A stretch of DNA of 64,000 nt from Anoxynatronum buryatiense (GTDB lineage: Bacteria; Bacillota; Clostridia; Peptostreptococcales; Tindalliaceae), in the NCBI RefSeq assembly GCF_900182905.1, contig NZ_FXUF01000012.1, positions 1 through 64,000 of the forward strand, in the 5' to 3' direction. Of the stretch, positions 1 through 64,000 are shown piece by piece. The notes under the pieces are model-generated. The model had not been told where the DNA came from, ran no database searches, and saw only the letters and a list, made by a program, of their open reading frames with translations. The stretch's first letter is position 1, and every line of letters starts with the position of its first letter. A program made the translations under genes and the position numbers.

Positions 1-112
1 CTTGATCCCATTTGTATCGTCTCCTTTGTCATTTCATTATATCTTTGACATCGGAAAGTCTCAATTCAACATGTCCTATTTTCATTCTAACATCACCTGC
101 TTTTCGTTTCAG
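1..112. other. Flank beyond the CRISPR array trailer end
   Basis: AT-rich stretch before the first repeat. No repeat copy lies one repeat-spacer unit upstream of position 113, so the array truly ends here. I see no gene, hairpin or promoter I can defend. Confidence 0.6.
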
Positions 113-3802
<3,690 letters not shown>

Positions 3803-3971
3803 AGTATTCTTCTCTGACTAAGCATTTTCAATGATTCTACAGTAATTTTCTGCGAACTGCTTTTCTTCGATGTCATAATACTCTATATTACGGTTGTTTT
3901 TCGTTATCATGCAGCAGTGGCAAGCTGTGCGGATAAACCAGGAAATAGGTGGGCGCTTGAGGTTCGCAACG
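3803..3971 (-). promoter_or_regulatory. CRISPR leader
   Basis: About 170 bp between the cas2 stop and the newest repeat, on the strand and side where a leader is expected. The cas2-proximal part (GGTTCGCAACCTCAAGCGCC on the plus strand read in reverse, around 3940-3971) resembles the conserved start of type I-C leaders as I remember them. The rest is AT-rich. The array promoter is expected here, but I cannot place a convincing -35/-10 pair. Confidence 0.7.
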
Positions 3972-4262
3972 TCAAAAAATCATGGTTCCTTCTGGATCAT
4001 AGGATTCCTTGGCACCAACATGCTCCACCCTGTTTTTCCAGTTTTTACCCAAAAAGTAGTAGCGTAGACTGTCTTTTTCAGGATCGATTTCACTTTCCAA
4101 TATGTCTTTAAACTTTGCAAATTCTGTTGGATCCAGAAGGCATTCGAAAACAGAATTCTGGACCCGTTGGCCATAGTTAACGCACGTTTTCGCCACCATC
4201 CTCAGCCGCTTTCTACCTGCTGCATCTTCTGTGTTAACATCATAGGTCACTAATACCATCAT
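3972..4262 (-). CDS. cas2: CRISPR-associated endonuclease Cas2 (type I-C)
   Basis: 96-residue Cas2, the dimeric partner that bridges two Cas1 dimers in the spacer-integration complex. It starts with the ferredoxin-fold strand MMVLVTYDVNTED, where the Asp in YDV is the conserved metal site. It carries the family's QNSVFEC segment around residue 35-41 and ends with an ESYDPEGTMIF tail. Two ATGs in tandem (4262 and 4259) make the exact first residue uncertain. It starts 11 bp after the cas1 stop and is the last cas gene before the leader. Length is normal for the family. Confidence 0.96.
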   Translation of the reverse strand: MMVLVTYDVNTEDAAGRKRLRMVAKTCVNYGQRVQNSVFECLLDPTEFAKFKDILESEIDPEKDSLRYYFLGKNWKNRVEHVGAKESYDPEGTMIF

Positions 4263-4273
4263 GACTGATCATC

Positions 4274-5305
4274 CTAACTCATCCGATAGGGTGGATAGAG
4301 GTCTAAATCTCCTCTGATGCAACGGGCCATTAAAAGTGCCTGGCAGTAGGGCAATAGCCCAATTTCAACTTTTTCCTGCATATATGGATGGTGCACCTGT
4401 TGTTGCTTTCTTTTTTGCCAGGCATCAATCACTGTTTTTCGAGAATCTTCTTTCAGGAGAAAAGCACCTGTTTCTTTTTCAATAAAATCCTTCGGGGATA
4501 CCAGCCTGTTGTTGATCAGAGACAGTGCCAGCCGATCGGCCATGTAAGGCCTCAGCTCTTCCATGATGTCCAGGGCCAGGCTGGCTCTGCCTGGGCGCAG
4601 ACGATGCAGAAATCCAACTTGCGAGTCTAAACCGACGGTTTCAAGGGCAGACGCACAGTCATGTGTCAACATGCTGTAGAGGAATGATAATAGGGCGTTG
4701 ACTCTGTCCATGGGTGGCCGCCGACTTCTGCCTTCAAAAGAAAAGTCCTGCTTCTGTTGAAGGATCAGATGACGAAAAACACTAAAGTACTGTCGCGCCC
4801 CGTCACCCTCTATTCCCCGAAGCTCGTCCAACGATGTTGCGTTGAGAACTTTTGGCATCAATAGTTTCAGGTGGTTGGCAGTTGATTCCACTGAGGGTAC
4901 GCCTGGATCTGATTTGTAATCACGGGTAAACCGATTCAGAACAGCTCTTGCATTGGTCAATTTCCCAACAATCACGCTTTTGCTGATCGCCACACTGTCA
5001 TCTTCACTGTCGTGCATCTCGTATTGTCTTTTTCGCAACAGGACGTTTCCCTTGCCAGCAGGAGTCACCCGGGCCAACAGCCGGGCATTAGTGGTGTGAA
5101 AGGCCAGCGACACACCTCTTTCAGCACACAGATTCATGAGCGCCGGACTGGCCCCGGTATAACCCATGGTCACAATGCTTTCAAGATTATGGATGGGAAC
5201 CCGGAACCGGATCTCATCATCCACTCGAATGACGACATTTTCCCCCTCTTTGCCAAGATGGGCATCAGAGGAAGTCACATAAAGGGTGTTTAGCAATTTT
5301 CGCAT
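4274..5305 (-). CDS. cas1: CRISPR-associated integrase Cas1 (type I-C)
   Basis: 343-residue Cas1, the metal-dependent integrase that inserts prespacers at the leader end of the array. The N-terminal beta domain runs to about residue 75 and a helical catalytic domain follows. The three metal ligands are visible: Glu in RGIEGDGARQYF, His in GFLHRLRPGR and Asp in LALDIMEELRP. The C-terminus YPPYRMS is characteristic of I-C Cas1. The gene lies between cas4 and cas2 in the usual I-C order. No frameshift or missing residue is seen, so the adaptation module should be functional. Confidence 0.97.
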   Translation of the reverse strand: MRKLLNTLYVTSSDAHLGKEGENVVIRVDDEIRFRVPIHNLESIVTMGYTGASPALMNLCAERGVSLAFHTTNARLLARVTPAGKGNVLLRKRQYEMHDSEDDSVAISKSVIVGKLTNARAVLNRFTRDYKSDPGVPSVESTANHLKLLMPKVLNATSLDELRGIEGDGARQYFSVFRHLILQQKQDFSFEGRSRRPPMDRVNALLSFLYSMLTHDCASALETVGLDSQVGFLHRLRPGRASLALDIMEELRPYMADRLALSLINNRLVSPKDFIEKETGAFLLKEDSRKTVIDAWQKRKQQQVHHPYMQEKVEIGLLPYCQALLMARCIRGDLDLYPPYRMS

Positions 5306-5347
5306 CTTCTCACCTGCCTTTTGTCCCCTTAATCCATCTTTGCGTCT

Positions 5348-6004
5348 TTAATCCATCAGTGTTTGGAGGTATTTCGCCACCGACTGACGTTTCGCCAGCT
5401 TCGGCATGCAATGTTGATACAGGCTGCAGTTGTCGCAGGCTTTTTTGTACTCGGGAGCAGGCAACCGTCCTTTTTCAAAGCAATCATACATGGCATTGGC
5501 GGTTTCAATGGTTTTTTGTCTAAGAAGTGAACTTAACGTCACCATTTCCCGTCGTCTTGTTTTTCCATAAAAGAGATGCCCTTCAGCTACCGGTATGTTA
5601 AATGTTTCTTCCAGGCACATTCCCTGCGCACACAACTGAAGTCGGTCCCAGTCGTTGATCTTTTTCTGTCCATGTTTGTATTCCACGGGCAATGGTTGCC
5701 ATAAACCGGTTTTTCCTTTCAGCACGACCCCCTTCTCACCCCTATGGTACTCCACCACATCTGCCGTGCCATAAAGCTTTAGTCTGTCTGATCGAACAGG
5801 AACCGCCCGGGAGACGTAGATATGCTGTCTGGTTTCCTGATAAGAAGGATCATCGGCCTGTTGGTGCAGTTTTTGACCACTGTAAGTCAGCACATTATCT
5901 TGCCAGACATTTTCCAGGTGAATCAGCGCCCACTGCCGGGGACAAAAGGCGAAGTGCTGAATACCGCTGAGCATCAGGTATTCTTCTTGTGTGACATAAC
6001 CCAT
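5348..6004 (-). CDS. cas4: CRISPR-associated exonuclease Cas4
   Basis: RecB-family Fe-S nuclease that works with Cas1-Cas2 to trim prespacers and select those next to a correct PAM. The iron-sulfur ligands are visible: one Cys near the N-terminus (FAFCPRQW) and three in CDNCSLYQHCMP near the C-terminus. The RecB nuclease motifs appear as YGTADVVEY and PVEYKHGQ. I chose the ATG at 6004 (218 residues), 4 bp after the cas7 stop. A TTG at 6022 would add six residues and overlap cas7. Length is normal for the family. Confidence 0.95.
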   Translation of the reverse strand: MGYVTQEEYLMLSGIQHFAFCPRQWALIHLENVWQDNVLTYSGQKLHQQADDPSYQETRQHIYVSRAVPVRSDRLKLYGTADVVEYHRGEKGVVLKGKTGLWQPLPVEYKHGQKKINDWDRLQLCAQGMCLEETFNIPVAEGHLFYGKTRRREMVTLSSLLRQKTIETANAMYDCFEKGRLPAPEYKKACDNCSLYQHCMPKLAKRQSVAKYLQTLMD

Positions 6005-6008
6005 GGAC

Positions 6009-6863
6009 TCAATTCCCGTCAAGTATTTCCGGTACGAGGCCTTCCATTGGTTCTACTTGAATGACATAGTCGTCAATGTCTTTTGGTTCGGTAATGCCTT
6101 CTTTCAACGACACCTTCAGCGTGCGGTGCACTTTGGCGGAAGAATATTGACCGGTGGGGTTACCGTGCTCCCACCAAATCAGCTTATAGAGCTCCATGCT
6201 GCCCTCTGGTCTGGCCGAAGATGCATCGTTGTCAAAAAGATGGATTAACGCCTCTTTCATCAGCAGTGCATCTTCCTGAGAAAAACCTGTTCTGGTGGCC
6301 AGCTGGGGATTAATGCTGCCATAGAAAACATACGCCCCATGGTCGACGCGGTGTTTCATACCCATGGTGTCAGATCCTCTTTTGCTTCCATCCCCTTCAC
6401 TGCTGACACTCTTGGTAATCTGAACCGTGGATGCGTTGACAGGCAGCACACTAAAGGCCGGATGAATGGAGACAGGGCCTCTGATCCCTTCTGATACGCC
6501 TTTGGCTTCAGACCCTTTAAAAGCAAAGAGCTGGCCAAAAGCACGGACATCATACCACTTTTCGCAGGAAAGTTTTCTCAGCAGCGCTTTGTCTTTAAAC
6601 GCTTCTTTCGGCAGTTCACCGGTAGCCCTGCTGTAAAGACTGGGATACTCGTCGAATTTATAGTCGTCGGACTGGACAAAAATCCCCTGACCTTTCTCCA
6701 ATAACCGGTTTCTGATCTTGCGTTTCAGGCAAACATCCGAAATTTCTCCCAGGCCATCATAGGTCACCCGGGGTCGATTGCCGTTCAATGGGTCTCCGTT
6801 GGGATTTGCGTTTTTCACCATGATCACTGCTGCAAAGTCGATTTTGTTTTGAATCACTGCCAT
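6009..6863 (-). CDS. cas7: Cascade backbone protein Cas7 (Csd2)
   Basis: 284-residue Cas7c, the subunit that polymerises along the crRNA to form the Cascade backbone. The N-terminus has the family signature KNANPNGDPLNGNRPRVTYDGLGEISDVCLKRKIRN. That long motif sits at about residues 18-52 and its NPNGDP core is diagnostic. It begins 2 bp after the cas8c stop, which suggests translational coupling and a high subunit yield from the polycistronic message. No anomaly is seen. Confidence 0.96.
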   Translation of the reverse strand: MAVIQNKIDFAAVIMVKNANPNGDPLNGNRPRVTYDGLGEISDVCLKRKIRNRLLEKGQGIFVQSDDYKFDEYPSLYSRATGELPKEAFKDKALLRKLSCEKWYDVRAFGQLFAFKGSEAKGVSEGIRGPVSIHPAFSVLPVNASTVQITKSVSSEGDGSKRGSDTMGMKHRVDHGAYVFYGSINPQLATRTGFSQEDALLMKEALIHLFDNDASSARPEGSMELYKLIWWEHGNPTGQYSSAKVHRTLKVSLKEGITEPKDIDDYVIQVEPMEGLVPEILDGN

Positions 6864-6865
6864 TC

Positions 6866-8845
6866 TTATTCTCCCCCTTCAGTTCCTTCAATTGGTTGAT
6901 CCTGTGATTGACCCTGTGGTTCATCCTGCTGTTGCTGTTCTTCTGTATTTTTCCAGAGTGCTCGCTTTTGGCAGTGATAACCAAGTAAAAACTCACCCGT
7001 CAATTTTTTATCTGAAATAAAGTCATCTGCATCAAACAACGCCATCACTTCTGTCATGCGGTTGATGAGTCCCTTTCCCTTTGCCCCAAGGCGGGCTTTA
7101 TAGGGATGCAGCGACAGCTCAATGCTGCGCCAGGTTGAAAACGGCCTTTCGGAGAAGCGCTGCATGAGTCTCAAGGCATTGGTTTGTCGCTGTTCGCCGC
7201 CTTCTTTCAACGCCCACTCTTCCAGATTGTCTGCCAGTGCCAGTAATCTGCCGTAAAGGTAATCCCTTGTCTTCCTGTTTTCTTCCAGTGCCAATGCATA
7301 TCCCTCCCTTTCACAATGTTTGCGATACATGGCGCAGGCAATGGTCAGTGTCTTCTCCCATTCCCATCTTTCCATCCCCAGGGGGCTGCTTGCCCGGCGC
7401 AGGGTTGTTTCCACCAGGTCAAGGGGCAGGGGCACTCCATCCAACTGACATCTGAGTACCCGCTCCACCGTCTTATTCTGCAGGGTTTCATCCAGCCTTC
7501 TCCCATAGGCGGCTTCAGCTATGTCAAACGGGCTGGGCGCTGACACATACCGCTTGGGTGCACTCTCTTTTACCTCTTTGGACCATTTGGGGTTTCGATA
7601 CGTATGTACCCAGGCCGCCGTCCGATGCCAGTTTTCAATGCGCTGGATAAAATCTTCCGGCACCAGTTCCCGATACAATCGAATGGATAACCGGCCCGTG
7701 GTGGCTGCATCCAGCATGATGATCATGACCTCTTTGGTATGCGCCAGCCTTTTCCGGTACCCATAGAGACACTTTTTCAACGCTTCAAAAAATTCCTCGG
7801 CCGTATACGCCGTGCGCTGTCCACCGTCGTCACTTACATCTCCTCTTGATGAAAGGCCAAAATAATCAGCCATAGGATCGGGAACCACCTCCCCTTTTTG
7901 TGCCCAGGTGACCAGCGCCAAGCTTCCGTTACGTACACCCTGCCTGTCAATGAGCCATCGCAAGGCATTGTGTGCTTTTTGAGTGACTTCAAAAGAAACC
8001 CCTGCTGTTTGCTGGCCGTCATGAAATCTTCCCCTGAATGTATATCCACGGATATCATTGGATGATATCAGCTTTGCCTTGTCTCCTTGATTGCGAAGTT
8101 TGGCAGGGTGACTCAAAGCCAGTTCACTGGCCTGCCCTGTCACGTAGCAGAGTCCTTTAAAGGATTGCATGGATATATAGTAGCTGATCCAGGCATCATA
8201 GAGAGTGATGTCTGTCCACACTTCCCGCTGGGGGTTGCCTGGAATTTCAACAACCCAACGTACAAAAGCATCACTTTGGACTGCTGTCGGACTTAACACA
8301 CGAAAAATTTCCGGCATGTTGTCCTTGTCATCTTTGGGCCACTCTACCAGCAGCTGGCCATCTTCATCTGTCCAGAGGCATTGACTGCTAATGAGGTCTG
8401 ACACCAGCGTCCTTTTTTTGACATAGTGGTAAATGGCTGCCACTTTTTCATGTGTTGCCGGTGATTCGACCCATTGCTTCAGATCCTGGCAGTAGAGTTC
8501 GTACGGTTCGCCGGGATTTTTCTTAAAGCCAGAAGTCACTTTTCCTCCATGAAGACTGAAATCACCGGCCACGTATTGCAGTTTGTCACATAAAGGATGG
8601 TTGACGGGTTTGACGCCTGCCCGGGAACCTGAACTTTCGGTGCAGGGGATGATGGTCTGACTGTCGGCAGCCGGGATAACGGAAGCTCTAAGAAAGTTGC
8701 CTTCGCCATCAATCACCACGGTAATTTGTGCTTTTTGAGTGGTGTGGCAGATGGGAAGCAGTACCGGTGCATCTTCACCCCTGATGACTCCTGCCAGTTG
8801 TTTGTTTTCTTCATAGGTTTCGTATAGCTTTTGAATCCAACTCAT
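6866..8845 (-). CDS. cas8c: Cascade large subunit Cas8c (Csd1)
   Basis: 659-residue large subunit of type I-C Cascade, which recognises the PAM and positions Cas3. In several I-C systems an internal start in this gene also yields the small subunit Cas11c; no separate small-subunit gene is present here. The start [14 protein letters not shown] at 8845 overlaps the cas5c stop by 4 nt (ATGA) and has a GGAGGAG site just upstream. A start 18 nt earlier is possible but poorer. The C-terminal Gln/Glu-rich tail after [14 protein letters not shown] is low complexity. The [25 protein letters not shown] region (residues about 335-360) is typical of Csd1. Confidence 0.95.
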
Positions 8846-9564
8846 TGCCACTCCTCCTGCCATACATCTGCCAAAGACAGGTCGTCTTCCAGTGGGATCG
8901 CCTGGATGCTTTCAAGCGTCATGGGCCGAACATTTTTTCGAATATCGCAGGCGTCCGGAGTGATGAAATCCACAATACCCTGCTTCATGTGTGGTGTCCA
9001 GAAGCGTGAAACCAGGGTTTCCTGACCCGTTTCGCTAGGGTAGTCAAAGCCATGGAACATAAGCCCGAAGCTTAACTGATCGTATTGATCATAAAACCCT
9101 TCGCCGTCTCCAAAAGTGCAGGGCTCCACATAGGCCTGGCATTCCCGGGTACCCAGAAAAACATCCCGCCTCCCACCTCTTTCAATCATACGACGGGCCA
9201 TAAAGTAATGCTTATTCTCATTTCTGTCATGGCTTAGATCCGGCCTGTTTTCATTCCACACGAAATGAGCCTCCACCTGATACGCCACGTCACGCAAATA
9301 AGTATAGATGGATAAATCATTGCCACCACTGTACTTCAATGGCTTCACATTTTTGCTCTCTGTTCGTATGGCTTTCATCACCCGCACCCGGTCAATCACC
9401 CAGACGATGGTGGGTTTCCAGTAGATGGATTCCAGAATGCCCTTCAGCGCTTGGTAGGTGGGTATTTGGTACGATGATTTTTCCCCGCCCACGCGTGTTA
9501 GCGGGTCAGAAAAAAGGGCGTACCTGCCGTAAACGGTGAACGCAACTGTGTTTGCATTTTGCAT
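8842..9564 (-). CDS. cas5c: crRNA-processing Cascade subunit Cas5c (Cas5d)
   Basis: 240-residue RAMP protein that replaces Cas6 in type I-C: it cuts the repeat hairpin and stays bound to the 5' handle of the crRNA. It opens with the RAMP strand [27 protein letters not shown] and the following helix [15 protein letters not shown] (residues about 35-50). The [14 protein letters not shown] segment is also typical of Cas5c. A GGGGGGAG site precedes the ATG. The gene is 28 bp after cas3 and overlaps cas8c by 4 nt. Confidence 0.95.
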
Positions 9565-9592
9565 TTTCTCCCCCCTTTGGATTGGTTCCTCA

Positions 9593-12082
9593 TCAGAATG
9601 TCATGGTATCCATGGTTTGAAGCTCACCCTGCAGCTGAAGTCCTTTCTCTCGAGAATAGTGCCGGCCATTGAGGTAATAGATGCCTGATCCCTGGGTTGT
9701 TTCATGAAGGGCCCCTTCGGCCACAAGACGATTGAGCTCATGGGCATAACAATTCACGGCGTATTGCTGTGACAGCTTCAGAAGTTCTCCAGGACTGTCC
9801 CAGGGGCTTAATCCACATAGCGACTTGATGATTCTCTCCCCCTCCTCTCCATAGGGCACGATGACACCCTGTGTGCTTTTATCGATGGCCTGAAAAGCCT
9901 TAGCCGCTGTCTGGAAAGACTGGCGCAGCATCATGTCAGGACTCTGTCCATTGATGCGTTGATGGGCGGCAACAGCCTGGGGATTAACTGACAGCAACTC
10001 GAAAAGACAGCTGTCATTCCCCACGCCTGCAGAGCGGGGAAGGGGGTAACTCATTTCATGTTGACGCTGATAAAAGTAGTACTCATAGTAACGATTCATG
10101 GCCTTTGCGCTCAAAAGATCCTCATCAAAATCAGCCGGGCTGTTGTGAAATTCATTCAACAGGCGCAACGTCACTTCTTTTCCCTCGCGTATATCTGTCA
10201 ATCTGCTGAGATTCTCATTTTGGAGCTGAAAAAGAAACAATTGACCCTGGGGAATTTTCCCATGGCGATTGCACCGCCCCGCCGCCTGCTGAATGGAATC
10301 AAGCCCTGCCAGTGCCCTAAAAACAGTGGTGAAATCAATGTCTACGCCGGCCTCTATCAGCTGTGTACTGATACAGATCACCGATTTTTTCTCATTGAGG
10401 CATTGATTGACATCCTCCAGAATCTGCCGGCGGTGGGCAGGGCACATATGGGTACTCAGATGAAAGACTTTTGTTTCGCTTCCTGTTTTATTTCGAATAT
10501 CGTCCACGGCATCGTACACCAAGGCGGCATCTTTCTTGGTATTAAGAATCGCCAGAACTGAAGCGGTTATTTCAGCAGCAGTCATGATTTTTTCTGCCAA
10601 CTCTTCGTGTGACCAGTGATTCCCATGGTTTTCGTCATTCACCTTTACCCGCTTGAACTGCTGAAAGAGAGCTTTCACATCGGGAGTGATTTCAGAAATG
10701 GCCTTGGAAGAAAGAGCTCTTGAAGCAGGTTGCACCGCTTCCAACAGCGGCTGGGTAGCGGTACATAGAACAACCGTACTATGACACGCCTTTACCAGAA
10801 ACCGCATAGCCAAGTTCACCATATGGGTGCATCGAACAGGCAGTGACTGAATTTCATCGAAAATGATCACCGCTCTGGTCATTTGATGGAGACGTCGAAC
10901 CGGGCCGGTGCCTGATCCAAAAAAAGATTCAAGAAATTGGACCATGGTGGTGAGCACCACGGGGGCATCCCAGTTCTGTGTCCAGAAATGGTCATTTTCA
11001 GGTACTTCCCTAAGAGGATCCAGGTTGGAATGATGCTCCATGACAATTGCCGGATCTCCCGCCTCTGTTTCCAGTATGTTTCTGATGGTGCGGGCATTCT
11101 GATCGATGATGGCTGTATAGGGAACCACATAGATGATGCGATCCATCTGATACTGGTGCGCATGATGAAGGGCAAACCGGAGGCTTGCCAATGTTTTGCC
11201 TCCCCCAGTGGGGACTGTCAGGCGAAAAACGCCTGGCTTCTGGTTTGCCATTTCCCGGCATCGTTCTGAGACTTGCTGCCGATACCTGTCAATGTCGTTG
11301 GTGACTGAAAAGCGACTCAGCGTTTCTTCAAGTCGTTGCACTAAGGTTGTCCATGAAATATACTGCCCATCTGGTCGCTCCAGTGCCACCGTGGGATTTT
11401 GATGGTCGATGGTATCCACCCGATCGGCATCCAGCAGGGTTGAGAAGAGCATGCGTGTCAGCAATCCCAGTTTAAAAGCTCTCCCGGTCGGATCATCTTC
11501 CGATTCCAACATTTCTTTGATCACGATGTGAAGAGACTGTTCCAGTTCTGGATCGGATGCTTTTTGATACATTTTTTCTTTGAAATCATCAGGCAAATTG
11601 GTCATCACTTCGTCATAATGTGTTCGCAATTTGTCTTTATCCATGCGCTCCAGAAATCGATTCTCCCCATCTGGCGCAAGGCAGTCGATGAGTTCCGAGT
11701 GATGTGAAGCTGTGATCAGCGGCAGCAGCTGTCGGGAGAGTACATTGCCTGGCATTGCTTTCAAATGCTGATATAACCACTGGGCTCCTGCCGTTGAGTG
11801 GTCGATGCTTCCTCTGCCCATGCGTTGCTGCGTGCCGGAAGTTGTAGGCAATCCTTCGGCCGACCGGATATAATCATTAAAGGCCTGGCTTGCCTTTCCC
11901 AGATCATGGACGAGACCACACAGGGAAGCGGGTTCCTGGAGACTGATTTTTGACGCATTGGCGGCGGCGCGGTCACTCACATTTGCCAGGTGAGACCACA
12001 CATCCTGAATGGTGCCGTCTTCTCTACGGTAATGGGCCACAAATTGATTTGTCTGTTCTTTATCATGAATTTGTTTGGACAT
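9593..12082 (-). CDS. cas3: CRISPR-associated nuclease-helicase Cas3
   Basis: 829-residue Cas3 that unwinds and degrades target DNA after Cascade binding. The N-terminal HD nuclease domain (about 1-230) shows the conserved His of SHLAN, the HD pair in GLVHDLGK and ASHHS. The superfamily 2 helicase domain follows with Walker [10 protein letters not shown] near 290, DEAH-like [13 protein letters not shown]-type CTATQP, and motifs V-VI in EAGVDIDF and [11 protein letters not shown]. All catalytic residues I can check are present. An AGGGG site precedes the ATG. First gene of the cas operon, directly after the gatCAB terminator. Confidence 0.97.
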
Positions 12083-12111
12083 GAAACCCCTCCCATGTTC
12101 CCACTGCCCCT

Positions 12112-12140
12112 ATTATATAATGAATTCAAGGAATATTGTG
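12112..12140 (-). promoter_or_regulatory. Candidate cas operon promoter
   Basis: A TATAAT (minus strand, 12117-12112) lies 30 bp before the cas3 start, inside a palindromic ATTATATAAT. The expected -35 region is a poor match, and the upstream 60 bp is a T/A-rich tract. It is the only reasonable -10 between the gatCAB terminator and cas3. Confidence 0.35.
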
Positions 12141-12192
12141 CTTATTTTGCTATTTTGTTTTACTTTTTGTTTGTTCTTTTTTCTGCACACGC

Positions 12193-12220
12193 AAAAAGAC
12201 CCCACAGAATCTGTGGAGTC
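12193..12220 (-). terminator. Intrinsic terminator of the aspS-gatCAB operon
   Basis: On the minus strand GACTCCACAG pairs with CTGTGGGGTC around a short loop and is followed by TTTTT. It sits about 80 bp after the gatB stop and separates that operon from cas3. Confidence 0.85.
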
Positions 12221-12298
12221 TCAGTCTGCTGACAACATCTCGAAGCCAAGGGATCTGGTCAGAGCTGCTTTTAAAATTTGGTAAACCAACGCGTCTTT

Positions 12299-13735
12299 CT
12301 ATGCCTGCAGTGCCTTTTCCAGCATCTCTTTCGCCATCTTGGGGTTGGCCTGGCCGCCGGTGGCCTTCATCACCTGGCCCATTAGAAAGCCCAGGGCCTG
12401 TTTCTTGCCGCTGTGGTAGTCCTCCACCGAGGCGGGATTGGCTGCCAGCACCTGGCTAATGATGGCTGCCAGTTCGCCGGAGCCGCTGATTTGCTTCAGG
12501 CCTTTTTCTTCCACAATGGCTTCTGGATCTTTGCCGGTGTCATACATTTCCTGAAAAACCTCTTTTCCCACGGTGCCGCTGATGGTGCCTGCTTCCACAA
12601 GTTCAATGAGTTTTGCCAGTTGAACAGCCTGCAGGGGCTGGTCTTCGGCTTCGATGTCGGTTTCTTTCAGGCATCGTAGAAGATCCCCCAGAATCCAGTT
12701 GGCGGCCGCCTTGGCACCGGCACCAGCTGCCACAGTTTCCTCAAAGAAACGGCTGAGTGCTTTTTCGCCGGTGAGAATGGCGATTTCCTTTGGCGTGAGT
12801 CCGTAGGCCTCACTGAAACGGGCGGCTTTGGCCGCCGGCAGCTCCGGCAGGGTGCTTCTGGCCGCTTCAATGGCGGCTTCTGGAATCAGAATGGGCTTCA
12901 GATCCGGTTCGGGAAAATACCGATAGTCATGGGCGTCTTCTTTGGTACGCATGGAGATGGTGCGGCCCTTGGCGGCGTCCCAGCGGCGGGTTTCCTGCAC
13001 CACTTTATGACCTTCGCCAAAGCTGTACAGTTCCATTTGCCGTTTTTCTTCCTTTTCAAGGGCTTTTTGCAATTCTTTGAAGGAGTTGATGTTTTTCAGC
13101 TCCACTTTTTCGTTGAGGGCTTCCTGTCCATAAGGACGCAGGGAGATGTTTCCGTCACAACGCAGAGACCCTTGCTCCATGCGGCAGTCGGAAACGCCGG
13201 CGTACTGAAGCACGGCCCGCACGGCCCGAAGATAGGCCACAGCTTCTTCCGGCGAACGCATATCTGCCTCTGAGACGATTTCAATGAGGGGCACTCCCAC
13301 CCGGTTGTAATCGATATAGGAAAGTGGCTCGTATTCATCATGGATAAGTTTGCCTGCATCTTCTTCGATATGGATGCGGTGGATGCGAATGGTTTTCTTT
13401 TCGCCATTCACTTCGATCTCCACAGAACCACCGGTGCAGATGGGCAGGTCGTACTGGGAGATTTGGTAGGCTTTGGGCAGATCGGGATAAAAGTAATTTT
13501 TTCGGTCCATTTTGCTGACGGTTTGCACTTCGCAGCCCAGGGCCAGCCCAGCTTTGACAGCCATGTCCACCACCGCCTGGTTCAGCACCGGCAGGGTGCC
13601 GGGAAGTCCCATGCACACCGGGCAGGTGTGCTGGTTGGGAGCGGCTCCAAAGGCGGTGGGGCAGTCGCAGAAAATTTTGGTTTTGGTATCAAGCTCTGCG
13701 TGAATTTCCAGTCCGATGACGGTTTCCCACTTCAT
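12299..13735 (-). CDS. gatB: Asp-tRNA(Asn)/Glu-tRNA(Gln) amidotransferase subunit B
   Basis: 478-residue GatB, the kinase/tRNA-binding subunit of the GatCAB amidotransferase. It activates the Asp or Glu side chain on the mischarged tRNA before ammonia attack. The N-terminus WETVIGLEIHAEL is the family signature and zinc-type cysteines are seen in FCDCP and TCPVC near residues 25-41. The C-terminal YqeY-like tail (about 330-478) carries a MGQVMKATGGQANP motif. It overlaps gatA by 4 nt (ATGA). With gatC, gatA and aspS upstream on one transcript, the context points to Asn-tRNA(Asn) formation. Confidence 0.97.
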   Translation of the reverse strand: MKWETVIGLEIHAELDTKTKIFCDCPTAFGAAPNQHTCPVCMGLPGTLPVLNQAVVDMAVKAGLALGCEVQTVSKMDRKNYFYPDLPKAYQISQYDLPICTGGSVEIEVNGEKKTIRIHRIHIEEDAGKLIHDEYEPLSYIDYNRVGVPLIEIVSEADMRSPEEAVAYLRAVRAVLQYAGVSDCRMEQGSLRCDGNISLRPYGQEALNEKVELKNINSFKELQKALEKEEKRQMELYSFGEGHKVVQETRRWDAAKGRTISMRTKEDAHDYRYFPEPDLKPILIPEAAIEAARSTLPELPAAKAARFSEAYGLTPKEIAILTGEKALSRFFEETVAAGAGAKAAANWILGDLLRCLKETDIEAEDQPLQAVQLAKLIELVEAGTISGTVGKEVFQEMYDTGKDPEAIVEEKGLKQISGSGELAAIISQVLAANPASVEDYHSGKKQALGFLMGQVMKATGGQANPKMAKEMLEKALQA

Positions 13736-15210
13736 TTCAGCACCTCCTTGGCTACCGGGCTTGTGAGATCAAGACCCAGGGTTTGTTCCAGCTGGTAGGC
13801 CACATGCAGCAGTTTTGATTCCTGCAGATGGCCGCCGATGAACTGAACGCCCACCGGCAACCCGGATTTGGAAAATCCACCAGGAAGGGAGAGTGCCGGC
13901 AGGCCCGCCAGGTTCACATCGACGGTGAAAATGTCACCCAGATACATTTCCAGGGGATTGTCGGTTTTTTCTCCCTGCACATAGGGCAGGGCGGGCGTCA
14001 CTGGCCCCAGCACCAGGTCGTAGGTGCTGAAAATACCGGTGAACTGTTCCCGAATCTGGTTGCGCAGAAGCTGTGCCCGGTGGTAGTAGGCATCGTAGTA
14101 GCCGGAGCTGAGGGCATAGGTGCCCAGCATGATGCGCCGCTTGACTTCGCTGCCGAAGGCTTCTGAACGGGTTTTCAGCATCAGTTCTTCCAGATTTTCA
14201 AAGGTTTCAGGACGGTAACCGTATCGAATGCCATCGAATCGGGCCAGATTGGAGCTGGCTTCGGCGGAGGAAATCAGGTAATAGGCAGAAAGCCCGGCAT
14301 CGGAGTAGGGTAAAGATACTTCTTCGATGACCATTCCCAGTGATTCCAGGGTGGCTGCTGTTTCTTCCATCACCCGGCGAATCTCAGGGTCGATGCCCTC
14401 CTGGCGGTATTCTTTTGGAAAAGCGGCTTTCATACCTGTGAGAGGCGCTTCAAGACCGGCAGTGTATGAAGCCGTTGGCGCATATTGAAGGCTGGAGGCA
14501 TCCCGGCGGTCATGGCCCGCCAGCACGTCCAGCGCCAGGGCGCAGTCTTTCACGTTTTTTGTCATGGGGCCAATCTGATCAAGAGATGAGGCGAAGGCAA
14601 TCAGGCCGTAGCGGGAAACCAACCCGTAGGTGGGTTTCAGCCCCACCACGCCACAAAAAGCTGCCGGCTGGCGAATGGAACCGCCGGTGTCTGAACCCAA
14701 TGCCAGGGAAACGGTGCCGGCGGCCACGGCGGCGGCTGAGCCGCCGGAGGAGCCACCGGGTACCCGGGTGAGGTCCCATGGGTTGGCTGTCACCTGATAT
14801 GCTGAGTTTTCTGTGGTGGAACCCATGGCAAACTCGTCAAGATTGGTTTTTCCCACAATCACCGCACCAGCGGCCTGCAGCTGGGTGGTGACGGTGGCAT
14901 CGTATGGGGGCACAAAGTCTGCCAGCATTTTGGAGGCACAGGTGGTGAGAATGCCATCGGTGCACATATTGTCCTTCAGTGCCACGGGCACACCGGCCAG
15001 CGGCCCCAGGGGCTCCCCGGCGGCAAGCTGCCTGTCCAGCCGGTCTGCCTGTTCCAGGGCAGCGGCGTCACACACTGTCAGATAGGCTTTGACCTTCGGT
15101 TCTGTTACTGCAATGCGCTCCAGGGCAGCAGTGGTCAGTTCTCGGGCAGATGCCTGCCGGGTGATGAACTGGTGATGCTGTTCCTGCATGGTACTTGTGG
15201 TGGTGTTCAT
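13732..15210 (-). CDS. gatA: Asp-tRNA(Asn)/Glu-tRNA(Gln) amidotransferase subunit A
   Basis: 492-residue amidase-signature subunit that hydrolyses glutamine and delivers ammonia to GatB. The Ser-cis-Ser-Lys catalytic triad is present: Lys in VALKDNMCTDG (about residue 79), cis-Ser in GGSSGGSAAAVAAG and nucleophile Ser in DTGGSIRQPAAFCG. The C-terminal GLPALSLPGGFSKSGLPVG segment is typical. It starts 11 bp after gatC and overlaps gatB. No anomaly is seen. Confidence 0.97.
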   Translation of the reverse strand: MNTTTSTMQEQHHQFITRQASARELTTAALERIAVTEPKVKAYLTVCDAAALEQADRLDRQLAAGEPLGPLAGVPVALKDNMCTDGILTTCASKMLADFVPPYDATVTTQLQAAGAVIVGKTNLDEFAMGSTTENSAYQVTANPWDLTRVPGGSSGGSAAAVAAGTVSLALGSDTGGSIRQPAAFCGVVGLKPTYGLVSRYGLIAFASSLDQIGPMTKNVKDCALALDVLAGHDRRDASSLQYAPTASYTAGLEAPLTGMKAAFPKEYRQEGIDPEIRRVMEETAATLESLGMVIEEVSLPYSDAGLSAYYLISSAEASSNLARFDGIRYGYRPETFENLEELMLKTRSEAFGSEVKRRIMLGTYALSSGYYDAYYHRAQLLRNQIREQFTGIFSTYDLVLGPVTPALPYVQGEKTDNPLEMYLGDIFTVDVNLAGLPALSLPGGFSKSGLPVGVQFIGGHLQESKLLHVAYQLEQTLGLDLTSPVAKEVLK

Positions 15211-15221
15211 GCTGCCGCCTC

Positions 15222-15509
15222 CTAATCCAGTATTTTGGGAACGACGATGAGACCGTCTTTCCGCTGTTTCACGTTTTGATGAAGCTTTTCCTGTTCTTCA
15301 AATAACCGTGACTGGTCTTCCCTCAGGGGCACCGGGGCCGCCTGGCTGGGGTCAAAAGCAGTGACCTCCGAAAGGTCGTAGCCATCAATAACGGCAAAAT
15401 GGGCCAGTATATCGTCAAATTCCCGGGTCATTTGCAGGGTTTCTGCTTCTGTGAGAGACAGGCGGGCCAACTGGGCCACCTTGGTCACTTCTTCAGGCTT
15501 AATACGCAT
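15222..15509 (-). CDS. gatC: Asp-tRNA(Asn)/Glu-tRNA(Gln) amidotransferase subunit C
   Basis: 95-residue GatC, the belt-like chaperone that holds GatA and GatB together. The start MRIKPEEVTKVAQLARLSL at 15509 is preceded by GGAGGATG and matches the family's usual N-terminus. An upstream in-frame ATG at 15563 lacks a good site and would add an unrelated leader. The FDDILAHF and VTAFDPSQAAPVPLRED segments are conserved. It lies between aspS and gatA. Confidence 0.95.
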   Translation of the reverse strand: MRIKPEEVTKVAQLARLSLTEAETLQMTREFDDILAHFAVIDGYDLSEVTAFDPSQAAPVPLREDQSRLFEEQEKLHQNVKQRKDGLIVVPKILD

Positions 15510-15587
15510 GGTCACATCCTCCTTTATGGGAGTGTTCAGTTTGTCAGTGTCAGGTTTGTACACATCCGGTTATCACGCATCAACGCT

Positions 15588-16874
15588 TTAAGGTGTCAAG
15601 CGTTTCATATCCCGGGGCAGCAACGTGGCTTCTCGAATGTTGGTCAGACCGCAAAGTTTCATGGTAAGCCTCTCAAGACCGATGGCCAGGCCGCCGTGGG
15701 GAGGCATGCCGTACCGAAAGCTCTCGGTGTAGAAAGCAAAATCTTCCGGGTTCAGGTCAAAGGCTTTCATGTTGCTGACCAAGTGCTGGTAGTCGTGAAT
15801 CCGCTGGCCGCCGGTGGTGATTTCCAGACCGTTCAGCAGCAGGTCAAAACTGCGGGTGACTGTGGGATCATCTTCAAAGGGCATGGTGTACACAGGCCGC
15901 TTGGCAGTGGGGTACCGGGTGATGAAGACAAAGTCAGTGTCATAGGTTTCCTGAATGTAGGCTGACAGCAGCTTTTCACCCTCTGCATCCAGGTTTCCCG
16001 GAGGGGAAGCCTTGCCATATTTTTCCTGAAGTATTTCCTGAGCTTCTGCCAGGGGCAGCCGGGGGATGGTGCCCACTGCAGGCAGGGTGACGCCCAGCAG
16101 TTCCAGCTCTGCCTGACAGTGTTCCTGCAGGTAGGGCATGAGGAACCGCATGAAGCCTTCCTCCAGGGCCATGATATCTTCTTCGCTTTCGATAAAACCC
16201 ATCTCCACGTCAAGGCTGACATATTCATTCAGATGGCGCCAGGTGTTATGCAGCTCGGCCCGGTAGGCGTGTCCAATTTCAAAGACCCGTTCGAAACCGG
16301 CACCCACCATCATCTGCTTGTAAAACTGGGGGCTTTGGGCCAGAAAAGCCCGGGTATCAAAATACTTGACAGTGAACATTTCTGAACCGCCTTCGGTACC
16401 TGCTGAAAGGATCTTAGGTGTATGAATCTCTGAAAAATGGTTGGCGGTAAGGTACTGACGGAACGCTTCCACAATGGCCTGCTGCACCACAAAGGGGGCC
16501 CGGGTTTTGGGCTGGCGCAGGCTGATGGTGCGGTGATCCAGTTTGGTTTCCAGGTGTACCTGCTCTTCCCGGTTGACGGCGATGGGCAGCACCTCATAAT
16601 CCGGTTTGCCCACAATGGCGATGGCAGCCACGGCCACTTCCAACCCCAGAGGAGCTTTATCATTGGCCTGACAGATGCCCTTTACTTCCACTGCTGCTTC
16701 CAGACGCAGGCCTTCCTTCTGGCTTTCCTCCAGCACCAGCTGTACCAGACCGGTTTTATCCCGCAGCATCACAAAGGTGATGCGCCCCAAATCGTGAATG
16801 CGATGAACCCATCCCTTTAACAACACTTCCTGACCTAATTGCTCCTGCAGTGATTTCACATAGATTCTTTCCAT
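15588..16874 (-). CDS. aspS: Aspartate-tRNA(Asp/Asn) ligase, archaeal-type, probably non-discriminating
   Basis: 428-residue short AspRS of the archaeal/AsnRS-like type, with no bacterial GAD insertion domain. It charges Asp onto tRNA(Asp) and, if non-discriminating, tRNA(Asn), feeding GatCAB. An OB-fold anticodon domain (about 1-105) is followed by the class II core: motif 2 in RAELHNTWRHLNEYVSLDVEM and motif 3 in GLAIGLERLTM. The anticodon domain has His24 (GWVHRIHDLG) and Pro75 (DKAPLGLE), the pair linked to loss of discrimination in archaeal-type AspRS; that is remembered family knowledge, not proven here. The ATG at 16874 has an AAGGAG site. The longer reading frame upstream is the T-box leader. 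Confidence 0.93.
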   Translation of the reverse strand: MERIYVKSLQEQLGQEVLLKGWVHRIHDLGRITFVMLRDKTGLVQLVLEESQKEGLRLEAAVEVKGICQANDKAPLGLEVAVAAIAIVGKPDYEVLPIAVNREEQVHLETKLDHRTISLRQPKTRAPFVVQQAIVEAFRQYLTANHFSEIHTPKILSAGTEGGSEMFTVKYFDTRAFLAQSPQFYKQMMVGAGFERVFEIGHAYRAELHNTWRHLNEYVSLDVEMGFIESEEDIMALEEGFMRFLMPYLQEHCQAELELLGVTLPAVGTIPRLPLAEAQEILQEKYGKASPPGNLDAEGEKLLSAYIQETYDTDFVFITRYPTAKRPVYTMPFEDDPTVTRSFDLLLNGLEITTGGQRIHDYQHLVSNMKAFDLNPEDFAFYTESFRYGMPPHGGLAIGLERLTMKLCGLTNIREATLLPRDMKRLTP

Positions 16875-16924
16875 GATCAAAACTCCTTCCGTTATCAACA
16901 TCATTACCCCTGTTAAGCAGCGGT

Positions 16925-17253
16925 ACCCATGCAAAAAACCCGTCCATTGCACAGTCTGAGACTGTTGCAAGGGACGGGTTATCTTTTCCGCGGTGCCACC
17001 CTGATTAATTTGGCTTTCAAAACCAAATTCACTCATATTGGTACGGAAAAGCCACGCTTTTCGATACCTGTTCCCTGTAACGGGGGACGGCCGTCCGAGT
17101 CTACTGGGCGCTGGTTTCTCCATTGCCGGTTCGGTCGGATGCTCCCGGGTGTTCTTCAATCCGTTCCGCCTGCCGGGCTCACACCTTCCCCGGCTCGCTG
17201 AGAGTTGGATACTGGATTTACTCTCCCGTTCAACGCACGTTGCTGTTGGATTG
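16925..17253 (-). promoter_or_regulatory. T-box leader (tRNA-sensing riboswitch) of aspS-gatCAB
   Basis: The minus strand holds the T-box core AGGGTGGCACCGCGG at 17003-16989. It is followed by a terminator hairpin (16981-16936, ACCCGTCC pairing with GGACGGGT, then TTTTTT). A Stem I region lies upstream at about 17240-17130. The best candidate specifier is AAC (Asn) at 17153-17151 inside GAAGAACACC, followed by the usual A. An Asn specifier would fit a transamidation operon that responds to uncharged tRNA(Asn). The T-box class is certain; the specifier needs a structural alignment because I placed it by eye. Confidence 0.93.
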
Positions 17254-17259
17254 TGAATC

Positions 17260-17288
17260 ATTATAACCAAATGAAAAAGATTATGCAA
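17260..17288 (-). promoter_or_regulatory. Promoter of the aspS-gatCAB operon
   Basis: On the minus strand, TTGCAT (17288-17283), a 17-bp spacer and TATAAT (17265-17260) form a near-consensus sigma-A promoter just upstream of the T-box leader. Confidence 0.8.
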
Positions 17289-17352
17289 GCTTTTTTTGAA
17301 ATATTTATCGCCCGCACATTTAAGACAACTCAAATGCAGGTGTGGTTGAGAT

Positions 17353-18288
17353 TTATGGGTTCACCCAGTGAGGGTTGGCATCAATGAGTGCTTTCACTTC
17401 ATCAGCAGAAATGGCGAAATTCAGATTTTCTGATTCCGTCACCTTGAAGGTGGTGAGGCCCAACAGTTCGCCCTTCATGTTCAGCAGGGCTCCACCGGAA
17501 TTGCCCGGTGAAATGGGGGCTGAAATTTGAAGGTAGGTGGTGCTGTCAAACTGTCTGATGCCTGAAACGATTCCGTCTGAGATGGTATTCATGAGACCCC
17601 GGGGGCTGCCGATGGTGACAATGCGCTGGCCCGCCGACACTGTGTCGATGCTTCCCAGGGGAATGGGCTGCAAGCTGAGATCCCGGCTTCTTTTGAACTG
17701 AAGAAGCGCCAGGTCTTTGCTCCTGTCGTATCCCAGCAGCATAAGTTCCCACTGACCTGCCACGCCCGTATCGGCATCAAGCGTTGCCTTGACCAGGTAG
17801 GGAGAGTCTTCGATTACGTGGAAATTGGTGATCACATGCCCCTGGCCACTGATGACCACACCAGAGCCCTGGCTTTCCCCTGCTTCCAGCAGTACCACAC
17901 TTTTTTTCAGTGCGGCGATCTGTTCCATGGATTTTTCAAGGGGTTCTTCCAGCCGAAGGTATGCAGCAGTCATTTGCATGGGGGGTTGCGCCAGCAGTGG
18001 TACCTCTTCTGATTCCACCGGCGGCGGCACATCCTCGCCTTCACTTTCATCCAAAGAAATCATGCTGTCAAAGGAGCTTTCAGTACCTTGACCAGGGCTT
18101 TCCGCAACAGATGGTGCTGATGCAGGATTCTCACGAAAGTATTGAAAAAGTAAGAATCCGGCTGTTCCATAAACAAAAAGCAGCATGAAAGTAAACCCGG
18201 CGATCATGGTGATGGCCAGGGATTTGGAGACGGTTTTCGTTTTTGATGCCGGGGCTTCTTTTGGTTGCCCGGTTTTTTTCGCTGGCAT
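17353..18288 (-). CDS. Membrane-anchored trypsin-like serine protease (HtrA-like, no PDZ)
   Basis: 311-residue predicted envelope protease. A Lys-rich cytoplasmic start is followed by one membrane helix (about 28-50, LAITMIAGFTFMLLFVYGTAG), an acidic linker, then a trypsin-like domain (about 125-300). The catalytic triad is visible: His in VITNFHVIED, Asp in RSKDLALLQF and Ser in ISPGNSGGALLN. No PDZ domain follows, so it is shorter than DegP/HtrA and lacks their usual substrate sensor. The ATG at 18288 has a GGTGAT site; a GTG at 18300 is less likely. It stands alone between the T-box operon and ahcY. Confidence 0.88.
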   Translation of the reverse strand: MPAKKTGQPKEAPASKTKTVSKSLAITMIAGFTFMLLFVYGTAGFLLFQYFRENPASAPSVAESPGQGTESSFDSMISLDESEGEDVPPPVESEEVPLLAQPPMQMTAAYLRLEEPLEKSMEQIAALKKSVVLLEAGESQGSGVVISGQGHVITNFHVIEDSPYLVKATLDADTGVAGQWELMLLGYDRSKDLALLQFKRSRDLSLQPIPLGSIDTVSAGQRIVTIGSPRGLMNTISDGIVSGIRQFDSTTYLQISAPISPGNSGGALLNMKGELLGLTTFKVTESENLNFAISADEVKALIDANPHWVNP

Positions 18289-18403
18289 TTTGATCACCAC
18301 TGATTTTCATTCTTGTAGCTGCTGCATTGCCCGAACACTCATGAAAAGACCGCTGCAAACTCTTTTTACAACGATTCCATCAGCTTTCGGCTTTCATTCT
18401 AAC

Positions 18404-18434
18404 ACGGCCTGTCTGAAATGTACAGACAGGCCGT
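18404..18434. other. Perfect 12-bp hairpin without a U tract
   Basis: ACGGCCTGTCTG and CAGACAGGCCGT flank a 7-nt loop between ahcY and the protease gene. The adjacent run is A on the plus strand, after the stem. In the minus direction of transcription the T run therefore precedes the hairpin, so this is not a standard intrinsic terminator for ahcY. It could still stabilise an mRNA end or act in an unusual terminator. Confidence 0.6.
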
Positions 18435-18474
18435 AAAAAAAAGCAAATCTGATTCAGCTGATCATGAAGGTCAA

Positions 18475-19734
18475 CTACTCATGGGATTCCCAACCCGAAA
18501 GATATGCCTGCTGCTCAGGGGTGAGGGTGTCGATGGAAAGCCCCATGGCGGCCAGTTTCATATTCGCCACCCGATCGTCGATTTCACGGGGAATGGCATG
18601 TACCCCAGGCTTGAGGGTTTCCCGGTTCTGCAGCATATGCAGCACTGCCAGTACCTGAATGGCAAAACTCATATCCATGATTTCCGCAGGATGACCATCA
18701 CCGGCTCCCAAATTCACCAGACGGCCCTCTGCCAGCAGGTTAATCCAGCGTCCGTCAGAGAGTCGGTAGCCTCTGATGTTGGCCCGCACCTCTTTTTCTT
18801 CCACTGCCAGTGCCTGAAGTTCAGGAATATCAATCTCCACATCAAAGTGACCGGCGTTGGCCAGCAGCGCACCGTCTTTCATGCTGGCACAGTGACGGCC
18901 GCGAATCACCTGACGGCACCCTGTTACTGTAATAAACACATCACCCAATGATGCCGCTTCATCCATGGTCATCACCTGGTAGCCATCCATGGCAGCTTCA
19001 AGTGCTTTCACCGGATCCACCTCACACACCACCACCTGTGCTCCCAATCCCTGAGACCGCAGGGCGACGCCTCTGCCGCACCAGCCATAGCCGGCCACCA
19101 CGACGGTTTTTCCAGCTACAATCAGATTGGTGGTACGGTTGATGGCATCCCAGACCGACTGGCCGGTACCATACCGGTTATCGAATAAGTGTTTGCAGAA
19201 CGCATCATTCACTGCCATCATGGGAAATTCCAGCTTGTTTTGAGCGGCACGGGCCCGCAGCCGCAGCACGCCTGTGGTGGTTTCTTCTGCGCCGCCATAG
19301 AGGTTTTTCAACAGGTCACGCCGTTCCTGATGTAAGAGATGCACCAGGTCGCCGCCATCATCAATGATAAGTTGTGGTCCAATGTCAAGAGCTGCCAGAA
19401 GGTGCTCTGTGTACTCTTTCGGAGTGGCTTGATGCCAGGCATAGACGGCAAGACCGTCATCTGCCAATGCTGCTGCAATGGCATCCTGGGTGGAAAGGGG
19501 GTTGCTGCCGGTCACTGCCACCTGTGCTCCTGCAGAAGCCAGCACCTTGGCCAGGTATGCCGTTTTGGCTTCCAAATGAATGGACATGGTGAGGCGTATG
19601 CCTTCCAGGGGGCGGGTTTTTATAAAATCTGCCTCCATTTGTCTTAACAGGGGCATGTGCCTAATTACCCACTCGATCTTTTGATGGCCTTCTGCTGCCA
19701 GGGCAGCGTTACGAATCATGCTTGGTTTTGTCAA
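18475..19734 (-). CDS. ahcY: S-adenosylhomocysteine hydrolase
   Basis: About 420 residues. The NAD-dependent enzyme splits S-adenosylhomocysteine into adenosine and homocysteine, keeping methyltransferases free of product inhibition. The N-terminal substrate part contains GIRLTMSIHLEAKTAYLAKVL, and the Rossmann NAD domain shows VVVAGYGWCGRGVALRSQGLGA. The C-terminus carries HPAEIMDMSFAIQ. I prefer the TTG at 19734, six bases after AGAGGTG; a GTG at 19743 would overlap that site. SAM use elsewhere in the window (SpeD, YgiQ) does not consume it directly. Confidence 0.93.
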   Translation of the reverse strand: MTKPSMIRNAALAAEGHQKIEWVIRHMPLLRQMEADFIKTRPLEGIRLTMSIHLEAKTAYLAKVLASAGAQVAVTGSNPLSTQDAIAAALADDGLAVYAWHQATPKEYTEHLLAALDIGPQLIIDDGGDLVHLLHQERRDLLKNLYGGAEETTTGVLRLRARAAQNKLEFPMMAVNDAFCKHLFDNRYGTGQSVWDAINRTTNLIVAGKTVVVAGYGWCGRGVALRSQGLGAQVVVCEVDPVKALEAAMDGYQVMTMDEAASLGDVFITVTGCRQVIRGRHCASMKDGALLANAGHFDVEIDIPELQALAVEEKEVRANIRGYRLSDGRWINLLAEGRLVNLGAGDGHPAEIMDMSFAIQVLAVLHMLQNRETLKPGVHAIPREIDDRVANMKLAAMGLSIDTLTPEQQAYLSGWESHE

Positions 19735-19791
19735 TGTGGTCACCTCTTTTGGTTTTTTGATTGATCTTCTCCGGCGAAAGAATCAGGGGAG

Positions 19792-20862
19792 TTAAGATGA
19801 TCCTTGTGGATTCGAAACACTGCGCAGGATCACCAGATTTCTCTGTTTCAAAAGATCCACTTCGCGACCCTTCAGCGGTCCTTTCACCATTTTCACCACA
19901 GGCCGTGTGTGAAAAGGACTGTTGGTTTTTTCCACGACCCCCAGGCTGCCGTCGTTCATTTCCACAAGTGAATTCAGGGGATAGGGATTGATGTTTTTAA
20001 TGAATTCTTTCACCAGGCGGGGATTAAACTGTAACCCGCCGTCGCCCATGATATATTCAAACACCTCAGACACCGGGTGGGCTTTTCGGTAGACCCGGTC
20101 GCTGATCATGGAATTAAATACATCTGCCAGCCCGATAATCTGCCCGAAAAGAGAAATTTCTTCACCGGATAGACCCTCCGGGTAACCGGTTCCGTCCCAC
20201 CGCTCCTGATGCTGCAGCACCGGCAGTAAAATCGTTTCTTCCAGCTGGGTGTTTTCTTTCAGAAAGCGGTAACCCAGGCGGCAATGGTTCTGAATCATCT
20301 GATACTCTTTGGGATCCAGTTTTTCCTTCGCCAGTATATGAGCAGGGACAAGCAACATACCCACATCATGGAGCATCGCTGCCAATCCCAGTTTTCGCAG
20401 TTCTTCCCGTTTCAACCCAAGGCTTGTGCCCAGCAGCAGGGAGACAATCATTGTGCCCACCGAGTGCTGGTAGAGATATTCCTGAACTTTTCTCATCTCC
20501 AGTACTTTTTTCATGATGGCCTTTTCATTGAAAAAGTCTTCCACCACTGATCCCATCATGGCTCGAATAATATTCAGACCAATTTCTTCCGGGCCGGAAT
20601 CATTCATTTCCGAGATGCTGGATAAGTGCCGGAGTTGTTGTATCGTTTTCTGCTGGAAGTCAGGTCGAATCACTGCATCTATCTGGTATTCTATATCGTC
20701 TTCATACACATCAACGATTTCATGGCCTTCCATCATTATCCGTGCGCGCACAAAAACCGTCATGAAAGTACCTTTATCATACATCAACTGTCCCGTGGCG
20801 TCGTACACAGGCTGAGCCAACCGGTCCTTTTCAGCTGCAAAACTGGTTTTTACGCGTTTCAT
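19792..20862 (-). CDS. HD-GYP domain protein, probable cyclic-di-GMP phosphodiesterase
   Basis: 356 residues. The N-terminal about 100 residues are of no family I recognise. The HD-GYP domain (about 140-290) has the HD pair in AAMLHDVGMLLVP, further His ligands in QNHCRLGYRF and VLQHQERWDG, and the diagnostic GTGYPEGLSGEEI. A C-terminal beta-rich tail (about 300-356) follows. HD-GYP proteins hydrolyse c-di-GMP to pGpG or GMP; the GGDEF cyclase at 29545-30783 could be an opposing enzyme. No receiver or membrane helix is seen, so it is probably cytosolic with a ligand- or partner-controlled N-terminus. Confidence 0.88.
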   Translation of the reverse strand: MKRVKTSFAAEKDRLAQPVYDATGQLMYDKGTFMTVFVRARIMMEGHEIVDVYEDDIEYQIDAVIRPDFQQKTIQQLRHLSSISEMNDSGPEEIGLNIIRAMMGSVVEDFFNEKAIMKKVLEMRKVQEYLYQHSVGTMIVSLLLGTSLGLKREELRKLGLAAMLHDVGMLLVPAHILAKEKLDPKEYQMIQNHCRLGYRFLKENTQLEETILLPVLQHQERWDGTGYPEGLSGEEISLFGQIIGLADVFNSMISDRVYRKAHPVSEVFEYIMGDGGLQFNPRLVKEFIKNINPYPLNSLVEMNDGSLGVVEKTNSPFHTRPVVKMVKGPLKGREVDLLKQRNLVILRSVSNPQGSS

Positions 20863-20980
20863 ACCATTCTCTCCTGTTCTATTCCCTTAGCTGCGTCTCT
20901 CAGTTTGTGACGCTTCAATACTTTTTATGCCTTATCATACGCCGAGTCCGGTCATTTTCTCCTCTGCCGGCCACAATCTC

Positions 20981-21009
20981 ATTATATCCCATTATTCAAC
21001 CATCCACAA
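20981..21009 (-). promoter_or_regulatory. Candidate promoter of the HD-GYP gene
   Basis: TTGTGG (21009-21004), 17 bp, then TATAAT (20986-20981) on the minus strand, about 120 bp before the HD-GYP start. The 20863-21184 gap is therefore divergent promoter space for this gene and livJ. Confidence 0.5.
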
Positions 21010-21097
21010 TGCCGGTGACCCAAAGGCCACTCACCGAGCCGGTTACTTTCCATTCAGTCGGCAGAGTCTGTCTGCCTATTCTCAACGTAAAAATATT

Positions 21098-21126
21098 TTG
21101 TCAAACATATCTGAATGGGGTATAAT
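21098..21126 (+). promoter_or_regulatory. Promoter of livJ
   Basis: TTGTCA (21098-21103), a 17-bp spacer and TATAAT (21121-21126) form a strong sigma-A promoter 58 bp before the livJ start. Confidence 0.8.
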
Positions 21127-21184
21127 GAAGGGGCAACCGATGGGAGACATTTGTGCATACCACGAAAACAAAGGAGGAAGAGGT

Positions 21185-22390
21185 GTGAAAAAAAGTTTAT
21201 TGCTGATCATGATGCTGCTACTGAGTTTATCACTGGTGTTGAGTGGCTGTGGCGGTTCCCAGCCTGCTGCTCCTGCACCCGCAGCGCCCGCAGAAACAGA
21301 AAGTGGCGAGACCCCTGCAGCAGACGGTGATGTCATCCGAATTGGTGTTTTTGAACCCATGACGGGAGCCAACGCTGCCGGTGGAGCCCTGGAGGTTGAA
21401 GGGGTGGAACTGGCAAACGAGCTGTATCCCACAGTTTTGGGAAGACCCGTTGAGTTTGTGGTTGTAGACAACCGTTCTGATGTGGTTGAAGCTGCCAACG
21501 CCGCTTCCCGCCTCATCGAACGGGAGAATGTGGTTGCCGTCATTGGCAGCTGGGGCAGCGGTTATTCCATGGCTGCAGGTCCTATCTTCGAAGGTGCTCA
21601 GGTGCCTGCTGTGGCCGCATCTGCAACTAATCCGCTGGTGACACAGGGCAATGACTATTATTTCCGCGTCTGCTTTATTGATCCATTCCAGGGTACGGTT
21701 ATGGCCAACTATGCCTACAACAACCTGGGCGCCCGTAAAGCAGCCATCATCCGCGAAGTCTCCAACGACTATGCCGTTGGTCTTGCCAGCTTCTTTGAAG
21801 CAGCCTTCAAAGAACTCACAGGCGACGCTGATGCCATTGTTGAAATTTCCGATTACCAAACCGGTGACCAGGATTTCTCCTCTCAGTTACTGAACGTCAG
21901 CTCCAAGAATCCCGATGTCATCTTTGCACCGGGTAACTTCACTGAATCTGCGCTGGTCATCAGCCAGGCAAAAACCCTGGGTATTGAAATCCCCTTCATT
22001 GGCGGAGACACCTGGGAAACACCTGAGTTCATTGATATCGGCCAGGACGCCGTTGAGGGTGTCGTGTTCTCCACCTTCTTTGATGCCGACGCACCACTCA
22101 CAGCAGAAACCGATGTCTTCCTGCAGGCTTACCGTGCCAAGTACAACCGGGAACCTGCAGCGGTTACCGCGCTGGGCTACGATGCCTACATTCTGATTCT
22201 CGATGCCATTGAACGAGCCGGAACCACCGACGGCGTTGCACTGCGGGATGCCATCGCTGCCACTTCCGGATTCCCGGGAGCTGCCGGCATCATTACCCTG
22301 AATGCCGATGGTGACGCCGAGAAAAATGCTGTTATCAAAACTGTCCAGGATGGTGTTTTCACCTACCTTGACACTGTTGAACCTCAATAA
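21185..22390 (+). CDS. livJ: Branched-chain amino acid ABC transporter, substrate-binding lipoprotein
   Basis: 401-residue type 1 periplasmic-binding-fold lipoprotein that captures branched-chain or related amino acids for the LivHMGF permease. The GTG at 21185 has a GGAGGAAGAGG site; in-frame sequence upstream belongs to the promoter region. A signal peptide ends in the lipobox LVLSGC (Cys about 21), followed by a Pro/Ala-rich linker. The binding domain starts at IRIGVFEPMTGANAAGG and contains the usual VVAVIGSWGS and EVSNDYAVGL segments. A hairpin after the gene may raise its level over the membrane genes. Exact substrate cannot be told from sequence. Confidence 0.93.
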   Translation: MKKSLLLIMMLLLSLSLVLSGCGGSQPAAPAPAAPAETESGETPAADGDVIRIGVFEPMTGANAAGGALEVEGVELANELYPTVLGRPVEFVVVDNRSDVVEAANAASRLIERENVVAVIGSWGSGYSMAAGPIFEGAQVPAVAASATNPLVTQGNDYYFRVCFIDPFQGTVMANYAYNNLGARKAAIIREVSNDYAVGLASFFEAAFKELTGDADAIVEISDYQTGDQDFSSQLLNVSSKNPDVIFAPGNFTESALVISQAKTLGIEIPFIGGDTWETPEFIDIGQDAVEGVVFSTFFDADAPLTAETDVFLQAYRAKYNREPAAVTALGYDAYILILDAIERAGTTDGVALRDAIAATSGFPGAAGIITLNADGDAEKNAVIKTVQDGVFTYLDTVEPQ

Positions 22391-22444
22391 ATAAATCTGG
22401 TGATTCTTTCACCCGATAAAGACCGATCCCATCAACTGAACAGT

Positions 22445-22475
22445 ATGCTTCCCTTCCTGTCAGGAGGGGAAGCAT
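22445..22475 (+). terminator. livJ-livH intercistronic hairpin
   Basis: ATGCTTCCC pairs with GGGGAAGCAT around a loop that itself contains TCCTGTCAGGA. No clear U run follows. Such a structure after the binding-protein gene usually limits read-through or protects the upstream mRNA, so that livJ is made in excess. Confidence 0.55.
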
Positions 22476-22546
22476 CTGTTTGAACAACCCTTTTCTTTTG
22501 ATCTCTGACAAAAAAGCTACTCCAATCCATTACGGGTGGTGACAAG

Positions 22547-23440
22547 ATGTCTTTTGATTTATTCATGCAGTACCTGACCAACGGTATCTCTCTGGGCAGT
22601 CTGTACGCTCTGATTGCCATTGGTTACACCATGGTGTACGGGATTCTTCGACTCATCAACTTTGCCCACGGAGAAATTTTTATGATGTCTTTATACTTTG
22701 CTTTTTATGGGGTGGCCCTCTTTGCACTGCCCTGGTACATTACTTTTGTGGTGGCCATCCTGATGACCGCCCTGCTGGGGATGACGGTGGAACGGGCCGC
22801 CTATAAGCCCCTGCGCCATTCTCCCCGCATTACCATCATGGTTTCCGCCATTGGCGCTTCCTTCTTTCTTCAAAACCTGGCGGTGGTTATTTTTGGCGGA
22901 CGTCCAAAAGCATTCCCCACGGTTCCTCTTTTCACACAGGTGATCCGCATCGGCAATATTTCCATGCAGGCCCTCACCCTTTACATCCCCGTGGCCACAG
23001 TGGCTTTACTGGTTGGTCTTCATTTTCTCATTCATAAAACCAAAACCGGGCTGGGGATGCGGGCCGTTTCCAAAGACCATGACACCGCCCGTCTCATGGG
23101 TGTCAACGTGGACCGTACCATCACCATCACTTTTGCCATTGGTTCCATATTGGCAGCCTTCGGCGGCATCATGTGGGGCATGAAATTTCCTCAAATTGTT
23201 CCCACCATGGGTTTGATTCCCGGCCTCAAGTGCTTTATTGCGGCTGTGGTGGGTGGTATTGGCAATATTTCGGGAGCTGTGCTGGGAGGCTTTATTCTGG
23301 GCATCGGCGAAATCATGCTTGTCGCCTTTCTCCCCGGACTTACAGGCTATCGGGATGCTTTTGCCTTTGTTCTTTTAATTGTCATCTTACTGGTGAAACC
23401 CACCGGTTTGATGGGCGAAAAAACAGCAGAGAAGGTGTAG
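22547..23440 (+). CDS. livH: Branched-chain amino acid ABC transporter, permease LivH
   Basis: 297-residue inner-membrane permease with about eight hydrophobic helices. The family start LTNGISLGSLYALIAIGYTMVYGILRLINFAHGEI is present at residues about 8-42. The coupling region ending in MRAVSKDHDTARLMGVNVDRTI (about 165-186) contacts the ATPases. It pairs with LivM. The gene is separated from livJ by a hairpin and runs into livM with only 2 bp between. Confidence 0.95.
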   Translation: MSFDLFMQYLTNGISLGSLYALIAIGYTMVYGILRLINFAHGEIFMMSLYFAFYGVALFALPWYITFVVAILMTALLGMTVERAAYKPLRHSPRITIMVSAIGASFFLQNLAVVIFGGRPKAFPTVPLFTQVIRIGNISMQALTLYIPVATVALLVGLHFLIHKTKTGLGMRAVSKDHDTARLMGVNVDRTITITFAIGSILAAFGGIMWGMKFPQIVPTMGLIPGLKCFIAAVVGGIGNISGAVLGGFILGIGEIMLVAFLPGLTGYRDAFAFVLLIVILLVKPTGLMGEKTAEKV

Positions 23441-23442
23441 CC

Positions 23443-24510
23443 ATGAAGATGAACCAGAAAAAACGGAATCTGATCCTGAACTTGGCGGCCATTCTGGTGT
23501 TGTTCCTTTTCCTGATGTACGCCAACTCAAATTTCAGTTCCTATAACATCCGCATTCTCAATTTATGTGCCATCTATGCCATTCTGGGCATGAGCATGAA
23601 CCTGATCAACGGTTTCACCGGATTGTTTTCTCTTGGCCACGCCGGCTTTATGGCGGTGGGTGCCTATACCACCGCTCTGCTGACCATGTCGCCGGCGGTG
23701 AAGGAACAGAATTATTTTCTGGAGCCCATTGCAGCACCTCTCGCCAACCTCAATGCCCCTTTTCTGGTGGCCATTCTGGTGGGCGGTTTTCTCTCGGCAG
23801 TGGTGGCTTTTATCATTGGAGCACCGGCCCTGCGTCTTCGGGGCGATTACCTGGCCATTGCCACCCTGGGATTCTCTGAAATCATCCGCATTGTCATCAC
23901 CAATACCCAAAGCATCACCAACGGTGCCCTGGGCCTGAAGTCCATTCCCACCACCACCAACCTCTGGTGGAGCTTTGGTGCTGCCCTGGTAACGCTTTAT
24001 ATGATGTTCGCCATTGTGAACAGCAGTTACGGAAAAGCCTTCAAGGCCATACGGGAAGATGAAATTGCAGCTGAAAGCATGGGCATTGACCTGTTTAAGC
24101 ACAAGGTATTGGCCTTTGTCATCGGCGCCTTTTTTGCCGGTGTTGGCGGCGGTCTGCTGGCCAGTCTCCAGGGAGCTGTCAACCCGCTGATGTTCCGTTT
24201 TGTTCTCACCTTTAACGTGGTGCTCATCGTGGTGCTGGGCGGCATGGGCAGCATGAGTGGTTCTGTCATATCTGCCTTTGTGGTGACTTCCGGTCTTGAA
24301 ACGCTACGGGTGCTGGATGAAGCCATTCGCATCGGCCCCATTAATCTGCCCGGTGTATCCGGCTTACGGATGGTGGTCTTCTCCACCATGCTGATGATTG
24401 TGGTTATCTTTTTCCAAAATGGCTTAATGGGTACCACCGAATTATCCTGGCAGCGCCTCATCGACTTTTTCAGGAAGCGCTTCCCCAAAAGGGAGGTGCC
24501 GTCTGAATGA
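23443..24510 (+). CDS. livM: Branched-chain amino acid ABC transporter, permease LivM
   Basis: 355-residue permease partner of LivH. I chose the ATG at 23443 (MKMNQKKRNL), with GAAGGTG upstream; longer in-frame sequence overlaps livH and is spurious. Helices begin at about 12. The family motifs MNLINGFTGLFSLGHAGFMAVGAY and LRLRGDYLAIATLGFSEIIRI are present, and the ATPase-coupling loop is KAIREDEIAAESMGID. Its last 4 nt overlap the start of livG. Confidence 0.95.
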   Translation: MKMNQKKRNLILNLAAILVLFLFLMYANSNFSSYNIRILNLCAIYAILGMSMNLINGFTGLFSLGHAGFMAVGAYTTALLTMSPAVKEQNYFLEPIAAPLANLNAPFLVAILVGGFLSAVVAFIIGAPALRLRGDYLAIATLGFSEIIRIVITNTQSITNGALGLKSIPTTTNLWWSFGAALVTLYMMFAIVNSSYGKAFKAIREDEIAAESMGIDLFKHKVLAFVIGAFFAGVGGGLLASLQGAVNPLMFRFVLTFNVVLIVVLGGMGSMSGSVISAFVVTSGLETLRVLDEAIRIGPINLPGVSGLRMVVFSTMLMIVVIFFQNGLMGTTELSWQRLIDFFRKRFPKREVPSE

Positions 24511-25277
24511 GCCTGCTAAAAACCAATGCCATTACCATGCAGTTTGGCGGCCTCACCGCCGTCAACGAACTGAGCCTTGCCATTGACAAGGGTGAAATTG
24601 TCGCCGTTATCGGTCCCAACGGCGCCGGCAAAACAACGGCCTTCAACATGATCACCGGGGTGTATAAACCCACCAAAGGAAACATTCAATTCAATGATCA
24701 GGATATCACCGGCCTGAAACCCCATCTCATCACCAAACAGGGCATGGCCCGCACCTTCCAGAATATCCGTCTGTTTAAAGACCTTTCGGTGGAAGATAAC
24801 ATTTTCATTGCCCAGCACCTGCATCTGAAAGCCAACCTGTATCAGGCCATGTTCAGGCTCCCTGGATACCAGAAGGAAGAAAAACTCATTTTGGAAAAGG
24901 TGTTTTTTCTGCTGGAAAAAGTGGGCCTTGCAGACCTGTCCCGCGAAAAGGCTTCAAGCCTTCCTTACGGATTGCAACGAAAGCTTGAAATTGCAAGGGC
25001 CCTGGCCACTGATCCCCAGTTGCTGCTACTGGACGAACCGGCGGCAGGAATGAACCCCAAGGAAACTGAAGATCTAACCCGCTTCATTCGTCAGATTCGA
25101 GATGAGTTTGATCTCACTATTTTACTCATTGAACACCATATGCAGGTGGTCATGGATATTTCCAACCGGATTTATGTACTGGATTATGGTGTCACCATCG
25201 CCGAAGGAACACCTGTGGAAATTCAAAATAATGAACGGGTCATTCAGGCCTACCTGGGGGTGGATGAAGATGCTTGA
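24507..25277 (+). CDS. livG: Branched-chain amino acid ABC transporter, ATPase LivG
   Basis: 256-residue ABC ATPase. Walker A is GPNGAGKTTAFN (about 35-46), the signature is LPYGLQRKLEIARALA (in place of LSGGQ, as usual for LivG), Walker B LLLLDEPAAGMN, and the switch His lies in LLIEHHMQVVM. It forms a heterodimer with LivF below LivHM. It overlaps livM by 4 nt and livF by 8 nt. Confidence 0.95.
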   Translation: MSLLKTNAITMQFGGLTAVNELSLAIDKGEIVAVIGPNGAGKTTAFNMITGVYKPTKGNIQFNDQDITGLKPHLITKQGMARTFQNIRLFKDLSVEDNIFIAQHLHLKANLYQAMFRLPGYQKEEKLILEKVFFLLEKVGLADLSREKASSLPYGLQRKLEIARALATDPQLLLLDEPAAGMNPKETEDLTRFIRQIRDEFDLTILLIEHHMQVVMDISNRIYVLDYGVTIAEGTPVEIQNNERVIQAYLGVDEDA

Positions 25278-25983
25278 AATTAACAACCTGGTGGTGGCCT
25301 ATGGCGGTATTCAGGCACTGAAGGGCATCAACCTCAGTGTGGAGCAGGGGAAGATTGTGGCCCTTATTGGTGCCAACGGTGCAGGCAAAAGCACCACGCT
25401 GAAGTCTATTGTGGGGCTGGTGAAGCCAGTGAGTGGCAGTATTGTGTACGAGGGAAAAGACCTGCTGAAGGTAAGTACCAAAGACATGGTGCGCCACGGT
25501 CTGACACTGGTGCCGGAGGGCCGGAAGATTTTTCCGGATCTGACGGTGTTGGAAAATCTGAACATCGGTGCTTTCTGCCGCAGTGATACCAAAGACATTA
25601 ACCGGGACCGGGACTGGGTCTATGAGCTGTTTCCCATTCTTAAAGAGCGAAACTGGCAGTTGGCCGGTACCCTTTCAGGCGGCGAACAGCAAATGCTGGC
25701 CGTTGGCAGGGCCTTAATGTCTCGCCCCCGGCTGCTGATGATGGACGAACCTTCTCTGGGGCTGGCTCCCCTGATTGTCAAAAATATCTTCAGCATCATT
25801 CGGGAAATTCATGAACAGCAGGGTGTCACCATTCTCCTCATTGAACAGAATGCCAATGTCTCTCTTAAAATTGCCGACAAAGGCTATGTGATTGAGACAG
25901 GCATGATTAAGCTGGAAGGTACCGGGCAGGAGCTTCTGGTGAACGAAGAAGTGAAAAAAGCCTATCTGGGTGAAGCCCACTAA
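25270..25983 (+). CDS. livF: Branched-chain amino acid ABC transporter, ATPase LivF
   Basis: 237-residue ABC ATPase, the second nucleotide-binding subunit. Walker A GANGAGKSTTLKS, signature TLSGGEQQMLAVGRALM, Walker B LLMMDEPSLGLAP and switch His replaced by Gln in LLIEQNANVSL, as is normal in LivF. Start at the ATG at 25270 (MLEINNLVVAYGG); an ATG six bases earlier is too close to the ribosome site. It ends the operon, followed by a strong hairpin. Confidence 0.95.
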   Translation: MLEINNLVVAYGGIQALKGINLSVEQGKIVALIGANGAGKSTTLKSIVGLVKPVSGSIVYEGKDLLKVSTKDMVRHGLTLVPEGRKIFPDLTVLENLNIGAFCRSDTKDINRDRDWVYELFPILKERNWQLAGTLSGGEQQMLAVGRALMSRPRLLMMDEPSLGLAPLIVKNIFSIIREIHEQQGVTILLIEQNANVSLKIADKGYVIETGMIKLEGTGQELLVNEEVKKAYLGEAH

Positions 25984-25997
25984 CATCTAAAACTGCA

Positions 25998-26032
25998 AAA
26001 AGCCCGCTGGTGTCAAGCGACCAGCGGGCTTT
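25998..26032. terminator. Bidirectional terminator, liv operon / histidine kinase
   Basis: AAAGCCCGCTGGT pairs with ACCAGCGGGCTTT around 7 nt. The stem is followed by TTGTTATTATTG on the plus strand, and A-rich sequence precedes it, so it can also stop the convergent gene at 26046-28133. Confidence 0.85.
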
Positions 26033-26045
26033 GTTATTATTGTGA

Positions 26046-28133
26046 TTATGATGGTGTTTGATTTTTCAGCGGACAGGTGAAATAAAAAGTGCTTCCTGCT
26101 CCTTCAGTGCTTTCCACCCACATGCGGCCGCCCATTTGCTCCACAATTCCCTTCGAAATGGCCAGTCCCAGTCCGGTGCCTCCATATTTTCGGGTGGTGG
26201 AACTGTCCACCTGCTGAAAGCTGTCAAAAATTTCCGGTTGCTTATGAAGAGGGATCCCAATGCCGGTATCGCTCACCTGAAAAACCAGCTCTTCTTCCCT
26301 GGTTTCAATATTACTCAGATGCCTGACTTGAATCAGGATTTCCCCTCTTTCGGTGAATTTAATGGCGTTGCCCACCAAGTTTGTCAGCACCTGCCGCAAC
26401 CGAAAAGGATCTCCCGAAATTTTCACCGGAACTTTTTCAGAAACATTGCAACCCAGGTGCAGCTTTTTTTCCCGGGCTGACACCTGAAAAAGACTCACCA
26501 GATCCTTCAACAGTATGTGTATGTCAAACACCGTTTCTTCCAATTGAATTTTTCCGGCTTCTATACGGGTATAGTCAAGGATGTCCTGAATAACTACCAG
26601 CAGTGAATCAGAGGCCGTCTTTGCCAATTGCAGGTATTCTTGCTGCTCGTGATTCAGTGCTGTCATTTCCAGAAGCTGCATCATGCCCATCAATCCGTTG
26701 AGAGGAGTGCGTATTTCATGTGACATATTGGCCAGAAACTGGCTTTTTGCCATATTTGCTGTTTCTGCCTGCTCTTTGGCAAAGCGTAATTTTTCCTGAG
26801 ACATCATTCGTTCCGTTTCGTCGTGAATGTAACCCTGAATGCGAATTTCTTCGTTATCTTCCCGATACTCCGGCACATTATAATCGTAGATCCATCGATA
26901 AAAGCCATCCCTGTGACGCACCCGATAGGTCTGAGTATAATGGTGCGCCCGTTTCCTGCGAAATTCAACGGCTTCTTGTACCACCCGGTGGTAATCATCG
27001 GGGTGCATAAGCATTCCATATTCAAAATCTGGTGCCATTATGGTTTCAGGGGTATATCCCAGCAGTTTTTCCACATTGGCAGAGACTCTTTCCACTTGCC
27101 ACGAACCCGGCGAACCCTGCCATGTGAAAAACACCACCGGCCCTGAGGCGAAAAGATCCCTCTCTTTTCGTATTTCAAGCTCAACTTCCTTTTTGGCGGT
27201 AATATCCAGGTGGGTGCCTGACATGAGCAGCGGCTGGCCATCGGCTGACCATCGTACCACCTTCCCCTGATCCATGATCCAAATCCAGTGGCCATTTTTA
27301 TGTCTCAGGCGGCATTCCACCTCATAAAAGGGTTGCTCACCGGCAATCACTGCCTCCAGTTCCCGGTTGCTCATGATTTTGTCTTCCGGATGAATCAGTC
27401 GATACCATGTGCCAAGATCAATGGGTTCCATTTCTCTTCGGGTATATCCGACCATTTCCAGATAGCGGTCATTGACTGCCATGGCATTTGTTTGAACGTT
27501 CCATTCCCAGGTGCCCACCCGTGTTGCTTCAATAATATCCGCCAGCCGTTTTCTCTCTGCCATCAGCTGTGCTTCCGCCTGATTTCGGTGAAGAGAGACG
27601 GATGAAAGCGAAGCGTAAAACTCCAGTATTTGCCGGGGAGGGTCTGGTTGATCTGCTGACAGGCCAATGGTGGAAGTGCCATAGAGTTGCCCGTCCAGCA
27701 AGTGAATGATGGAAATGTAGCGATCGAGACCTGTGAGGCGTTTCACCACTGCCGAAATTTCAGGTGAAACTTTCCCTTCAGTGGCTTCTGTCAGGCCTGA
27801 CCAGTACATTAACTGACCCTCAGCTTTGGTATCCATGAGCTTGAAATCCACGGGTATTTCCACACTCAGCAGTTCCCGCCCTGCCAGTCGTATGACATTT
27901 TGAAGGAGACGGTTATCCACATCCACCTTACTGACCTTCAGCGCATTTTTTTCTTTTATGTACTCTGTCCAGATGGCAATTCTGGTTCCAGAAATTTCTT
28001 TTAACTGCTGCATCATAATCAACACCAGTGTATTGGTGTCTCTGACGGTTGCTTGCTCCGTTGCCATCCGCTGCAGTCTTGCCAGACTGTCCAGCACCGA
28101 TATCGATGTGGCTTCAGTTTTTCGTTCCATCAT
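26046..28133 (-). CDS. Soluble PAS-domain sensor histidine kinase
   Basis: About 695 residues with no membrane helix. Order: GAF-like N-terminal region (about 15-190), two PAS domains of the PAS_3 type (about 200-315, with [11 protein letters not shown] and [10 protein letters not shown]; about 325-445, with [11 protein letters not shown] and FYRWIYDY), HisKA with [11 protein letters not shown] (about 470) and HATPase with [20 protein letters not shown] and GTGLGLAIS. There is no receiver domain and no response-regulator gene next to it, so it is an orphan kinase. ATG at 28133 follows GGGAGG; a GTG at 28151 is weaker. Signal unknown; PAS_3 domains often sense small ligands or redox state. Confidence 0.9.
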
Positions 28134-28196
28134 CTGAAAACGGCCTCCCACTCTTCAGTCACTGTCGGTTGTTTCTTTTAATACCGGATGCTGCTC

Positions 28197-28643
28197 TCAG
28201 CGGCCCGGGAGATGCATTCGTTTCATATCATAGATGATGTACTCAGTGGTGAACAATGCCCGATGATCCGGATCAAAAACGTAGGTATATTTCAGGTTAT
28301 CGGCTTTTGGGAAGGCGGTCATATCAAGATAATAAAGTTGTCTGTCCGGATTCAGGTGGTTTTCGCTGAAAAATGCCGCCAGATCCTTCTCTTCATCAAG
28401 TTTCATCTGCCCTGACAGGGGATAAGTGCCGTGATCCTGTCCATAGGCCACCACCCACTGCTTCACTTCATGATACTCGGCTGCATAGGTGTCATGCACC
28501 CATGCTTCATAACGAAAATACATGGGCAGGCTGAAAGCCGCCAGCACTATCAATATAAAAGTCAGGGCAATCCGCTTGCCGGTATACTTGGTTTGCTTTA
28601 CTTCAAAAAGAGATTCCAGCTTATCCCGCAGGGTTTCCATCAT
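28197..28643 (-). CDS. Hypothetical membrane-anchored protein
   Basis: 148 residues, not recognised. A charged N-terminus (DKLESLFEVKQTKYTGKR) precedes a single membrane helix at about 27-43 (LTFILIVLAAFSLPMYF). The remaining hundred residues are soluble and probably outside, with a pattern like a pilin-type or small-ligand domain (VKQWVVAYGQDHGTYPLSGQM) and a Tyr-rich end (YLDMTAFP, YTYVFDPDH). A good GAGGTGATG ribosome site supports it as a real gene. It sits between the kinase and the HAD gene, 57 bp from the latter. Confidence 0.7.
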   Translation of the reverse strand: MMETLRDKLESLFEVKQTKYTGKRIALTFILIVLAAFSLPMYFRYEAWVHDTYAAEYHEVKQWVVAYGQDHGTYPLSGQMKLDEEKDLAAFFSENHLNPDRQLYYLDMTAFPKADNLKYTYVFDPDHRALFTTEYIIYDMKRMHLPGR

Positions 28644-28700
28644 TTCATCACCTCATGTCTGCTTTCCTTGTTGTTTTAATCATATCGTCTGTTCTCTGAA

Positions 28701-29366
28701 CTACTTTCCCTCCAACCGGTTCATCAAGGCACTCACATCTGCCACCACCTCAGTGGCGCCGGCGTCGGTCAACTCCTTTTCTGTGCCGTATCCGTAAAGA
28801 ACACCGATGACAGCCAGGTCATGGGCTTTCGCCCCGATCACATCATGTTCCCGATCACCCACCATTACGGTATCTCCCTTATCCAACTCCTGTTCTGTCA
28901 GAACCGCTTCAATCACTGCTGCCTTGGCAGTTCGCCGTCCATCCAGAAAACAGCCGTATATACCTGAAAAAAAGCTGTCCAGCTCATCCTTTTCCAGCAT
29001 CTGCCGGGCAAAGGGTGTTGGTTTCGAGGTGGCCACATACAGTACTTTGCCTGCCTCTTTCAACCGCAGCAGCATTTCAGGAACACCTGGATACACACTG
29101 TGTTCAAAAATGCCCCTGGTGGTGTAATAGGAACGGTAGTGGGTAAGCGCTTGCTGGGCCTGAACTTCATTCAGGCCATGAATGCTCATAAAGGAATCGA
29201 GGAGCGGCGGCCCAATATACGCCTCCAAATCATCAAGATTGGACACCCTGATACCAAACTGATCCAGCGCATACTGCACACCCCGGGTAATCCCCGGTTT
29301 GGAGTCTGTCAGAGTACCATCCAAATCAAAAAGAATCGTCTGCCACGTTTTCATTGATGTCTTCAT
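28701..29366 (-). CDS. HAD-family hydrolase (phosphoglycolate phosphatase-like)
   Basis: 221-residue HAD phosphatase of the GPH/PpaX group. Motif I FDLDGTLTDSKPG gives the Asp nucleophile and acid, the helical cap follows at about 20-90, motif II is VATSKPTPFAR, and motif III/IV is GDTVMVGDREHDVIGAK. Family members dephosphorylate phosphoglycolate, nucleotides or similar small phosphates; substrate cannot be fixed. A second start four codons in (MKTWQTILFDLDG) is equally plausible. Confidence 0.88.
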   Translation of the reverse strand: MKTSMKTWQTILFDLDGTLTDSKPGITRGVQYALDQFGIRVSNLDDLEAYIGPPLLDSFMSIHGLNEVQAQQALTHYRSYYTTRGIFEHSVYPGVPEMLLRLKEAGKVLYVATSKPTPFARQMLEKDELDSFFSGIYGCFLDGRRTAKAAVIEAVLTEQELDKGDTVMVGDREHDVIGAKAHDLAVIGVLYGYGTEKELTDAGATEVVADVSALMNRLEGK

Positions 29367-29474
29367 TCCTTTCAGTGAGTCATGATGGGAAAATGCTGGG
29401 TCATATGCAATCTGATCAACAAATGGATAACGCAGCGGTACGCATTAACAAAAATGTATGGGGTAGCAAAATGC

Positions 29475-29528
29475 ATGAGACAACATAAGCGAATGAGACA
29501 ACATAAGTGAATGCACTAACATAAGTGA
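29475..29528. repeat. Three tandem 18-bp repeats
   Basis: ATGAGACAACATAAGCGA, ATGAGACAACATAAGTGA and ATGCACTAACATAAGTGA lie head to tail in the gap between the GGDEF gene and the HAD gene. The second copy differs from the first at one position and the third diverges in its first half. The period is not that of a coding repeat with an obvious product. Possible protein-binding array or slippage product. Confidence 0.85.
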
Positions 29529-29544
29529 AGGAGATGCCTTGATA

Positions 29545-30783
29545 CTAAAAAGCACTCACATGAGAGACAGCGTTACCGCCTTTGCTCTTTGATTTATAAA
29601 GCCCTCTGTCTGCCTGTTCAATCAGAGACACCACCGTGGTGCCATCCTGAGGATACACGGCGATTCCCATGGAGATGGTAAAGGGAGGTTTGGAATTTTC
29701 CTTGATACGCTCCCGCATGCGTTCTGCCACCATCGTGGCTTCCGGCAGGTTCAAAGACGGCAGCAGAATGATAAATTCATCACCTCCATAACGGCCCAGC
29801 CGGTCTTCTCCCCGAATCACATTGCCAGCGGTGTCTGCCAGATGCCTCAGTGCATTGTCACCTGTAACATGACCATAATTGTCGTTGATGGTTTTGAACT
29901 TGTCAATGTCAAACATGAGAATCGCAAAGGGTTTCTGAATGTTGCTTCGTATGCGTTCATCAATGAAATCCATGATACTGATGCGATTAAACGCTCCCGT
30001 TAATCCATCTTTTTTGGCATTTTCCATGAGTGTCTGATGTGTGCGATTCAACTCATTCTCGCGTTTTTTCGCTGCATAAAAAGCCGTTTTTTCCGAATGG
30101 CGCTTCAGATGATCCAATTCCTGCCGGCTGGACAGCACTTCTTCCCGTGCTGTCAGATAAAATGAGAGAGTCCACAACCCGTAGGCGAACACCTTCAAAC
30201 CGAGAGAAACTTCAGGCATGTACAGCGACCGGCCAAACAGCTGCACCCCATAGGCCGCAGTCAATATGCAGCTTCCTGTGAAAAACAGCCTGATCCTTCT
30301 TCCTTCGGCGCGTCCCTGCCTGTAAAGAATGGCCAGTAAAAGTACCAGGGGCCATACCATGTGGTGGTCAGGGATGTTCTCCAGCAGATGAGCTGCTCTC
30401 ACATACAGTATTCGGGTCAATAATACCATGCCCATAGGCACCCACACAAAGGGCACCCACATGCCTTCCAGCACTTTCCCCCGCTCTTTCATGGGAATGA
30501 TCAGCACCACCAGCGTGAGTACCAGCACATCTCCCAGCCAAAGTACCTGCTCAATGCGCAGACCGGGCGTAAAGTGGAGAGCATTCATCACAAACAGTGT
30601 CAGCGGCACCATAAAAACCCGGCTGCGACGTTGTATCACCTCATCATTGAAAGGATGAAAGGCAGCCAGAAGAACGATGCTGCTGCTGGTAACCAGAGAG
30701 AGCAGCCATGTTAATCGATTAAGAAGATAAATGGTATCCAGCGCCAGCACCTCTTTCTTTGCTTTGATCCATAGTACAATCAT
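29545..30783 (-). CDS. Membrane diguanylate cyclase (GGDEF)
   Basis: 412 residues. The N-terminal half holds about six to seven hydrophobic helices (20-210), a membrane sensor of unknown ligand. A short helical linker (SRQELDHLKRHSEKTAFYAAKK) leads to a GGDEF domain (about 250-410). The active site is GRYGGDEFIILLP, and RGED five residues upstream forms the inhibitory RxxD site. It should make c-di-GMP with product feedback. Start at ATG 30783 has a weak ribosome site; a GTG about 11 codons on, after AAAGAAAGAG, is possible. The HD-GYP protein at 19792-20862 is a potential antagonist. Confidence 0.9.
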   Translation of the reverse strand: MIVLWIKAKKEVLALDTIYLLNRLTWLLSLVTSSSIVLLAAFHPFNDEVIQRRSRVFMVPLTLFVMNALHFTPGLRIEQVLWLGDVLVLTLVVLIIPMKERGKVLEGMWVPFVWVPMGMVLLTRILYVRAAHLLENIPDHHMVWPLVLLLAILYRQGRAEGRRIRLFFTGSCILTAAYGVQLFGRSLYMPEVSLGLKVFAYGLWTLSFYLTAREEVLSSRQELDHLKRHSEKTAFYAAKKRENELNRTHQTLMENAKKDGLTGAFNRISIMDFIDERIRSNIQKPFAILMFDIDKFKTINDNYGHVTGDNALRHLADTAGNVIRGEDRLGRYGGDEFIILLPSLNLPEATMVAERMRERIKENSKPPFTISMGIAVYPQDGTTVVSLIEQADRGLYKSKSKGGNAVSHVSAF

Positions 30784-30860
30784 ACCATTCTTTTGCCGGC
30801 TTATTCGTCAGAATGTGATTTTTTCTCCAAGTCTTCTATAAATTTGGTGGTTCTCGCGCC

Positions 30861-30902
30861 AAAACACCCCCAGGGCTGATGATGCAACCCTGGGGGTGTT
30901 TT
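30861..30902. terminator. Intrinsic terminator after the PhoH-family gene
   Basis: AAAACACCCCCAGGG pairs with CCCTGGGGGTGTTTT, giving a long GC-rich stem flanked by A and T runs on both sides. It can work in both directions and closes the minus-strand gene ending at 30934. Confidence 0.85.
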
Positions 30903-30933
30903 ACGCCAATGATCAAACTGCCTGCGTGGTTGA

Positions 30934-32304
30934 TTACATGTTTTTCTCTGCCAACTGAGCCAACGGGCTCCGCTCTACCTGTCGCAAGGTGATGTGACCG
31001 GTGATATCAAAGGCTTTCATACGGTCAACGGTGTACACCAATCCGTTGGATTTGGAATCCACCAGTACGTTGTCAATCTGGTTATCGGAAGGATCGCCCA
31101 AAAAGAGAAATTTTGCCCCTTCTCCTGCCCGGGTAAGCATCAGTTTTGCCAGGTGAGGTGTGGTTTCCTGGGCTTCATCCACAATCACCAGCGAATTGGC
31201 TAAAGTGCGGCCCCGCATGTAATTGAAGGTTTTCATTTCCAGCACGCCTGCATCCATATAGGTGCTGATGAAATGCTCCACAGAAAAGTCCGGCTTTTCA
31301 CCTTTGCGGTAGGTCTGACCTCCACCTTCTGGTTTTGCTTTCTGTTTCAGGTCAAAGAGGTTATCCACTGCGTCATAAAACGCCTGCATCCACGGTTTGA
31401 GCTTCTCACGTTCTTCTCCGGGCAAAAACCCAATGTCATTGCCGGCAGGTACCACCGGGCGCACAAAAATGATTTTTCTGAAAAGCCCCTTTTCAAGTAC
31501 CGCCTGCAGGGCATAGGCAATGCTGAGAATACTCTTGCCGCTGCCAGCCCCACCCATGATGCTGGCAAAGTGAATGTGAGGATCATGGAGAAGTTCCATG
31601 GCCATTTTTTGCTCCCGGTTAATGGGTTTAATTCCCCAGGTGTATTCGTTGGTGTATTCCAGAGGCACCACCATACCCCTGCGCAGCTTGGCCAGGATTT
31701 CATGCCCCGTCTGGTCCTGGCTTTTCACGTGGAAAAAATGGTTGGGATATACCGGCTCTTCAAATGCTTCAGGCATGGGAAGCCCGCCGGCATAAACCCG
31801 GTTGATATCTGAGGAAGACAGCATGATTTCGCTGAATCCCTGATACAGGTCTTCTGTGCGCACCTTATCCGTCTCGTAGTCCTCCACCTTAAGCCCCATG
31901 GCATCAGCCTTTACAGTCATGCACATGTCTTTGGTGACCAAAATGGTGGGTCGTTCCTGATCTTTATCTGCCAGATTTTTAGCGATGGCCAAAATTCGGT
32001 TATCATTCTTTTTGGTATCAATGCCTTCCGGCAGGTTTAACACGTCGGTATGGTTCATTTCAATGCGAATTTTCCCCCCTCCCGGCAGAGGAATCCCATC
32101 CACAAAATTACCCCATTCCCTGGCTCGGCTCAGTTCTTTCAGCACTTGCCTTGCATGATAGCCCACCATACCATTGGCTTTTTTAAGGCCGTCCAGTTCT
32201 TCCACCGTCACCAGGGGAAGAATCAGGTGGTTATCCTGAAAATTATAGAGGAACAGTGGATCATGGATCATCACATTGGTATCAATAACATAGTTTTTAA
32301 TCAT
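30934..32304 (-). CDS. PIN-PhoH2 family protein (YlaK-like ATPase/RNase)
   Basis: 456 residues. An N-terminal PIN nuclease-like domain (about 1-140) starts MIKNYVIDTNVMIHDP and keeps acidic residues in VIDTNV and VEELDGLKK. The PhoH ATPase domain (about 235-456) has Walker A MGGAGSGKSILS, Walker B SLVIVDEAQETTP and a C-terminal RSPLAQLAEKNM. The PIN-PhoH fusion is the PhoH2 class, reported as unwinding ribonuclease in some species. The ATG at 32304 has AAGGAG; the longer frame upstream lacks a site. Confidence 0.9.
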   Translation of the reverse strand: MIKNYVIDTNVMIHDPLFLYNFQDNHLILPLVTVEELDGLKKANGMVGYHARQVLKELSRAREWGNFVDGIPLPGGGKIRIEMNHTDVLNLPEGIDTKKNDNRILAIAKNLADKDQERPTILVTKDMCMTVKADAMGLKVEDYETDKVRTEDLYQGFSEIMLSSSDINRVYAGGLPMPEAFEEPVYPNHFFHVKSQDQTGHEILAKLRRGMVVPLEYTNEYTWGIKPINREQKMAMELLHDPHIHFASIMGGAGSGKSILSIAYALQAVLEKGLFRKIIFVRPVVPAGNDIGFLPGEEREKLKPWMQAFYDAVDNLFDLKQKAKPEGGGQTYRKGEKPDFSVEHFISTYMDAGVLEMKTFNYMRGRTLANSLVIVDEAQETTPHLAKLMLTRAGEGAKFLFLGDPSDNQIDNVLVDSKSNGLVYTVDRMKAFDITGHITLRQVERSPLAQLAEKNM

Positions 32305-32426
32305 CGGTTCAGCTCCTTTATCCTGAAAGAGTCTTTTCCGGCGCGTCACCTGCCGATTCACCCGGTGCCCGCTTTCTCATATCATACCCCATTGTAAGAC
32401 CGGCGAATGAAAAGATATGGTAAATT

Positions 32427-33836
32427 TTATGGATTTTCCGGCATGTCAAACCAGAAGGTGGTCCCCTCTCCCAGACGGCTGGAGACGCCAAAGCGGGCCT
32501 GGTGACCTTCCAGAATGTGCTTCACAATGGCCAGTCCCAGTCCTGAACCTGTATGAAAACTTTGGGACATGTGATGACGCGAACGGTGATAGCGTTCCCA
32601 GATGGCCTCCAGCTCTTCTTCAGGAATGCCGCTTCCTGTATCGGTAATGCTGATGTGTACCCGGTTCTGGACAACTTTCCCCTCTATGCGAACACTGCCG
32701 CCTTTCGGCGTATGTTGAAAGGCATTGCTCAGCAGGTTCACCAGCACCTGTTCCAGTCGCCGGGGGTCACCCATCACCTGGCAGGCATTTTCGCAGACTG
32801 CTTCCAGCTGTATATGGTGCTGATCCGCCAGCAGCTGGAAGGCTTCTGCCGTATGCATGATTGCCTTGCACAAGCTCACAGGCTGTTTTTCAAGCTTCAG
32901 CTCCCCCGCCTGCAATTGTGACAGGTGAAGAATGTCATCCACAATGCGGCTGAGGCGCTGACTTTCGTCAATGATAATCCCAGCGTGTCGATTCCTCTTT
33001 TCAGGTTGTTCACCACTGAGATCCCGAATGGTCTCCGCATATCCCTGAATCAGGCTAAGCGGTGTTCTCAGCTCATGGGAAACGTTGGCGATGAGCTCCT
33101 GACGCAAGACTTCCACCTGGTTGAGCTGTGCCGCCATTTCATTGAAGTTTTCAGTCAACCGGCCAATTTCATCCTGGCTCTTGATGGGTACCCGTATATC
33201 AAGTTTACCGGCGGTTATTTGCTGCGTGGCGTCCGTTAACTGATGAATGGGGGTCACCACCATACGGGCCAGCAGTAAGCCGATGATGATGGTGAAAACC
33301 GTCAGCAGTAAACTCACCTGAATCAACTGTGTTTTCAGCACGCCCACCGTTTCTGACACCGATTCCATGGGAATGATCACCTGCAGGGTTTCCACCAGTT
33401 GATCCTCCTGCAGCTGCGGCAAACTTACCAGCAGCAGCTCTGTCTGAAACCGGGTGTTCCCCATACCCATGGAAACCGTCTGCCGCTGAACGCCGGATTC
33501 TGACATGTGGATGCGGGGAGCCATGCGCCCCATGGCTCGCATCATTCCAGGACCCGTTACTGTGTGACTGCTGGATATCAATTCTCCCGAAGGGCTGATC
33601 CTTTCAAGACTTAGTCGATGACGATAAGCAAAGGCTTCCAGGGCTTCTTCCAGTCCTTTTTCATCTGTTGGCCCGGTCGCCTCATAGATGTGGGCCGCTT
33701 CCCGCCGAATACCGCTGATTTTGTGATTGATATACTGCTCCTCCAGAAACACCACCTGATAGAACCAAAGAATACCAATGGTGGCGGCTGTGAGCAGGAA
33801 GAGAATGGCAATGATCTTGGTTGAAAGATGTTTCAT
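32427..33836 (-). CDS. Membrane sensor histidine kinase (PhoR/BaeS-like)
   Basis: 469 residues. Two membrane helices (about 8-30 and 172-194) bracket an extracytoplasmic sensor domain of about 140 residues. Then come HAMP (TPIHQLTDATQQITAGKLDIRV), HisKA with VSHELRTPLSLIQGYAETI and HATPase with NLLSNAFQHTPKGG, DTGSGIP and GSGLGLAIV. Its start overlaps the stop of the response-regulator gene by 4 nt, so the two form a coupled two-component system. Signal is unknown; the sensor domain is Met-rich (MMRAMGRMAPRIHM), which could suggest metal or redox sensing but proves nothing. Confidence 0.93.
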   Translation of the reverse strand: MKHLSTKIIAILFLLTAATIGILWFYQVVFLEEQYINHKISGIRREAAHIYEATGPTDEKGLEEALEAFAYRHRLSLERISPSGELISSSHTVTGPGMMRAMGRMAPRIHMSESGVQRQTVSMGMGNTRFQTELLLVSLPQLQEDQLVETLQVIIPMESVSETVGVLKTQLIQVSLLLTVFTIIIGLLLARMVVTPIHQLTDATQQITAGKLDIRVPIKSQDEIGRLTENFNEMAAQLNQVEVLRQELIANVSHELRTPLSLIQGYAETIRDLSGEQPEKRNRHAGIIIDESQRLSRIVDDILHLSQLQAGELKLEKQPVSLCKAIMHTAEAFQLLADQHHIQLEAVCENACQVMGDPRRLEQVLVNLLSNAFQHTPKGGSVRIEGKVVQNRVHISITDTGSGIPEEELEAIWERYHRSRHHMSQSFHTGSGLGLAIVKHILEGHQARFGVSSRLGEGTTFWFDMPENP

Positions 33837-34531
33837 GGCCCTTCCTCCGCTTCAAATTTGTAGCCATGTCCCCACACGGTGACAATGAGGTTTTTATAGG
33901 GTTTCAGATTTTCACGGAGCATTTTGATGTGGGTATCCACCGTTCGATCTTCCCCTTCAAAATCATAGCCCCAGACCTGATTCAGCAACTGTTCCCTGCT
34001 GAATGCCTGCCCCGGATGCTGTGCCAGGAACACCAGCAGCTCATATTCCCGGGGGGTTAGTTTCACCGGGGCGTCGTTAATTGTCACCCGCCTGGCTGGC
34101 AAATCAATTGCCAATCCCTGAAACCGCCAGCGGTCTTTCTTGGTTCCGGTTGAGTCCCCATCAGTTTCGCTCCGCCGCAGCACTGCTTTCAGACGCGCCA
34201 TCAATTCTTTGGGACTAAATGGCTTCACCAGATAGTCATCCACGCCCAGTTCAAACCCAAAGAGCTTGTCATACTCTTCTCCCCTGGCCGTGAGCATAAT
34301 CACCGGCACTTCCGAATGGCGTCTTATTTCACGGCACAGTGACCACCCATCCAGCTCAGGCATCATCACATCCAAAATCATGGCAGCATATGCTTTGGGG
34401 TTTTCCCGAAACAACGCCAGTGCTGCCATGCCGTCGGCTGCTTCTGTCACCTGGTACCCATGGGCTTCCAAATGTTCTCTTATCAGTTCGCGTATACGGC
34501 TTTCATCATCGACAATCAAAATATGTTTCAT
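33833..34531 (-). CDS. OmpR/PhoB-family response regulator
   Basis: 232 residues. Receiver domain (about 1-118) with phospho-acceptor Asp in MILDVMMPELDGW, acidic pocket DDE near residue 8, switch Thr in VIMLTARGEE and Lys in YLVKPFSPKEL. Winged-helix DNA-binding domain (about 135-232) with LTPREYELLVFLAQHPG and VDTHIKMLREN. ATG at 34531 follows GGAGAGGAGTCGAGGT; in-frame sequence upstream overlaps the metallo-hydrolase gene. Coupled to the kinase gene by a 4-nt overlap. Confidence 0.95.
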   Translation of the reverse strand: MKHILIVDDESRIRELIREHLEAHGYQVTEAADGMAALALFRENPKAYAAMILDVMMPELDGWSLCREIRRHSEVPVIMLTARGEEYDKLFGFELGVDDYLVKPFSPKELMARLKAVLRRSETDGDSTGTKKDRWRFQGLAIDLPARRVTINDAPVKLTPREYELLVFLAQHPGQAFSREQLLNQVWGYDFEGEDRTVDTHIKMLRENLKPYKNLIVTVWGHGYKFEAEEGP

Positions 34532-34578
34532 ACCTCGACTCCTCTCCACCAATGGCAGTGGTAGTCCGGGAAGTACTT

Positions 34579-35490
34579 TCATTGATTTTGGGATGCTGCC
34601 TCCCAAAGCAGTGTGCCATTCTGAACCCGATGGCACAGTTTCCCCATTTCTGTCAATCCACTGGCATGAGCCGCAAAGGCAGTACGGTATAAATGATATT
34701 GGGAGATGGTTTCCATCCCTACCCCATAGTGACTGCAAAACCGACTGAGCAGTTCATCCAGCATTGCCTGCGTCTGCGTGTTTGTCAGGATCCATTCATC
34801 AATGAGATCAAGCGCGGCCAGATTGCGCTCAACAGAAGGGCGATGATCTTCCATGGGGGTTCCATGGCCTGGCACACACCAATCCACCGCCAGATCTTTT
34901 AAACGGTACAGCGACTCCCGGTGGCGTATCACGTCAGAATTGAAGGGGATCAGATGCTTGTCCAGGTATTCGGCTCCCAGCAGCACATCAGCGGCAAACA
35001 GAACTTCCTCACAGAGAACTCCCGTTTGTTGGGGCGAATGGCCGGGCAACGGGACCAGTGTGATCTGAAAGTCCTGCCACTGCCAGATGCTGTCATCAGG
35101 TTCAAAAACACCGGTAACCCGGGACGGTTTTGCCTTGAGAAATTTATTTTGCAGAGCGGCTGGCGGGTGGGCTGCACCAAAAAGTCCAAAAGCCTCCAGG
35201 TAAGGATCTTCAATAAAGGGTTTTTCCAGCCGTGGAGCAAATACCGGCAAGCCCCGCTTGTGCTGCAGTTGAGCGTTACCGCCACAATGATCGGCATGGG
35301 AGTGGGTGTTGATAATGGCAACGGGTGTTATGTTTTCAGCTTCCAGTGCTCTGATCATTTTGTTGGCATGATCTTTGTCAAGACCGGTATCCACCAGGAT
35401 CGCTTTTGCTTCGCGAACCAACACCCCCGTGTTCACCGGCGCCGGTATGTAGGCCACTGATTTGGTCAGCCATTTTAGTCTGGGTTGCAT
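34579..35490 (-). CDS. Metallo-beta-lactamase-fold hydrolase
   Basis: 303 residues. The metal-binding motif THSHADHCGG (about 68-77) is intact, with further ligands in PLPGHSPQQ, FAADVLL and VPGHGTPMEDH. The fold begins with YIPAPVNTGVLVREAKAILVDTGLDKDH. The C-terminal about 90 residues are helical (QAMLDELLSRFCSHYGVG) and may form a partner or dimer surface. Members act as glyoxalase II-like thioesterases, lactonases or phosphodiesterases; I cannot choose. ATG at 35490 has AGGAGG. Divergent from the nitroreductase-like gene. Confidence 0.88.
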   Translation of the reverse strand: MQPRLKWLTKSVAYIPAPVNTGVLVREAKAILVDTGLDKDHANKMIRALEAENITPVAIINTHSHADHCGGNAQLQHKRGLPVFAPRLEKPFIEDPYLEAFGLFGAAHPPAALQNKFLKAKPSRVTGVFEPDDSIWQWQDFQITLVPLPGHSPQQTGVLCEEVLFAADVLLGAEYLDKHLIPFNSDVIRHRESLYRLKDLAVDWCVPGHGTPMEDHRPSVERNLAALDLIDEWILTNTQTQAMLDELLSRFCSHYGVGMETISQYHLYRTAFAAHASGLTEMGKLCHRVQNGTLLWEAASQNQ

Positions 35491-35599
35491 TGATGTTTCG
35501 CCTCCTGTTTCCCTTTGATCTAAGTGTTTTATTTCAGCTTCTACGGGTATTGTATCAGTAAATTCACCATCGGCAAAGCCGCATGAAGGAGGGGACACC

Positions 35600-36421
35600 A
35601 TGAATTTTATTCAAACCATTGAAACCATGAAAACTGTTCGTGATTACAAAAACAAGCCAGTACCGGCAGATATGCTGCGGGAGCTTATTGCCAGAACGCA
35701 GGCAACAGAAGGTCTGCTCTCTGACAAGACGTTTTCCATCAGGGTGATTGAAGATGGCCCTGGGTTTTTCGAGATGATGAACGGAAAAGCCGGCTATTTT
35801 GGCAAAATGATTGAGGCACCTCAGTATGTGGCGCTATTCGACAACATACGTCCCGGTGCTTATGAAAACAGCGGGTATCTGATGGAGTTTCTCCGGTTAA
35901 ACGCCTGGCATCTGGAGCTGGGGACCTGCTGGCTGAGTATGGATGCCCCTCTTGACCTGACTGCCTGGGTGAGTGAACCGGTGACAGGAACAGCCGTGGC
36001 GCTGGTGGCCATCGGATACACCGACAGCGGACTGTTTCGTCAGGATATCCTGAAAACCAGCAGCCGCATGCCCTTAAGTGATCTGGTCTACCTTGAGAAG
36101 TGGAACCAACGCTGTCCACTGGAAGAGCTGGAAACCAGGGGCCTTTCAGAGATACTGTTTTATGGTAAACTGGCGCCCTCCTGGGGCAATCGGCAGCCTT
36201 GGCGCTTCATTCTCCACCGCGAGAAGGTGTATCTCACCGTACCACTGAATACCGATGAAAAACGGGCGCGCACCGACGCCGGCATCGTGATGCTTTATGT
36301 GCAGCAGGCTGCTCACGACCGGGGCATGCCCATGAACTGGGCGCTCCTTGAGCCGGATGAATCGTTGCGACAGGCGCTTTCCCTGCCAGATTCCGAAACG
36401 TTGATTGCCAGCTTGTCCTGA
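35600..36421 (+). CDS. Nitroreductase-family protein (TM1586-like)
   Basis: 273 residues matching the duplicated, single-chain nitroreductase type. The first half (about 1-150) has TMKTVRDYKNKPVPADMLREL, and the second half repeats the fold with LAPSWGNRQPWRFIL (about 190-204). Flavin (FMN) binding is expected from the family; substrate unknown. A GGAGGGG site precedes the ATG. Followed 46 bp later by a lone receiver-domain gene, perhaps co-transcribed. Confidence 0.85.
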   Translation: MNFIQTIETMKTVRDYKNKPVPADMLRELIARTQATEGLLSDKTFSIRVIEDGPGFFEMMNGKAGYFGKMIEAPQYVALFDNIRPGAYENSGYLMEFLRLNAWHLELGTCWLSMDAPLDLTAWVSEPVTGTAVALVAIGYTDSGLFRQDILKTSSRMPLSDLVYLEKWNQRCPLEELETRGLSEILFYGKLAPSWGNRQPWRFILHREKVYLTVPLNTDEKRARTDAGIVMLYVQQAAHDRGMPMNWALLEPDESLRQALSLPDSETLIASLS

Positions 36422-36467
36422 ACCGATACTGCCCCTGGCAGCCGCTGCCGACAAAGGAGGACGAACC

Positions 36468-36929
36468 ATGGATGAAGACCTGATTATTCTTATTGCAGAA
36501 GACGATGAGGGACATGCCCGGCTGATTCAAAAAAACCTGAAACGTGCGGGCATCATCAACCGCATCATCCGTTTCAGGGATGGGGAAGAAACATTGGATT
36601 TTTTATTGCAGCAGCCCAAACCCAAAGAATTGGAAAAAGGTCACTATCTGCTGATGCTGGATATCCGAATGCCAAAAATCAGCGGCGTGGAAGTGCTGGA
36701 GCAGGTGAAAGCACATCCCTGCCTGCGGAAGATCCCCGTCATTATGCTGACCACCACTGATGATCCCCGGGAGATTGAAAAATGCCATCTTCTCGGTTGT
36801 AATAATTATGTTGTCAAGCCTGTGGAATATGAAAAATTTGTAGCCACCATCCAACAACTGGGAATTTTCATGCGTATGGTACGCATTCCAGAAACCTCTT
36901 TCACCCAAGACCTCCGCTCCCCAGAATGA
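36468..36929 (+). CDS. Stand-alone receiver-domain response regulator (Rcp1-like)
   Basis: 153 residues, a single receiver domain with no output domain. It starts IILIAEDDEGHARLIQKNLKRAGI and has acceptor Asp in LLMLDIRMPKISG, Thr in VIMLTTTDDPREI and Lys in NYVVKPVEYEKF. This matches the Rcp1-like group that takes phosphate from bacteriophytochrome-type or other soluble kinases. The orphan PAS kinase at 26046-28133 is a possible partner, but nothing links them directly. GGAGG site before the ATG at 36468. Confidence 0.92.
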   Translation: MDEDLIILIAEDDEGHARLIQKNLKRAGIINRIIRFRDGEETLDFLLQQPKPKELEKGHYLLMLDIRMPKISGVEVLEQVKAHPCLRKIPVIMLTTTDDPREIEKCHLLGCNNYVVKPVEYEKFVATIQQLGIFMRMVRIPETSFTQDLRSPE

Positions 36930-36930
36930 C

Positions 36931-36970
36931 CGAAGCCTTCCGGCATGCAATCGCCGGAAGGCTTTATTTT
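36931..36970. terminator. Bidirectional terminator between convergent genes
   Basis: GCCTTCCGGC pairs with GCCGGAAGGC around ATGCAATC, followed by TTTATTTTT on the plus strand. It overlaps the stop of the minus-strand VanW-like gene. Confidence 0.8.
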
Positions 36971-38331
36971 TGATCATCCAGTTCTTCTCCTGTTCCCCGT
37001 CTGATGACACGGGCCACTGGTCGATAATAATCGTTGGAAATCAATTCTTCCTGAAAATCACTTTCGTTCCGGCCGGTTAATCGGAAAACCGACAATCTGT
37101 ACCCATTTTTACCCGCCTGTTGAACCACTTCCACTCCTTTTGCCAGTACAGGATCTTCAATCACTCTCACCGGCGGTGAAATGGCCTGCCGGTTCCTCAC
37201 TTCAATCTCAATCTCAGGGAGCCGGGCGCTTTCAGGCCCGAGAATCACCGTGTGATAATGCTGTTCATCCAGCCATGTACCAATCATCACAGGGAAATCA
37301 TAGGGATTGGCAAAACGGAAGTCAATGGAGCCATAAGCGATGGTGGCATCCAACCCCAGTGGCAGGTAGCCAACAGGCAGACTGTGATTGGATCTTTCAA
37401 CAATTTGAAGCCCGCCGCGCAGTGCCGCCTGGTAGAGGGTGCTGCTGGTCTGGCAGATACCACCGCCAATCCCCTGCACCAAGCGCCCCCCCTGAATTAC
37501 AGGAGCACGCTGATATCCGTCTTCTGCCGTCACTCTACCCACCGTTTCATTAAAGGAAAAAACTGCTCCCGGCAACAGTCGCACACTGTTAATGCGTTCT
37601 CCTGCCAGACGTATATTCTCCCGACGATTCACATTTTCTCCCAGTACCGTGCTGTATTCGGTCAGTCTCTGGTTGAAGTCGCCCAGATCAGCCAGGGTAA
37701 CCGCCGGTGCCGTCACCGCCACCTCAATTTCAATCGGTTCAAAATCGAGGGAATCCAATGCCGCTCTCACCGGTTCCGTCACATCGGCAGGCTTCAGTAG
37801 CCGGCCATACTGCTCCGATACTTCATGCAACTCCCCCCGATCCACCCAAATTCTGGCATCATGAGGTTGCAGCGTAATTGCAGAAGCCAGTTCATCTGCC
37901 CATTGATTCAAGGCAGATTCTTCGTAATAGAGGGCTGTCTCAAAATAATACCCCGGAGAGGTTAACCGGATCTGGCTGAGCCACAGCTCCTGCCACTCGG
38001 GCTCCATCACCGGGTCCAACCAGTTTCGAATTTGTTGCTCATCAAAACGGGCCTTCACCAATGACAACGGCAATGCCATTTCATCCATCACATTGTTTGC
38101 TTCATCCATCAGCCTGATTTCCAGTGCCTCTGGCAGTGTCTCCTGAAGCGCATTCAGGGCTTCTTCAGATGTCAGGCCCGCCACCGACATGCCATTGATC
38201 CAGGTGTCGACGGGCAGCTGTTCCCGGGTTCCCGGGAATGTCAGGAGGGCAGCCATGCCCACGTGGGTTGCCATGAGAAGTGCCATCAGAATGGCTGATT
38301 TGATGCGGAAGACTGTCGATATATGTGTCAT
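36964..38331 (-). CDS. VanW-family envelope protein (YoaR-like)
   Basis: 455 residues, anchored or secreted. A membrane helix lies at about 11-32. Then a peptidoglycan-binding-4-like region (about 60-215), the VanW core (about 220-365) with GAVFSFNETVGRVTAEDGYQ, VQGIGGGICQTSSTLYQAALRGG and RSNHSLPVGYLPLGLDATIAYG, and a short C-terminal beta domain. Family function is unproven, though it is linked to cell-wall metabolism and sometimes vancomycin-resistance clusters; no such genes are near. The single Cys in GGICQTS is the conserved one. Confidence 0.9.
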   Translation of the reverse strand: MTHISTVFRIKSAILMALLMATHVGMAALLTFPGTREQLPVDTWINGMSVAGLTSEEALNALQETLPEALEIRLMDEANNVMDEMALPLSLVKARFDEQQIRNWLDPVMEPEWQELWLSQIRLTSPGYYFETALYYEESALNQWADELASAITLQPHDARIWVDRGELHEVSEQYGRLLKPADVTEPVRAALDSLDFEPIEIEVAVTAPAVTLADLGDFNQRLTEYSTVLGENVNRRENIRLAGERINSVRLLPGAVFSFNETVGRVTAEDGYQRAPVIQGGRLVQGIGGGICQTSSTLYQAALRGGLQIVERSNHSLPVGYLPLGLDATIAYGSIDFRFANPYDFPVMIGTWLDEQHYHTVILGPESARLPEIEIEVRNRQAISPPVRVIEDPVLAKGVEVVQQAGKNGYRLSVFRLTGRNESDFQEELISNDYYRPVARVIRRGTGEELDDQK

Positions 38332-38369
38332 CCGTCAGACCGGCCTCCTTTTGTTATCATGCCGACAGC

Positions 38370-39188
38370 TTACTCTGTCAGCATTGTCAGTTCAATTACC
38401 TTTTGTCTTCCCATTCCCTGCACCTGGTCAAAAATATCCGGTGTAATGACAGTACCTGCAGCAGCAATCACATTGCCTTCCAGATCTTTCAGATCCTGCT
38501 TCAGTTCTTTCCCCAAAAGAAAGCTTTTTTGCCGAGCAATGAACATTTCCACAGAGCTGCCGCTTTCCTGCTCAACCATTTCTTCAACCGGTGCTGCAAC
38601 CAGACTTTCCTCAGAATAGCTGAAAGATTCCACAGCTTCTGCACTTACCGGTGTTTCTGTAACTGCTTCAGTTGCTGTATCGTCAGTTTTTTGGGAATCT
38701 GTCAGTAAATCAGCCGCTTCCTCCGAAACAATCACCACCTGACGCCCAATGCTCACCAGGGTTTCCAGCGGCAGTGTACCCTCTTGGCCAGTTTCTTCCA
38801 CCAGCAGCAGAATTTGGGGAATGCTTCCCGTTTCAGTATCTACCATGTAATCGGTGATGCTTCCCAGTAATTTCCCTTTTCGGGTCACCACTTTTTCGTC
38901 AATAATGTTCACCCGGTTTTCCAGCAAACTGCCGGCAATATTCATTTTGTTCAGGTCCAGCAATACACGCTGGTGTTCGATGGTCACGGCATAATTGCCT
39001 ACACCCACTGCTTCCCGAAAGGGAATGGCCAGGATTTCATTTTCATCTGACCCTTCATTTTTATCCACCAATAAAAACTCCACACTCTTTTTATCCGGAT
39101 TGACAACCAGCTCCCGAACCGTCCCCAACTCCAGCCCTTCCTGTATGCTAATCACCGGAGAGTTGACGATCTGTCCGCTTTTTTTCAT
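38370..39188 (-). CDS. Double PRC-barrel domain protein
   Basis: 272 residues. Two PRC-barrel domains: about 1-80 (GTVRELVVNPDKKSVEFLLVD) and about 85-165 (GSITDYMVDTETGSIPQILLLVE). They are followed by an acidic Ala/Val/Glu linker and a C-terminal segment (KELKQDLKDLEGNVIAAAGTVITPDIF). PRC barrels mediate RNA/protein contacts in RimM and photosynthetic reaction centres; the role here is unknown. Its start shares bases with the stop of the upstream membrane-protein gene, so the two are co-expressed. Confidence 0.85.
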   Translation of the reverse strand: MKKSGQIVNSPVISIQEGLELGTVRELVVNPDKKSVEFLLVDKNEGSDENEILAIPFREAVGVGNYAVTIEHQRVLLDLNKMNIAGSLLENRVNIIDEKVVTRKGKLLGSITDYMVDTETGSIPQILLLVEETGQEGTLPLETLVSIGRQVVIVSEEAADLLTDSQKTDDTATEAVTETPVSAEAVESFSYSEESLVAAPVEEMVEQESGSSVEMFIARQKSFLLGKELKQDLKDLEGNVIAAAGTVITPDIFDQVQGMGRQKVIELTMLTE

Positions 39189-40600
39189 TACGCTTCACTC
39201 CTGTTCTGTATTTTTTCCTGATAAGCCAGTGCCATTTTCTTCAATTCTTCCGGCAGTTCCGAATATGGGCTGTCTGCCGGTATGCCGTGCGCGTTCAACA
39301 GGCTTAAGAGCCGTTTAAGGTAGTGGGTGTGGGCTTCGATGATCCCACTGTATCCAGATGCCTTCATCGCCTGCTGTTCCAATAAGGTTTCACCGAGATC
39401 AATTAATGGCTTCAGCCCTCCCCTTTCGGGCATGATTCTCTTCAACTCTACATAAGCCATTGCCTGCTGTTCCGGAAGAGTACCTCTTTGACAAACCAGC
39501 TTCAGCGCTGCCACTGCCTCGTCTTCTTCCTGATCATCCAGCGCCAGCATGGCACTGGTTAACAGCACTTCGCCCAGTGTCTCAGACAGCTGCTGAGGCA
39601 ATTGCTGTTCCATCCACAATACCACCGGTTCCGCAGGTTTTTCAGACACTTCCGGCACTATAGGTTCTTCTGGTTCTGCTGGTTCCACCGGTTCTTCTGG
39701 TTCTGCTGGTTCCACCGGTTCTTCCGTTACCTCAATTTCTTCAGGTGCTTCAACAACAGCTGTCATTTCCGGTTCCATGAGTTCCTCAGGTTCTTCGAGT
39801 TCTATGAATTCTATGAGTTCTTCAGGCTCTATGAGTTCTTCAGGCTCTATGAGTTCTTCAGGCTCAAATGCAATGGCATCTGTCTGAATTTCGTCGCCTT
39901 CTCCAAAGCTCTCTGTGGGTGTTATTGGTTCCAGAGCCACTTCTTCAGCAACTACTATTGGATCTGTTGCAGAAAACATTTCAGATTCACGCAACTGTGC
40001 TGCCAGGTCATCCGAAACAGTTTCTTCAGCCACATGAAACAAATCATTTTCAGTAATCTGTGTTTCTTCAGTTTCGGGCACTGTCACTTCTTCCAAATAC
40101 ACCGGTACTGTCACTTCTTCCAGCGGTGCCGCAGCGGCTAATGCATCTTGTTGAAGCACGCTCTCATCCGGCAGCTGGACAGGTTCGGTTTTCTCTTCTG
40201 CCGCTGGTTTGTCTTTCAGAGCAGGCGATGCCTTCGTCAATGTCTCTTTTGATTCTGACATGACACCCTTCACACTTTCTGTTTCGTCTCCCTGCTCTGC
40301 CCGACCAGGCAACAGACTGGCAACCGGCAGAAACAGCCCGATCACTGCCGCCATTGCCAGAATGATTCCCAGAGAGGCCGCCGGTGACATGGTTTCCAGC
40401 AAGAGGGGCAACGCTGCGGCCAGTGCCAGCGACACCAGCATCATCTTATGAACTGCCTTTCGCTGGTAAACCGGTGCTCTGCGAACAATCCACTGAAGCA
40501 GCGCCCAAATCAGTGCGGCGGCTGCCATTACTGCCATATAATAGGGAAGCACTCTTTCACCTCTTCCTGATATTGTGATATCCTTCAACATATTCGACAA
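39188..40600 (-). CDS. Membrane protein with acidic EPEELIE repeats
   Basis: 470 residues, family not recognised. Three hydrophobic helices (about 20-38, 53-70, 75-95) are followed by a long disordered acidic region (about 100-330) rich in Glu, Pro and Val. This contains PEELIE repeated three times (about 247-264) and an EEPVEPAEP repeat pair. The C-terminal 130 residues are helical (LSETLGEVLLTSAMLALDDQEEDEAVAALKLVC; YVELKRIMPERGGLKPLIDLGETLLEQQ). The helix pattern suggests a TPR-like fold. The architecture, a membrane anchor, flexible spacer and cytosolic helical domain, suggests a scaffold. It is translationally coupled to the PRC-barrel protein. Confidence 0.8.
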   Translation of the reverse strand: MSNMLKDITISGRGERVLPYYMAVMAAAALIWALLQWIVRRAPVYQRKAVHKMMLVSLALAAALPLLLETMSPAASLGIILAMAAVIGLFLPVASLLPGRAEQGDETESVKGVMSESKETLTKASPALKDKPAAEEKTEPVQLPDESVLQQDALAAAAPLEEVTVPVYLEEVTVPETEETQITENDLFHVAEETVSDDLAAQLRESEMFSATDPIVVAEEVALEPITPTESFGEGDEIQTDAIAFEPEELIEPEELIEPEELIEFIELEEPEELMEPEMTAVVEAPEEIEVTEEPVEPAEPEEPVEPAEPEEPIVPEVSEKPAEPVVLWMEQQLPQQLSETLGEVLLTSAMLALDDQEEDEAVAALKLVCQRGTLPEQQAMAYVELKRIMPERGGLKPLIDLGETLLEQQAMKASGYSGIIEAHTHYLKRLLSLLNAHGIPADSPYSELPEELKKMALAYQEKIQNRSEA

Positions 40601-40897
40601 AGGAATCCGAAATCCTCTATTTCCGACGAAAAAAAATCCAAAGACTCATCATGATTGAAAAGTTCCTCTTCCTAGCATTTTACCCTCAAACCGCTGAGAA
40701 AACAAATAAAAAAACAAGAAAAACCGACAAATCACGAACTTTTTTTTCATAATCGTCTCTCGCTGGTGAAATTCACCTTTTTATGGCCATAATCCCCCTT
40801 TATATTTTTGACTTTCTTTGACTTTCGTTTTACAATATAACCATAGCAAGACCCCATCCCATTCACTGATTTTCACTTTAAAGAGGAGGTATGAAGT
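40601..40897. other. AT-rich divergent promoter region
   Basis: No gene. The hsp20 promoter lies at its right end. A short palindrome GGTGAAATTCACC sits around 40767. I searched by eye for a CIRCE element (TTAGCACTC-N9-GAGTGCTAA) and found none. Confidence 0.6.
40808..40836 (+). promoter_or_regulatory. Promoter of hsp20
   Basis: TTGACT (40808-40813), 17 bp, TACAAT (40831-40836): a good sigma-A promoter, 62 bp upstream of the ATG. A second TTGACT lies inside the spacer. Without a CIRCE element, heat control must come from elsewhere. Confidence 0.7.
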
Positions 40898-41320
40898 ATG
40901 TTTAACAGTCTTGTTCCATTTCAAAACCGAAGAAACCGCGACCTTGACACACTGTTTGATCGTTTTCTGCAGGATAGTTGGATGACTCCTTCTGTTGGCA
41001 CCGGTATCAAGGTGGATATACAGGAGAAGGATGACCAGTATCTGCTGGAAGCAGAGATTCCCGGTGTCGAAAAAGAGCAGATCAGGATGGATTATGACAA
41101 TAACTACCTGACCATTGCGGTGGAACAACAGGAAGAGATTAACGAAGAGAAGGGGAACTATATCTGCAGGGAGCGCAGAATGGGACGCACCAGCCGCACC
41201 TTCCATGTGAAAGATATTGATCCTGATGCCATCAGTGCTTCCTATGAAAACGGCATTCTGAAAGTAGCCCTGCCCAGAACCCAGGAAGCCAAACGCCGTA
41301 CCAGCATTGAAATTCGCTGA
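40898..41320 (+). CDS. Small heat shock protein, Hsp20/alpha-crystallin family
   Basis: 140-residue ATP-independent holdase chaperone. The N-terminal arm FNSLVPFQNRRNRDLDTLFDRFLQD precedes the alpha-crystallin domain (about 38-130), which has VDIQEKDDQYLLEAEIPGVEKEQI and the closing ASYENGILKVALPR motif. A short C-terminal tail holds SIEIR in place of the usual IXI motif. GAGGAGG precedes the ATG at 40898. Single-gene unit with its own promoter and terminator. Confidence 0.95.
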   Translation: MFNSLVPFQNRRNRDLDTLFDRFLQDSWMTPSVGTGIKVDIQEKDDQYLLEAEIPGVEKEQIRMDYDNNYLTIAVEQQEEINEEKGNYICRERRMGRTSRTFHVKDIDPDAISASYENGILKVALPRTQEAKRRTSIEIR

Positions 41321-41425
41321 TCACAGGCTGCTACAAAGCCCTTAACACGAAAAGGACACGGACCATTTTCCATGAGGTTGTCGAAGGTGTCATGTTTCGT
41401 GCAACTGCTTCACTTATTTTTATAT

Positions 41426-41472
41426 AAAAAAGGCATGATTCCTAAACTCAATAGAAATCATGCCTTTTTTTG
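41426..41472. terminator. Bidirectional terminator, hsp20 / flotillin
   Basis: AAAAAAGGCATGATT pairs with AATCATGCCTTTTTT around a 14-nt loop, with A/T runs on both sides. It serves the convergent hsp20 and flotillin genes. Confidence 0.85.
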
Positions 41473-41512
41473 TTGTTATGGTTACCCTTGCTCTTTCATC
41501 ATTTTATGCCTG

Positions 41513-42946
41513 TTATTCTCGGTTGTTTTCTACAGGATTATCTGTGTTGGCTTCATTTGTGTTCATAGGAAATTCTTTCGTTTCCTTTGTTTGCAAAAGA
41601 TAGTTTGGCAAGTCCAGCCCAGCACTATTAAATATATCCTGCAAAGGAGGCAGCGATTGCATCATTCCTGATAAAAAGTTGGCTGTCGCCGGTTTTCCAC
41701 CATCTTTTCCACCACCCATGTTATCCCATACAGTGACTTTGTCAATGTTGATGCCTTTAATAGCTTCTACCTGTATTTTAACCAGCTCTGGAAGTCGATC
41801 AGCGATCATCATCATCACTGCTTTTTCTGGTATGCCCCCGGCAGATTCAATAAGCTTTTGGAAGCCTTCTGCTTGTTTTTCAAGCACTTCTTTCGTACCT
41901 CTGGCCTGTGCTTCCATCTTAGAAAATATAGCATCAGCCTCACCTCTGGCTATTCTTCTGAATTCTTCAGCCTGGGCCTCTGCTTCAATTTCCAGCTTTT
42001 GCTTTTCAATTTGTGCATGAACAAGTACATCTGCTTCCATTGTGGCTTTTTCTCTTCTGGCCCTGGATTTTTCTGCTTCTTCCTCAGCTAAATAAGCTTC
42101 CTCCAGTGCCTTTGCTGCCTGAACCTTTTCAGAAGCACTGGCTCTTCTTTCTGCCTCAGCAGTCCGTTCTCTTTTCTCTGCATCAGAGTTTGCAACAGTG
42201 ATTTTTGATTTATTTTCACCTTCAACCGCTGTGGCATCAGCCTCTGCCACCTTAACTCTTTGGTCACGTCTGGCCTGTGCTTCACCAATGGATCCATCTC
42301 TATCTTTTTCAGCAACACTCTTTTTCGCATCATTCACTGCCTTAGCAGCCGCTTCTTTTCCCAGAGCCTGTATGTATCCCGATTCATCATTAATGTCTGT
42401 AACGTTTACATTGATTAGTCGTAGACCTATTTTTTTAAGCTCCGATTCTACATTGCTGGAAACAGCCTCAAGAAATTTATCCCTGTCAGTATTAATTTCT
42501 TCAATGTCCATGGTTGCAATGACTAATCTTAGCTGTCCAAAGATAATGTCTTTTGCCAACTCCTGTATTTCAGCAAGACCTAATCCCAATAATCTCTCGG
42601 CGGCATTTTGCATGATGCCTGGTTCGGTGGAGATACCCACTGTAAACCTTGAAGGTACATCAACCCTGATATTTTGCTTACTCAGGGCATTTTGAAGATT
42701 AACTTCGATTGATAAGGGAGTCAAGTCTAAAAACTCAGAATGCTGAATCACCGGCCAGATGAAGGCGGCTCCTCCATGAATACACTTAGAAGACCTGTTT
42801 TCATCTCCTTCTTTCCCCACTTTACCATACACGACTAAAATTTTATCCGATGGACATTTTTTATACCTGGCGAAAAGTGCTGCAATTGTTCCAAATATCA
42901 CAATGACAACAACCGTAATTAATATGACTCCATATGTTGAACCCAT
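41513..42946 (-). CDS. floT: Flotillin-like membrane protein
   Basis: 477 residues. One N-terminal membrane helix (about 5-25), then the SPFH/band-7 domain (about 30-200, with FIWPVIQHSEFLDLTPLSIEV). A long coiled coil rich in Glu, Ala and Arg (about 205-370) and a C-terminal oligomerisation region with a GGGKDGGKPA linker follow. Flotillins organise lipid domains in bacterial membranes. The NfeD-type gene immediately upstream overlaps it by one base, the same pairing as B. subtilis yuaF-yuaG. Confidence 0.92.
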   Translation of the reverse strand: MGSTYGVILITVVVIVIFGTIAALFARYKKCPSDKILVVYGKVGKEGDENRSSKCIHGGAAFIWPVIQHSEFLDLTPLSIEVNLQNALSKQNIRVDVPSRFTVGISTEPGIMQNAAERLLGLGLAEIQELAKDIIFGQLRLVIATMDIEEINTDRDKFLEAVSSNVESELKKIGLRLINVNVTDINDESGYIQALGKEAAAKAVNDAKKSVAEKDRDGSIGEAQARRDQRVKVAEADATAVEGENKSKITVANSDAEKRERTAEAERRASASEKVQAAKALEEAYLAEEEAEKSRARREKATMEADVLVHAQIEKQKLEIEAEAQAEEFRRIARGEADAIFSKMEAQARGTKEVLEKQAEGFQKLIESAGGIPEKAVMMMIADRLPELVKIQVEAIKGINIDKVTVWDNMGGGKDGGKPATANFLSGMMQSLPPLQDIFNSAGLDLPNYLLQTKETKEFPMNTNEANTDNPVENNRE

Positions 42947-43545
42947 TAAGCATCCTCCTTGTTCATTTTTTCAACCAATAAAATACCATTGCTGATTACA
43001 TCTTTGACAACAACCATATTTCCTGTTGTAATCACATCATCTTCGTCTGTCATGGCATCCAGTTCCCTTAAGGAACCTTGGAGCTTGATACTTACTTTTC
43101 CCATACCTTTTCTTTTGGCAGGAATCCGCAGATACACTTCTCCGGTAACGCCTTTGGCCCGTTGAATATCCATCGTCCCACTGTCGGCAAGCTTTGTAAT
43201 AAAATAAAAAAGCGCCGATACAATAAGCAGTACAATGATACCAAGTATGGTGGATAACAAGATAGTCGCGAATTGTCCTAATCCAGCATTGGAAAATGTG
43301 ATTCCAGCCCATCCAAATACTGCGAAAAAGGTAATGAAATTTCTCACCGTAAATAATTGAAATCCCGGTTCAAAATCTCCATCTTCCCCCAGATCCAGCC
43401 CATCTTCGCCGCCGTCAAGACCTCCTTCGCCGCCAATCCCTACAAAAGTCGCCACCAGCTGTATTGCTAACAGTACGGTGAAGGGTATGGCTAAATACCA
43501 ATAAACTCTATCAAATGCTAAAACTTCCGTAAGCCAATCTATCAA
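42946..43545 (-). CDS. NfeD/YuaF-like membrane protein
   Basis: About 199 residues. Membrane helices at roughly 14-35, 70-90 and 100-125 (numbered from the TTG). A Gly/Asp/Glu-rich loop (GGEGGLDGGEDGLDLGEDGD) lies between the first two, and the C-terminal OB-fold typical of NfeD has GVTGEVYLRIPAKRKGMGKVSI. It is the usual partner of flotillin. I prefer the TTG at 43545 with a GGGGGGAG site; an ATG at 43584 lacks one. Confidence 0.85.
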   Translation of the reverse strand: MIDWLTEVLAFDRVYWYLAIPFTVLLAIQLVATFVGIGGEGGLDGGEDGLDLGEDGDFEPGFQLFTVRNFITFFAVFGWAGITFSNAGLGQFATILLSTILGIIVLLIVSALFYFITKLADSGTMDIQRAKGVTGEVYLRIPAKRKGMGKVSIKLQGSLRELDAMTDEDDVITTGNMVVVKDVISNGILLVEKMNKEDA

Positions 43546-43896
43546 ACCAACTCCCCCCTTTTTTAGCCCCACATTAAAATTCATCCTATATACAAGACAG
43601 TTAGGATGATAAAATGTTTCAATTTCCAGCTATATTTTTTTCAGTTCCATTGCTTGTTGCCCTCGTTTTTATGTGAAACAATCCACATCTGTTATCCAGT
43701 GTATCACAGAAATCGACTAACAAATGTTTATGCCAGTCGAATTAAGCCCGCCAGCCCATGTTTTTGAGCCGCTTTTTCAAATCACAAAAGCACTCAGTTT
43801 GGCCTTAAATCCTTTTTCTTGGCCGCCGAATGCTTCTTCTTTGTTTCATTTGGTTATTGGTTAATTGAGTGACCACTGTCTGTTTATTGAGAGGTG
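43546..43896. other. Intergenic region without recognised features
   Basis: About 350 bp between the NfeD-type gene and the nucleotidase gene. No ORF with a ribosome site, no tRNA fold and no clear hairpin with a T run was found by eye. The promoter of the NfeD-flotillin pair must lie here. Confidence 0.5.
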
Positions 43897-44502
43897 TCAG
43901 GCCGAGAGACTCCGAAGACCACTACCCATAGACTTTTCAAGCAAACGCACCGCCTTTTCCACCTGATGCCAGTTGCTGACCCGTTTCACATTGCCGGGAA
44001 GGGGGAGGTTTCGGTTATAATGGCAGTCAATCAACAACACATCAATGCCGCTTTCTGCAATGGCAACCGCATTTTCATACCGGTCTTCCACAAAAAGGTG
44101 ACAGCCCAGTCTTTGAGCCGTGGCCACCTTATCGTGGCTGCCCAGCAGGTGCAGCCCGTTCTGGGGAATTTCATAGCGCTCCAGCCATTCCTGGGTCACC
44201 TGGCGCATGCCCGGGTGCCGTGCCGTCACGTAATGGAGCTGATGGTCCTGCGACAGGCGCAGGAGAACTGCCGGCGCTTCCCGGCGCACATGGCTGGCCC
44301 CATGAAGGGCTTCCCCATAACGGGCGTAGAAATCAAGGTATTCTTCCTCGGTGATCCCCAAAACCGTGTGAATGTCATAACAGGTGACATCCTCCGGTCT
44401 CAGACTACGGTCAAAATGTGCGTTGGCCCACGGGAGCCAATAGTAAGCTTCTGTGAGTGTGGCGTCAATGTCAATTCCCAGTGTCATGGATTTGAAAAAC
44501 AT
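43897..44502 (-). CDS. HAD-superfamily 5'-nucleotidase (NT5C/YqfW-like)
   Basis: 201 residues. HAD motif I is LGIDIDATLTEAYY, with the two Asp that form the nucleophile and acid. Motif II/III segments are VTARHPGMRQVT and GSHDKVATAQRLGCHLFVEDRYENA. This matches the 5'(3')-deoxyribonucleotidase-like family, which removes phosphate from nucleoside monophosphates. GGAGG precedes the ATG at 44502. It is a lone gene next to convergent or same-strand envelope genes; its role in nucleotide balance is inferred. Confidence 0.85.
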   Translation of the reverse strand: MFFKSMTLGIDIDATLTEAYYWLPWANAHFDRSLRPEDVTCYDIHTVLGITEEEYLDFYARYGEALHGASHVRREAPAVLLRLSQDHQLHYVTARHPGMRQVTQEWLERYEIPQNGLHLLGSHDKVATAQRLGCHLFVEDRYENAVAIAESGIDVLLIDCHYNRNLPLPGNVKRVSNWHQVEKAVRLLEKSMGSGLRSLSA

Positions 44503-44607
44503 GGATTTCCCTCCTGTTGAACGTCTTCGTTGTCAGTATACCAACACTGCGTCAATCTTCCGTGAAGAATGGGTTAATATTTGGTTAACCTTCATTTTAT
44601 AAACAAC

Positions 44608-45480
44608 TCACGACCCGGAAGCCTTCTTTTCCAGCTTGTCCCGCAGCCGCCAGGCATTAATTTCACCGCCCAGCAAAATCACAATGCTGCTGAGATAAAG
44701 CCAGGTGAGCAGTACAATGATCCCGCCGATACTGCCATAGGTGACGCTGTAGTTCCCAAAGGTGTTCACGTAGTGGGCAAACCCGTATGACAGTACCAGC
44801 CATCCAATGGTGGTGAACACAGCCCCCGGAAAGGATTCCCTCAATTTGATCCGTTGCTGAGGACTAAAGGTGTAAAAGAGGGTAAATACTAGGATCATCA
44901 CCGCCAGAGATGCCGCGATCCGGGCCCATTGCCAGGTTTTTCGAAACAGCTGTGAAATTCCAAGTAATTCAAAAAGGTAGGTGCCGATGAGCTGACCAAA
45001 GACCAGCATTAGCAGCGACAGGAGAATGGTGAACGCCAGCACCAGTGTAAATATCAACGCCATGCCCCGCACTTTCCAAAACGGACGTTTTTCCTGGTTC
45101 CTGAAGGCTTTGTTTATGCCCCGCAGTAGGGCTGCCACCCCGTTGGACGCCAGAAATACGGTGGTGATCATGCCGGTGGACATGAGGGTTCCCCGGGGCA
45201 TGTCCATCATCTGTTGTACATTTCGCATCACCAGCTCAAAGGCTTCCTGGGGCAAAAAAGGCTGCAGCTGGTAGAGCACTTCTTCCTGAAGAAGCGGCGT
45301 GTAGCTAATCAGGGTGATTAAAAAAATCAAAAACGGAAAGAATGACAGCACCAGATAATAGGTGGACTGCGCCGCCAGGGCTGTCAGTTCATTTTCCTGA
45401 ATCCGGTTGCCCAGCAGCCGGAGCGCTTTCACTTTTGGGTGTTTCAACAAGTTTAAGTCTTGTAATCGAAACCCTTTCAT
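44608..45480 (-). CDS. YihY/virulence factor BrkB family membrane protein
   Basis: 290 residues with six hydrophobic helices. Family motifs are ALAAQSTYYLVLSFFPFLIFLI (about 35-56), STGMITTVFLASNGVAALLRGINKAF and YVNTFGNYSVTYGSIGGIIVLLTWLY near the C-terminus. The family was once called RNase BN but is now viewed as a membrane protein of unclear transport function. ATG at 45480 follows GGAGGGAA; a TTG 15 nt upstream is possible. Divergent from the LysR gene. Confidence 0.9.
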   Translation of the reverse strand: MKGFRLQDLNLLKHPKVKALRLLGNRIQENELTALAAQSTYYLVLSFFPFLIFLITLISYTPLLQEEVLYQLQPFLPQEAFELVMRNVQQMMDMPRGTLMSTGMITTVFLASNGVAALLRGINKAFRNQEKRPFWKVRGMALIFTLVLAFTILLSLLMLVFGQLIGTYLFELLGISQLFRKTWQWARIAASLAVMILVFTLFYTFSPQQRIKLRESFPGAVFTTIGWLVLSYGFAHYVNTFGNYSVTYGSIGGIIVLLTWLYLSSIVILLGGEINAWRLRDKLEKKASGS

Positions 45481-45568
45481 CTGCGTTCCCTCCAATGGGG
45501 GATATGATATAATCGGTGTAGCCGACGACCTTTTTCATCGGCCAAATCATTTCACAGGAGGCCAAGCA

Positions 45569-46477
45569 ATGGATTTTAAACAGCTGGAAACATTTTGTGC
45601 AATTGCCAAGTACAAAAGCTATTCCAAAGCGGCTGAGCATCTGTTTCTCACCCAGCCCACCCTCAGCAGCCACATCATTAATCTTGAAAAAGAACTGAAG
45701 ACAACCCTGGTCAACCGCAGCAGCAAACAGATTTCTCTAACCCCTGCCGGGCAGATTCTATACCAGTATGCCGTGGATCTGCTGTCACTGAAAACCAATG
45801 CCCAGTTCAAGCTGGATGAGTACCGGGGTACCTTTGTGGGTCAGGTGGAAATTGCTGCCAGCACCATTCCTGAGCAGTATGTGCTGCCGGAACTGCTCTG
45901 CCAGTTTCACCAGGAATACCCTGATGTCACCCTGAGCATGCACCACCTCCCGTCAGAAAAAATCATCGAAGGCGTTCTCTCTGAAGAGTATAATCTGGGC
46001 ATTGTGGGCAGCCGCAGCACGCACAACCATTTAGCCTTTCACGAGCTGGTCACGGATGAACTGGCCCTCATTACCCCCGCCAGTGAAAAATACCGCCGTT
46101 TTAGTGAAACCCTCACCTGGTCTGATCTCATATCACTGCCCTACATCTTCAGAGAACAGGGTTCCGGTACCCGCAAACGCTTTGAAACGGCGTTGAAACG
46201 CAGTCATCACACGCTGAAAGATCTAAGGGTGGTGGCTTACATAGAAAACACCGAAGTCATTAAGACCTGTATTCGTAAAGGGATGGGTGTTTCTATACTT
46301 TCACGCCGTGCAGTTGAACAGGAATTAATGGAAGGCCTGTTTTATGCCTTTGATATCCCCGATTTAGAGCTGCATCGCCACTTCTACCTGGTACATCACA
46401 AATACCGGTCACTTTCACCTCTTGAAGTACGCTTCCGTGATTTTCTCATTGAAGCACTCCGCCACCAGGCCACCTGA
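45569..46477 (+). CDS. LysR-family regulator, resembling the selenium-metabolism-associated group
   Basis: 302 residues. Winged helix (about 1-60): MDFKQLETFCAIAKYKSYSKAAEHLFLTQPT. Then a periplasmic-binding-type effector domain (about 90-300) with VEIAASTIPEQYVLPELLCQFHQEYP and REQGSGTRKRFE. The opening residues and the IAASTIPEQYVLP stretch look like the LysR group that accompanies selenophosphate/selenoprotein genes in Clostridia; that is from memory and should be tested. It is about 7.4 kb from one and 9.8 kb from the other selenoprotein gene in this window. AGGAGG before the ATG at 45569. Confidence 0.85.
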   Translation: MDFKQLETFCAIAKYKSYSKAAEHLFLTQPTLSSHIINLEKELKTTLVNRSSKQISLTPAGQILYQYAVDLLSLKTNAQFKLDEYRGTFVGQVEIAASTIPEQYVLPELLCQFHQEYPDVTLSMHHLPSEKIIEGVLSEEYNLGIVGSRSTHNHLAFHELVTDELALITPASEKYRRFSETLTWSDLISLPYIFREQGSGTRKRFETALKRSHHTLKDLRVVAYIENTEVIKTCIRKGMGVSILSRRAVEQELMEGLFYAFDIPDLELHRHFYLVHHKYRSLSPLEVRFRDFLIEALRHQAT

Positions 46478-46517
46478 TGGGGAATCTTGCATAGCGGCCA
46501 GGAGGTCGCAGGTTGAC

Positions 46518-46566
46518 GCCACAAGGATCGTGAAGCCCTTCACGAACCTGTGGCGTTATTTTTTTG
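46518..46566. terminator. Terminator between convergent lysR and thiF-like genes
   Basis: CGCCACA pairs with TGTGGCG, with an inner CGTGAAG/CTTCACG stem, followed by TTATTTTTT on the plus strand. It overlaps the last codons of the minus-strand ThiF-like gene. Confidence 0.8.
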
Positions 46567-47275
46567 AATCCCCGGCGTCTGGTGCCTCTCCCAGGTTCAG
46601 CACCGTGTACTCCTGTTCAAAAAGATCAATGTACAGCATCCGATGCCTCAGCAGGGTGCCCCGGTTAATCAGCAGCTTCAGCACTTCACTCACCTGTGCC
46701 GCCCCCACCAGCGCCGGTGTAAAGGAGGGATTCCCCAGATCTCTTTCGATCCCCTGATTATCTGCCCCGGCATAAATCACATCCAGGGTTTTATCTCCCG
46801 GCAAAATCGTGGTCACCTGCCCATACCAGCCGCCAATGGCCCCATGCACCAAAGGAAGTGCCATGGCTTCTGCCACCTGCTGCAACATCAGCCGGGTGCC
46901 GATGCGGTCCACAGCATCCACAATCACCTGAGCCCCCGCCAGCAGCTCTGGTGCATTTTCAGCTGTCAGCAGCTGTTGTACTGCTTTGACTTCCACATCA
47001 GGGTTCACCAGCGCCATGCGCTCCACCGCTGCCTCCGCCTTTCCCTGGCCCATATTCCTTGTATGTGACAACAGCTGGCGGTTCAAATTGCTGGGTTCGA
47101 AAACATCTCCATCCACCGCAATCATCTTTCCAATTCCCAGCCGGCCCAGCATTTCGATGATGCCGCCCCCCAGGCCGCCGCAACCCACCACCGCCACGCA
47201 GGTTTGGCGCAATCGACCGTTTTCTTCCGGTGACAGCATCTTCATATTCCGGCTGTAACGCGCTTCATCAACCAT
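46556..47275 (-). CDS. ThiF/MoeB/HesA-family E1-like enzyme
   Basis: 239 residues. The adenylation Rossmann motif VAVVGCGGLGGGIIEMLGRLGIG (about 27-49) and the DGDVFEPSNLNRQLL (about 54-68) signature are clear. In this family an ATP-dependent step adenylates a small ubiquitin-like sulfur carrier such as ThiS or MoaD. The CxxC zinc pair found in MoeB/ThiF is absent in what I read, as in many HesA-type members. No sulfur-carrier gene is adjacent, so the substrate is unknown. Confidence 0.88.
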   Translation of the reverse strand: MVDEARYSRNMKMLSPEENGRLRQTCVAVVGCGGLGGGIIEMLGRLGIGKMIAVDGDVFEPSNLNRQLLSHTRNMGQGKAEAAVERMALVNPDVEVKAVQQLLTAENAPELLAGAQVIVDAVDRIGTRLMLQQVAEAMALPLVHGAIGGWYGQVTTILPGDKTLDVIYAGADNQGIERDLGNPSFTPALVGAAQVSEVLKLLINRGTLLRHRMLYIDLFEQEYTVLNLGEAPDAGDSKK

Positions 47276-47389
47276 TTATCAACGCCCTCCTCTCGCCATT
47301 TCCTGCAGCCAACAGCCCTCACTGCCCTTCTGACAGATCTCTCTTTGCAGTTCATGCAGGTGCATCAATCTATTGGATGCCGGCCCTGG

Positions 47390-48493
47390 CTAATACAGCG
47401 TCAGCATGACTTCCAACCCCCCGGTCATCTCAATGCTGCCATCAGGCATCACCCAGATGACTTCCAGCCCTTCGATACTTTCTGCCATGGGCAGGCTTTC
47501 TTCAAAGGGGAGGAGAAACAGTTCTGTGGAAAAAAAGTCTGCCTGCCCCGAATCTTCCATTACCACAGTGAGCGCCCGGTAGTGGGCAGCAGGCATCAGC
47601 GTAACAGGATCGATCAGGTGATGCACCGGCTGCCCGTCAACAATGTAGAAGCGCTGGTAATCGCCACTGGTGACCACCGAAGCATTGGTGATGGAAACCG
47701 ATCCCAGCAGGCTGTTGCCTTCGGCAAAAAGAGAGGCATCCGGGTTGTGAAGTCCCACTGTCCAGGTTTCCCGTTCGTTGTCAAAGGGACGGTTTACCGC
47801 CCGTACATTTCCGCCGGCACTGATGATGAAGCTTTCCAGCCCTGCGGCCTCCAACTCTTTTGCCACCAATTCAGTGGCATATCCTTTGGCGACAGCGCCA
47901 ATATCCAGACGCATGCGGGAATCCGGAAGATACACGGTGCCTGCGGCTTCATCCACTTCGATCAGATGGATATCCGTGTAGGCAGTGGCCCGCTGCAAAT
48001 CCTCCAAGGGAGGCAGTTCTGCCAGTGATGGGTCAAATAATCCATCTGCCCGGTAGTCATGCCAGATTTTCAGAACAGGCCCCATGGCGACATTGGTTCT
48101 GCCAGCTGTGCGATCATGCCACTCCCGGGCAAAAAGAATGAGGTTGATCAAATCTTCGTCCACCGCCACCGGGGCGATCCCAGCCTGGTCGTTAACGGTT
48201 TTCACGTTGTTCATCCCTGAATAGGTGTTGTAAATGTCATAGAGCTGGTGCAGTTCCCGAAAACGCTGGTGAATCTGCTCAAATGCCTGTTGAAACTCTT
48301 CCTCAGATGTGGTGTAGGCTATCACCTGAATCAGCGTGTCAAAGGTGTCAAAAAAGCTGTCGGTATGTCTTTCATAGCCTTCATAAGGGTTCTGGGCAGG
48401 GGCGCACCCCACCGCCAGCATCATCAGCGTTAAGAGCAGGGCCAGTGCTGGCCACCATCTTCGCCGGTTATTTTTGGCTGATACATGATTCAA
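47390..48493 (-). CDS. apbE: FAD:protein FMN transferase ApbE (lipoprotein)
   Basis: 367 residues. The signal peptide ends in lipobox LAVGC. The ApbE fold contains DTFDTLIQVIAY, MRLDIGAVAKGYATELVAK (about 220) and ISAGGNVRAVNRP. The C-terminal NASVVTSGDYQRFYIVDGQPVHHLIDP carries the metal/flavin residues. ApbE transfers FMN from FAD to Thr/Ser in extracytoplasmic proteins. The TTG start at 48493 with GGAGGAG six bases upstream is preferred; frames further upstream lack a site. The next gene upstream encodes a two-repeat lipoprotein that may be its target. Confidence 0.93.
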   Translation of the reverse strand: MNHVSAKNNRRRWWPALALLLTLMMLAVGCAPAQNPYEGYERHTDSFFDTFDTLIQVIAYTTSEEEFQQAFEQIHQRFRELHQLYDIYNTYSGMNNVKTVNDQAGIAPVAVDEDLINLILFAREWHDRTAGRTNVAMGPVLKIWHDYRADGLFDPSLAELPPLEDLQRATAYTDIHLIEVDEAAGTVYLPDSRMRLDIGAVAKGYATELVAKELEAAGLESFIISAGGNVRAVNRPFDNERETWTVGLHNPDASLFAEGNSLLGSVSITNASVVTSGDYQRFYIVDGQPVHHLIDPVTLMPAAHYRALTVVMEDSGQADFFSTELFLLPFEESLPMAESIEGLEVIWVMPDGSIEMTGGLEVMLTLY

Positions 48494-48613
48494 TGAAATC
48501 TCCTCCAGTATGGGTCTGTTCCGGTTGGTTATATCTTCAAAGATTGTAACATGCTTGATACGCCTCACTCATTGCCCTTATTCTACCATGAAGGGGCCTG
48601 AACTTCCAGTAAC

Positions 48614-48652
48614 CAAAAAAAACAACTCCCCTGCCGCAGCAAGGGAGTTGAG
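48614..48652 (-). terminator. Terminator after the two-repeat lipoprotein gene
   Basis: On the minus strand CAACTCCCTTGC pairs with GCAGGGGAGTTG and TTTTTTTT follows. It separates the lipoprotein gene from apbE, so apbE should have its own promoter or depend on read-through. Confidence 0.9.
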
Positions 48653-48667
48653 AAGGGACTTGTGTGA

Positions 48668-49786
48668 TTATCTGGCGTTGGTGTAGGCTTCTGCCACTGT
48701 GGCCAGGTAGCTTTCCACTGTGATGGTCACAGATGAAGTCAGCTCAGGAACGTCTGGCACGCTTTGATGTGCATCGTCAACCACTTTCACGGGAAGTGCC
48801 TTGATTTCGTCAACAGTTTTGCCAATCATCCAGGCTTCCAGTTCAGCAATCTGCTCATACCAGTTTTTGCCGATGGCTGAAACAGCTCCCATACCATAGC
48901 TGTCACCCAGTTCCACTTTTGAAAGAACCGGTGCCGCCTTGTCTGAAGTGACTTTACCTTCAGCGTCATAGTTCACACGTGTTTGTGCGTTGTCAATCTG
49001 AACGCCTACCACCGCACCGGCAGCATCAAAGGCAACGGCAGAAATCACGCTGTCCACCTGTGCCATGGGCAGGGTTTCTTTGCCGTCTGCATCGACAGCA
49101 TAGTCTCTTGATTTGGCGATGGAAACTTCGGTTCCAAGACCCAGGCTGGCCACGTTGCTTACAGGAACAGCGTTTGCGTAGGCTTTTTCAACTGCTTCCA
49201 GATATGTGGATACACTCATGGTTACTGTAGAGGCCATTTCCGGAAGATCAGGATAGCCATCATTCATGGGAAGGGCTTTGATTTCATCAATGGTCTTGCC
49301 AACCATCCATGCTTCCACTTCAGCAATCTGTTCGAACCATTCTTTACCGATGGACGACACATTTCCCATTCCGTAGTCGGCACCCAGCTCCACTTTGGTT
49401 TTCACCAGAGCAGTTTTGTCGGAAGCCACTTTCAGCTCCTCGTCAAAGTTCACACGGGTTTGGGCGTTGTCAATGATCACATCAACCACACGGCCTTCAC
49501 TGTCGAAGGTGGCGGCAGCAATCACGGTATCCACTTGTGCACGGGCAGTTTTGTCTGCTTCTGCATCGGTGGATTTGCCGATGGATGTCAACAGGGCCAG
49601 ACCCATGCTGACGGCTTCTCCGGCTTCGCCGGCAGGTGCTTCTGTTACTTCCTCTTCAACAGTTTCTTCTACTTCTGCCGGAGCTTCGGCAGGAGCCGGT
49701 TCTTCAGTTGCGCCGGTGGTGCCGCAGGCAGTCACCAACAGTGTCAGGACCAGCAGTAAGGCTAACAATGAAAATGTCTTTTTCAA
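48668..49786 (-). CDS. Lipoprotein with two FMN_bind-like repeats
   Basis: 372 residues. Lipobox VTACG at about 17-21 and an acidic Glu/Ala/Pro linker (about 28-55) come first. Two similar domains of about 150 residues follow (about 58-205 and 212-370). Both contain DxVIxAxxFDxxGxVV, the invariant IDNAQTRVN(F/Y), LGxxYGMGxVSxIGKxW(F/Y)EQIAExEAWM, and an end of the form S-x-x-T-x-(S/T)-V-x-x-YL. That end corresponds in position to the SGAT(S/T) flavin-acceptor motif of FMN_bind proteins, with Gly-Ala changed. Secreted redox, electron-transfer or sensory role is inferred. ApbE is encoded next door. Confidence 0.8.
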   Translation of the reverse strand: MKKTFSLLALLLVLTLLVTACGTTGATEEPAPAEAPAEVEETVEEEVTEAPAGEAGEAVSMGLALLTSIGKSTDAEADKTARAQVDTVIAAATFDSEGRVVDVIIDNAQTRVNFDEELKVASDKTALVKTKVELGADYGMGNVSSIGKEWFEQIAEVEAWMVGKTIDEIKALPMNDGYPDLPEMASTVTMSVSTYLEAVEKAYANAVPVSNVASLGLGTEVSIAKSRDYAVDADGKETLPMAQVDSVISAVAFDAAGAVVGVQIDNAQTRVNYDAEGKVTSDKAAPVLSKVELGDSYGMGAVSAIGKNWYEQIAELEAWMIGKTVDEIKALPVKVVDDAHQSVPDVPELTSSVTITVESYLATVAEAYTNAR

Positions 49787-50040
49787 TCCTCTTCCTCCTC
49801 AAAATGAACTCGTTTGTGTTTTATCTAACGATTTAGAAAACCGTTTTCCCCAGAGGTATTTCTCGTGGGACAATTCTCATTCTAACCTTATTTTGATGAA
49901 AGTCAATATGACAGGGACAACAGCGGGACGTATTGCAATTACTTGAGGATCTATGTCCCGTCATCTGTTTTGCGGGGCAGACAACTGTCTTCCCCCGGCG
50001 GTGAAAAGAGCTTTGCACATACGCTTGCTTAAACTTAAAA

Positions 50041-50066
50041 AAACCTGCAGCAACACCTGCAGGTTT
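50041..50066 (-). terminator. Terminator hairpin, distal copy
   Basis: On the minus strand AAACCTGCAGG, a loop, CCTGCAGGTTT (internally GTGTTGCT) and then a run of T toward 50034. This is a good intrinsic terminator for the motA-motB transcript. Confidence 0.75.
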
Positions 50067-50108
50067 GAGGTTGAAAACAAAGGGCTTTGGTCAGGGCAGC
50101 TGACGTCT

Positions 50109-50135
50109 GAAACCTGCAGCAACACCTGCAGGCTT
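50109..50135 (-). repeat. Duplicate of the terminator hairpin, proximal copy
   Basis: A second copy of the same 22-bp sequence (plus strand AACCTGCAGCAACACCTGCA and on) forms the same stem directly after the motB stop but lacks the T run. With the distal copy it makes a 68-bp-spaced direct repeat. Confidence 0.75.
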
Positions 50136-50140
50136 TCATT

Positions 50141-50884
50141 TTATGGGGTGAGCACGGTGATTTCGATACGCCGGTTATTGGCACGTCCCGTACTGGTGTC
50201 ATTGGTGTCAATGGGGTTTTGTTCTCCGAAGCCAGTCACCGACAAACGTTCCTCCGTCACCCCCAGATCGTAGATCAAATACCGGGCAACAGTGATGGCT
50301 CTGGCGCTGGAAAGTTCCCAGTTGGAGGGATATGCGGCAGTACTGATGGGTACATTGTCTGTGTAGCCTTCCACCACTACCGGGTTTGGTATTTCTGTCA
50401 ACTTTCGGCCAATATGTTCCAACAGCTCCAGCCCCTGGGGAGATACTTCAGCGCTGCCGCTGGCAAAAAGAACGCTGTCTTTGAATCGAATCATTAGCCC
50501 CCGCTCATTGTCCAGAATCTGCACCTGTTCCATCAAATCGTTATCTCTTAAGAAGCTGATAAAATCTTCGCGGGAATGGCTCAGATCCTGCTGCAAGTGA
50601 TTGATACCAAAAAGATGCTGAGAAAGCAGCTGTTTTTCCTGCAGCAGCCGGCTGTTTTCCATGGTGAGTCGCCCCACTTCCCTGTCCAGGTCGTCCACCT
50701 GTGCCGTCAAACGCAGGCGCAGTTCCTGGAGAGTATCAGACTCACTGGCAGATAAAATGAAAAAAACCATGAAAAAACACAGCATGATGGTGATCATATC
50801 ACTGTAGGTAATGAGCCAGTTGTTGGAAAGTTCAATTTCATAGTCTTGACCGACGGCAGGTTGCTGATCAAATCTCAGGTCCAA
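50141..50884 (-). CDS. motB: MotB/OmpA-family flagellar stator-type protein
   Basis: 247 residues. One membrane helix near residues 25-46, preceded by NNWLITYSDMITIMLCFFMVFF. Its Asp in YSDM is the MotB proton/sodium-binding residue. A coiled coil (about 55-95) leads to the OmpA-like peptidoglycan-binding domain (about 140-245) with VEGYTDNVPIST and SVTGFGEQNP. With MotA it forms an ion-driven stator. No other flagellar genes are in view, so a non-flagellar use of the stator is possible. It overlaps the motA stop by 17 nt. Confidence 0.92.
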   Translation of the reverse strand: MDLRFDQQPAVGQDYEIELSNNWLITYSDMITIMLCFFMVFFILSASESDTLQELRLRLTAQVDDLDREVGRLTMENSRLLQEKQLLSQHLFGINHLQQDLSHSREDFISFLRDNDLMEQVQILDNERGLMIRFKDSVLFASGSAEVSPQGLELLEHIGRKLTEIPNPVVVEGYTDNVPISTAAYPSNWELSSARAITVARYLIYDLGVTEERLSVTGFGEQNPIDTNDTSTGRANNRRIEITVLTP

Positions 50885-51689
50885 AGGAATTCACCATCCT
50901 TTCGCCTTCACCCCGACGGGGGTAAATCAATCGGTCGTCTTCTTTCAGCATCACATTCATTTTATCAAAGACATTCCGGGCCGAGTCATTTCCGGCAATG
51001 AGAAGCACACCTTCCATGATCATGCGGTAACGAAGCACCATCTGCTCAATATATTCCCGCAGTCTTACCATGAGCGGAACGGCAATAAAGCTGGCGATCA
51101 GGCTGCCATAGAGGGTGCTCACCAGTGCGGTGGCCATGTGCCCCATAATGGCGTAAGTCTGGTCCAGATGTGACAGCAGACCAATCATGCCAATGAGGGT
51201 TCCGATGAGGCCAAAAGAAGGCGCCACATAGGAAACCACTTTCAGCAGGTTGTACGATTTGTAAAGGTTGGCACGCCGGGACTCAATGTCTTTTTCCATG
51301 ATATTCTGAACCACTTCCGCTTTCTTGTAGTCATTCAGGAGAATCAGGGCATCCCGGACGAAGCTGTCAGTTTCACTATCAATGTCTCCATTCAGTGATA
51401 GCAGCCCTTCTCGCTTCACCTTGATGGAAATCAGGTGAATTTTATGCAGATCTTCCTCGTATGTGACGGGCTGGGTGAAACTGTCACGGATCAGTGTCAC
51501 CGTTTCCACCACCGTTTGAAAGGAGAATCCAACGATGACAGATAGAATGATACCCGCCAGTATGATCTCCAGCGCGTAAAGGTTAAAGAGGGCCGCCATG
51601 GAAATACTGCCGCCGATGGAATGAATCATCAGCACCAGCATGATCAGCACGATGGGTACTTTGGTATTGTTAAGCCACGAAGCCTTCAT
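50868..51689 (-). CDS. motA: MotA/TolQ/ExbB-type proton-channel stator protein
   Basis: 273 residues with four membrane helices: two near the N-terminus (about 12-32 and 38-60), a cytoplasmic loop with charged residues, then helices at about 155-180 and 190-215. The conserved prolines are in VAPSFGLIGTLIGMIGLL and ASFIAVPLM. Partner of the downstream motB. ATG at 51689 has AAAGGATGG spaced better than the ATG at 51698. Confidence 0.9.
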   Translation of the reverse strand: MKASWLNNTKVPIVLIMLVLMIHSIGGSISMAALFNLYALEIILAGIILSVIVGFSFQTVVETVTLIRDSFTQPVTYEEDLHKIHLISIKVKREGLLSLNGDIDSETDSFVRDALILLNDYKKAEVVQNIMEKDIESRRANLYKSYNLLKVVSYVAPSFGLIGTLIGMIGLLSHLDQTYAIMGHMATALVSTLYGSLIASFIAVPLMVRLREYIEQMVLRYRMIMEGVLLIAGNDSARNVFDKMNVMLKEDDRLIYPRRGEGERMVNSFGPEI

Positions 51690-51848
51690 GAAATCCATCC
51701 TTTATTCATATTTCTTTTTCTGTTTCTTGTGTTGTTTCTTGTGTTGTTTCTTCTCCTGCTTTTTCCGGCTGTCATCGCCAGATGCCCCTATTGTATCAGA
51801 AAGCCTCCTGGGAATAAATAAAAAAACCGGGAAAATCCCATTATGACC

Positions 51849-51876
51849 TTGCAGTCCTGTGAGACCATGTTATAAT
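51849..51876 (+). promoter_or_regulatory. Promoter of speD
   Basis: TTGCAG (51849-51854), a 16-bp spacer and TATAAT (51871-51876), 66 bp before the speD start. Confidence 0.7.
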
Positions 51877-51942
51877 AGTATTCACCAGGCGGCACAGGGC
51901 CTGGCTTTTGTGGTGTCCGGAGGATTATGAGGAGGGATTTTA

Positions 51943-52770
51943 TTGAAAATAAAAGGCATTGACAAGTTGAAACTCTACGACTTTAATAATTTAACCAAGT
52001 CGCTGAGCTTTAATATATACGATATCTGTTATGCCAAAAGCTATGAACACCGTCAGGATTACATTCGGTACATTGACGAACAGTATAATGCCACACGGCT
52101 CACAGAAATCCTCACCAACGTGACCCATATCATCGGCGCCAATGTGTTGAACATTGCCCAGCAGGACTACGATCCTCAGGGTGCCAGTGTCACTATGCTC
52201 ATTGCGGAAGGCCCCGTGGAAACCCTGGGCGCCGCCAATGGTTCTGCCCGGCCGGGCCCGGACGCCGGACAGGTGCACAAAGAATCAGTGGTGGGCCATC
52301 TGGATAAAAGCCATATCACGGTACACACCTACCCCGAGAGCCATCCCGATAAAGGGGTCAGCACTTTCAGGGCCGACATTGATGTCTCCACATGTGGTCA
52401 GATTTCACCGTTGAAAGCTCTCAATTATCTGATCAAGAGCTTTGAGTCAGATATTATCATCATGGATTACCGGGTACGGGGTTTCACCAGGGACATGAAT
52501 GGAAAAAAGTGCTTCATTGACCACAAAATCAACTCCATTCAAAACTATCTTCCCGCCAAGACCCGAAATCAGTACCAGATGATTGATGTAAACATTTATC
52601 AGGAGAACATTTTTCATACCAAGATGATTCTGCGGGAGTTTGATCTGGACAATTATCTTTTTGACTCAGAAAGAAATGAATTTGACCCTGCTGAACGGAA
52701 GAAAATCAAGAAAAAAATCAAGAAAGAAATGTCAGAAATCTTTTATGGCCGTAACATGGTCAACGTCTAA
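51943..52770 (+). CDS. speD: S-adenosylmethionine decarboxylase proenzyme (E. coli type)
   Basis: 275 residues, the longer E. coli-like form, not the short bacterial form of about 120. The proenzyme cleaves itself before the Ser in [12 protein letters not shown] (about residue 121) to make the pyruvoyl cofactor. Downstream, [24 protein letters not shown] and [11 protein letters not shown] are conserved. The product, decarboxylated SAM, is the aminopropyl donor for spermidine. TTG start with a GAGGAGGG site. No speE is in the window. Confidence 0.95.
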
Positions 52771-52803
52771 AAGAGCCCGCCGAATGATCCGGCGGGCTCT
52801 TCT
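52769..52803. terminator. Bidirectional terminator, speD / RibD-like gene
   Basis: AAAGAGCCCGCCG pairs with CGGCGGGCTCTT around AATGATC. A/T residues on both flanks; it lies between two convergent genes. Confidence 0.8.
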
Positions 52804-53794
52804 AATAGATCAATACCTGACGACTGAAAAGCACTGACGCCGGCGTCATGTGAAGGCTGGCCAGATGGCCCTGGGGAGCCGATGCAGGTTGGAAGGCGTG
52901 ACCGGTTCCCGGAAGCACATTGCCACCGGCATAAACACCGGTATGGGTGAGAAAAAATTCATCCAGCTTCTTTTCAGCCATCAGATGCCAGATCCAATGG
53001 GGAGATTCCACTGCCATCTGACGAATTCCCAACTGGCGCAACAGAGGCAGCAGGGTGTGAAAGTCGGGGAAATTATCATCCGGCAGGGTGATCACCACAT
53101 GCCGGGGGTCGGTGCCTTCCGGGTCTTTTTCCAAATGCCGGTTCACCATCTGTGCCGACATGGCCGCCATGCCGGCAGTTTCCTGAGGGTTAGCACCGTC
53201 GATCACCCCATAGCAAAAGCGCCCGCCGGGGCAATCCACCAGTTCCTGACGGCAGGAACCCGGCACAACCAGCAGCACGGGAATCTGAGGCGTTGATAAC
53301 ACCGGGTGCTGCCAGGGCAAATCTCCCGGCCGCCGGGTGATCATCACATTCCAGGGGTTTCGACAAAAACGACTGTCATGGGCCTCCCGAAAAGCCTGAA
53401 GATCCGGGTCATACACATGGCCGGTGAACTCCGGCTCTTCCTTCAGGGTGCCGGTGCCCAGCAGTACGGCATCTGCCCAGGTGCGCACCAGATTCACCAT
53501 CCACAGATCTGTTTTCCCCTGGCTGTGATCCAGTTTGTTGGCACTGGTGAGGGTTCTGCTGCTGGGTTCATTTTCAAACCCCAGGCGCCCGTCAAGGGAA
53601 AGCACCAGACAGCCGGTGAGATAGGGGCGGTCTGGCGGCGCCGCCGGAAAAAGAAGGGGGCCGTACACCCGTTCCACTTTTTCGGGAATCTGGCGAAAGT
53701 CTGCATTTTCTGCCATTTGACGTAACAGGTTTTCGTTTCTGTAAAGGCATTGTAACGGTAACTGAGATGCAGGAAAAGCGATTTTTTTCAGCAT
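52802..53794 (-). CDS. RibD C-terminal/dihydrofolate reductase-fold reductase
   Basis: 330 residues. A helical N-terminal part (about 1-55) is followed by a RibD_C fold with CLVLSLDGRLGFENEPSSRTLTS, WADAVLLGTGTLKEE and PWNVMITRRPGDLPWQHP. The deaminase domain of bifunctional RibD is absent, so it is a free-standing NADPH-type reductase of unknown substrate. ATG at 53794 follows GGAGGC. No riboflavin genes nearby. Divergent from the small selenoprotein gene at 53924-54205 by orientation of neighbouring transcription units is not the case: both are on the minus strand, 129 bp apart. Confidence 0.78.
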   Translation of the reverse strand: MLKKIAFPASQLPLQCLYRNENLLRQMAENADFRQIPEKVERVYGPLLFPAAPPDRPYLTGCLVLSLDGRLGFENEPSSRTLTSANKLDHSQGKTDLWMVNLVRTWADAVLLGTGTLKEEPEFTGHVYDPDLQAFREAHDSRFCRNPWNVMITRRPGDLPWQHPVLSTPQIPVLLVVPGSCRQELVDCPGGRFCYGVIDGANPQETAGMAAMSAQMVNRHLEKDPEGTDPRHVVITLPDDNFPDFHTLLPLLRQLGIRQMAVESPHWIWHLMAEKKLDEFFLTHTGVYAGGNVLPGTGHAFQPASAPQGHLASLHMTPASVLFSRQVLIY

Positions 53795-53923
53795 AACTGC
53801 CTCCGGTTTCACAATAGTCTATTTTTTGACAGTGTGTTTCTTGATGGTACGATTCCTGTGATGCTTCGCCTTTCAGCGATAATGAATGATCATTGCCTGA
53901 TATGGGCAACAGATTTTCCTGGT

Positions 53924-54205
53924 CTAATATTTCTCCAGCATCAGTTTTTTCCATTTGAACAGCTGCGACAGTGAAATCACCACTTCACTGCTTTGGGCCG
54001 TCAATTTTTTGGGGATAAAGAGGGTAATCCCCTGATGCTGAAAAGCTTCGTAATCCTCCGGATTACTTTCGGGCTCCCAAAGATCAATCACCGCCACATC
54101 CACGGTGCCCGAGTGGCATCAACCCTGTTTGACATAGTGAATTCCTGCCTTGCCTCCGTTCTGAAGGATGTATTCCACCGCTGCTTTTTCCATGCTAATT
54201 TTCAT
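53924..54205 (-). CDS. Small selenoprotein with UGA-Cys motif (CC/Se-motif family-like)
   Basis: 94 codons with an in-frame UGA at codon 29 (54121-54119), directly followed by a Cys codon: QG-Sec-CHSGTVDVAVIDLWEP. Reading continues for 64 more codons (ending FKWKKLMLEKY) with no further stop. The N-terminus is MKISMEKAAVEYILQNGGKAG. A GGGTGA site lies six bases before the ATG at 54205. I recall a bacterial (seleno)protein family of about 100 residues named for a Cys-Cys or Sec-Cys motif; this fits in size and motif. A hairpin with the geometry of a bacterial SECIS starts 11 nt after the UGA. Redox function is inferred from the Sec-Cys pair. A pseudogene is less likely because both sides are coding-like. 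Confidence 0.8.
54089..54107 (-). promoter_or_regulatory. Candidate SECIS element in the UGA-Cys gene
   Basis: In the mRNA, CACCG (54107-54103) pairs perfectly with CGGUG (54093-54089) around the 9-nt loop UGGAUGUGG. The stem starts 11 nt after the UGA and the loop 16 nt after it, with G in the second loop position. This fits the bacterial SECIS rule of a stem-loop just downstream of the Sec codon, to be bound by SelB. Confidence 0.65.
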
Positions 54206-54280
54206 GGGGTTTCACCCTTTCCATCTTGTGCTATAATAATACCACTGCAGACATCACCGCAGCCTGAAAGGAATCTAACG

Positions 54281-56140
54281 ATGACACAACCATTTTTACC
54301 CGTTACACTGGAAGAAGCCGAAAAACGGGGATGGGAATTTCCCGATTTTGTTCTGGTAAGCGGTGACGCTTACGTAGACCATCCTGCCTTCGCCCCCGCT
54401 GTTATTGGCCGGTGGCTGGAAGCCCATGGGTTTTCTGTGGGGATCATTCCCCAGCCTGACTGGACCGACCCGGAGGCCTTTTCTGTTTTCGGCACGCCCC
54501 GGCTGGCTTTTCTGGTGACCGCCGGCAACATGGACTCCATGGTGAACCATTACACCGTCAATAAAAAGCGGCGCCGACAGGATGCCTACTCTCCCGGCGG
54601 CGCATCCGAAAAGCGTCCCGACCGGGCAGCCACTGTTTACACCCGCAAACTGAAGAAACTCTTCCCCAAAACACCGGTGATTTTAGGTGGGCTGGAGGCC
54701 AGCCTGCGGCGCATGGCCCACTACGACTACTGGGAAGACCGGATGAAGCCCTCCATTCTCATGGACACCAAGGCTGACCTGCTGGTTTACGGCATGGGAG
54801 AACGCACCATTCTGGAAATTGCCGAGGCACTGAACAGCGGTCTTGCTGCTGCCAGTCTCACCTTTATCCCCGGCACCGCTTTCTTTTCCCGGGATTTGGA
54901 AACTTTCGACACCCCCCTGGTACTCCCCTCCTGGCGCACCCTGCAGGATTCCAAAAAACAGGTGGCACGAAGTTTTCTCCGGCAGATGGATCACAACGAC
55001 CCCGTCACCGGCCAGCCTCTGGCAGAACCCTACGACACCGGGTTTATTGTACAGCTGCCCCCGGCAGAACCACTGACCACAGCCGAAATGGACCAGGTGT
55101 ACCGGCTGCCCTACCTCCGCCGCGCACACCCCCAGTACGACAAAGCCGGCGGCGTTCCCGCTCTGGATGAAGTGCAGTTCAGCCTCACCAGCAGCCGGGG
55201 CTGTTTTGGCGCCTGTCATTTTTGTGCCATCACCTACCACCAGGGCAAAACGGTGCAACCCCGCAGTCATGAGGCCATCCTTGAGGAAGCTGCCGCCATG
55301 ACCCAGGACCCGGCTTTCAAAGGTTATTTTCACGATGTGGGCGGCCCCACGGCCAATTTCCGGCAACCGGCCTGTGAAAAAATGACCACCTCCGGTGCCT
55401 GTACTCACCGCCAGTGCCTCACGCCTCAGCCCTGCCCCAATCTGACAGTGGATCACCATGATTACGTGACCCTGCTGCAAAAGCTGCGCAAGCTGCCCCG
55501 GGTGAAGAAGGTGTTTGTACGCTCTGGCGTGCGTTATGATTATGTGATGGCTGATTCAGACCCCACTTTTTTTGAAGAGCTCTGCCGCCACCATGTGAGC
55601 GGCCAGTTGCGGGTGGCTCCTGAGCATGTGGACGAAAAGGTGCTGGCACTCATGGGCAAACCCTCCAAAGAGGTGTACGAAGCCTTCCGCAAGCGTTTCG
55701 AAGACTTTAACACCCGGGAAAACCTGAACCAGTTTTTGGTGCCCTACCTGATCTCCAGCCACCCCGGCTCTGATCTGAAGGCGGCCATTGAGCTGGCTCT
55801 CTACCTGAAAGAACTGGGCCACACCCCTGAACAGGTGCAGGATTTTTACCCCACTCCCGGCACTCTTTCCACTGTCATGTATTATACCGAAATGAACCCC
55901 TTTACAGAAGAGCCCCTTTTCGTTCCCAAAGAGCCGGATGAAAAGCGGATGCAACGGGCACTGCTCCAGGCCCGGCTGCCTGAAAACCACGCACTGGTGC
56001 GCCAGGCCCTGAATAAAGCGGGTCGTCGTGATCTGATCGGCCGTCACCCGGACGCATTGGTGCCACCCGGCGACGAAGTGAAAAAAGCAAAGCCTGCACC
56101 ACCAAAATCCCAGGGGAGCAGGCGCAAAAATCACCGTTAA
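54281..56140 (+). CDS. ygiQ: YgiQ-family radical SAM protein
   Basis: 619 residues of the UPF0313 family. The radical SAM 4Fe-4S cysteines are in RGCFGACHFCAITYHQGK (about 312-326, CxxxCxxC). The N-terminal region has VSGDAYVDHPAF and LGGLEASLRRMAHYDYWEDR. The C-terminal GKPSKEVYEAFRKRF and NQFLVPYLISSHPGS segments are family hallmarks, and the tail is Lys/Pro-rich. Reaction unknown. ATG at 54281 has GAAAGGAATC; the longer in-frame stretch upstream lies across the divergent selenoprotein gene. Confidence 0.94.
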   Translation: MTQPFLPVTLEEAEKRGWEFPDFVLVSGDAYVDHPAFAPAVIGRWLEAHGFSVGIIPQPDWTDPEAFSVFGTPRLAFLVTAGNMDSMVNHYTVNKKRRRQDAYSPGGASEKRPDRAATVYTRKLKKLFPKTPVILGGLEASLRRMAHYDYWEDRMKPSILMDTKADLLVYGMGERTILEIAEALNSGLAAASLTFIPGTAFFSRDLETFDTPLVLPSWRTLQDSKKQVARSFLRQMDHNDPVTGQPLAEPYDTGFIVQLPPAEPLTTAEMDQVYRLPYLRRAHPQYDKAGGVPALDEVQFSLTSSRGCFGACHFCAITYHQGKTVQPRSHEAILEEAAAMTQDPAFKGYFHDVGGPTANFRQPACEKMTTSGACTHRQCLTPQPCPNLTVDHHDYVTLLQKLRKLPRVKKVFVRSGVRYDYVMADSDPTFFEELCRHHVSGQLRVAPEHVDEKVLALMGKPSKEVYEAFRKRFEDFNTRENLNQFLVPYLISSHPGSDLKAAIELALYLKELGHTPEQVQDFYPTPGTLSTVMYYTEMNPFTEEPLFVPKEPDEKRMQRALLQARLPENHALVRQALNKAGRRDLIGRHPDALVPPGDEVKKAKPAPPKSQGSRRKNHR

Positions 56141-56196
56141 ACAGACTGTCGCCAACATACAATGAAGATAACAGATTTGGTGTAAGTCAACCTCTG

Positions 56197-56226
56197 AACT
56201 GCCGGCATGATTGCCGGCAGTTTTCT
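56197..56226 (+). terminator. Terminator after ygiQ
   Basis: AACTGCCGGC pairs with GCCGGCAGTT around ATGATT, followed by TTCTTTT. It works on the plus strand; the minus side has no T run. Confidence 0.8.
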
Positions 56227-56227
56227 T

Positions 56228-57007
56228 TTACCAATAAGCCGCTGCCATGCGGCGCAGCTGCTGTTCTGCCTCCGCCGACAGATTCATCCATTTCAGGTCT
56301 TCCTCCATCTGCTCCGGTGTTCCATGACCGGCCAGGTAACCGTTCACTCGGGCGGCGGTGGTGGAGTCCACAAAGGCATTAAAGGTGTCAAACTGACTTT
56401 TCACCTCGCCAAACAGCTCCCGCCGGTTCTGCAGATAATATTTCTGGTGGTAATCCTCGGCTGAGTAGAAGGTCACTTCTGACCGAATCACTGTCTGCAC
56501 CTGCCGGCCTTTGGCAGCTTCCAACTGCTGGATGGAATTCTGCAGTATCTTGGCCTGCGTGTCGTCGTGGGTAAACACCATGCTGCGGTACTGGGCTGAC
56601 CAGGCCCTTGCAAAGGGGTCGTGGTTTTCCCAGAAGATGTGAAGCAGCGCCTCATATGTGATCACTTCAGGGTCATAGACAATCTGAATGGTTTCTGTAT
56701 GATCGCCAATCTGGTGGTACGTGGGGTTGGGGGTGGTGCCTCCGGCATAACCGACACGGGTGCGCATCACTCCCGGCTGTTGCCCGAACCGGGCATCAGG
56801 TCCCCAGAATCAGCCAAGGGCAAAAGTGGCTGTTGCTTCATGGGTGGTTTGATCATTGATTTCCTGCATTTCATCACCTCTTTCAGTTTCTGACGCGGGA
56901 TTACCCGCGTGTTCTTCCCGGCAGCCAGTAACGACTGCCGCCACTAATACCCATAACAGCAGCAATCCCAAAACCGGAAACCGCCGCCTCTTCAGATTCT
57001 TGTTCAC
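56228..57007 (-). CDS. msrA: Selenocysteine-containing MsrA (lipoprotein methionine sulfoxide reductase A)
   Basis: 259 codons with an in-frame UGA at codon 66 (56812-56810). It falls exactly where MsrA has its catalytic Cys: ALG-Sec-FWGPDARFGQQPGV, then RTRVGYAGGTTPNPTYHQIGDHTE. Normal MsrA sequence resumes to the end (about residues 66-259). A signal peptide with Arg-rich start and lipobox VVTGC (Cys about 29) predicts a lipoprotein outside the cytoplasm. The mature part has no Cys apart from the lipobox, so no resolving Cys; reduction must use an external partner. A SECIS-like hairpin lies 10 nt downstream. The GTG start overlaps the upstream UspA gene by 4 nt. Standard ORF calling splits it in two. 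Confidence 0.92.
56777..56799 (-). promoter_or_regulatory. Candidate SECIS element in msrA
   Basis: In the mRNA: CUG, AU, GCCCG, loop GUU, CGGGC, AA, CAG. Two perfect stems around a symmetric AU/AA internal loop, starting 10 nt after the Sec UGA, with G first in the apical loop. It fits the bacterial SECIS pattern well. Confidence 0.75.
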
Positions 57008-57879
57008 CGTACACCACTTCCATTCATCACATGGGTGTCGCAGGGCACCAACAGCACCGGCTGCTTTGACTGGCGGGCCACAGCTTCGGCAGTGCTGCCC
57101 AGTAACAGCTGCTGAATAAAGCCTTCCCCCCGCCGGGGCATCAAAATGAGGCTGACAGCTTCTTCATCAGCAATTTCAAGAATACGCCGGGAGGGAGTGC
57201 CGTCAGTGAGATGTACCGCCACTTCACAGCCAGCCGCTTCCAGTTCTTTTCTCATTTGCTGCAGTTCCTGCTCGTTCCGATCCCGCAGCTCCTGCCACAT
57301 GGCTTCGTCCCGAACCTTCTGTACCACTGATACCAAGACCGCCGAATCAATATAAGGCGCCATGTTCAGCAGCTCCTGCCACACCTGCCGGGCGCAGGGA
57401 GAAAAATCAGTGGGAAACAAAATCCGGTTAAATTTCAGCCGACACACCGGTGTGTAATCTTTTCGGTTTACGTCTCTGAATTTTTCCACCAGTACTGGTA
57501 CGGGGCTGAGGCGAACCACATCAAAGGTGGTACTTCCCAAAAACAGGCTGCGGATCATGCCGCCCCCATGAGAGCCCATGAGAATCAGCGAAGCCCCTTC
57601 TTCCACAGCTGTGTTAATGATTTCTTCCGGTGGAAATCCCATGGGCACCCGAATGCTCACCTGATACCCTTCCGCTTCCAGCCGTTTTTTTTCCTGTTGC
57701 AGCCGTTCTTCGTAGTGGCGCTGCACCTCCAGGGCACTTCCCTGGGCTCTCACAATGCTGACAGCATGAAAAAGTATCACTTCTTCCATTCCATGTGCTT
57801 TCAACTCCGCCAGGCAGGCCATCAGTTCCTGGGCCGGCGGTGAAAAATCGGTGGCCAGCAGTATTTTTTTCATCAACAT
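57004..57879 (-). CDS. Tandem universal stress protein (two UspA domains)
   Basis: 291 residues with two UspA domains, about 1-145 (KKILLATDFSPPAQELMACL; MGSHGGGMIRSLFLGST) and about 155-290 (FNRILFPTDFSPCARQVWQEL; MPRRGEGFIQQLLLGST). Both keep the G-x2-G-x9-G(S/T) ATP-binding pattern, the second as RGEG. The ATG at 57879 follows GAGAGGGG; the upstream frame has no site. The stop overlaps the msrA start (GTGA), so a stress protein and an extracellular repair enzyme are made together. Confidence 0.9.
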   Translation of the reverse strand: MLMKKILLATDFSPPAQELMACLAELKAHGMEEVILFHAVSIVRAQGSALEVQRHYEERLQQEKKRLEAEGYQVSIRVPMGFPPEEIINTAVEEGASLILMGSHGGGMIRSLFLGSTTFDVVRLSPVPVLVEKFRDVNRKDYTPVCRLKFNRILFPTDFSPCARQVWQELLNMAPYIDSAVLVSVVQKVRDEAMWQELRDRNEQELQQMRKELEAAGCEVAVHLTDGTPSRRILEIADEEAVSLILMPRRGEGFIQQLLLGSTAEAVARQSKQPVLLVPCDTHVMNGSGVR

Positions 57880-57993
57880 CAAAAAAACCCCTCTCAGGCT
57901 TTTACCTTTAGTGGATATATACCCATCAAGGCTGGCTTTTAAGAAGAGGCTTTTAGGATGCATTTTTTTCAGATGCGGCTTTTTCGAAATGGA

Positions 57994-58587
57994 TTACGGG
58001 GCCTGAAGGCTGTCCAGCAACAACTGTACGCTTCCGATGTGCTTCTGCACGTCTTCTCCCTGATGCAGTGCCAGATGAATCAAAAAAGATTCCACCAACA
58101 CGTATAGGGTAAAGGCCATGCTGGGTGTGGGCATGTCCCGGATTTCACCTTTTTCAATACCCTGGTCCAGCAGTTCCTGAAAAGTGTGACGAATCTGTGC
58201 CATATGATCGTGCACCAACTCGATGGAGGGGTGTTCTTCCCGAATCATAATGAGCCAGAGGTCCACTAACACCACCAGTTTCCGATTGTTGTCGTACTCT
58301 TTGAGAATAGCCGGAATCAATTTGCGGATGGTCTGCAGGGGGCTTTCTGCCTCGTCGGCCAGAATGATCCGAAAATCGTCCCGCAGTGATTCAAACAGGT
58401 GGGCAATGGTATACTGCAATATTTCATCCTTGTTGCGAAAATACTGATAAATGGTGGTTCGGCCGATGCCGCAGGCACTGGTGATATCCACCAGGTGAGT
58501 GTTGTGAAAACCTTTTTGCAGAAAGGAATCCACTGCTTTTTCCATGATCATGCGTTTTTTGGCTTCGTAGTCCACAATTTTTGGCAC
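57994..58587 (-). CDS. TetR-family transcriptional regulator
   Basis: 197 residues from the GTG at 58587. HTH of TetR type: DITSACGIGRTTIYQYFRNKDEIL (about residues 29-52). The C-terminal ligand/dimer domain of the AcrR kind holds LQTIRKLIPAILKEY and the helix EHPSIELVHDHMAQIRHTF. A TTG at 58629 would extend it by 14 residues but overlaps the palindrome at 58603-58620 that looks like its operator; AAAGAGGTG sits before the GTG. Target genes are probably itself and perhaps the neighbouring usp-msrA unit, on no direct evidence. Confidence 0.88.
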   Translation of the reverse strand: MPKIVDYEAKKRMIMEKAVDSFLQKGFHNTHLVDITSACGIGRTTIYQYFRNKDEILQYTIAHLFESLRDDFRIILADEAESPLQTIRKLIPAILKEYDNNRKLVVLVDLWLIMIREEHPSIELVHDHMAQIRHTFQELLDQGIEKGEIRDMPTPSMAFTLYVLVESFLIHLALHQGEDVQKHIGSVQLLLDSLQAP

Positions 58588-58602
58588 TTCTTTCACCTCT
58601 TT

Positions 58603-58620
58603 AATGACGCATACGTCATT
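58603..58620. promoter_or_regulatory. Candidate operator of the TetR gene
   Basis: AATGACGCATACGTCATT: two 7-bp arms (AATGACG/CGTCATT) around four bases, 16 bp before the GTG start and downstream of a TACACT -10-like hexamer. Position and symmetry suggest autoregulation. Confidence 0.5.
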
Positions 58621-58768
58621 TATTTTCAATTTTTAGTGTACCATATCTCAGATATGTGGAACAAGTGTAACAACCTCAACAAACTTATTTTTATCAACAA
58701 ACTTAATTGCAACAGCCTATTGCATTTTCTTTTCAGGCGCAACAGCCACCTGACAACCAATAATCACT

Positions 58769-60814
58769 TTACTCCGGCAATACCGAAGGTGACTCCTGGG
58801 CCACCACCCATTCCTGAATCACCTGATGCAGTTTCTCCATATCAATGGGCTTTGACAGATAGTCGTTCATTCCCACTGCCAGACACCGCTCTTTATCCTG
58901 CTTTAGTGCGTGGGCACTGATGCCGATGATGGGAGTGCGTTCTCCAAACTTCTTCTCGAAGGAGCGAATCACGGAGGTCACTTCAATACCGCTGATGGTG
59001 GGCAGTTGCACATCCATGAGCACCAGATCGTAGGCGGTGGTTCCGAACATGCGAATGGCTTCGAAGCCATCCTGGGCCAAATCCACCTGGGCCCCCAGCT
59101 TGCGGCAGATTTTGCGAAGAAGAATCTGGCTGATTTCGTCATCTTCCACAGCCAGAATGCGAATGCTTTCTTTCACATGGGAGAACATCCTTTGCTTCTG
59201 ACTGGCTGCTTCTCCATTTCCTGCATGAAGTTCGTGGACACGCAGTGGAACCTCAAAATAGAAGCGGCTTCCTTCTCCCGGCGCACTGGAGAGAGACACG
59301 GTGCCGCCCATGAGCTCCACCAGCTTCTGGACAATGGCCAGTCCCAGGCCGGTTCCCTGATAGGACTTGGAATAGGAGTCATCCAACTGGGTGAACCGTC
59401 GAAAAAGCTTCTGCTGGTCTTCAGAAGCAATACCAATCCCTGTATCAGCCACGGCGAATCGATAAATGCCAAAAGGATTTTCATACCGAACCAGGTCTGC
59501 CTCCAGGGTTACTTTTCCCGTTTCAGTGAACTTGAAAGCGTTACTCAACAGATGATAAAGTACCCGGGCCAGCTTGCTCCTGTCGCCCACCACCTTCACC
59601 CGGCAGGCCTCCGGCGCTTCAAGAGCAAATGGCAGGTTTCGGCTTTCCCCCAACACCCGAAAAGGTTCCATTACTTCTTCCAGGGTTTGGATCAGTTCAA
59701 AGACCTCTTCCCGCAGTTCGATGCGCTGCGACTCAATACGGGCCACATCCAGCAGGTTGTTCATTGTTTCCACCATGCGCCCTGCCGACTCTGTGAGAAT
59801 GTGTACCAATTCCAGCTGTTCCTGGGAGAGGGGAGTGCTTTCCAGCAGCATGGCGGCACCATAAATGCCATTCATCGGTGTGCGAATTTCGTGGCTCATA
59901 TTGGAGAGAAACTGACTTTTCACCTGGCTGGCTGCCTCTGCCCGCTCTTTGGCTTCCCGCAGTTCCAGCTCTTCTTTCTTTCGCTGGGTGATATCGGTAT
60001 AAATCGCCTGGTACCCCACAATCGCATCATCCACAATCACCGGGCCGCCTCTGACAATCACCGGCACCCGGCTGCCATCCTTGTGAACACGCACTGACTC
60101 CATCTCCACAAATTCATTCGATTGTGTCCGGCAGGAGACGAGTGCCGCCTCCTTCAGTAAATCTTCATCTGTAATGAGCGGGTCCAGCGACAACCCCACA
60201 CATTCTGCCTCGGTATAGCCGAAAAGACGGGTGAACTGCTGATTGATTCTCACTATTTCGTGGCGGGTGTTCAGATGGGCCAGGGCTTCGGGAGAATACC
60301 TGAACAAAGACTCCAACACACTTTTCTGGTATCGCAGTGATATCTCTGCCTTCTTGCGCCGGGTAATATCCTGATGGGTGCCCACCATACGGGTTGGTTG
60401 ACCATGTTCGTCCCATTCCACTGTTTTCCCCCGGGAAAGAATCCATTTTTCCTGCCCATCCTTGGTTCTCATGCGAAAAACCGAATGATAATGTGCCAAC
60501 TCACCTGTGATGTATAGTTCTCTGATTTTTTCCATCCGTTTCAAGTCTTCAGGGTGAACGTGTGTCAGAAAAAAATCGTAGGTATGACGAACTTCGTCGG
60601 CTGAGAAGCCAAGCATCTGAGCCCAGCTCTCAGAAATAATATTTTCACCCGTCACCAGGTTCCAGTCCCAAATGCCCTCCTGCGCCGCCTCCAATGCCAT
60701 TTTGGCCCGAAGCAGTGCATTCTGTGAAAAAGCGTGGTCACGCTGGGCTCTGCGGGAATAGCGACTACCCTTTGAATGAAAATACCGGTGCGTTATCCCT
60801 GGCATCAAGATCAC
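58769..60814 (-). CDS. Hybrid sensor histidine kinase (PAS-PAS-HK-REC)
   Basis: About 681 residues, no membrane helix. PAS domain one (about 35-155; GIWDWNLVTGENII, VHPEDLKRM) and PAS domain two (about 165-280; QSNEFVEMESVRVHKDGSRVP). Then HisKA with SHEIRTPMNGIYG, HATPase with HLLSNAFKFTETGK, DTGIGIAS and [11 protein letters not shown]-terminal receiver (about 550-670) has acceptor Asp in LVLMDVQLPTISG and Lys in YLSKPIDMEKL. GTG at 60814 or ATG at 60805. No separate partner regulator adjoins it. Confidence 0.92.
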   Translation of the reverse strand: MILMPGITHRYFHSKGSRYSRRAQRDHAFSQNALLRAKMALEAAQEGIWDWNLVTGENIISESWAQMLGFSADEVRHTYDFFLTHVHPEDLKRMEKIRELYITGELAHYHSVFRMRTKDGQEKWILSRGKTVEWDEHGQPTRMVGTHQDITRRKKAEISLRYQKSVLESLFRYSPEALAHLNTRHEIVRINQQFTRLFGYTEAECVGLSLDPLITDEDLLKEAALVSCRTQSNEFVEMESVRVHKDGSRVPVIVRGGPVIVDDAIVGYQAIYTDITQRKKEELELREAKERAEAASQVKSQFLSNMSHEIRTPMNGIYGAAMLLESTPLSQEQLELVHILTESAGRMVETMNNLLDVARIESQRIELREEVFELIQTLEEVMEPFRVLGESRNLPFALEAPEACRVKVVGDRSKLARVLYHLLSNAFKFTETGKVTLEADLVRYENPFGIYRFAVADTGIGIASEDQQKLFRRFTQLDDSYSKSYQGTGLGLAIVQKLVELMGGTVSLSSAPGEGSRFYFEVPLRVHELHAGNGEAASQKQRMFSHVKESIRILAVEDDEISQILLRKICRKLGAQVDLAQDGFEAIRMFGTTAYDLVLMDVQLPTISGIEVTSVIRSFEKKFGERTPIIGISAHALKQDKERCLAVGMNDYLSKPIDMEKLHQVIQEWVVAQESPSVLPE

Positions 60815-60889
60815 CCCATCCTTTGCGGTCTCGTTTCAATCATAGGGTGAATACCCCATCTGGAACGTTCGCTAACATATAAAATCAAA

Positions 60890-60927
60890 AGAAAAGTACC
60901 CGCTCCCACAAGAGAAACGGGTACTTA
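60890..60927 (-). terminator. Terminator after the DegU-like gene
   Basis: On the minus strand AAGTACCCG pairs with CGGGTACTT around 13 nt, followed by TTCTTTTG. It closes the transcript that runs from the HAMP protein through DegS to DegU. Confidence 0.8.
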
Positions 60928-61006
60928 TTACCGGCCAAACTCACCCGGTGATGATATGTGGTCACTTGACATCATTTCTGATACAGTATGAGTGCTGTCA
61001 AACGGT

Positions 61007-61675
61007 TCATGCCAGATGAATCCAGTTGTTTTTCAGACCGTGGAGCACTGCCTGGGTGCGGTCGGTGACGCCGCATTTCTGAAAGATGCTGGTTAAATGA
61101 TTCTTAACGGTTTTTTCGCTGATAAACAGTTTCTGGGCAATATCCCGGTTGCTCAGCCCCAGGGCCAGTTCCTGGAGAATTTCCAGCTCCCGCACTGTCA
61201 ACCGGTCGGGGTCTGGTTCCTGAACAGCGCTGGAGAGTCGGTTCAGTTCTTTCAGCACTTTTCCCATGAGCACCTGGGGAATATAGGATTCTCCCCGGAA
61301 TACCTGATGAATGGCATTCACCAGTTCATCGGGCCGCACATCTTTCAGCACATAGCCTGAAACCCCCGACCTGATCAGCTCCACCAGATATTCCTCCTGA
61401 TCATGAATGGTCAGGGCAATGATGGGCAGTTGGGGGTGATGGGCCCGGATTTTTTTCACGGCAGTGATGCCGTCCACCCGGGGCATATTGATATCCATGA
61501 GAATGACGTCCAAATCCAGGGTGAGGGCTTTGTCAATGGCTTCCTGTCCATCCTCGGCTTCTGCAATAACGTGAATGGTGGGTTCCAGGGATAATACCTT
61601 CATCAAACCCTGGCGAATCAGCGCATGGTCATCGGCGATCATGACTCGAATGACCGGTTCTTCGACTTCTTTCAT
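61007..61675 (-). CDS. degU: NarL/DegU-family response regulator
   Basis: 222 residues. Receiver (about 1-125): IRVMIADDHALIRQGL, acceptor Asp in VILMDINMPRVDG, Lys in GYVLKDVRPDEL. LuxR-type HTH (about 155-220): LTVRELEILQELALGLSNRDIAQKLFISEKTVKNHL. ATG at 61675 follows AGGTGGTG. The kinase upstream carries a DegS sensor domain, so this is the DegU partner. In B. subtilis DegU controls exoenzymes and motility; targets here are unknown. Confidence 0.92.
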   Translation of the reverse strand: MKEVEEPVIRVMIADDHALIRQGLMKVLSLEPTIHVIAEAEDGQEAIDKALTLDLDVILMDINMPRVDGITAVKKIRAHHPQLPIIALTIHDQEEYLVELIRSGVSGYVLKDVRPDELVNAIHQVFRGESYIPQVLMGKVLKELNRLSSAVQEPDPDRLTVRELEILQELALGLSNRDIAQKLFISEKTVKNHLTSIFQKCGVTDRTQAVLHGLKNNWIHLA

Positions 61676-61779
61676 GCTGTTCACCACCTTACTTCCTTCT
61701 TCAATTGTCTTCTTCAATCATTTACTTCAATGATCTTCTTGTTTAGTTACTTTGTTTTCTTCTTTGTTTTTCTTCTTGA

Positions 61780-62931
61780 CTATTTGCTTTGCTTTTCTTC
61801 CTCAAGAGGAATGGATACCAGCACCTGGGTGCCTTTACCCGGTGCAGACCGGACATCAAACTTGCCCTTCAGCAAATGTACCCGTTCGCCCATGCCGGTG
61901 AGACCAAAGCTGACCCCCTGCTTTTCCTGGCGCACCTTTGCCATATCAAAGCCACGGCCGTTATCCCGCACCATGAGATTGATGCGGTCTTTATGGTACT
62001 CGATGGTGATCACCACCTCCGGCGCTCCTGAGTGTTTACGGGCATTGGTGAGGGATTCCTGAATGATGCGGAAGAGGGCAATTTCCAGGGAATTATCCAC
62101 CCGTTGCTCCCGCCCCATCACATTTAGTTCCACATGAATCTTGTAATCTTCCATGTACTGTTCTGTATACCGTTTCACGGCGGCCAGCAACCCCAGGTCG
62201 TCCAAAGACATGGGGCGCAGGTCAAAGATGATTTTTCGCACATCCTCCAGACTGCCCCGCACCAGCCACATGAGATCCTGAAGCTCATCCCGCACCTGGT
62301 CCGGGTTCACATCCATCAGCTTCAGGCAAAACTCTGCCCGCATCACAATGTTGGCAAAGCTTTGGGCCGGCCCGTCATGAATGTCACGGGCCACCCGGCG
62401 GCGTTCTTCCTCCTGGGCTTTGATGATGGACAGCCCCACGTTGTTGGTATGCTGCACTTCTCCCAGTTGGTTGAAGTATCCAGTCAAATCGTGGGTGAGG
62501 AGCTTCAGGGCCATGCTGATGCTGCTGATGAGGTCTTCTGATCGTTTTTTGGCATTTTCCAAGGTGCGCAGGTTCTGCGCCAGATGGTCCCGCTGGAGCC
62601 GCAGAATTTTTTCAGTCTCCCTTTTCTGCATCAGCTCCATCATTTTTTCATGGGCGGCATCATAGGTTTCCTTGATGGCTTCCTTGCTGTACCGGTTAAA
62701 ATCCCGGTTCACCACCATCAGCTGGTTTCGCAGTTTGCGTGACTCATCCTCCAGACGATCCACTTCGCCAATCACCCGGTCAATGCGAATCTTGATGTCC
62801 AACAGCTGCCGCAGGCACCGGTCATACTCATTGCGCACGTCTGTTTCCAGCCGAAAAAGATCTTCCTTGCCCCGCTCCACGGCCTCGATGGTGTTGGCGA
62901 TGACATTTTCAAGTTTCTTCATATCGAACAC
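61780..62931 (-). CDS. degS: DegS-like cytosolic sensor histidine kinase
   Basis: 383 residues. The N-terminal DegS sensor domain (about 1-175) is coiled coil, with NVIANTIEAVERGKEDLFRLE and DRVIGEVDRLEDESRKLRNQL, and has no membrane helix. Then HisKA_3 with EERRRVARDIHDGPAQSFANIVM (phospho-His in RDIHDGPAQ, about 193) and HATPase with QESLTNARKHSGAPE and FGLTGMGERV. The GTG at 62931 with GGAGG upstream is a better start than the ATG at 62952. It lies between the HAMP protein gene and degU in one operon. Confidence 0.9.
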   Translation of the reverse strand: MFDMKKLENVIANTIEAVERGKEDLFRLETDVRNEYDRCLRQLLDIKIRIDRVIGEVDRLEDESRKLRNQLMVVNRDFNRYSKEAIKETYDAAHEKMMELMQKRETEKILRLQRDHLAQNLRTLENAKKRSEDLISSISMALKLLTHDLTGYFNQLGEVQHTNNVGLSIIKAQEEERRRVARDIHDGPAQSFANIVMRAEFCLKLMDVNPDQVRDELQDLMWLVRGSLEDVRKIIFDLRPMSLDDLGLLAAVKRYTEQYMEDYKIHVELNVMGREQRVDNSLEIALFRIIQESLTNARKHSGAPEVVITIEYHKDRINLMVRDNGRGFDMAKVRQEKQGVSFGLTGMGERVHLLKGKFDVRSAPGKGTQVLVSIPLEEEKQSK

Positions 62932-62979
62932 GGGAATCGCCTCCGGCATCATGCATTCAGGTTGGCTGGGCTCCCTGCC

Positions 62980-63951
62980 TTACGAACGTTCGTCTTTCAC
63001 CTGGAACTGATTCAGGAAAGTTTGCAGTTTCTGGGATACCCGGGTCAGCCGCTTGCCGCTGGAAAGAATTTCCCGCAACCACTCCTGCTGCTTGTCAGCA
63101 CTCCAGGAATCGTCTGCTGAAGCCATGGTTTCTGAACGGTTGACAATGAGTTTGGAGGCATAGTCCATTTCTTCCACCGTTTGATAGATGGAGCGAAAAA
63201 GCACACCCAACTGGCGATTCATCAGATTAAACCCTTCTGCCAAGTGCCCCAGTTCATCGGCTGCCGCCGGTTCCAGCTCTCCCGAGAAGTCTCCCACCGC
63301 TGCCTGTTCAGTGGCAGTCAGCAGCTGCTTCACTGGTTTTCCCACAGATTTCACAATGATGATTCGAATGAGCACCAGGCTCACCAATACCACACCCACA
63401 AAAATTTTCACCCACTGGAGAGCACTTTCCATGAGAAACTGCTGGGCAGGCAACAGGTCAGTGGTGAAGTGAAGGTAGGCATCCGTTTGACCCAAAACAT
63501 TCGCCAGGGGAACCACAAAGAGCAGTACCGGCCGGTCACCGGTTTCGCTGGTGGTTTGCTGTACCTGCAAAACACCCTGTTCCATGGCGGCACTCAGCGC
63601 TCTTGATTGCATGTGATTGCCCAGGCGTTCCTGCTGGTCATGGGCCATAATTTCCCCTTTTATATTAGTTACGTAAACCTGGGTGATTTTGGGGTCCTCT
63701 TTCATGAGAGAAATGACTGACAACATGGGTTCGGTGTCACTTCCTGTCATGGCATTTTCCATGATTTCGCCTGCAAACATGGCAATGGACTTCCCTTGCC
63801 GTGTTTCCTGTTGGATTAATACCCTTTGGTTCATAAAATATGTCATGGTTCCCATCCCCAGCATTAAAAATGTGATGAGCAGGGTGATGGTCATGCTTAC
63901 TTTAAAAGTGAGCGAAAAGCCTTTTCGTTTTTTGGCAGTCATGCGTTTCAT
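62980..63951 (-). CDS. Membrane sensor with HAMP domain but no kinase
   Basis: 323 residues. Two membrane helices (about 18-38 and 178-200) enclose an extracytoplasmic domain of about 140 residues, possibly Cache/PAS-like (QVYVTNIKGEIMAHDQ, LQVQQTTSETGDRPVLLFVVPLAN). A HAMP domain follows (about 200-255, KPVKQLLTATEQAAVGDFSGEL, ADELGHLAEGFNLMNRQL), then a helical tail. There is no HisKA, HATPase, GGDEF or MCP output. It looks like the missing transmembrane sensor for the soluble DegS encoded next, 48 bp downstream. ATG at 63951. Confidence 0.85.
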   Translation of the reverse strand: MKRMTAKKRKGFSLTFKVSMTITLLITFLMLGMGTMTYFMNQRVLIQQETRQGKSIAMFAGEIMENAMTGSDTEPMLSVISLMKEDPKITQVYVTNIKGEIMAHDQQERLGNHMQSRALSAAMEQGVLQVQQTTSETGDRPVLLFVVPLANVLGQTDAYLHFTTDLLPAQQFLMESALQWVKIFVGVVLVSLVLIRIIIVKSVGKPVKQLLTATEQAAVGDFSGELEPAAADELGHLAEGFNLMNRQLGVLFRSIYQTVEEMDYASKLIVNRSETMASADDSWSADKQQEWLREILSSGKRLTRVSQKLQTFLNQFQVKDERS

Positions 63952-64000
63952 CAGATTCCCTCTTTTCTTTGGTTAAGATCAATGACATCACCCGGCTGAA

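Follow-up and report, generated by a model that had tools for sequence, protein, structure and literature searches.

A predicted CC/Se selenoprotein of Anoxynatronum buryatiense from a clade with a likely link to arsenic-resistance genes

The described family closest to the gene reported here is NF041239, named CC/Se motif family (seleno)protein, which a 2026 review treats, in its visible part, as a hypothetical protein predicted in Moorella thermoacetica, with the motif CxxU and without a stated function (PMC13188914). The review also describes a group of selenoproteins most of which are implicated in mercury or arsenic resistance; NF041239 is absent from the visible part of that group's list, and the arsenic passages in the accessible text do not concern it (PMC13188914). 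The available portions of two older selenoprotein papers hold nothing on the family (PMC2398784, PMC5029168), and in the literature searched it is named nowhere besides PMC13188914. Titles and opening lines of abstracts on selenoproteins and ars genes suggest no such link; PMC12013261, outside that scope, may state one. A second described group, the HesB-like selenoproteins (TIGR01911; NF038090, IscA_HesB_Se), shares with our protein a selenocysteine (Sec) on a HesB-type protein. Its motif, UxGP in the visible text of the review (PMC13188914), is unlike the UC found here, and our protein scores 15.6 bits against NF038090, where the cut-off is 85.

The gene lies on the minus strand of the window, the 64,000-nucleotide stretch of the A. 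buryatiense genome that was analysed (Table 1). Its frame runs from an ATG at 54205 to a UGA at codon 29, continues for 64 open codons past the UGA (counting the TGC that follows it) and closes with TAG at 53926-53924, and the Shine-Dalgarno-like AAAGGGTGA ends 6 nt 5' of the ATG. Start codon, ribosome site, UGA, TGC and the 64 further codons are all as a first-pass annotation of this DNA had described them. With UGA read as Sec, the translation starts MKISMEKAAVEYILQNGGKAGIHYVKQGUCHSGTVDVAVIDL... The divergent neighbour is identified as YgiQ by TIGR03904 (816.9 bits). The first-pass annotation had expected the position between a RibD-like gene and ygiQ to be informative. This expectation failed: neither gene was among the ORFs lying up to 5 kb from the other 17 members of the clade defined below, in a search that left out ORFs overlapping the gene by >50 bp and in which some flanks were short. 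The two neighbours are therefore rejected as a functional clue, and the local neighbourhood is regarded as uninformative. Elsewhere in the window, a frame for an MsrA-type protein with a lipoprotein-like N-terminal signal (56228-57007, minus strand; PF01625, 152.9 bits) needs a UGA at its codon 66 (LGUFWG) and represents a further candidate selenoprotein gene at a distance of 2 kb, and a T-box leader is recognised at 16967-17242 on the minus strand (115.7 bits).

Table 1. Features of the selenoprotein gene and its immediate surroundings (positions in the window)
Feature	Position	Strand	Basis
Selenoprotein gene, 93 codons plus stop, NF041239, UC[HR]S clade	53924..54205	-	NF041239 score; clade alignment, dN/dS
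UGA codon 29, read as Sec, aligned with IscA Cys35	54119..54121	-	TGA in 18/18 clade members; IscA/SufA/ErpA profile alignment
Cys30 codon TGC, vicinal to Sec29	54116..54118	-	TGC/TGT in 18/18 clade members
Candidate SECIS hairpin CACCGT-GGATGTG-GCGGTG	54089..54107	-	Folding and terminator scan
Shine-Dalgarno-like GGGTGA	54212..54217	-	Sequence
75-bp gap between selenoprotein start and likely divergent ygiQ start (ATG 54281)	54206..54280	.	

The first-pass annotation had placed the protein in a small family with Sec-Cys or Cys-Cys motifs, and NF041239 bears this out: the window protein, with U29-C30, scores 56.2 bits (cut-off 40), and its residues 1-91, UGA read as Sec, align with positions 1-89 of the 91 in the profile. 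All five members scanned matched the same model. The score against Fe-S_biosyn (PF01521, IscA/HesB), at 13.8 bits, is under the gathering cut-off of 26.3. Members of NF041239 over cut-off occur in 86 of 398 genomes of a phylum sample, and our family set comprises 128 distinct domains taken from part of the matches of that search. The motif is varied: among 141 family sequences, 43 carry UC (18 of them in the clade), 26 CC, 24 CxxU, 5 CU, 2 UU and 2 other Cys arrangements, 34 have Sec without Cys at the dyad or CxxU places, and 5 have none of these. The window clade keeps UC[HR]S or T without a Cys at -3, and the motif holds its only conserved Cys; the window protein has no Cys past residue 30. 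The window genome encodes four further CC/Se members, two CU and two CC (L046-L049, at C10:113264-113539, C9:68258-68518, C2:243955-244218 and C1:56551-56811), the copy on contig C1 being below cut-off. Two UGA codons in a row make up the UU motif of L124 and L125. A regulator-like gene on the opposite strand lies within 3 kb of 19 of the 128 family members (e.g., L016:1779-2552), and the L016 protein, the only one scanned, contains three HTH_3 stretches.

Searches of the organism's own taxonomic family (7 genomes), the phylum (398), the class (391), the order (393) and the class of genome G376 (97), together with one scan of named genomes, returned 18 genes from 17 genomes, the window gene included, that score >85 bits with a profile of the clade. 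In a tree of 134 rows and 87 columns they make up one side of a starred branch with an SH-aLRT of 95, whereas 65 of the 131 inner branches of the same tree are open. By this tree, the 18 genes are one clade, newly recognised here. All 18 members have TGA at the codon 29 position with Cys next to it, which answers the first-pass annotation's proposal to look for Cys or Sec in relatives; among the 141 family sequences, distant relatives have CC in 26. The same annotation had named homologues ending at codon 28, or a lack of conservation past the UGA, as grounds for giving up the selenoprotein. No clade member ends there, and 13 chosen pairs of clade members have dN/dS values of 0.08-0.22 past the UGA, some with dS near saturation, while whole-protein identity to four aligned relatives is 61, 51, 45 and 46%. 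A pseudogene is rejected for the window gene. The window genome encodes the Sec machinery over cut-offs: selA (600.3 bits), selB (389.6 bits) and tRNA-Sec (73.4 bits) are neighbours on contig C3. Of 15 further clade genomes, 13 have SelB over its cut-off, a count that sets the L159 genome aside; the other two are 63% and 79% complete. Decoding of UGA 29 as Sec is well supported by these comparisons of sequences. A decayed C-terminal remnant of a clade gene, without the Sec motif, lies at L211:7694-7810 (minus strand) in genome G006. The gene at L200:8309-8587 (plus strand) has a second in-frame TGA near its C-terminus, at a Ser/Ala position, and the other copy in that genome (L199) is without it.

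The RNA signal is less clear-cut than the codon. A 5-bp stem with a 9-nt loop at SECIS distance, which the first-pass annotation had pointed out, is indeed present (CACCG/CGGTG or, counting U-G, six pairs around a 7-nt loop), starting 11 nt past the UGA with its loop 17 nt past it; it proved neither conserved nor beyond what shuffling yields. Its p value against synonymous-codon shuffles is 0.28, the 63-nt stretch has a folding z of -0.64 with a minimum-energy fold that pairs differently, and over 10 clade members the stem keeps 53% of pair cells, compared with 63% for a version slid by 3. We regard the hairpin as a plausible SECIS and, on the shuffles and the clade conservation, reject it as proof of Sec decoding. 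Folding has a folding p <0.05 in 1 of the 18 clade genes, folding energy does not separate Sec (90) from Cys (26) members (Mann-Whitney p 0.24), and RNAalifold found no structure across all 18 clade genes. Another stem of eight pairs lies further 3' in many ars-type members, with 87.5% of cells paired over 10 members and one compensatory pair; 38 of 500 shuffles were equally good, and the window gene, G001 and G376 keep five of the eight pairs when counted on the alignment. The wider family has a more distinctive hairpin, CC[TC][GA]CCGTGNNNG[TC][AG]GG: 57 of 95 Sec members carry it, as against none of the 33 without Sec, which indicates that many Sec members have a SECIS-like signal. Its conserved form is CCT[GA]CCGTG...G[CT]AGG (e.g., L012, L028 and L108). 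The peptide P[AT]V is coded CCT[GA]CCGTG in 56 of 66 Sec cases, whereas the longer ORFs at these loci use that coding in 4 of 170. This hairpin occurs in none of the 18 clade genes, and the putative SECIS signal of the clade appears to differ from that of the wider family.

An AlphaFold model built from four aligned sequences has a mean pLDDT of 74.3 and a pTM of 0.63. Its five Foldseek matches with E <0.001 are SufA, IscA and YneR chains, and the 10 entries listed by VIA-align, all A-type (some of them taken as such by name), have Z scores of 5.0-8.9, four of them at least 8, among them SufA (8.9) and IscA (8.8). DsrR also appears with YneR among the structural matches; both are Cys-poor A-type proteins. 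A family-wide profile matches E. coli IscA/SufA/ErpA at E 7e-5 with a probability of 63%, placing Sec29 on IscA Cys35; the clade profile alone falls short of IscA (E 0.064). The C-terminal CxC is absent from the window protein, and only 1 of 128 family members has a CxC in its tail; the predicted A-type fold thus comes without the full set of Fe-S ligands. Model and profiles together support an IscA/SufA A-type fold in which Sec stands where IscA has its first Cys ligand. Among PDB chains the clade profile had one match with E <0.001, to a covalently connected cytochrome c555 trimer; at E 0.00085, and without any one stretch that passed, this match was rejected as chance. The family profile found nothing credible among PDB chains, and searches of plasmids and viral contigs returned no match.

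The gene neighbourhoods of the relatives point to arsenic. Nine of the 18 clade genes have the efflux gene acr3 no more than 3 kb away, compared with 6 of 123 genes from the rest of the family, these six falling at four loci (Fisher p 3.5e-6); the control consists of other family members rather than random genes, and its rate is a lower bound because 38 of the 123 have <3 kb on one side. ArsR-type regulator genes occur within 3 kb at 10 of the 18 clade loci and ArsC-like genes at 7, and five loci also hold arsD and arsA. At eight loci (L148, L159, L160, L172, L199, L201, L203 and L206) an arsR-type gene stands immediately before the selenoprotein gene, with gaps of -10 to 60 bp, and arsC and/or acr3 come next, whereas at L200 arsR and acr3 are downstream of it. 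An ArsC-like gene is next after the selenoprotein gene at L148, L160, L172, L199, L201 and L202. At L160, the identities of ACR3, ArsD, the ArsA family and ArsR were verified with models; the arsenate-reductase matches of the ArsC-like proteins scanned are below NCBIfam curated cut-offs. At L202 only an ArsC-like gene adjoins, and G001, the nearest relative of the window gene, has only an ArsR-type regulator. At L206 a cysteine-desulfurase-family gene lies 1.4 kb off, which would agree with a function in sulfur, selenium or Fe-S chemistry.

No ars gene cluster surrounds the window copy, and none of the six clade genes of one taxonomic family (f220) has an ars gene within 3 kb, one flank being shorter at L205 and L208. 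These six genes (L204-L205, L207-L210) overlap tail to tail by ~13 bp with a PLP-dependent gene, which at L207, the one scanned, belongs to the D-cysteine desulfhydrase family. An acr3 does exist in the window genome, at C1:583255-584298; it shares 81% identity with the L160 gene, adjoins an arsR-type gene and lies ~4.3 kb from an arsC-like gene. On the tree, ars-linked genes fall into three of the four parts of the clade, so the linkage is most simply ancestral, and was then most simply lost in the pair formed by the window gene and G001 and in f220. Across the whole tree the linkage label requires at least seven changes. Outside the clade it is seen at L129 (arsC-CCSe-acr3-arsR), L095 (arsR-acr3-CCSe), L127 and L081, where both members contain an in-frame TAA or TAG and may be dead. 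A CC-type member at L214 lies 1.4 kb from an arsenite methyltransferase gene whose frame (L214:7412-8264, minus strand) runs through a UGA (LHCGUVTG). From gene order, an arsenic link for the clade is likely; this linkage, and the apparent detachment of the window copy from ars genes, are to the best of the above literature newly found.

The best explanation that we can offer is that the gene encodes a decoded CC/Se selenoprotein of ars-linked ancestry that binds As(III) through Sec29-Cys30, and we consider its chances of being right and wrong to be evenly balanced. In this 93-residue protein the vicinal selenol-thiol pair would bind As(III) in a way similar to the Cys pair of ArsD, a mechanism that we infer, and the bound As(III) would be buffered or handed to Acr3 efflux, with or without ArsA. 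In the window genome, the gene would have left the ars operon and would work at a distance from acr3, or with a new partner. Selenolate is soft and strongly nucleophilic and suits As(III), which usually takes three thiolate ligands; a single chain offering two counts against binding, and a dimer would supply two Sec and two Cys. A fuller version, in which an IscA-fold selenoprotein passes As(III) by its selenol-thiol to Acr3 or ArsA and was recruited to ars clusters more than once and sometimes released, is possible, although we lean modestly against it. Weighing on the arsenic reading are the positions of the window copy, f220, L202 and G001 outside full ars clusters, the desulfurase-family gene of L206, the in-frame stops of the L081 members, the pLDDT of 74 from 4 sequences, the clade-alone E of 0.064 to IscA, the ArsC-like scores below cut-offs, and a clade SECIS that is only a candidate.

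An unlikely competitor is a redox role, in which Sec29 and Cys30 form a selenenylsulfide served by thioredoxin, and the protein reduces ArsC, the substrate of ArsC or thiols damaged by arsenicals. Thioredoxin genes lie within 3 kb of 18 of the 128 family members (within 300 bp in 14), which makes such a role possible for the wider family, and other branches place the partner Cys at -3 or -1 of the Sec, like redox motifs; yet no such thioredoxin turned up in searches reaching 5 kb to either side of the 18 clade genes. The ArsC-like neighbours at seven clade loci would fit this chemistry, whereas L203 and L206, which have acr3 and arsR, lack an ArsC-like gene inside the 3-kb range, and a bond between neighbouring residues is strained. 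An IscA-type Fe-S carrier or repair protein acting under metalloid stress is improbable: the IscA/SufA-like model, the Sec at the Cys35 position and the desulfurase-family gene near the clade gene of L206 speak for it, but the ligand-bearing CxC tail is missing, and a reading by eye of the neighbours listed for the other clade genes recognised no Fe-S assembly gene. YneR and DsrR are regulatory or binding proteins on an A-type fold, and their presence among the structural matches, like the ArsR-type genes near 10 clade loci, would agree with a regulatory or binding protein whose Sec-Cys pair senses oxidants, selenium or metalloids; we think this quite improbable, as the U-C retained in 18 of 18 members asks for chemistry over a passive surface. 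That the UGA is a true stop, leaving a 28-residue peptide or a dead gene, is very improbable and already contradicted: although 17 of the window's 52 non-overlapping ORFs of ≥150 aa end in TGA and the hairpin after the UGA looks terminator-like in a terminator scan, the protein is constrained past the UGA and the same UGA recurs in all clade members of 17 genomes alongside Sec machinery.

An ORF that standard annotation would cut at codon 28 can in this way be assigned to a pathway from the gene surroundings of its relatives, and the ars linkage suggests a direct, testable role in metalloid defence in anaerobes for the UC clade, perhaps for the whole family. Compared with NF041239 at large, the clade shares the Sec/Cys dyad and a match over nearly the whole length, and differs in being linked to ars genes and in being without the CCT[GA]CCGTG hairpin; its UC[HR]S/T motif also differs from CxxU as given in the visible text of the review (PMC13188914). 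With IscA, SufA and ErpA (PF01521) the window protein shares the predicted fold and the first Cys place, whereas those proteins combine a lone Cys there with a C-terminal CxC and ours has Sec-Cys and no CxC. ArsD (NF033727) has no visible sequence relation to the window protein; it occurs in five of the same clusters and also carries a vicinal Cys pair (MCCSTGIC at L160), and we propose a likeness of ligand chemistry by analogy. The arsenic ligands of ArsD include a third Cys. The ars1 operon of Bacillus sp. CDB3 contains ORF7, a putative HesB-like protein that we liken to ours by description (PMC4562236). ORF7 follows arsT and not arsR, and the accessible text mentions no selenocysteine for it; as a putative HesB-like protein inside an ars operon, it is an earlier case of this fold class being associated with resistance to arsenic (PMC4562236).
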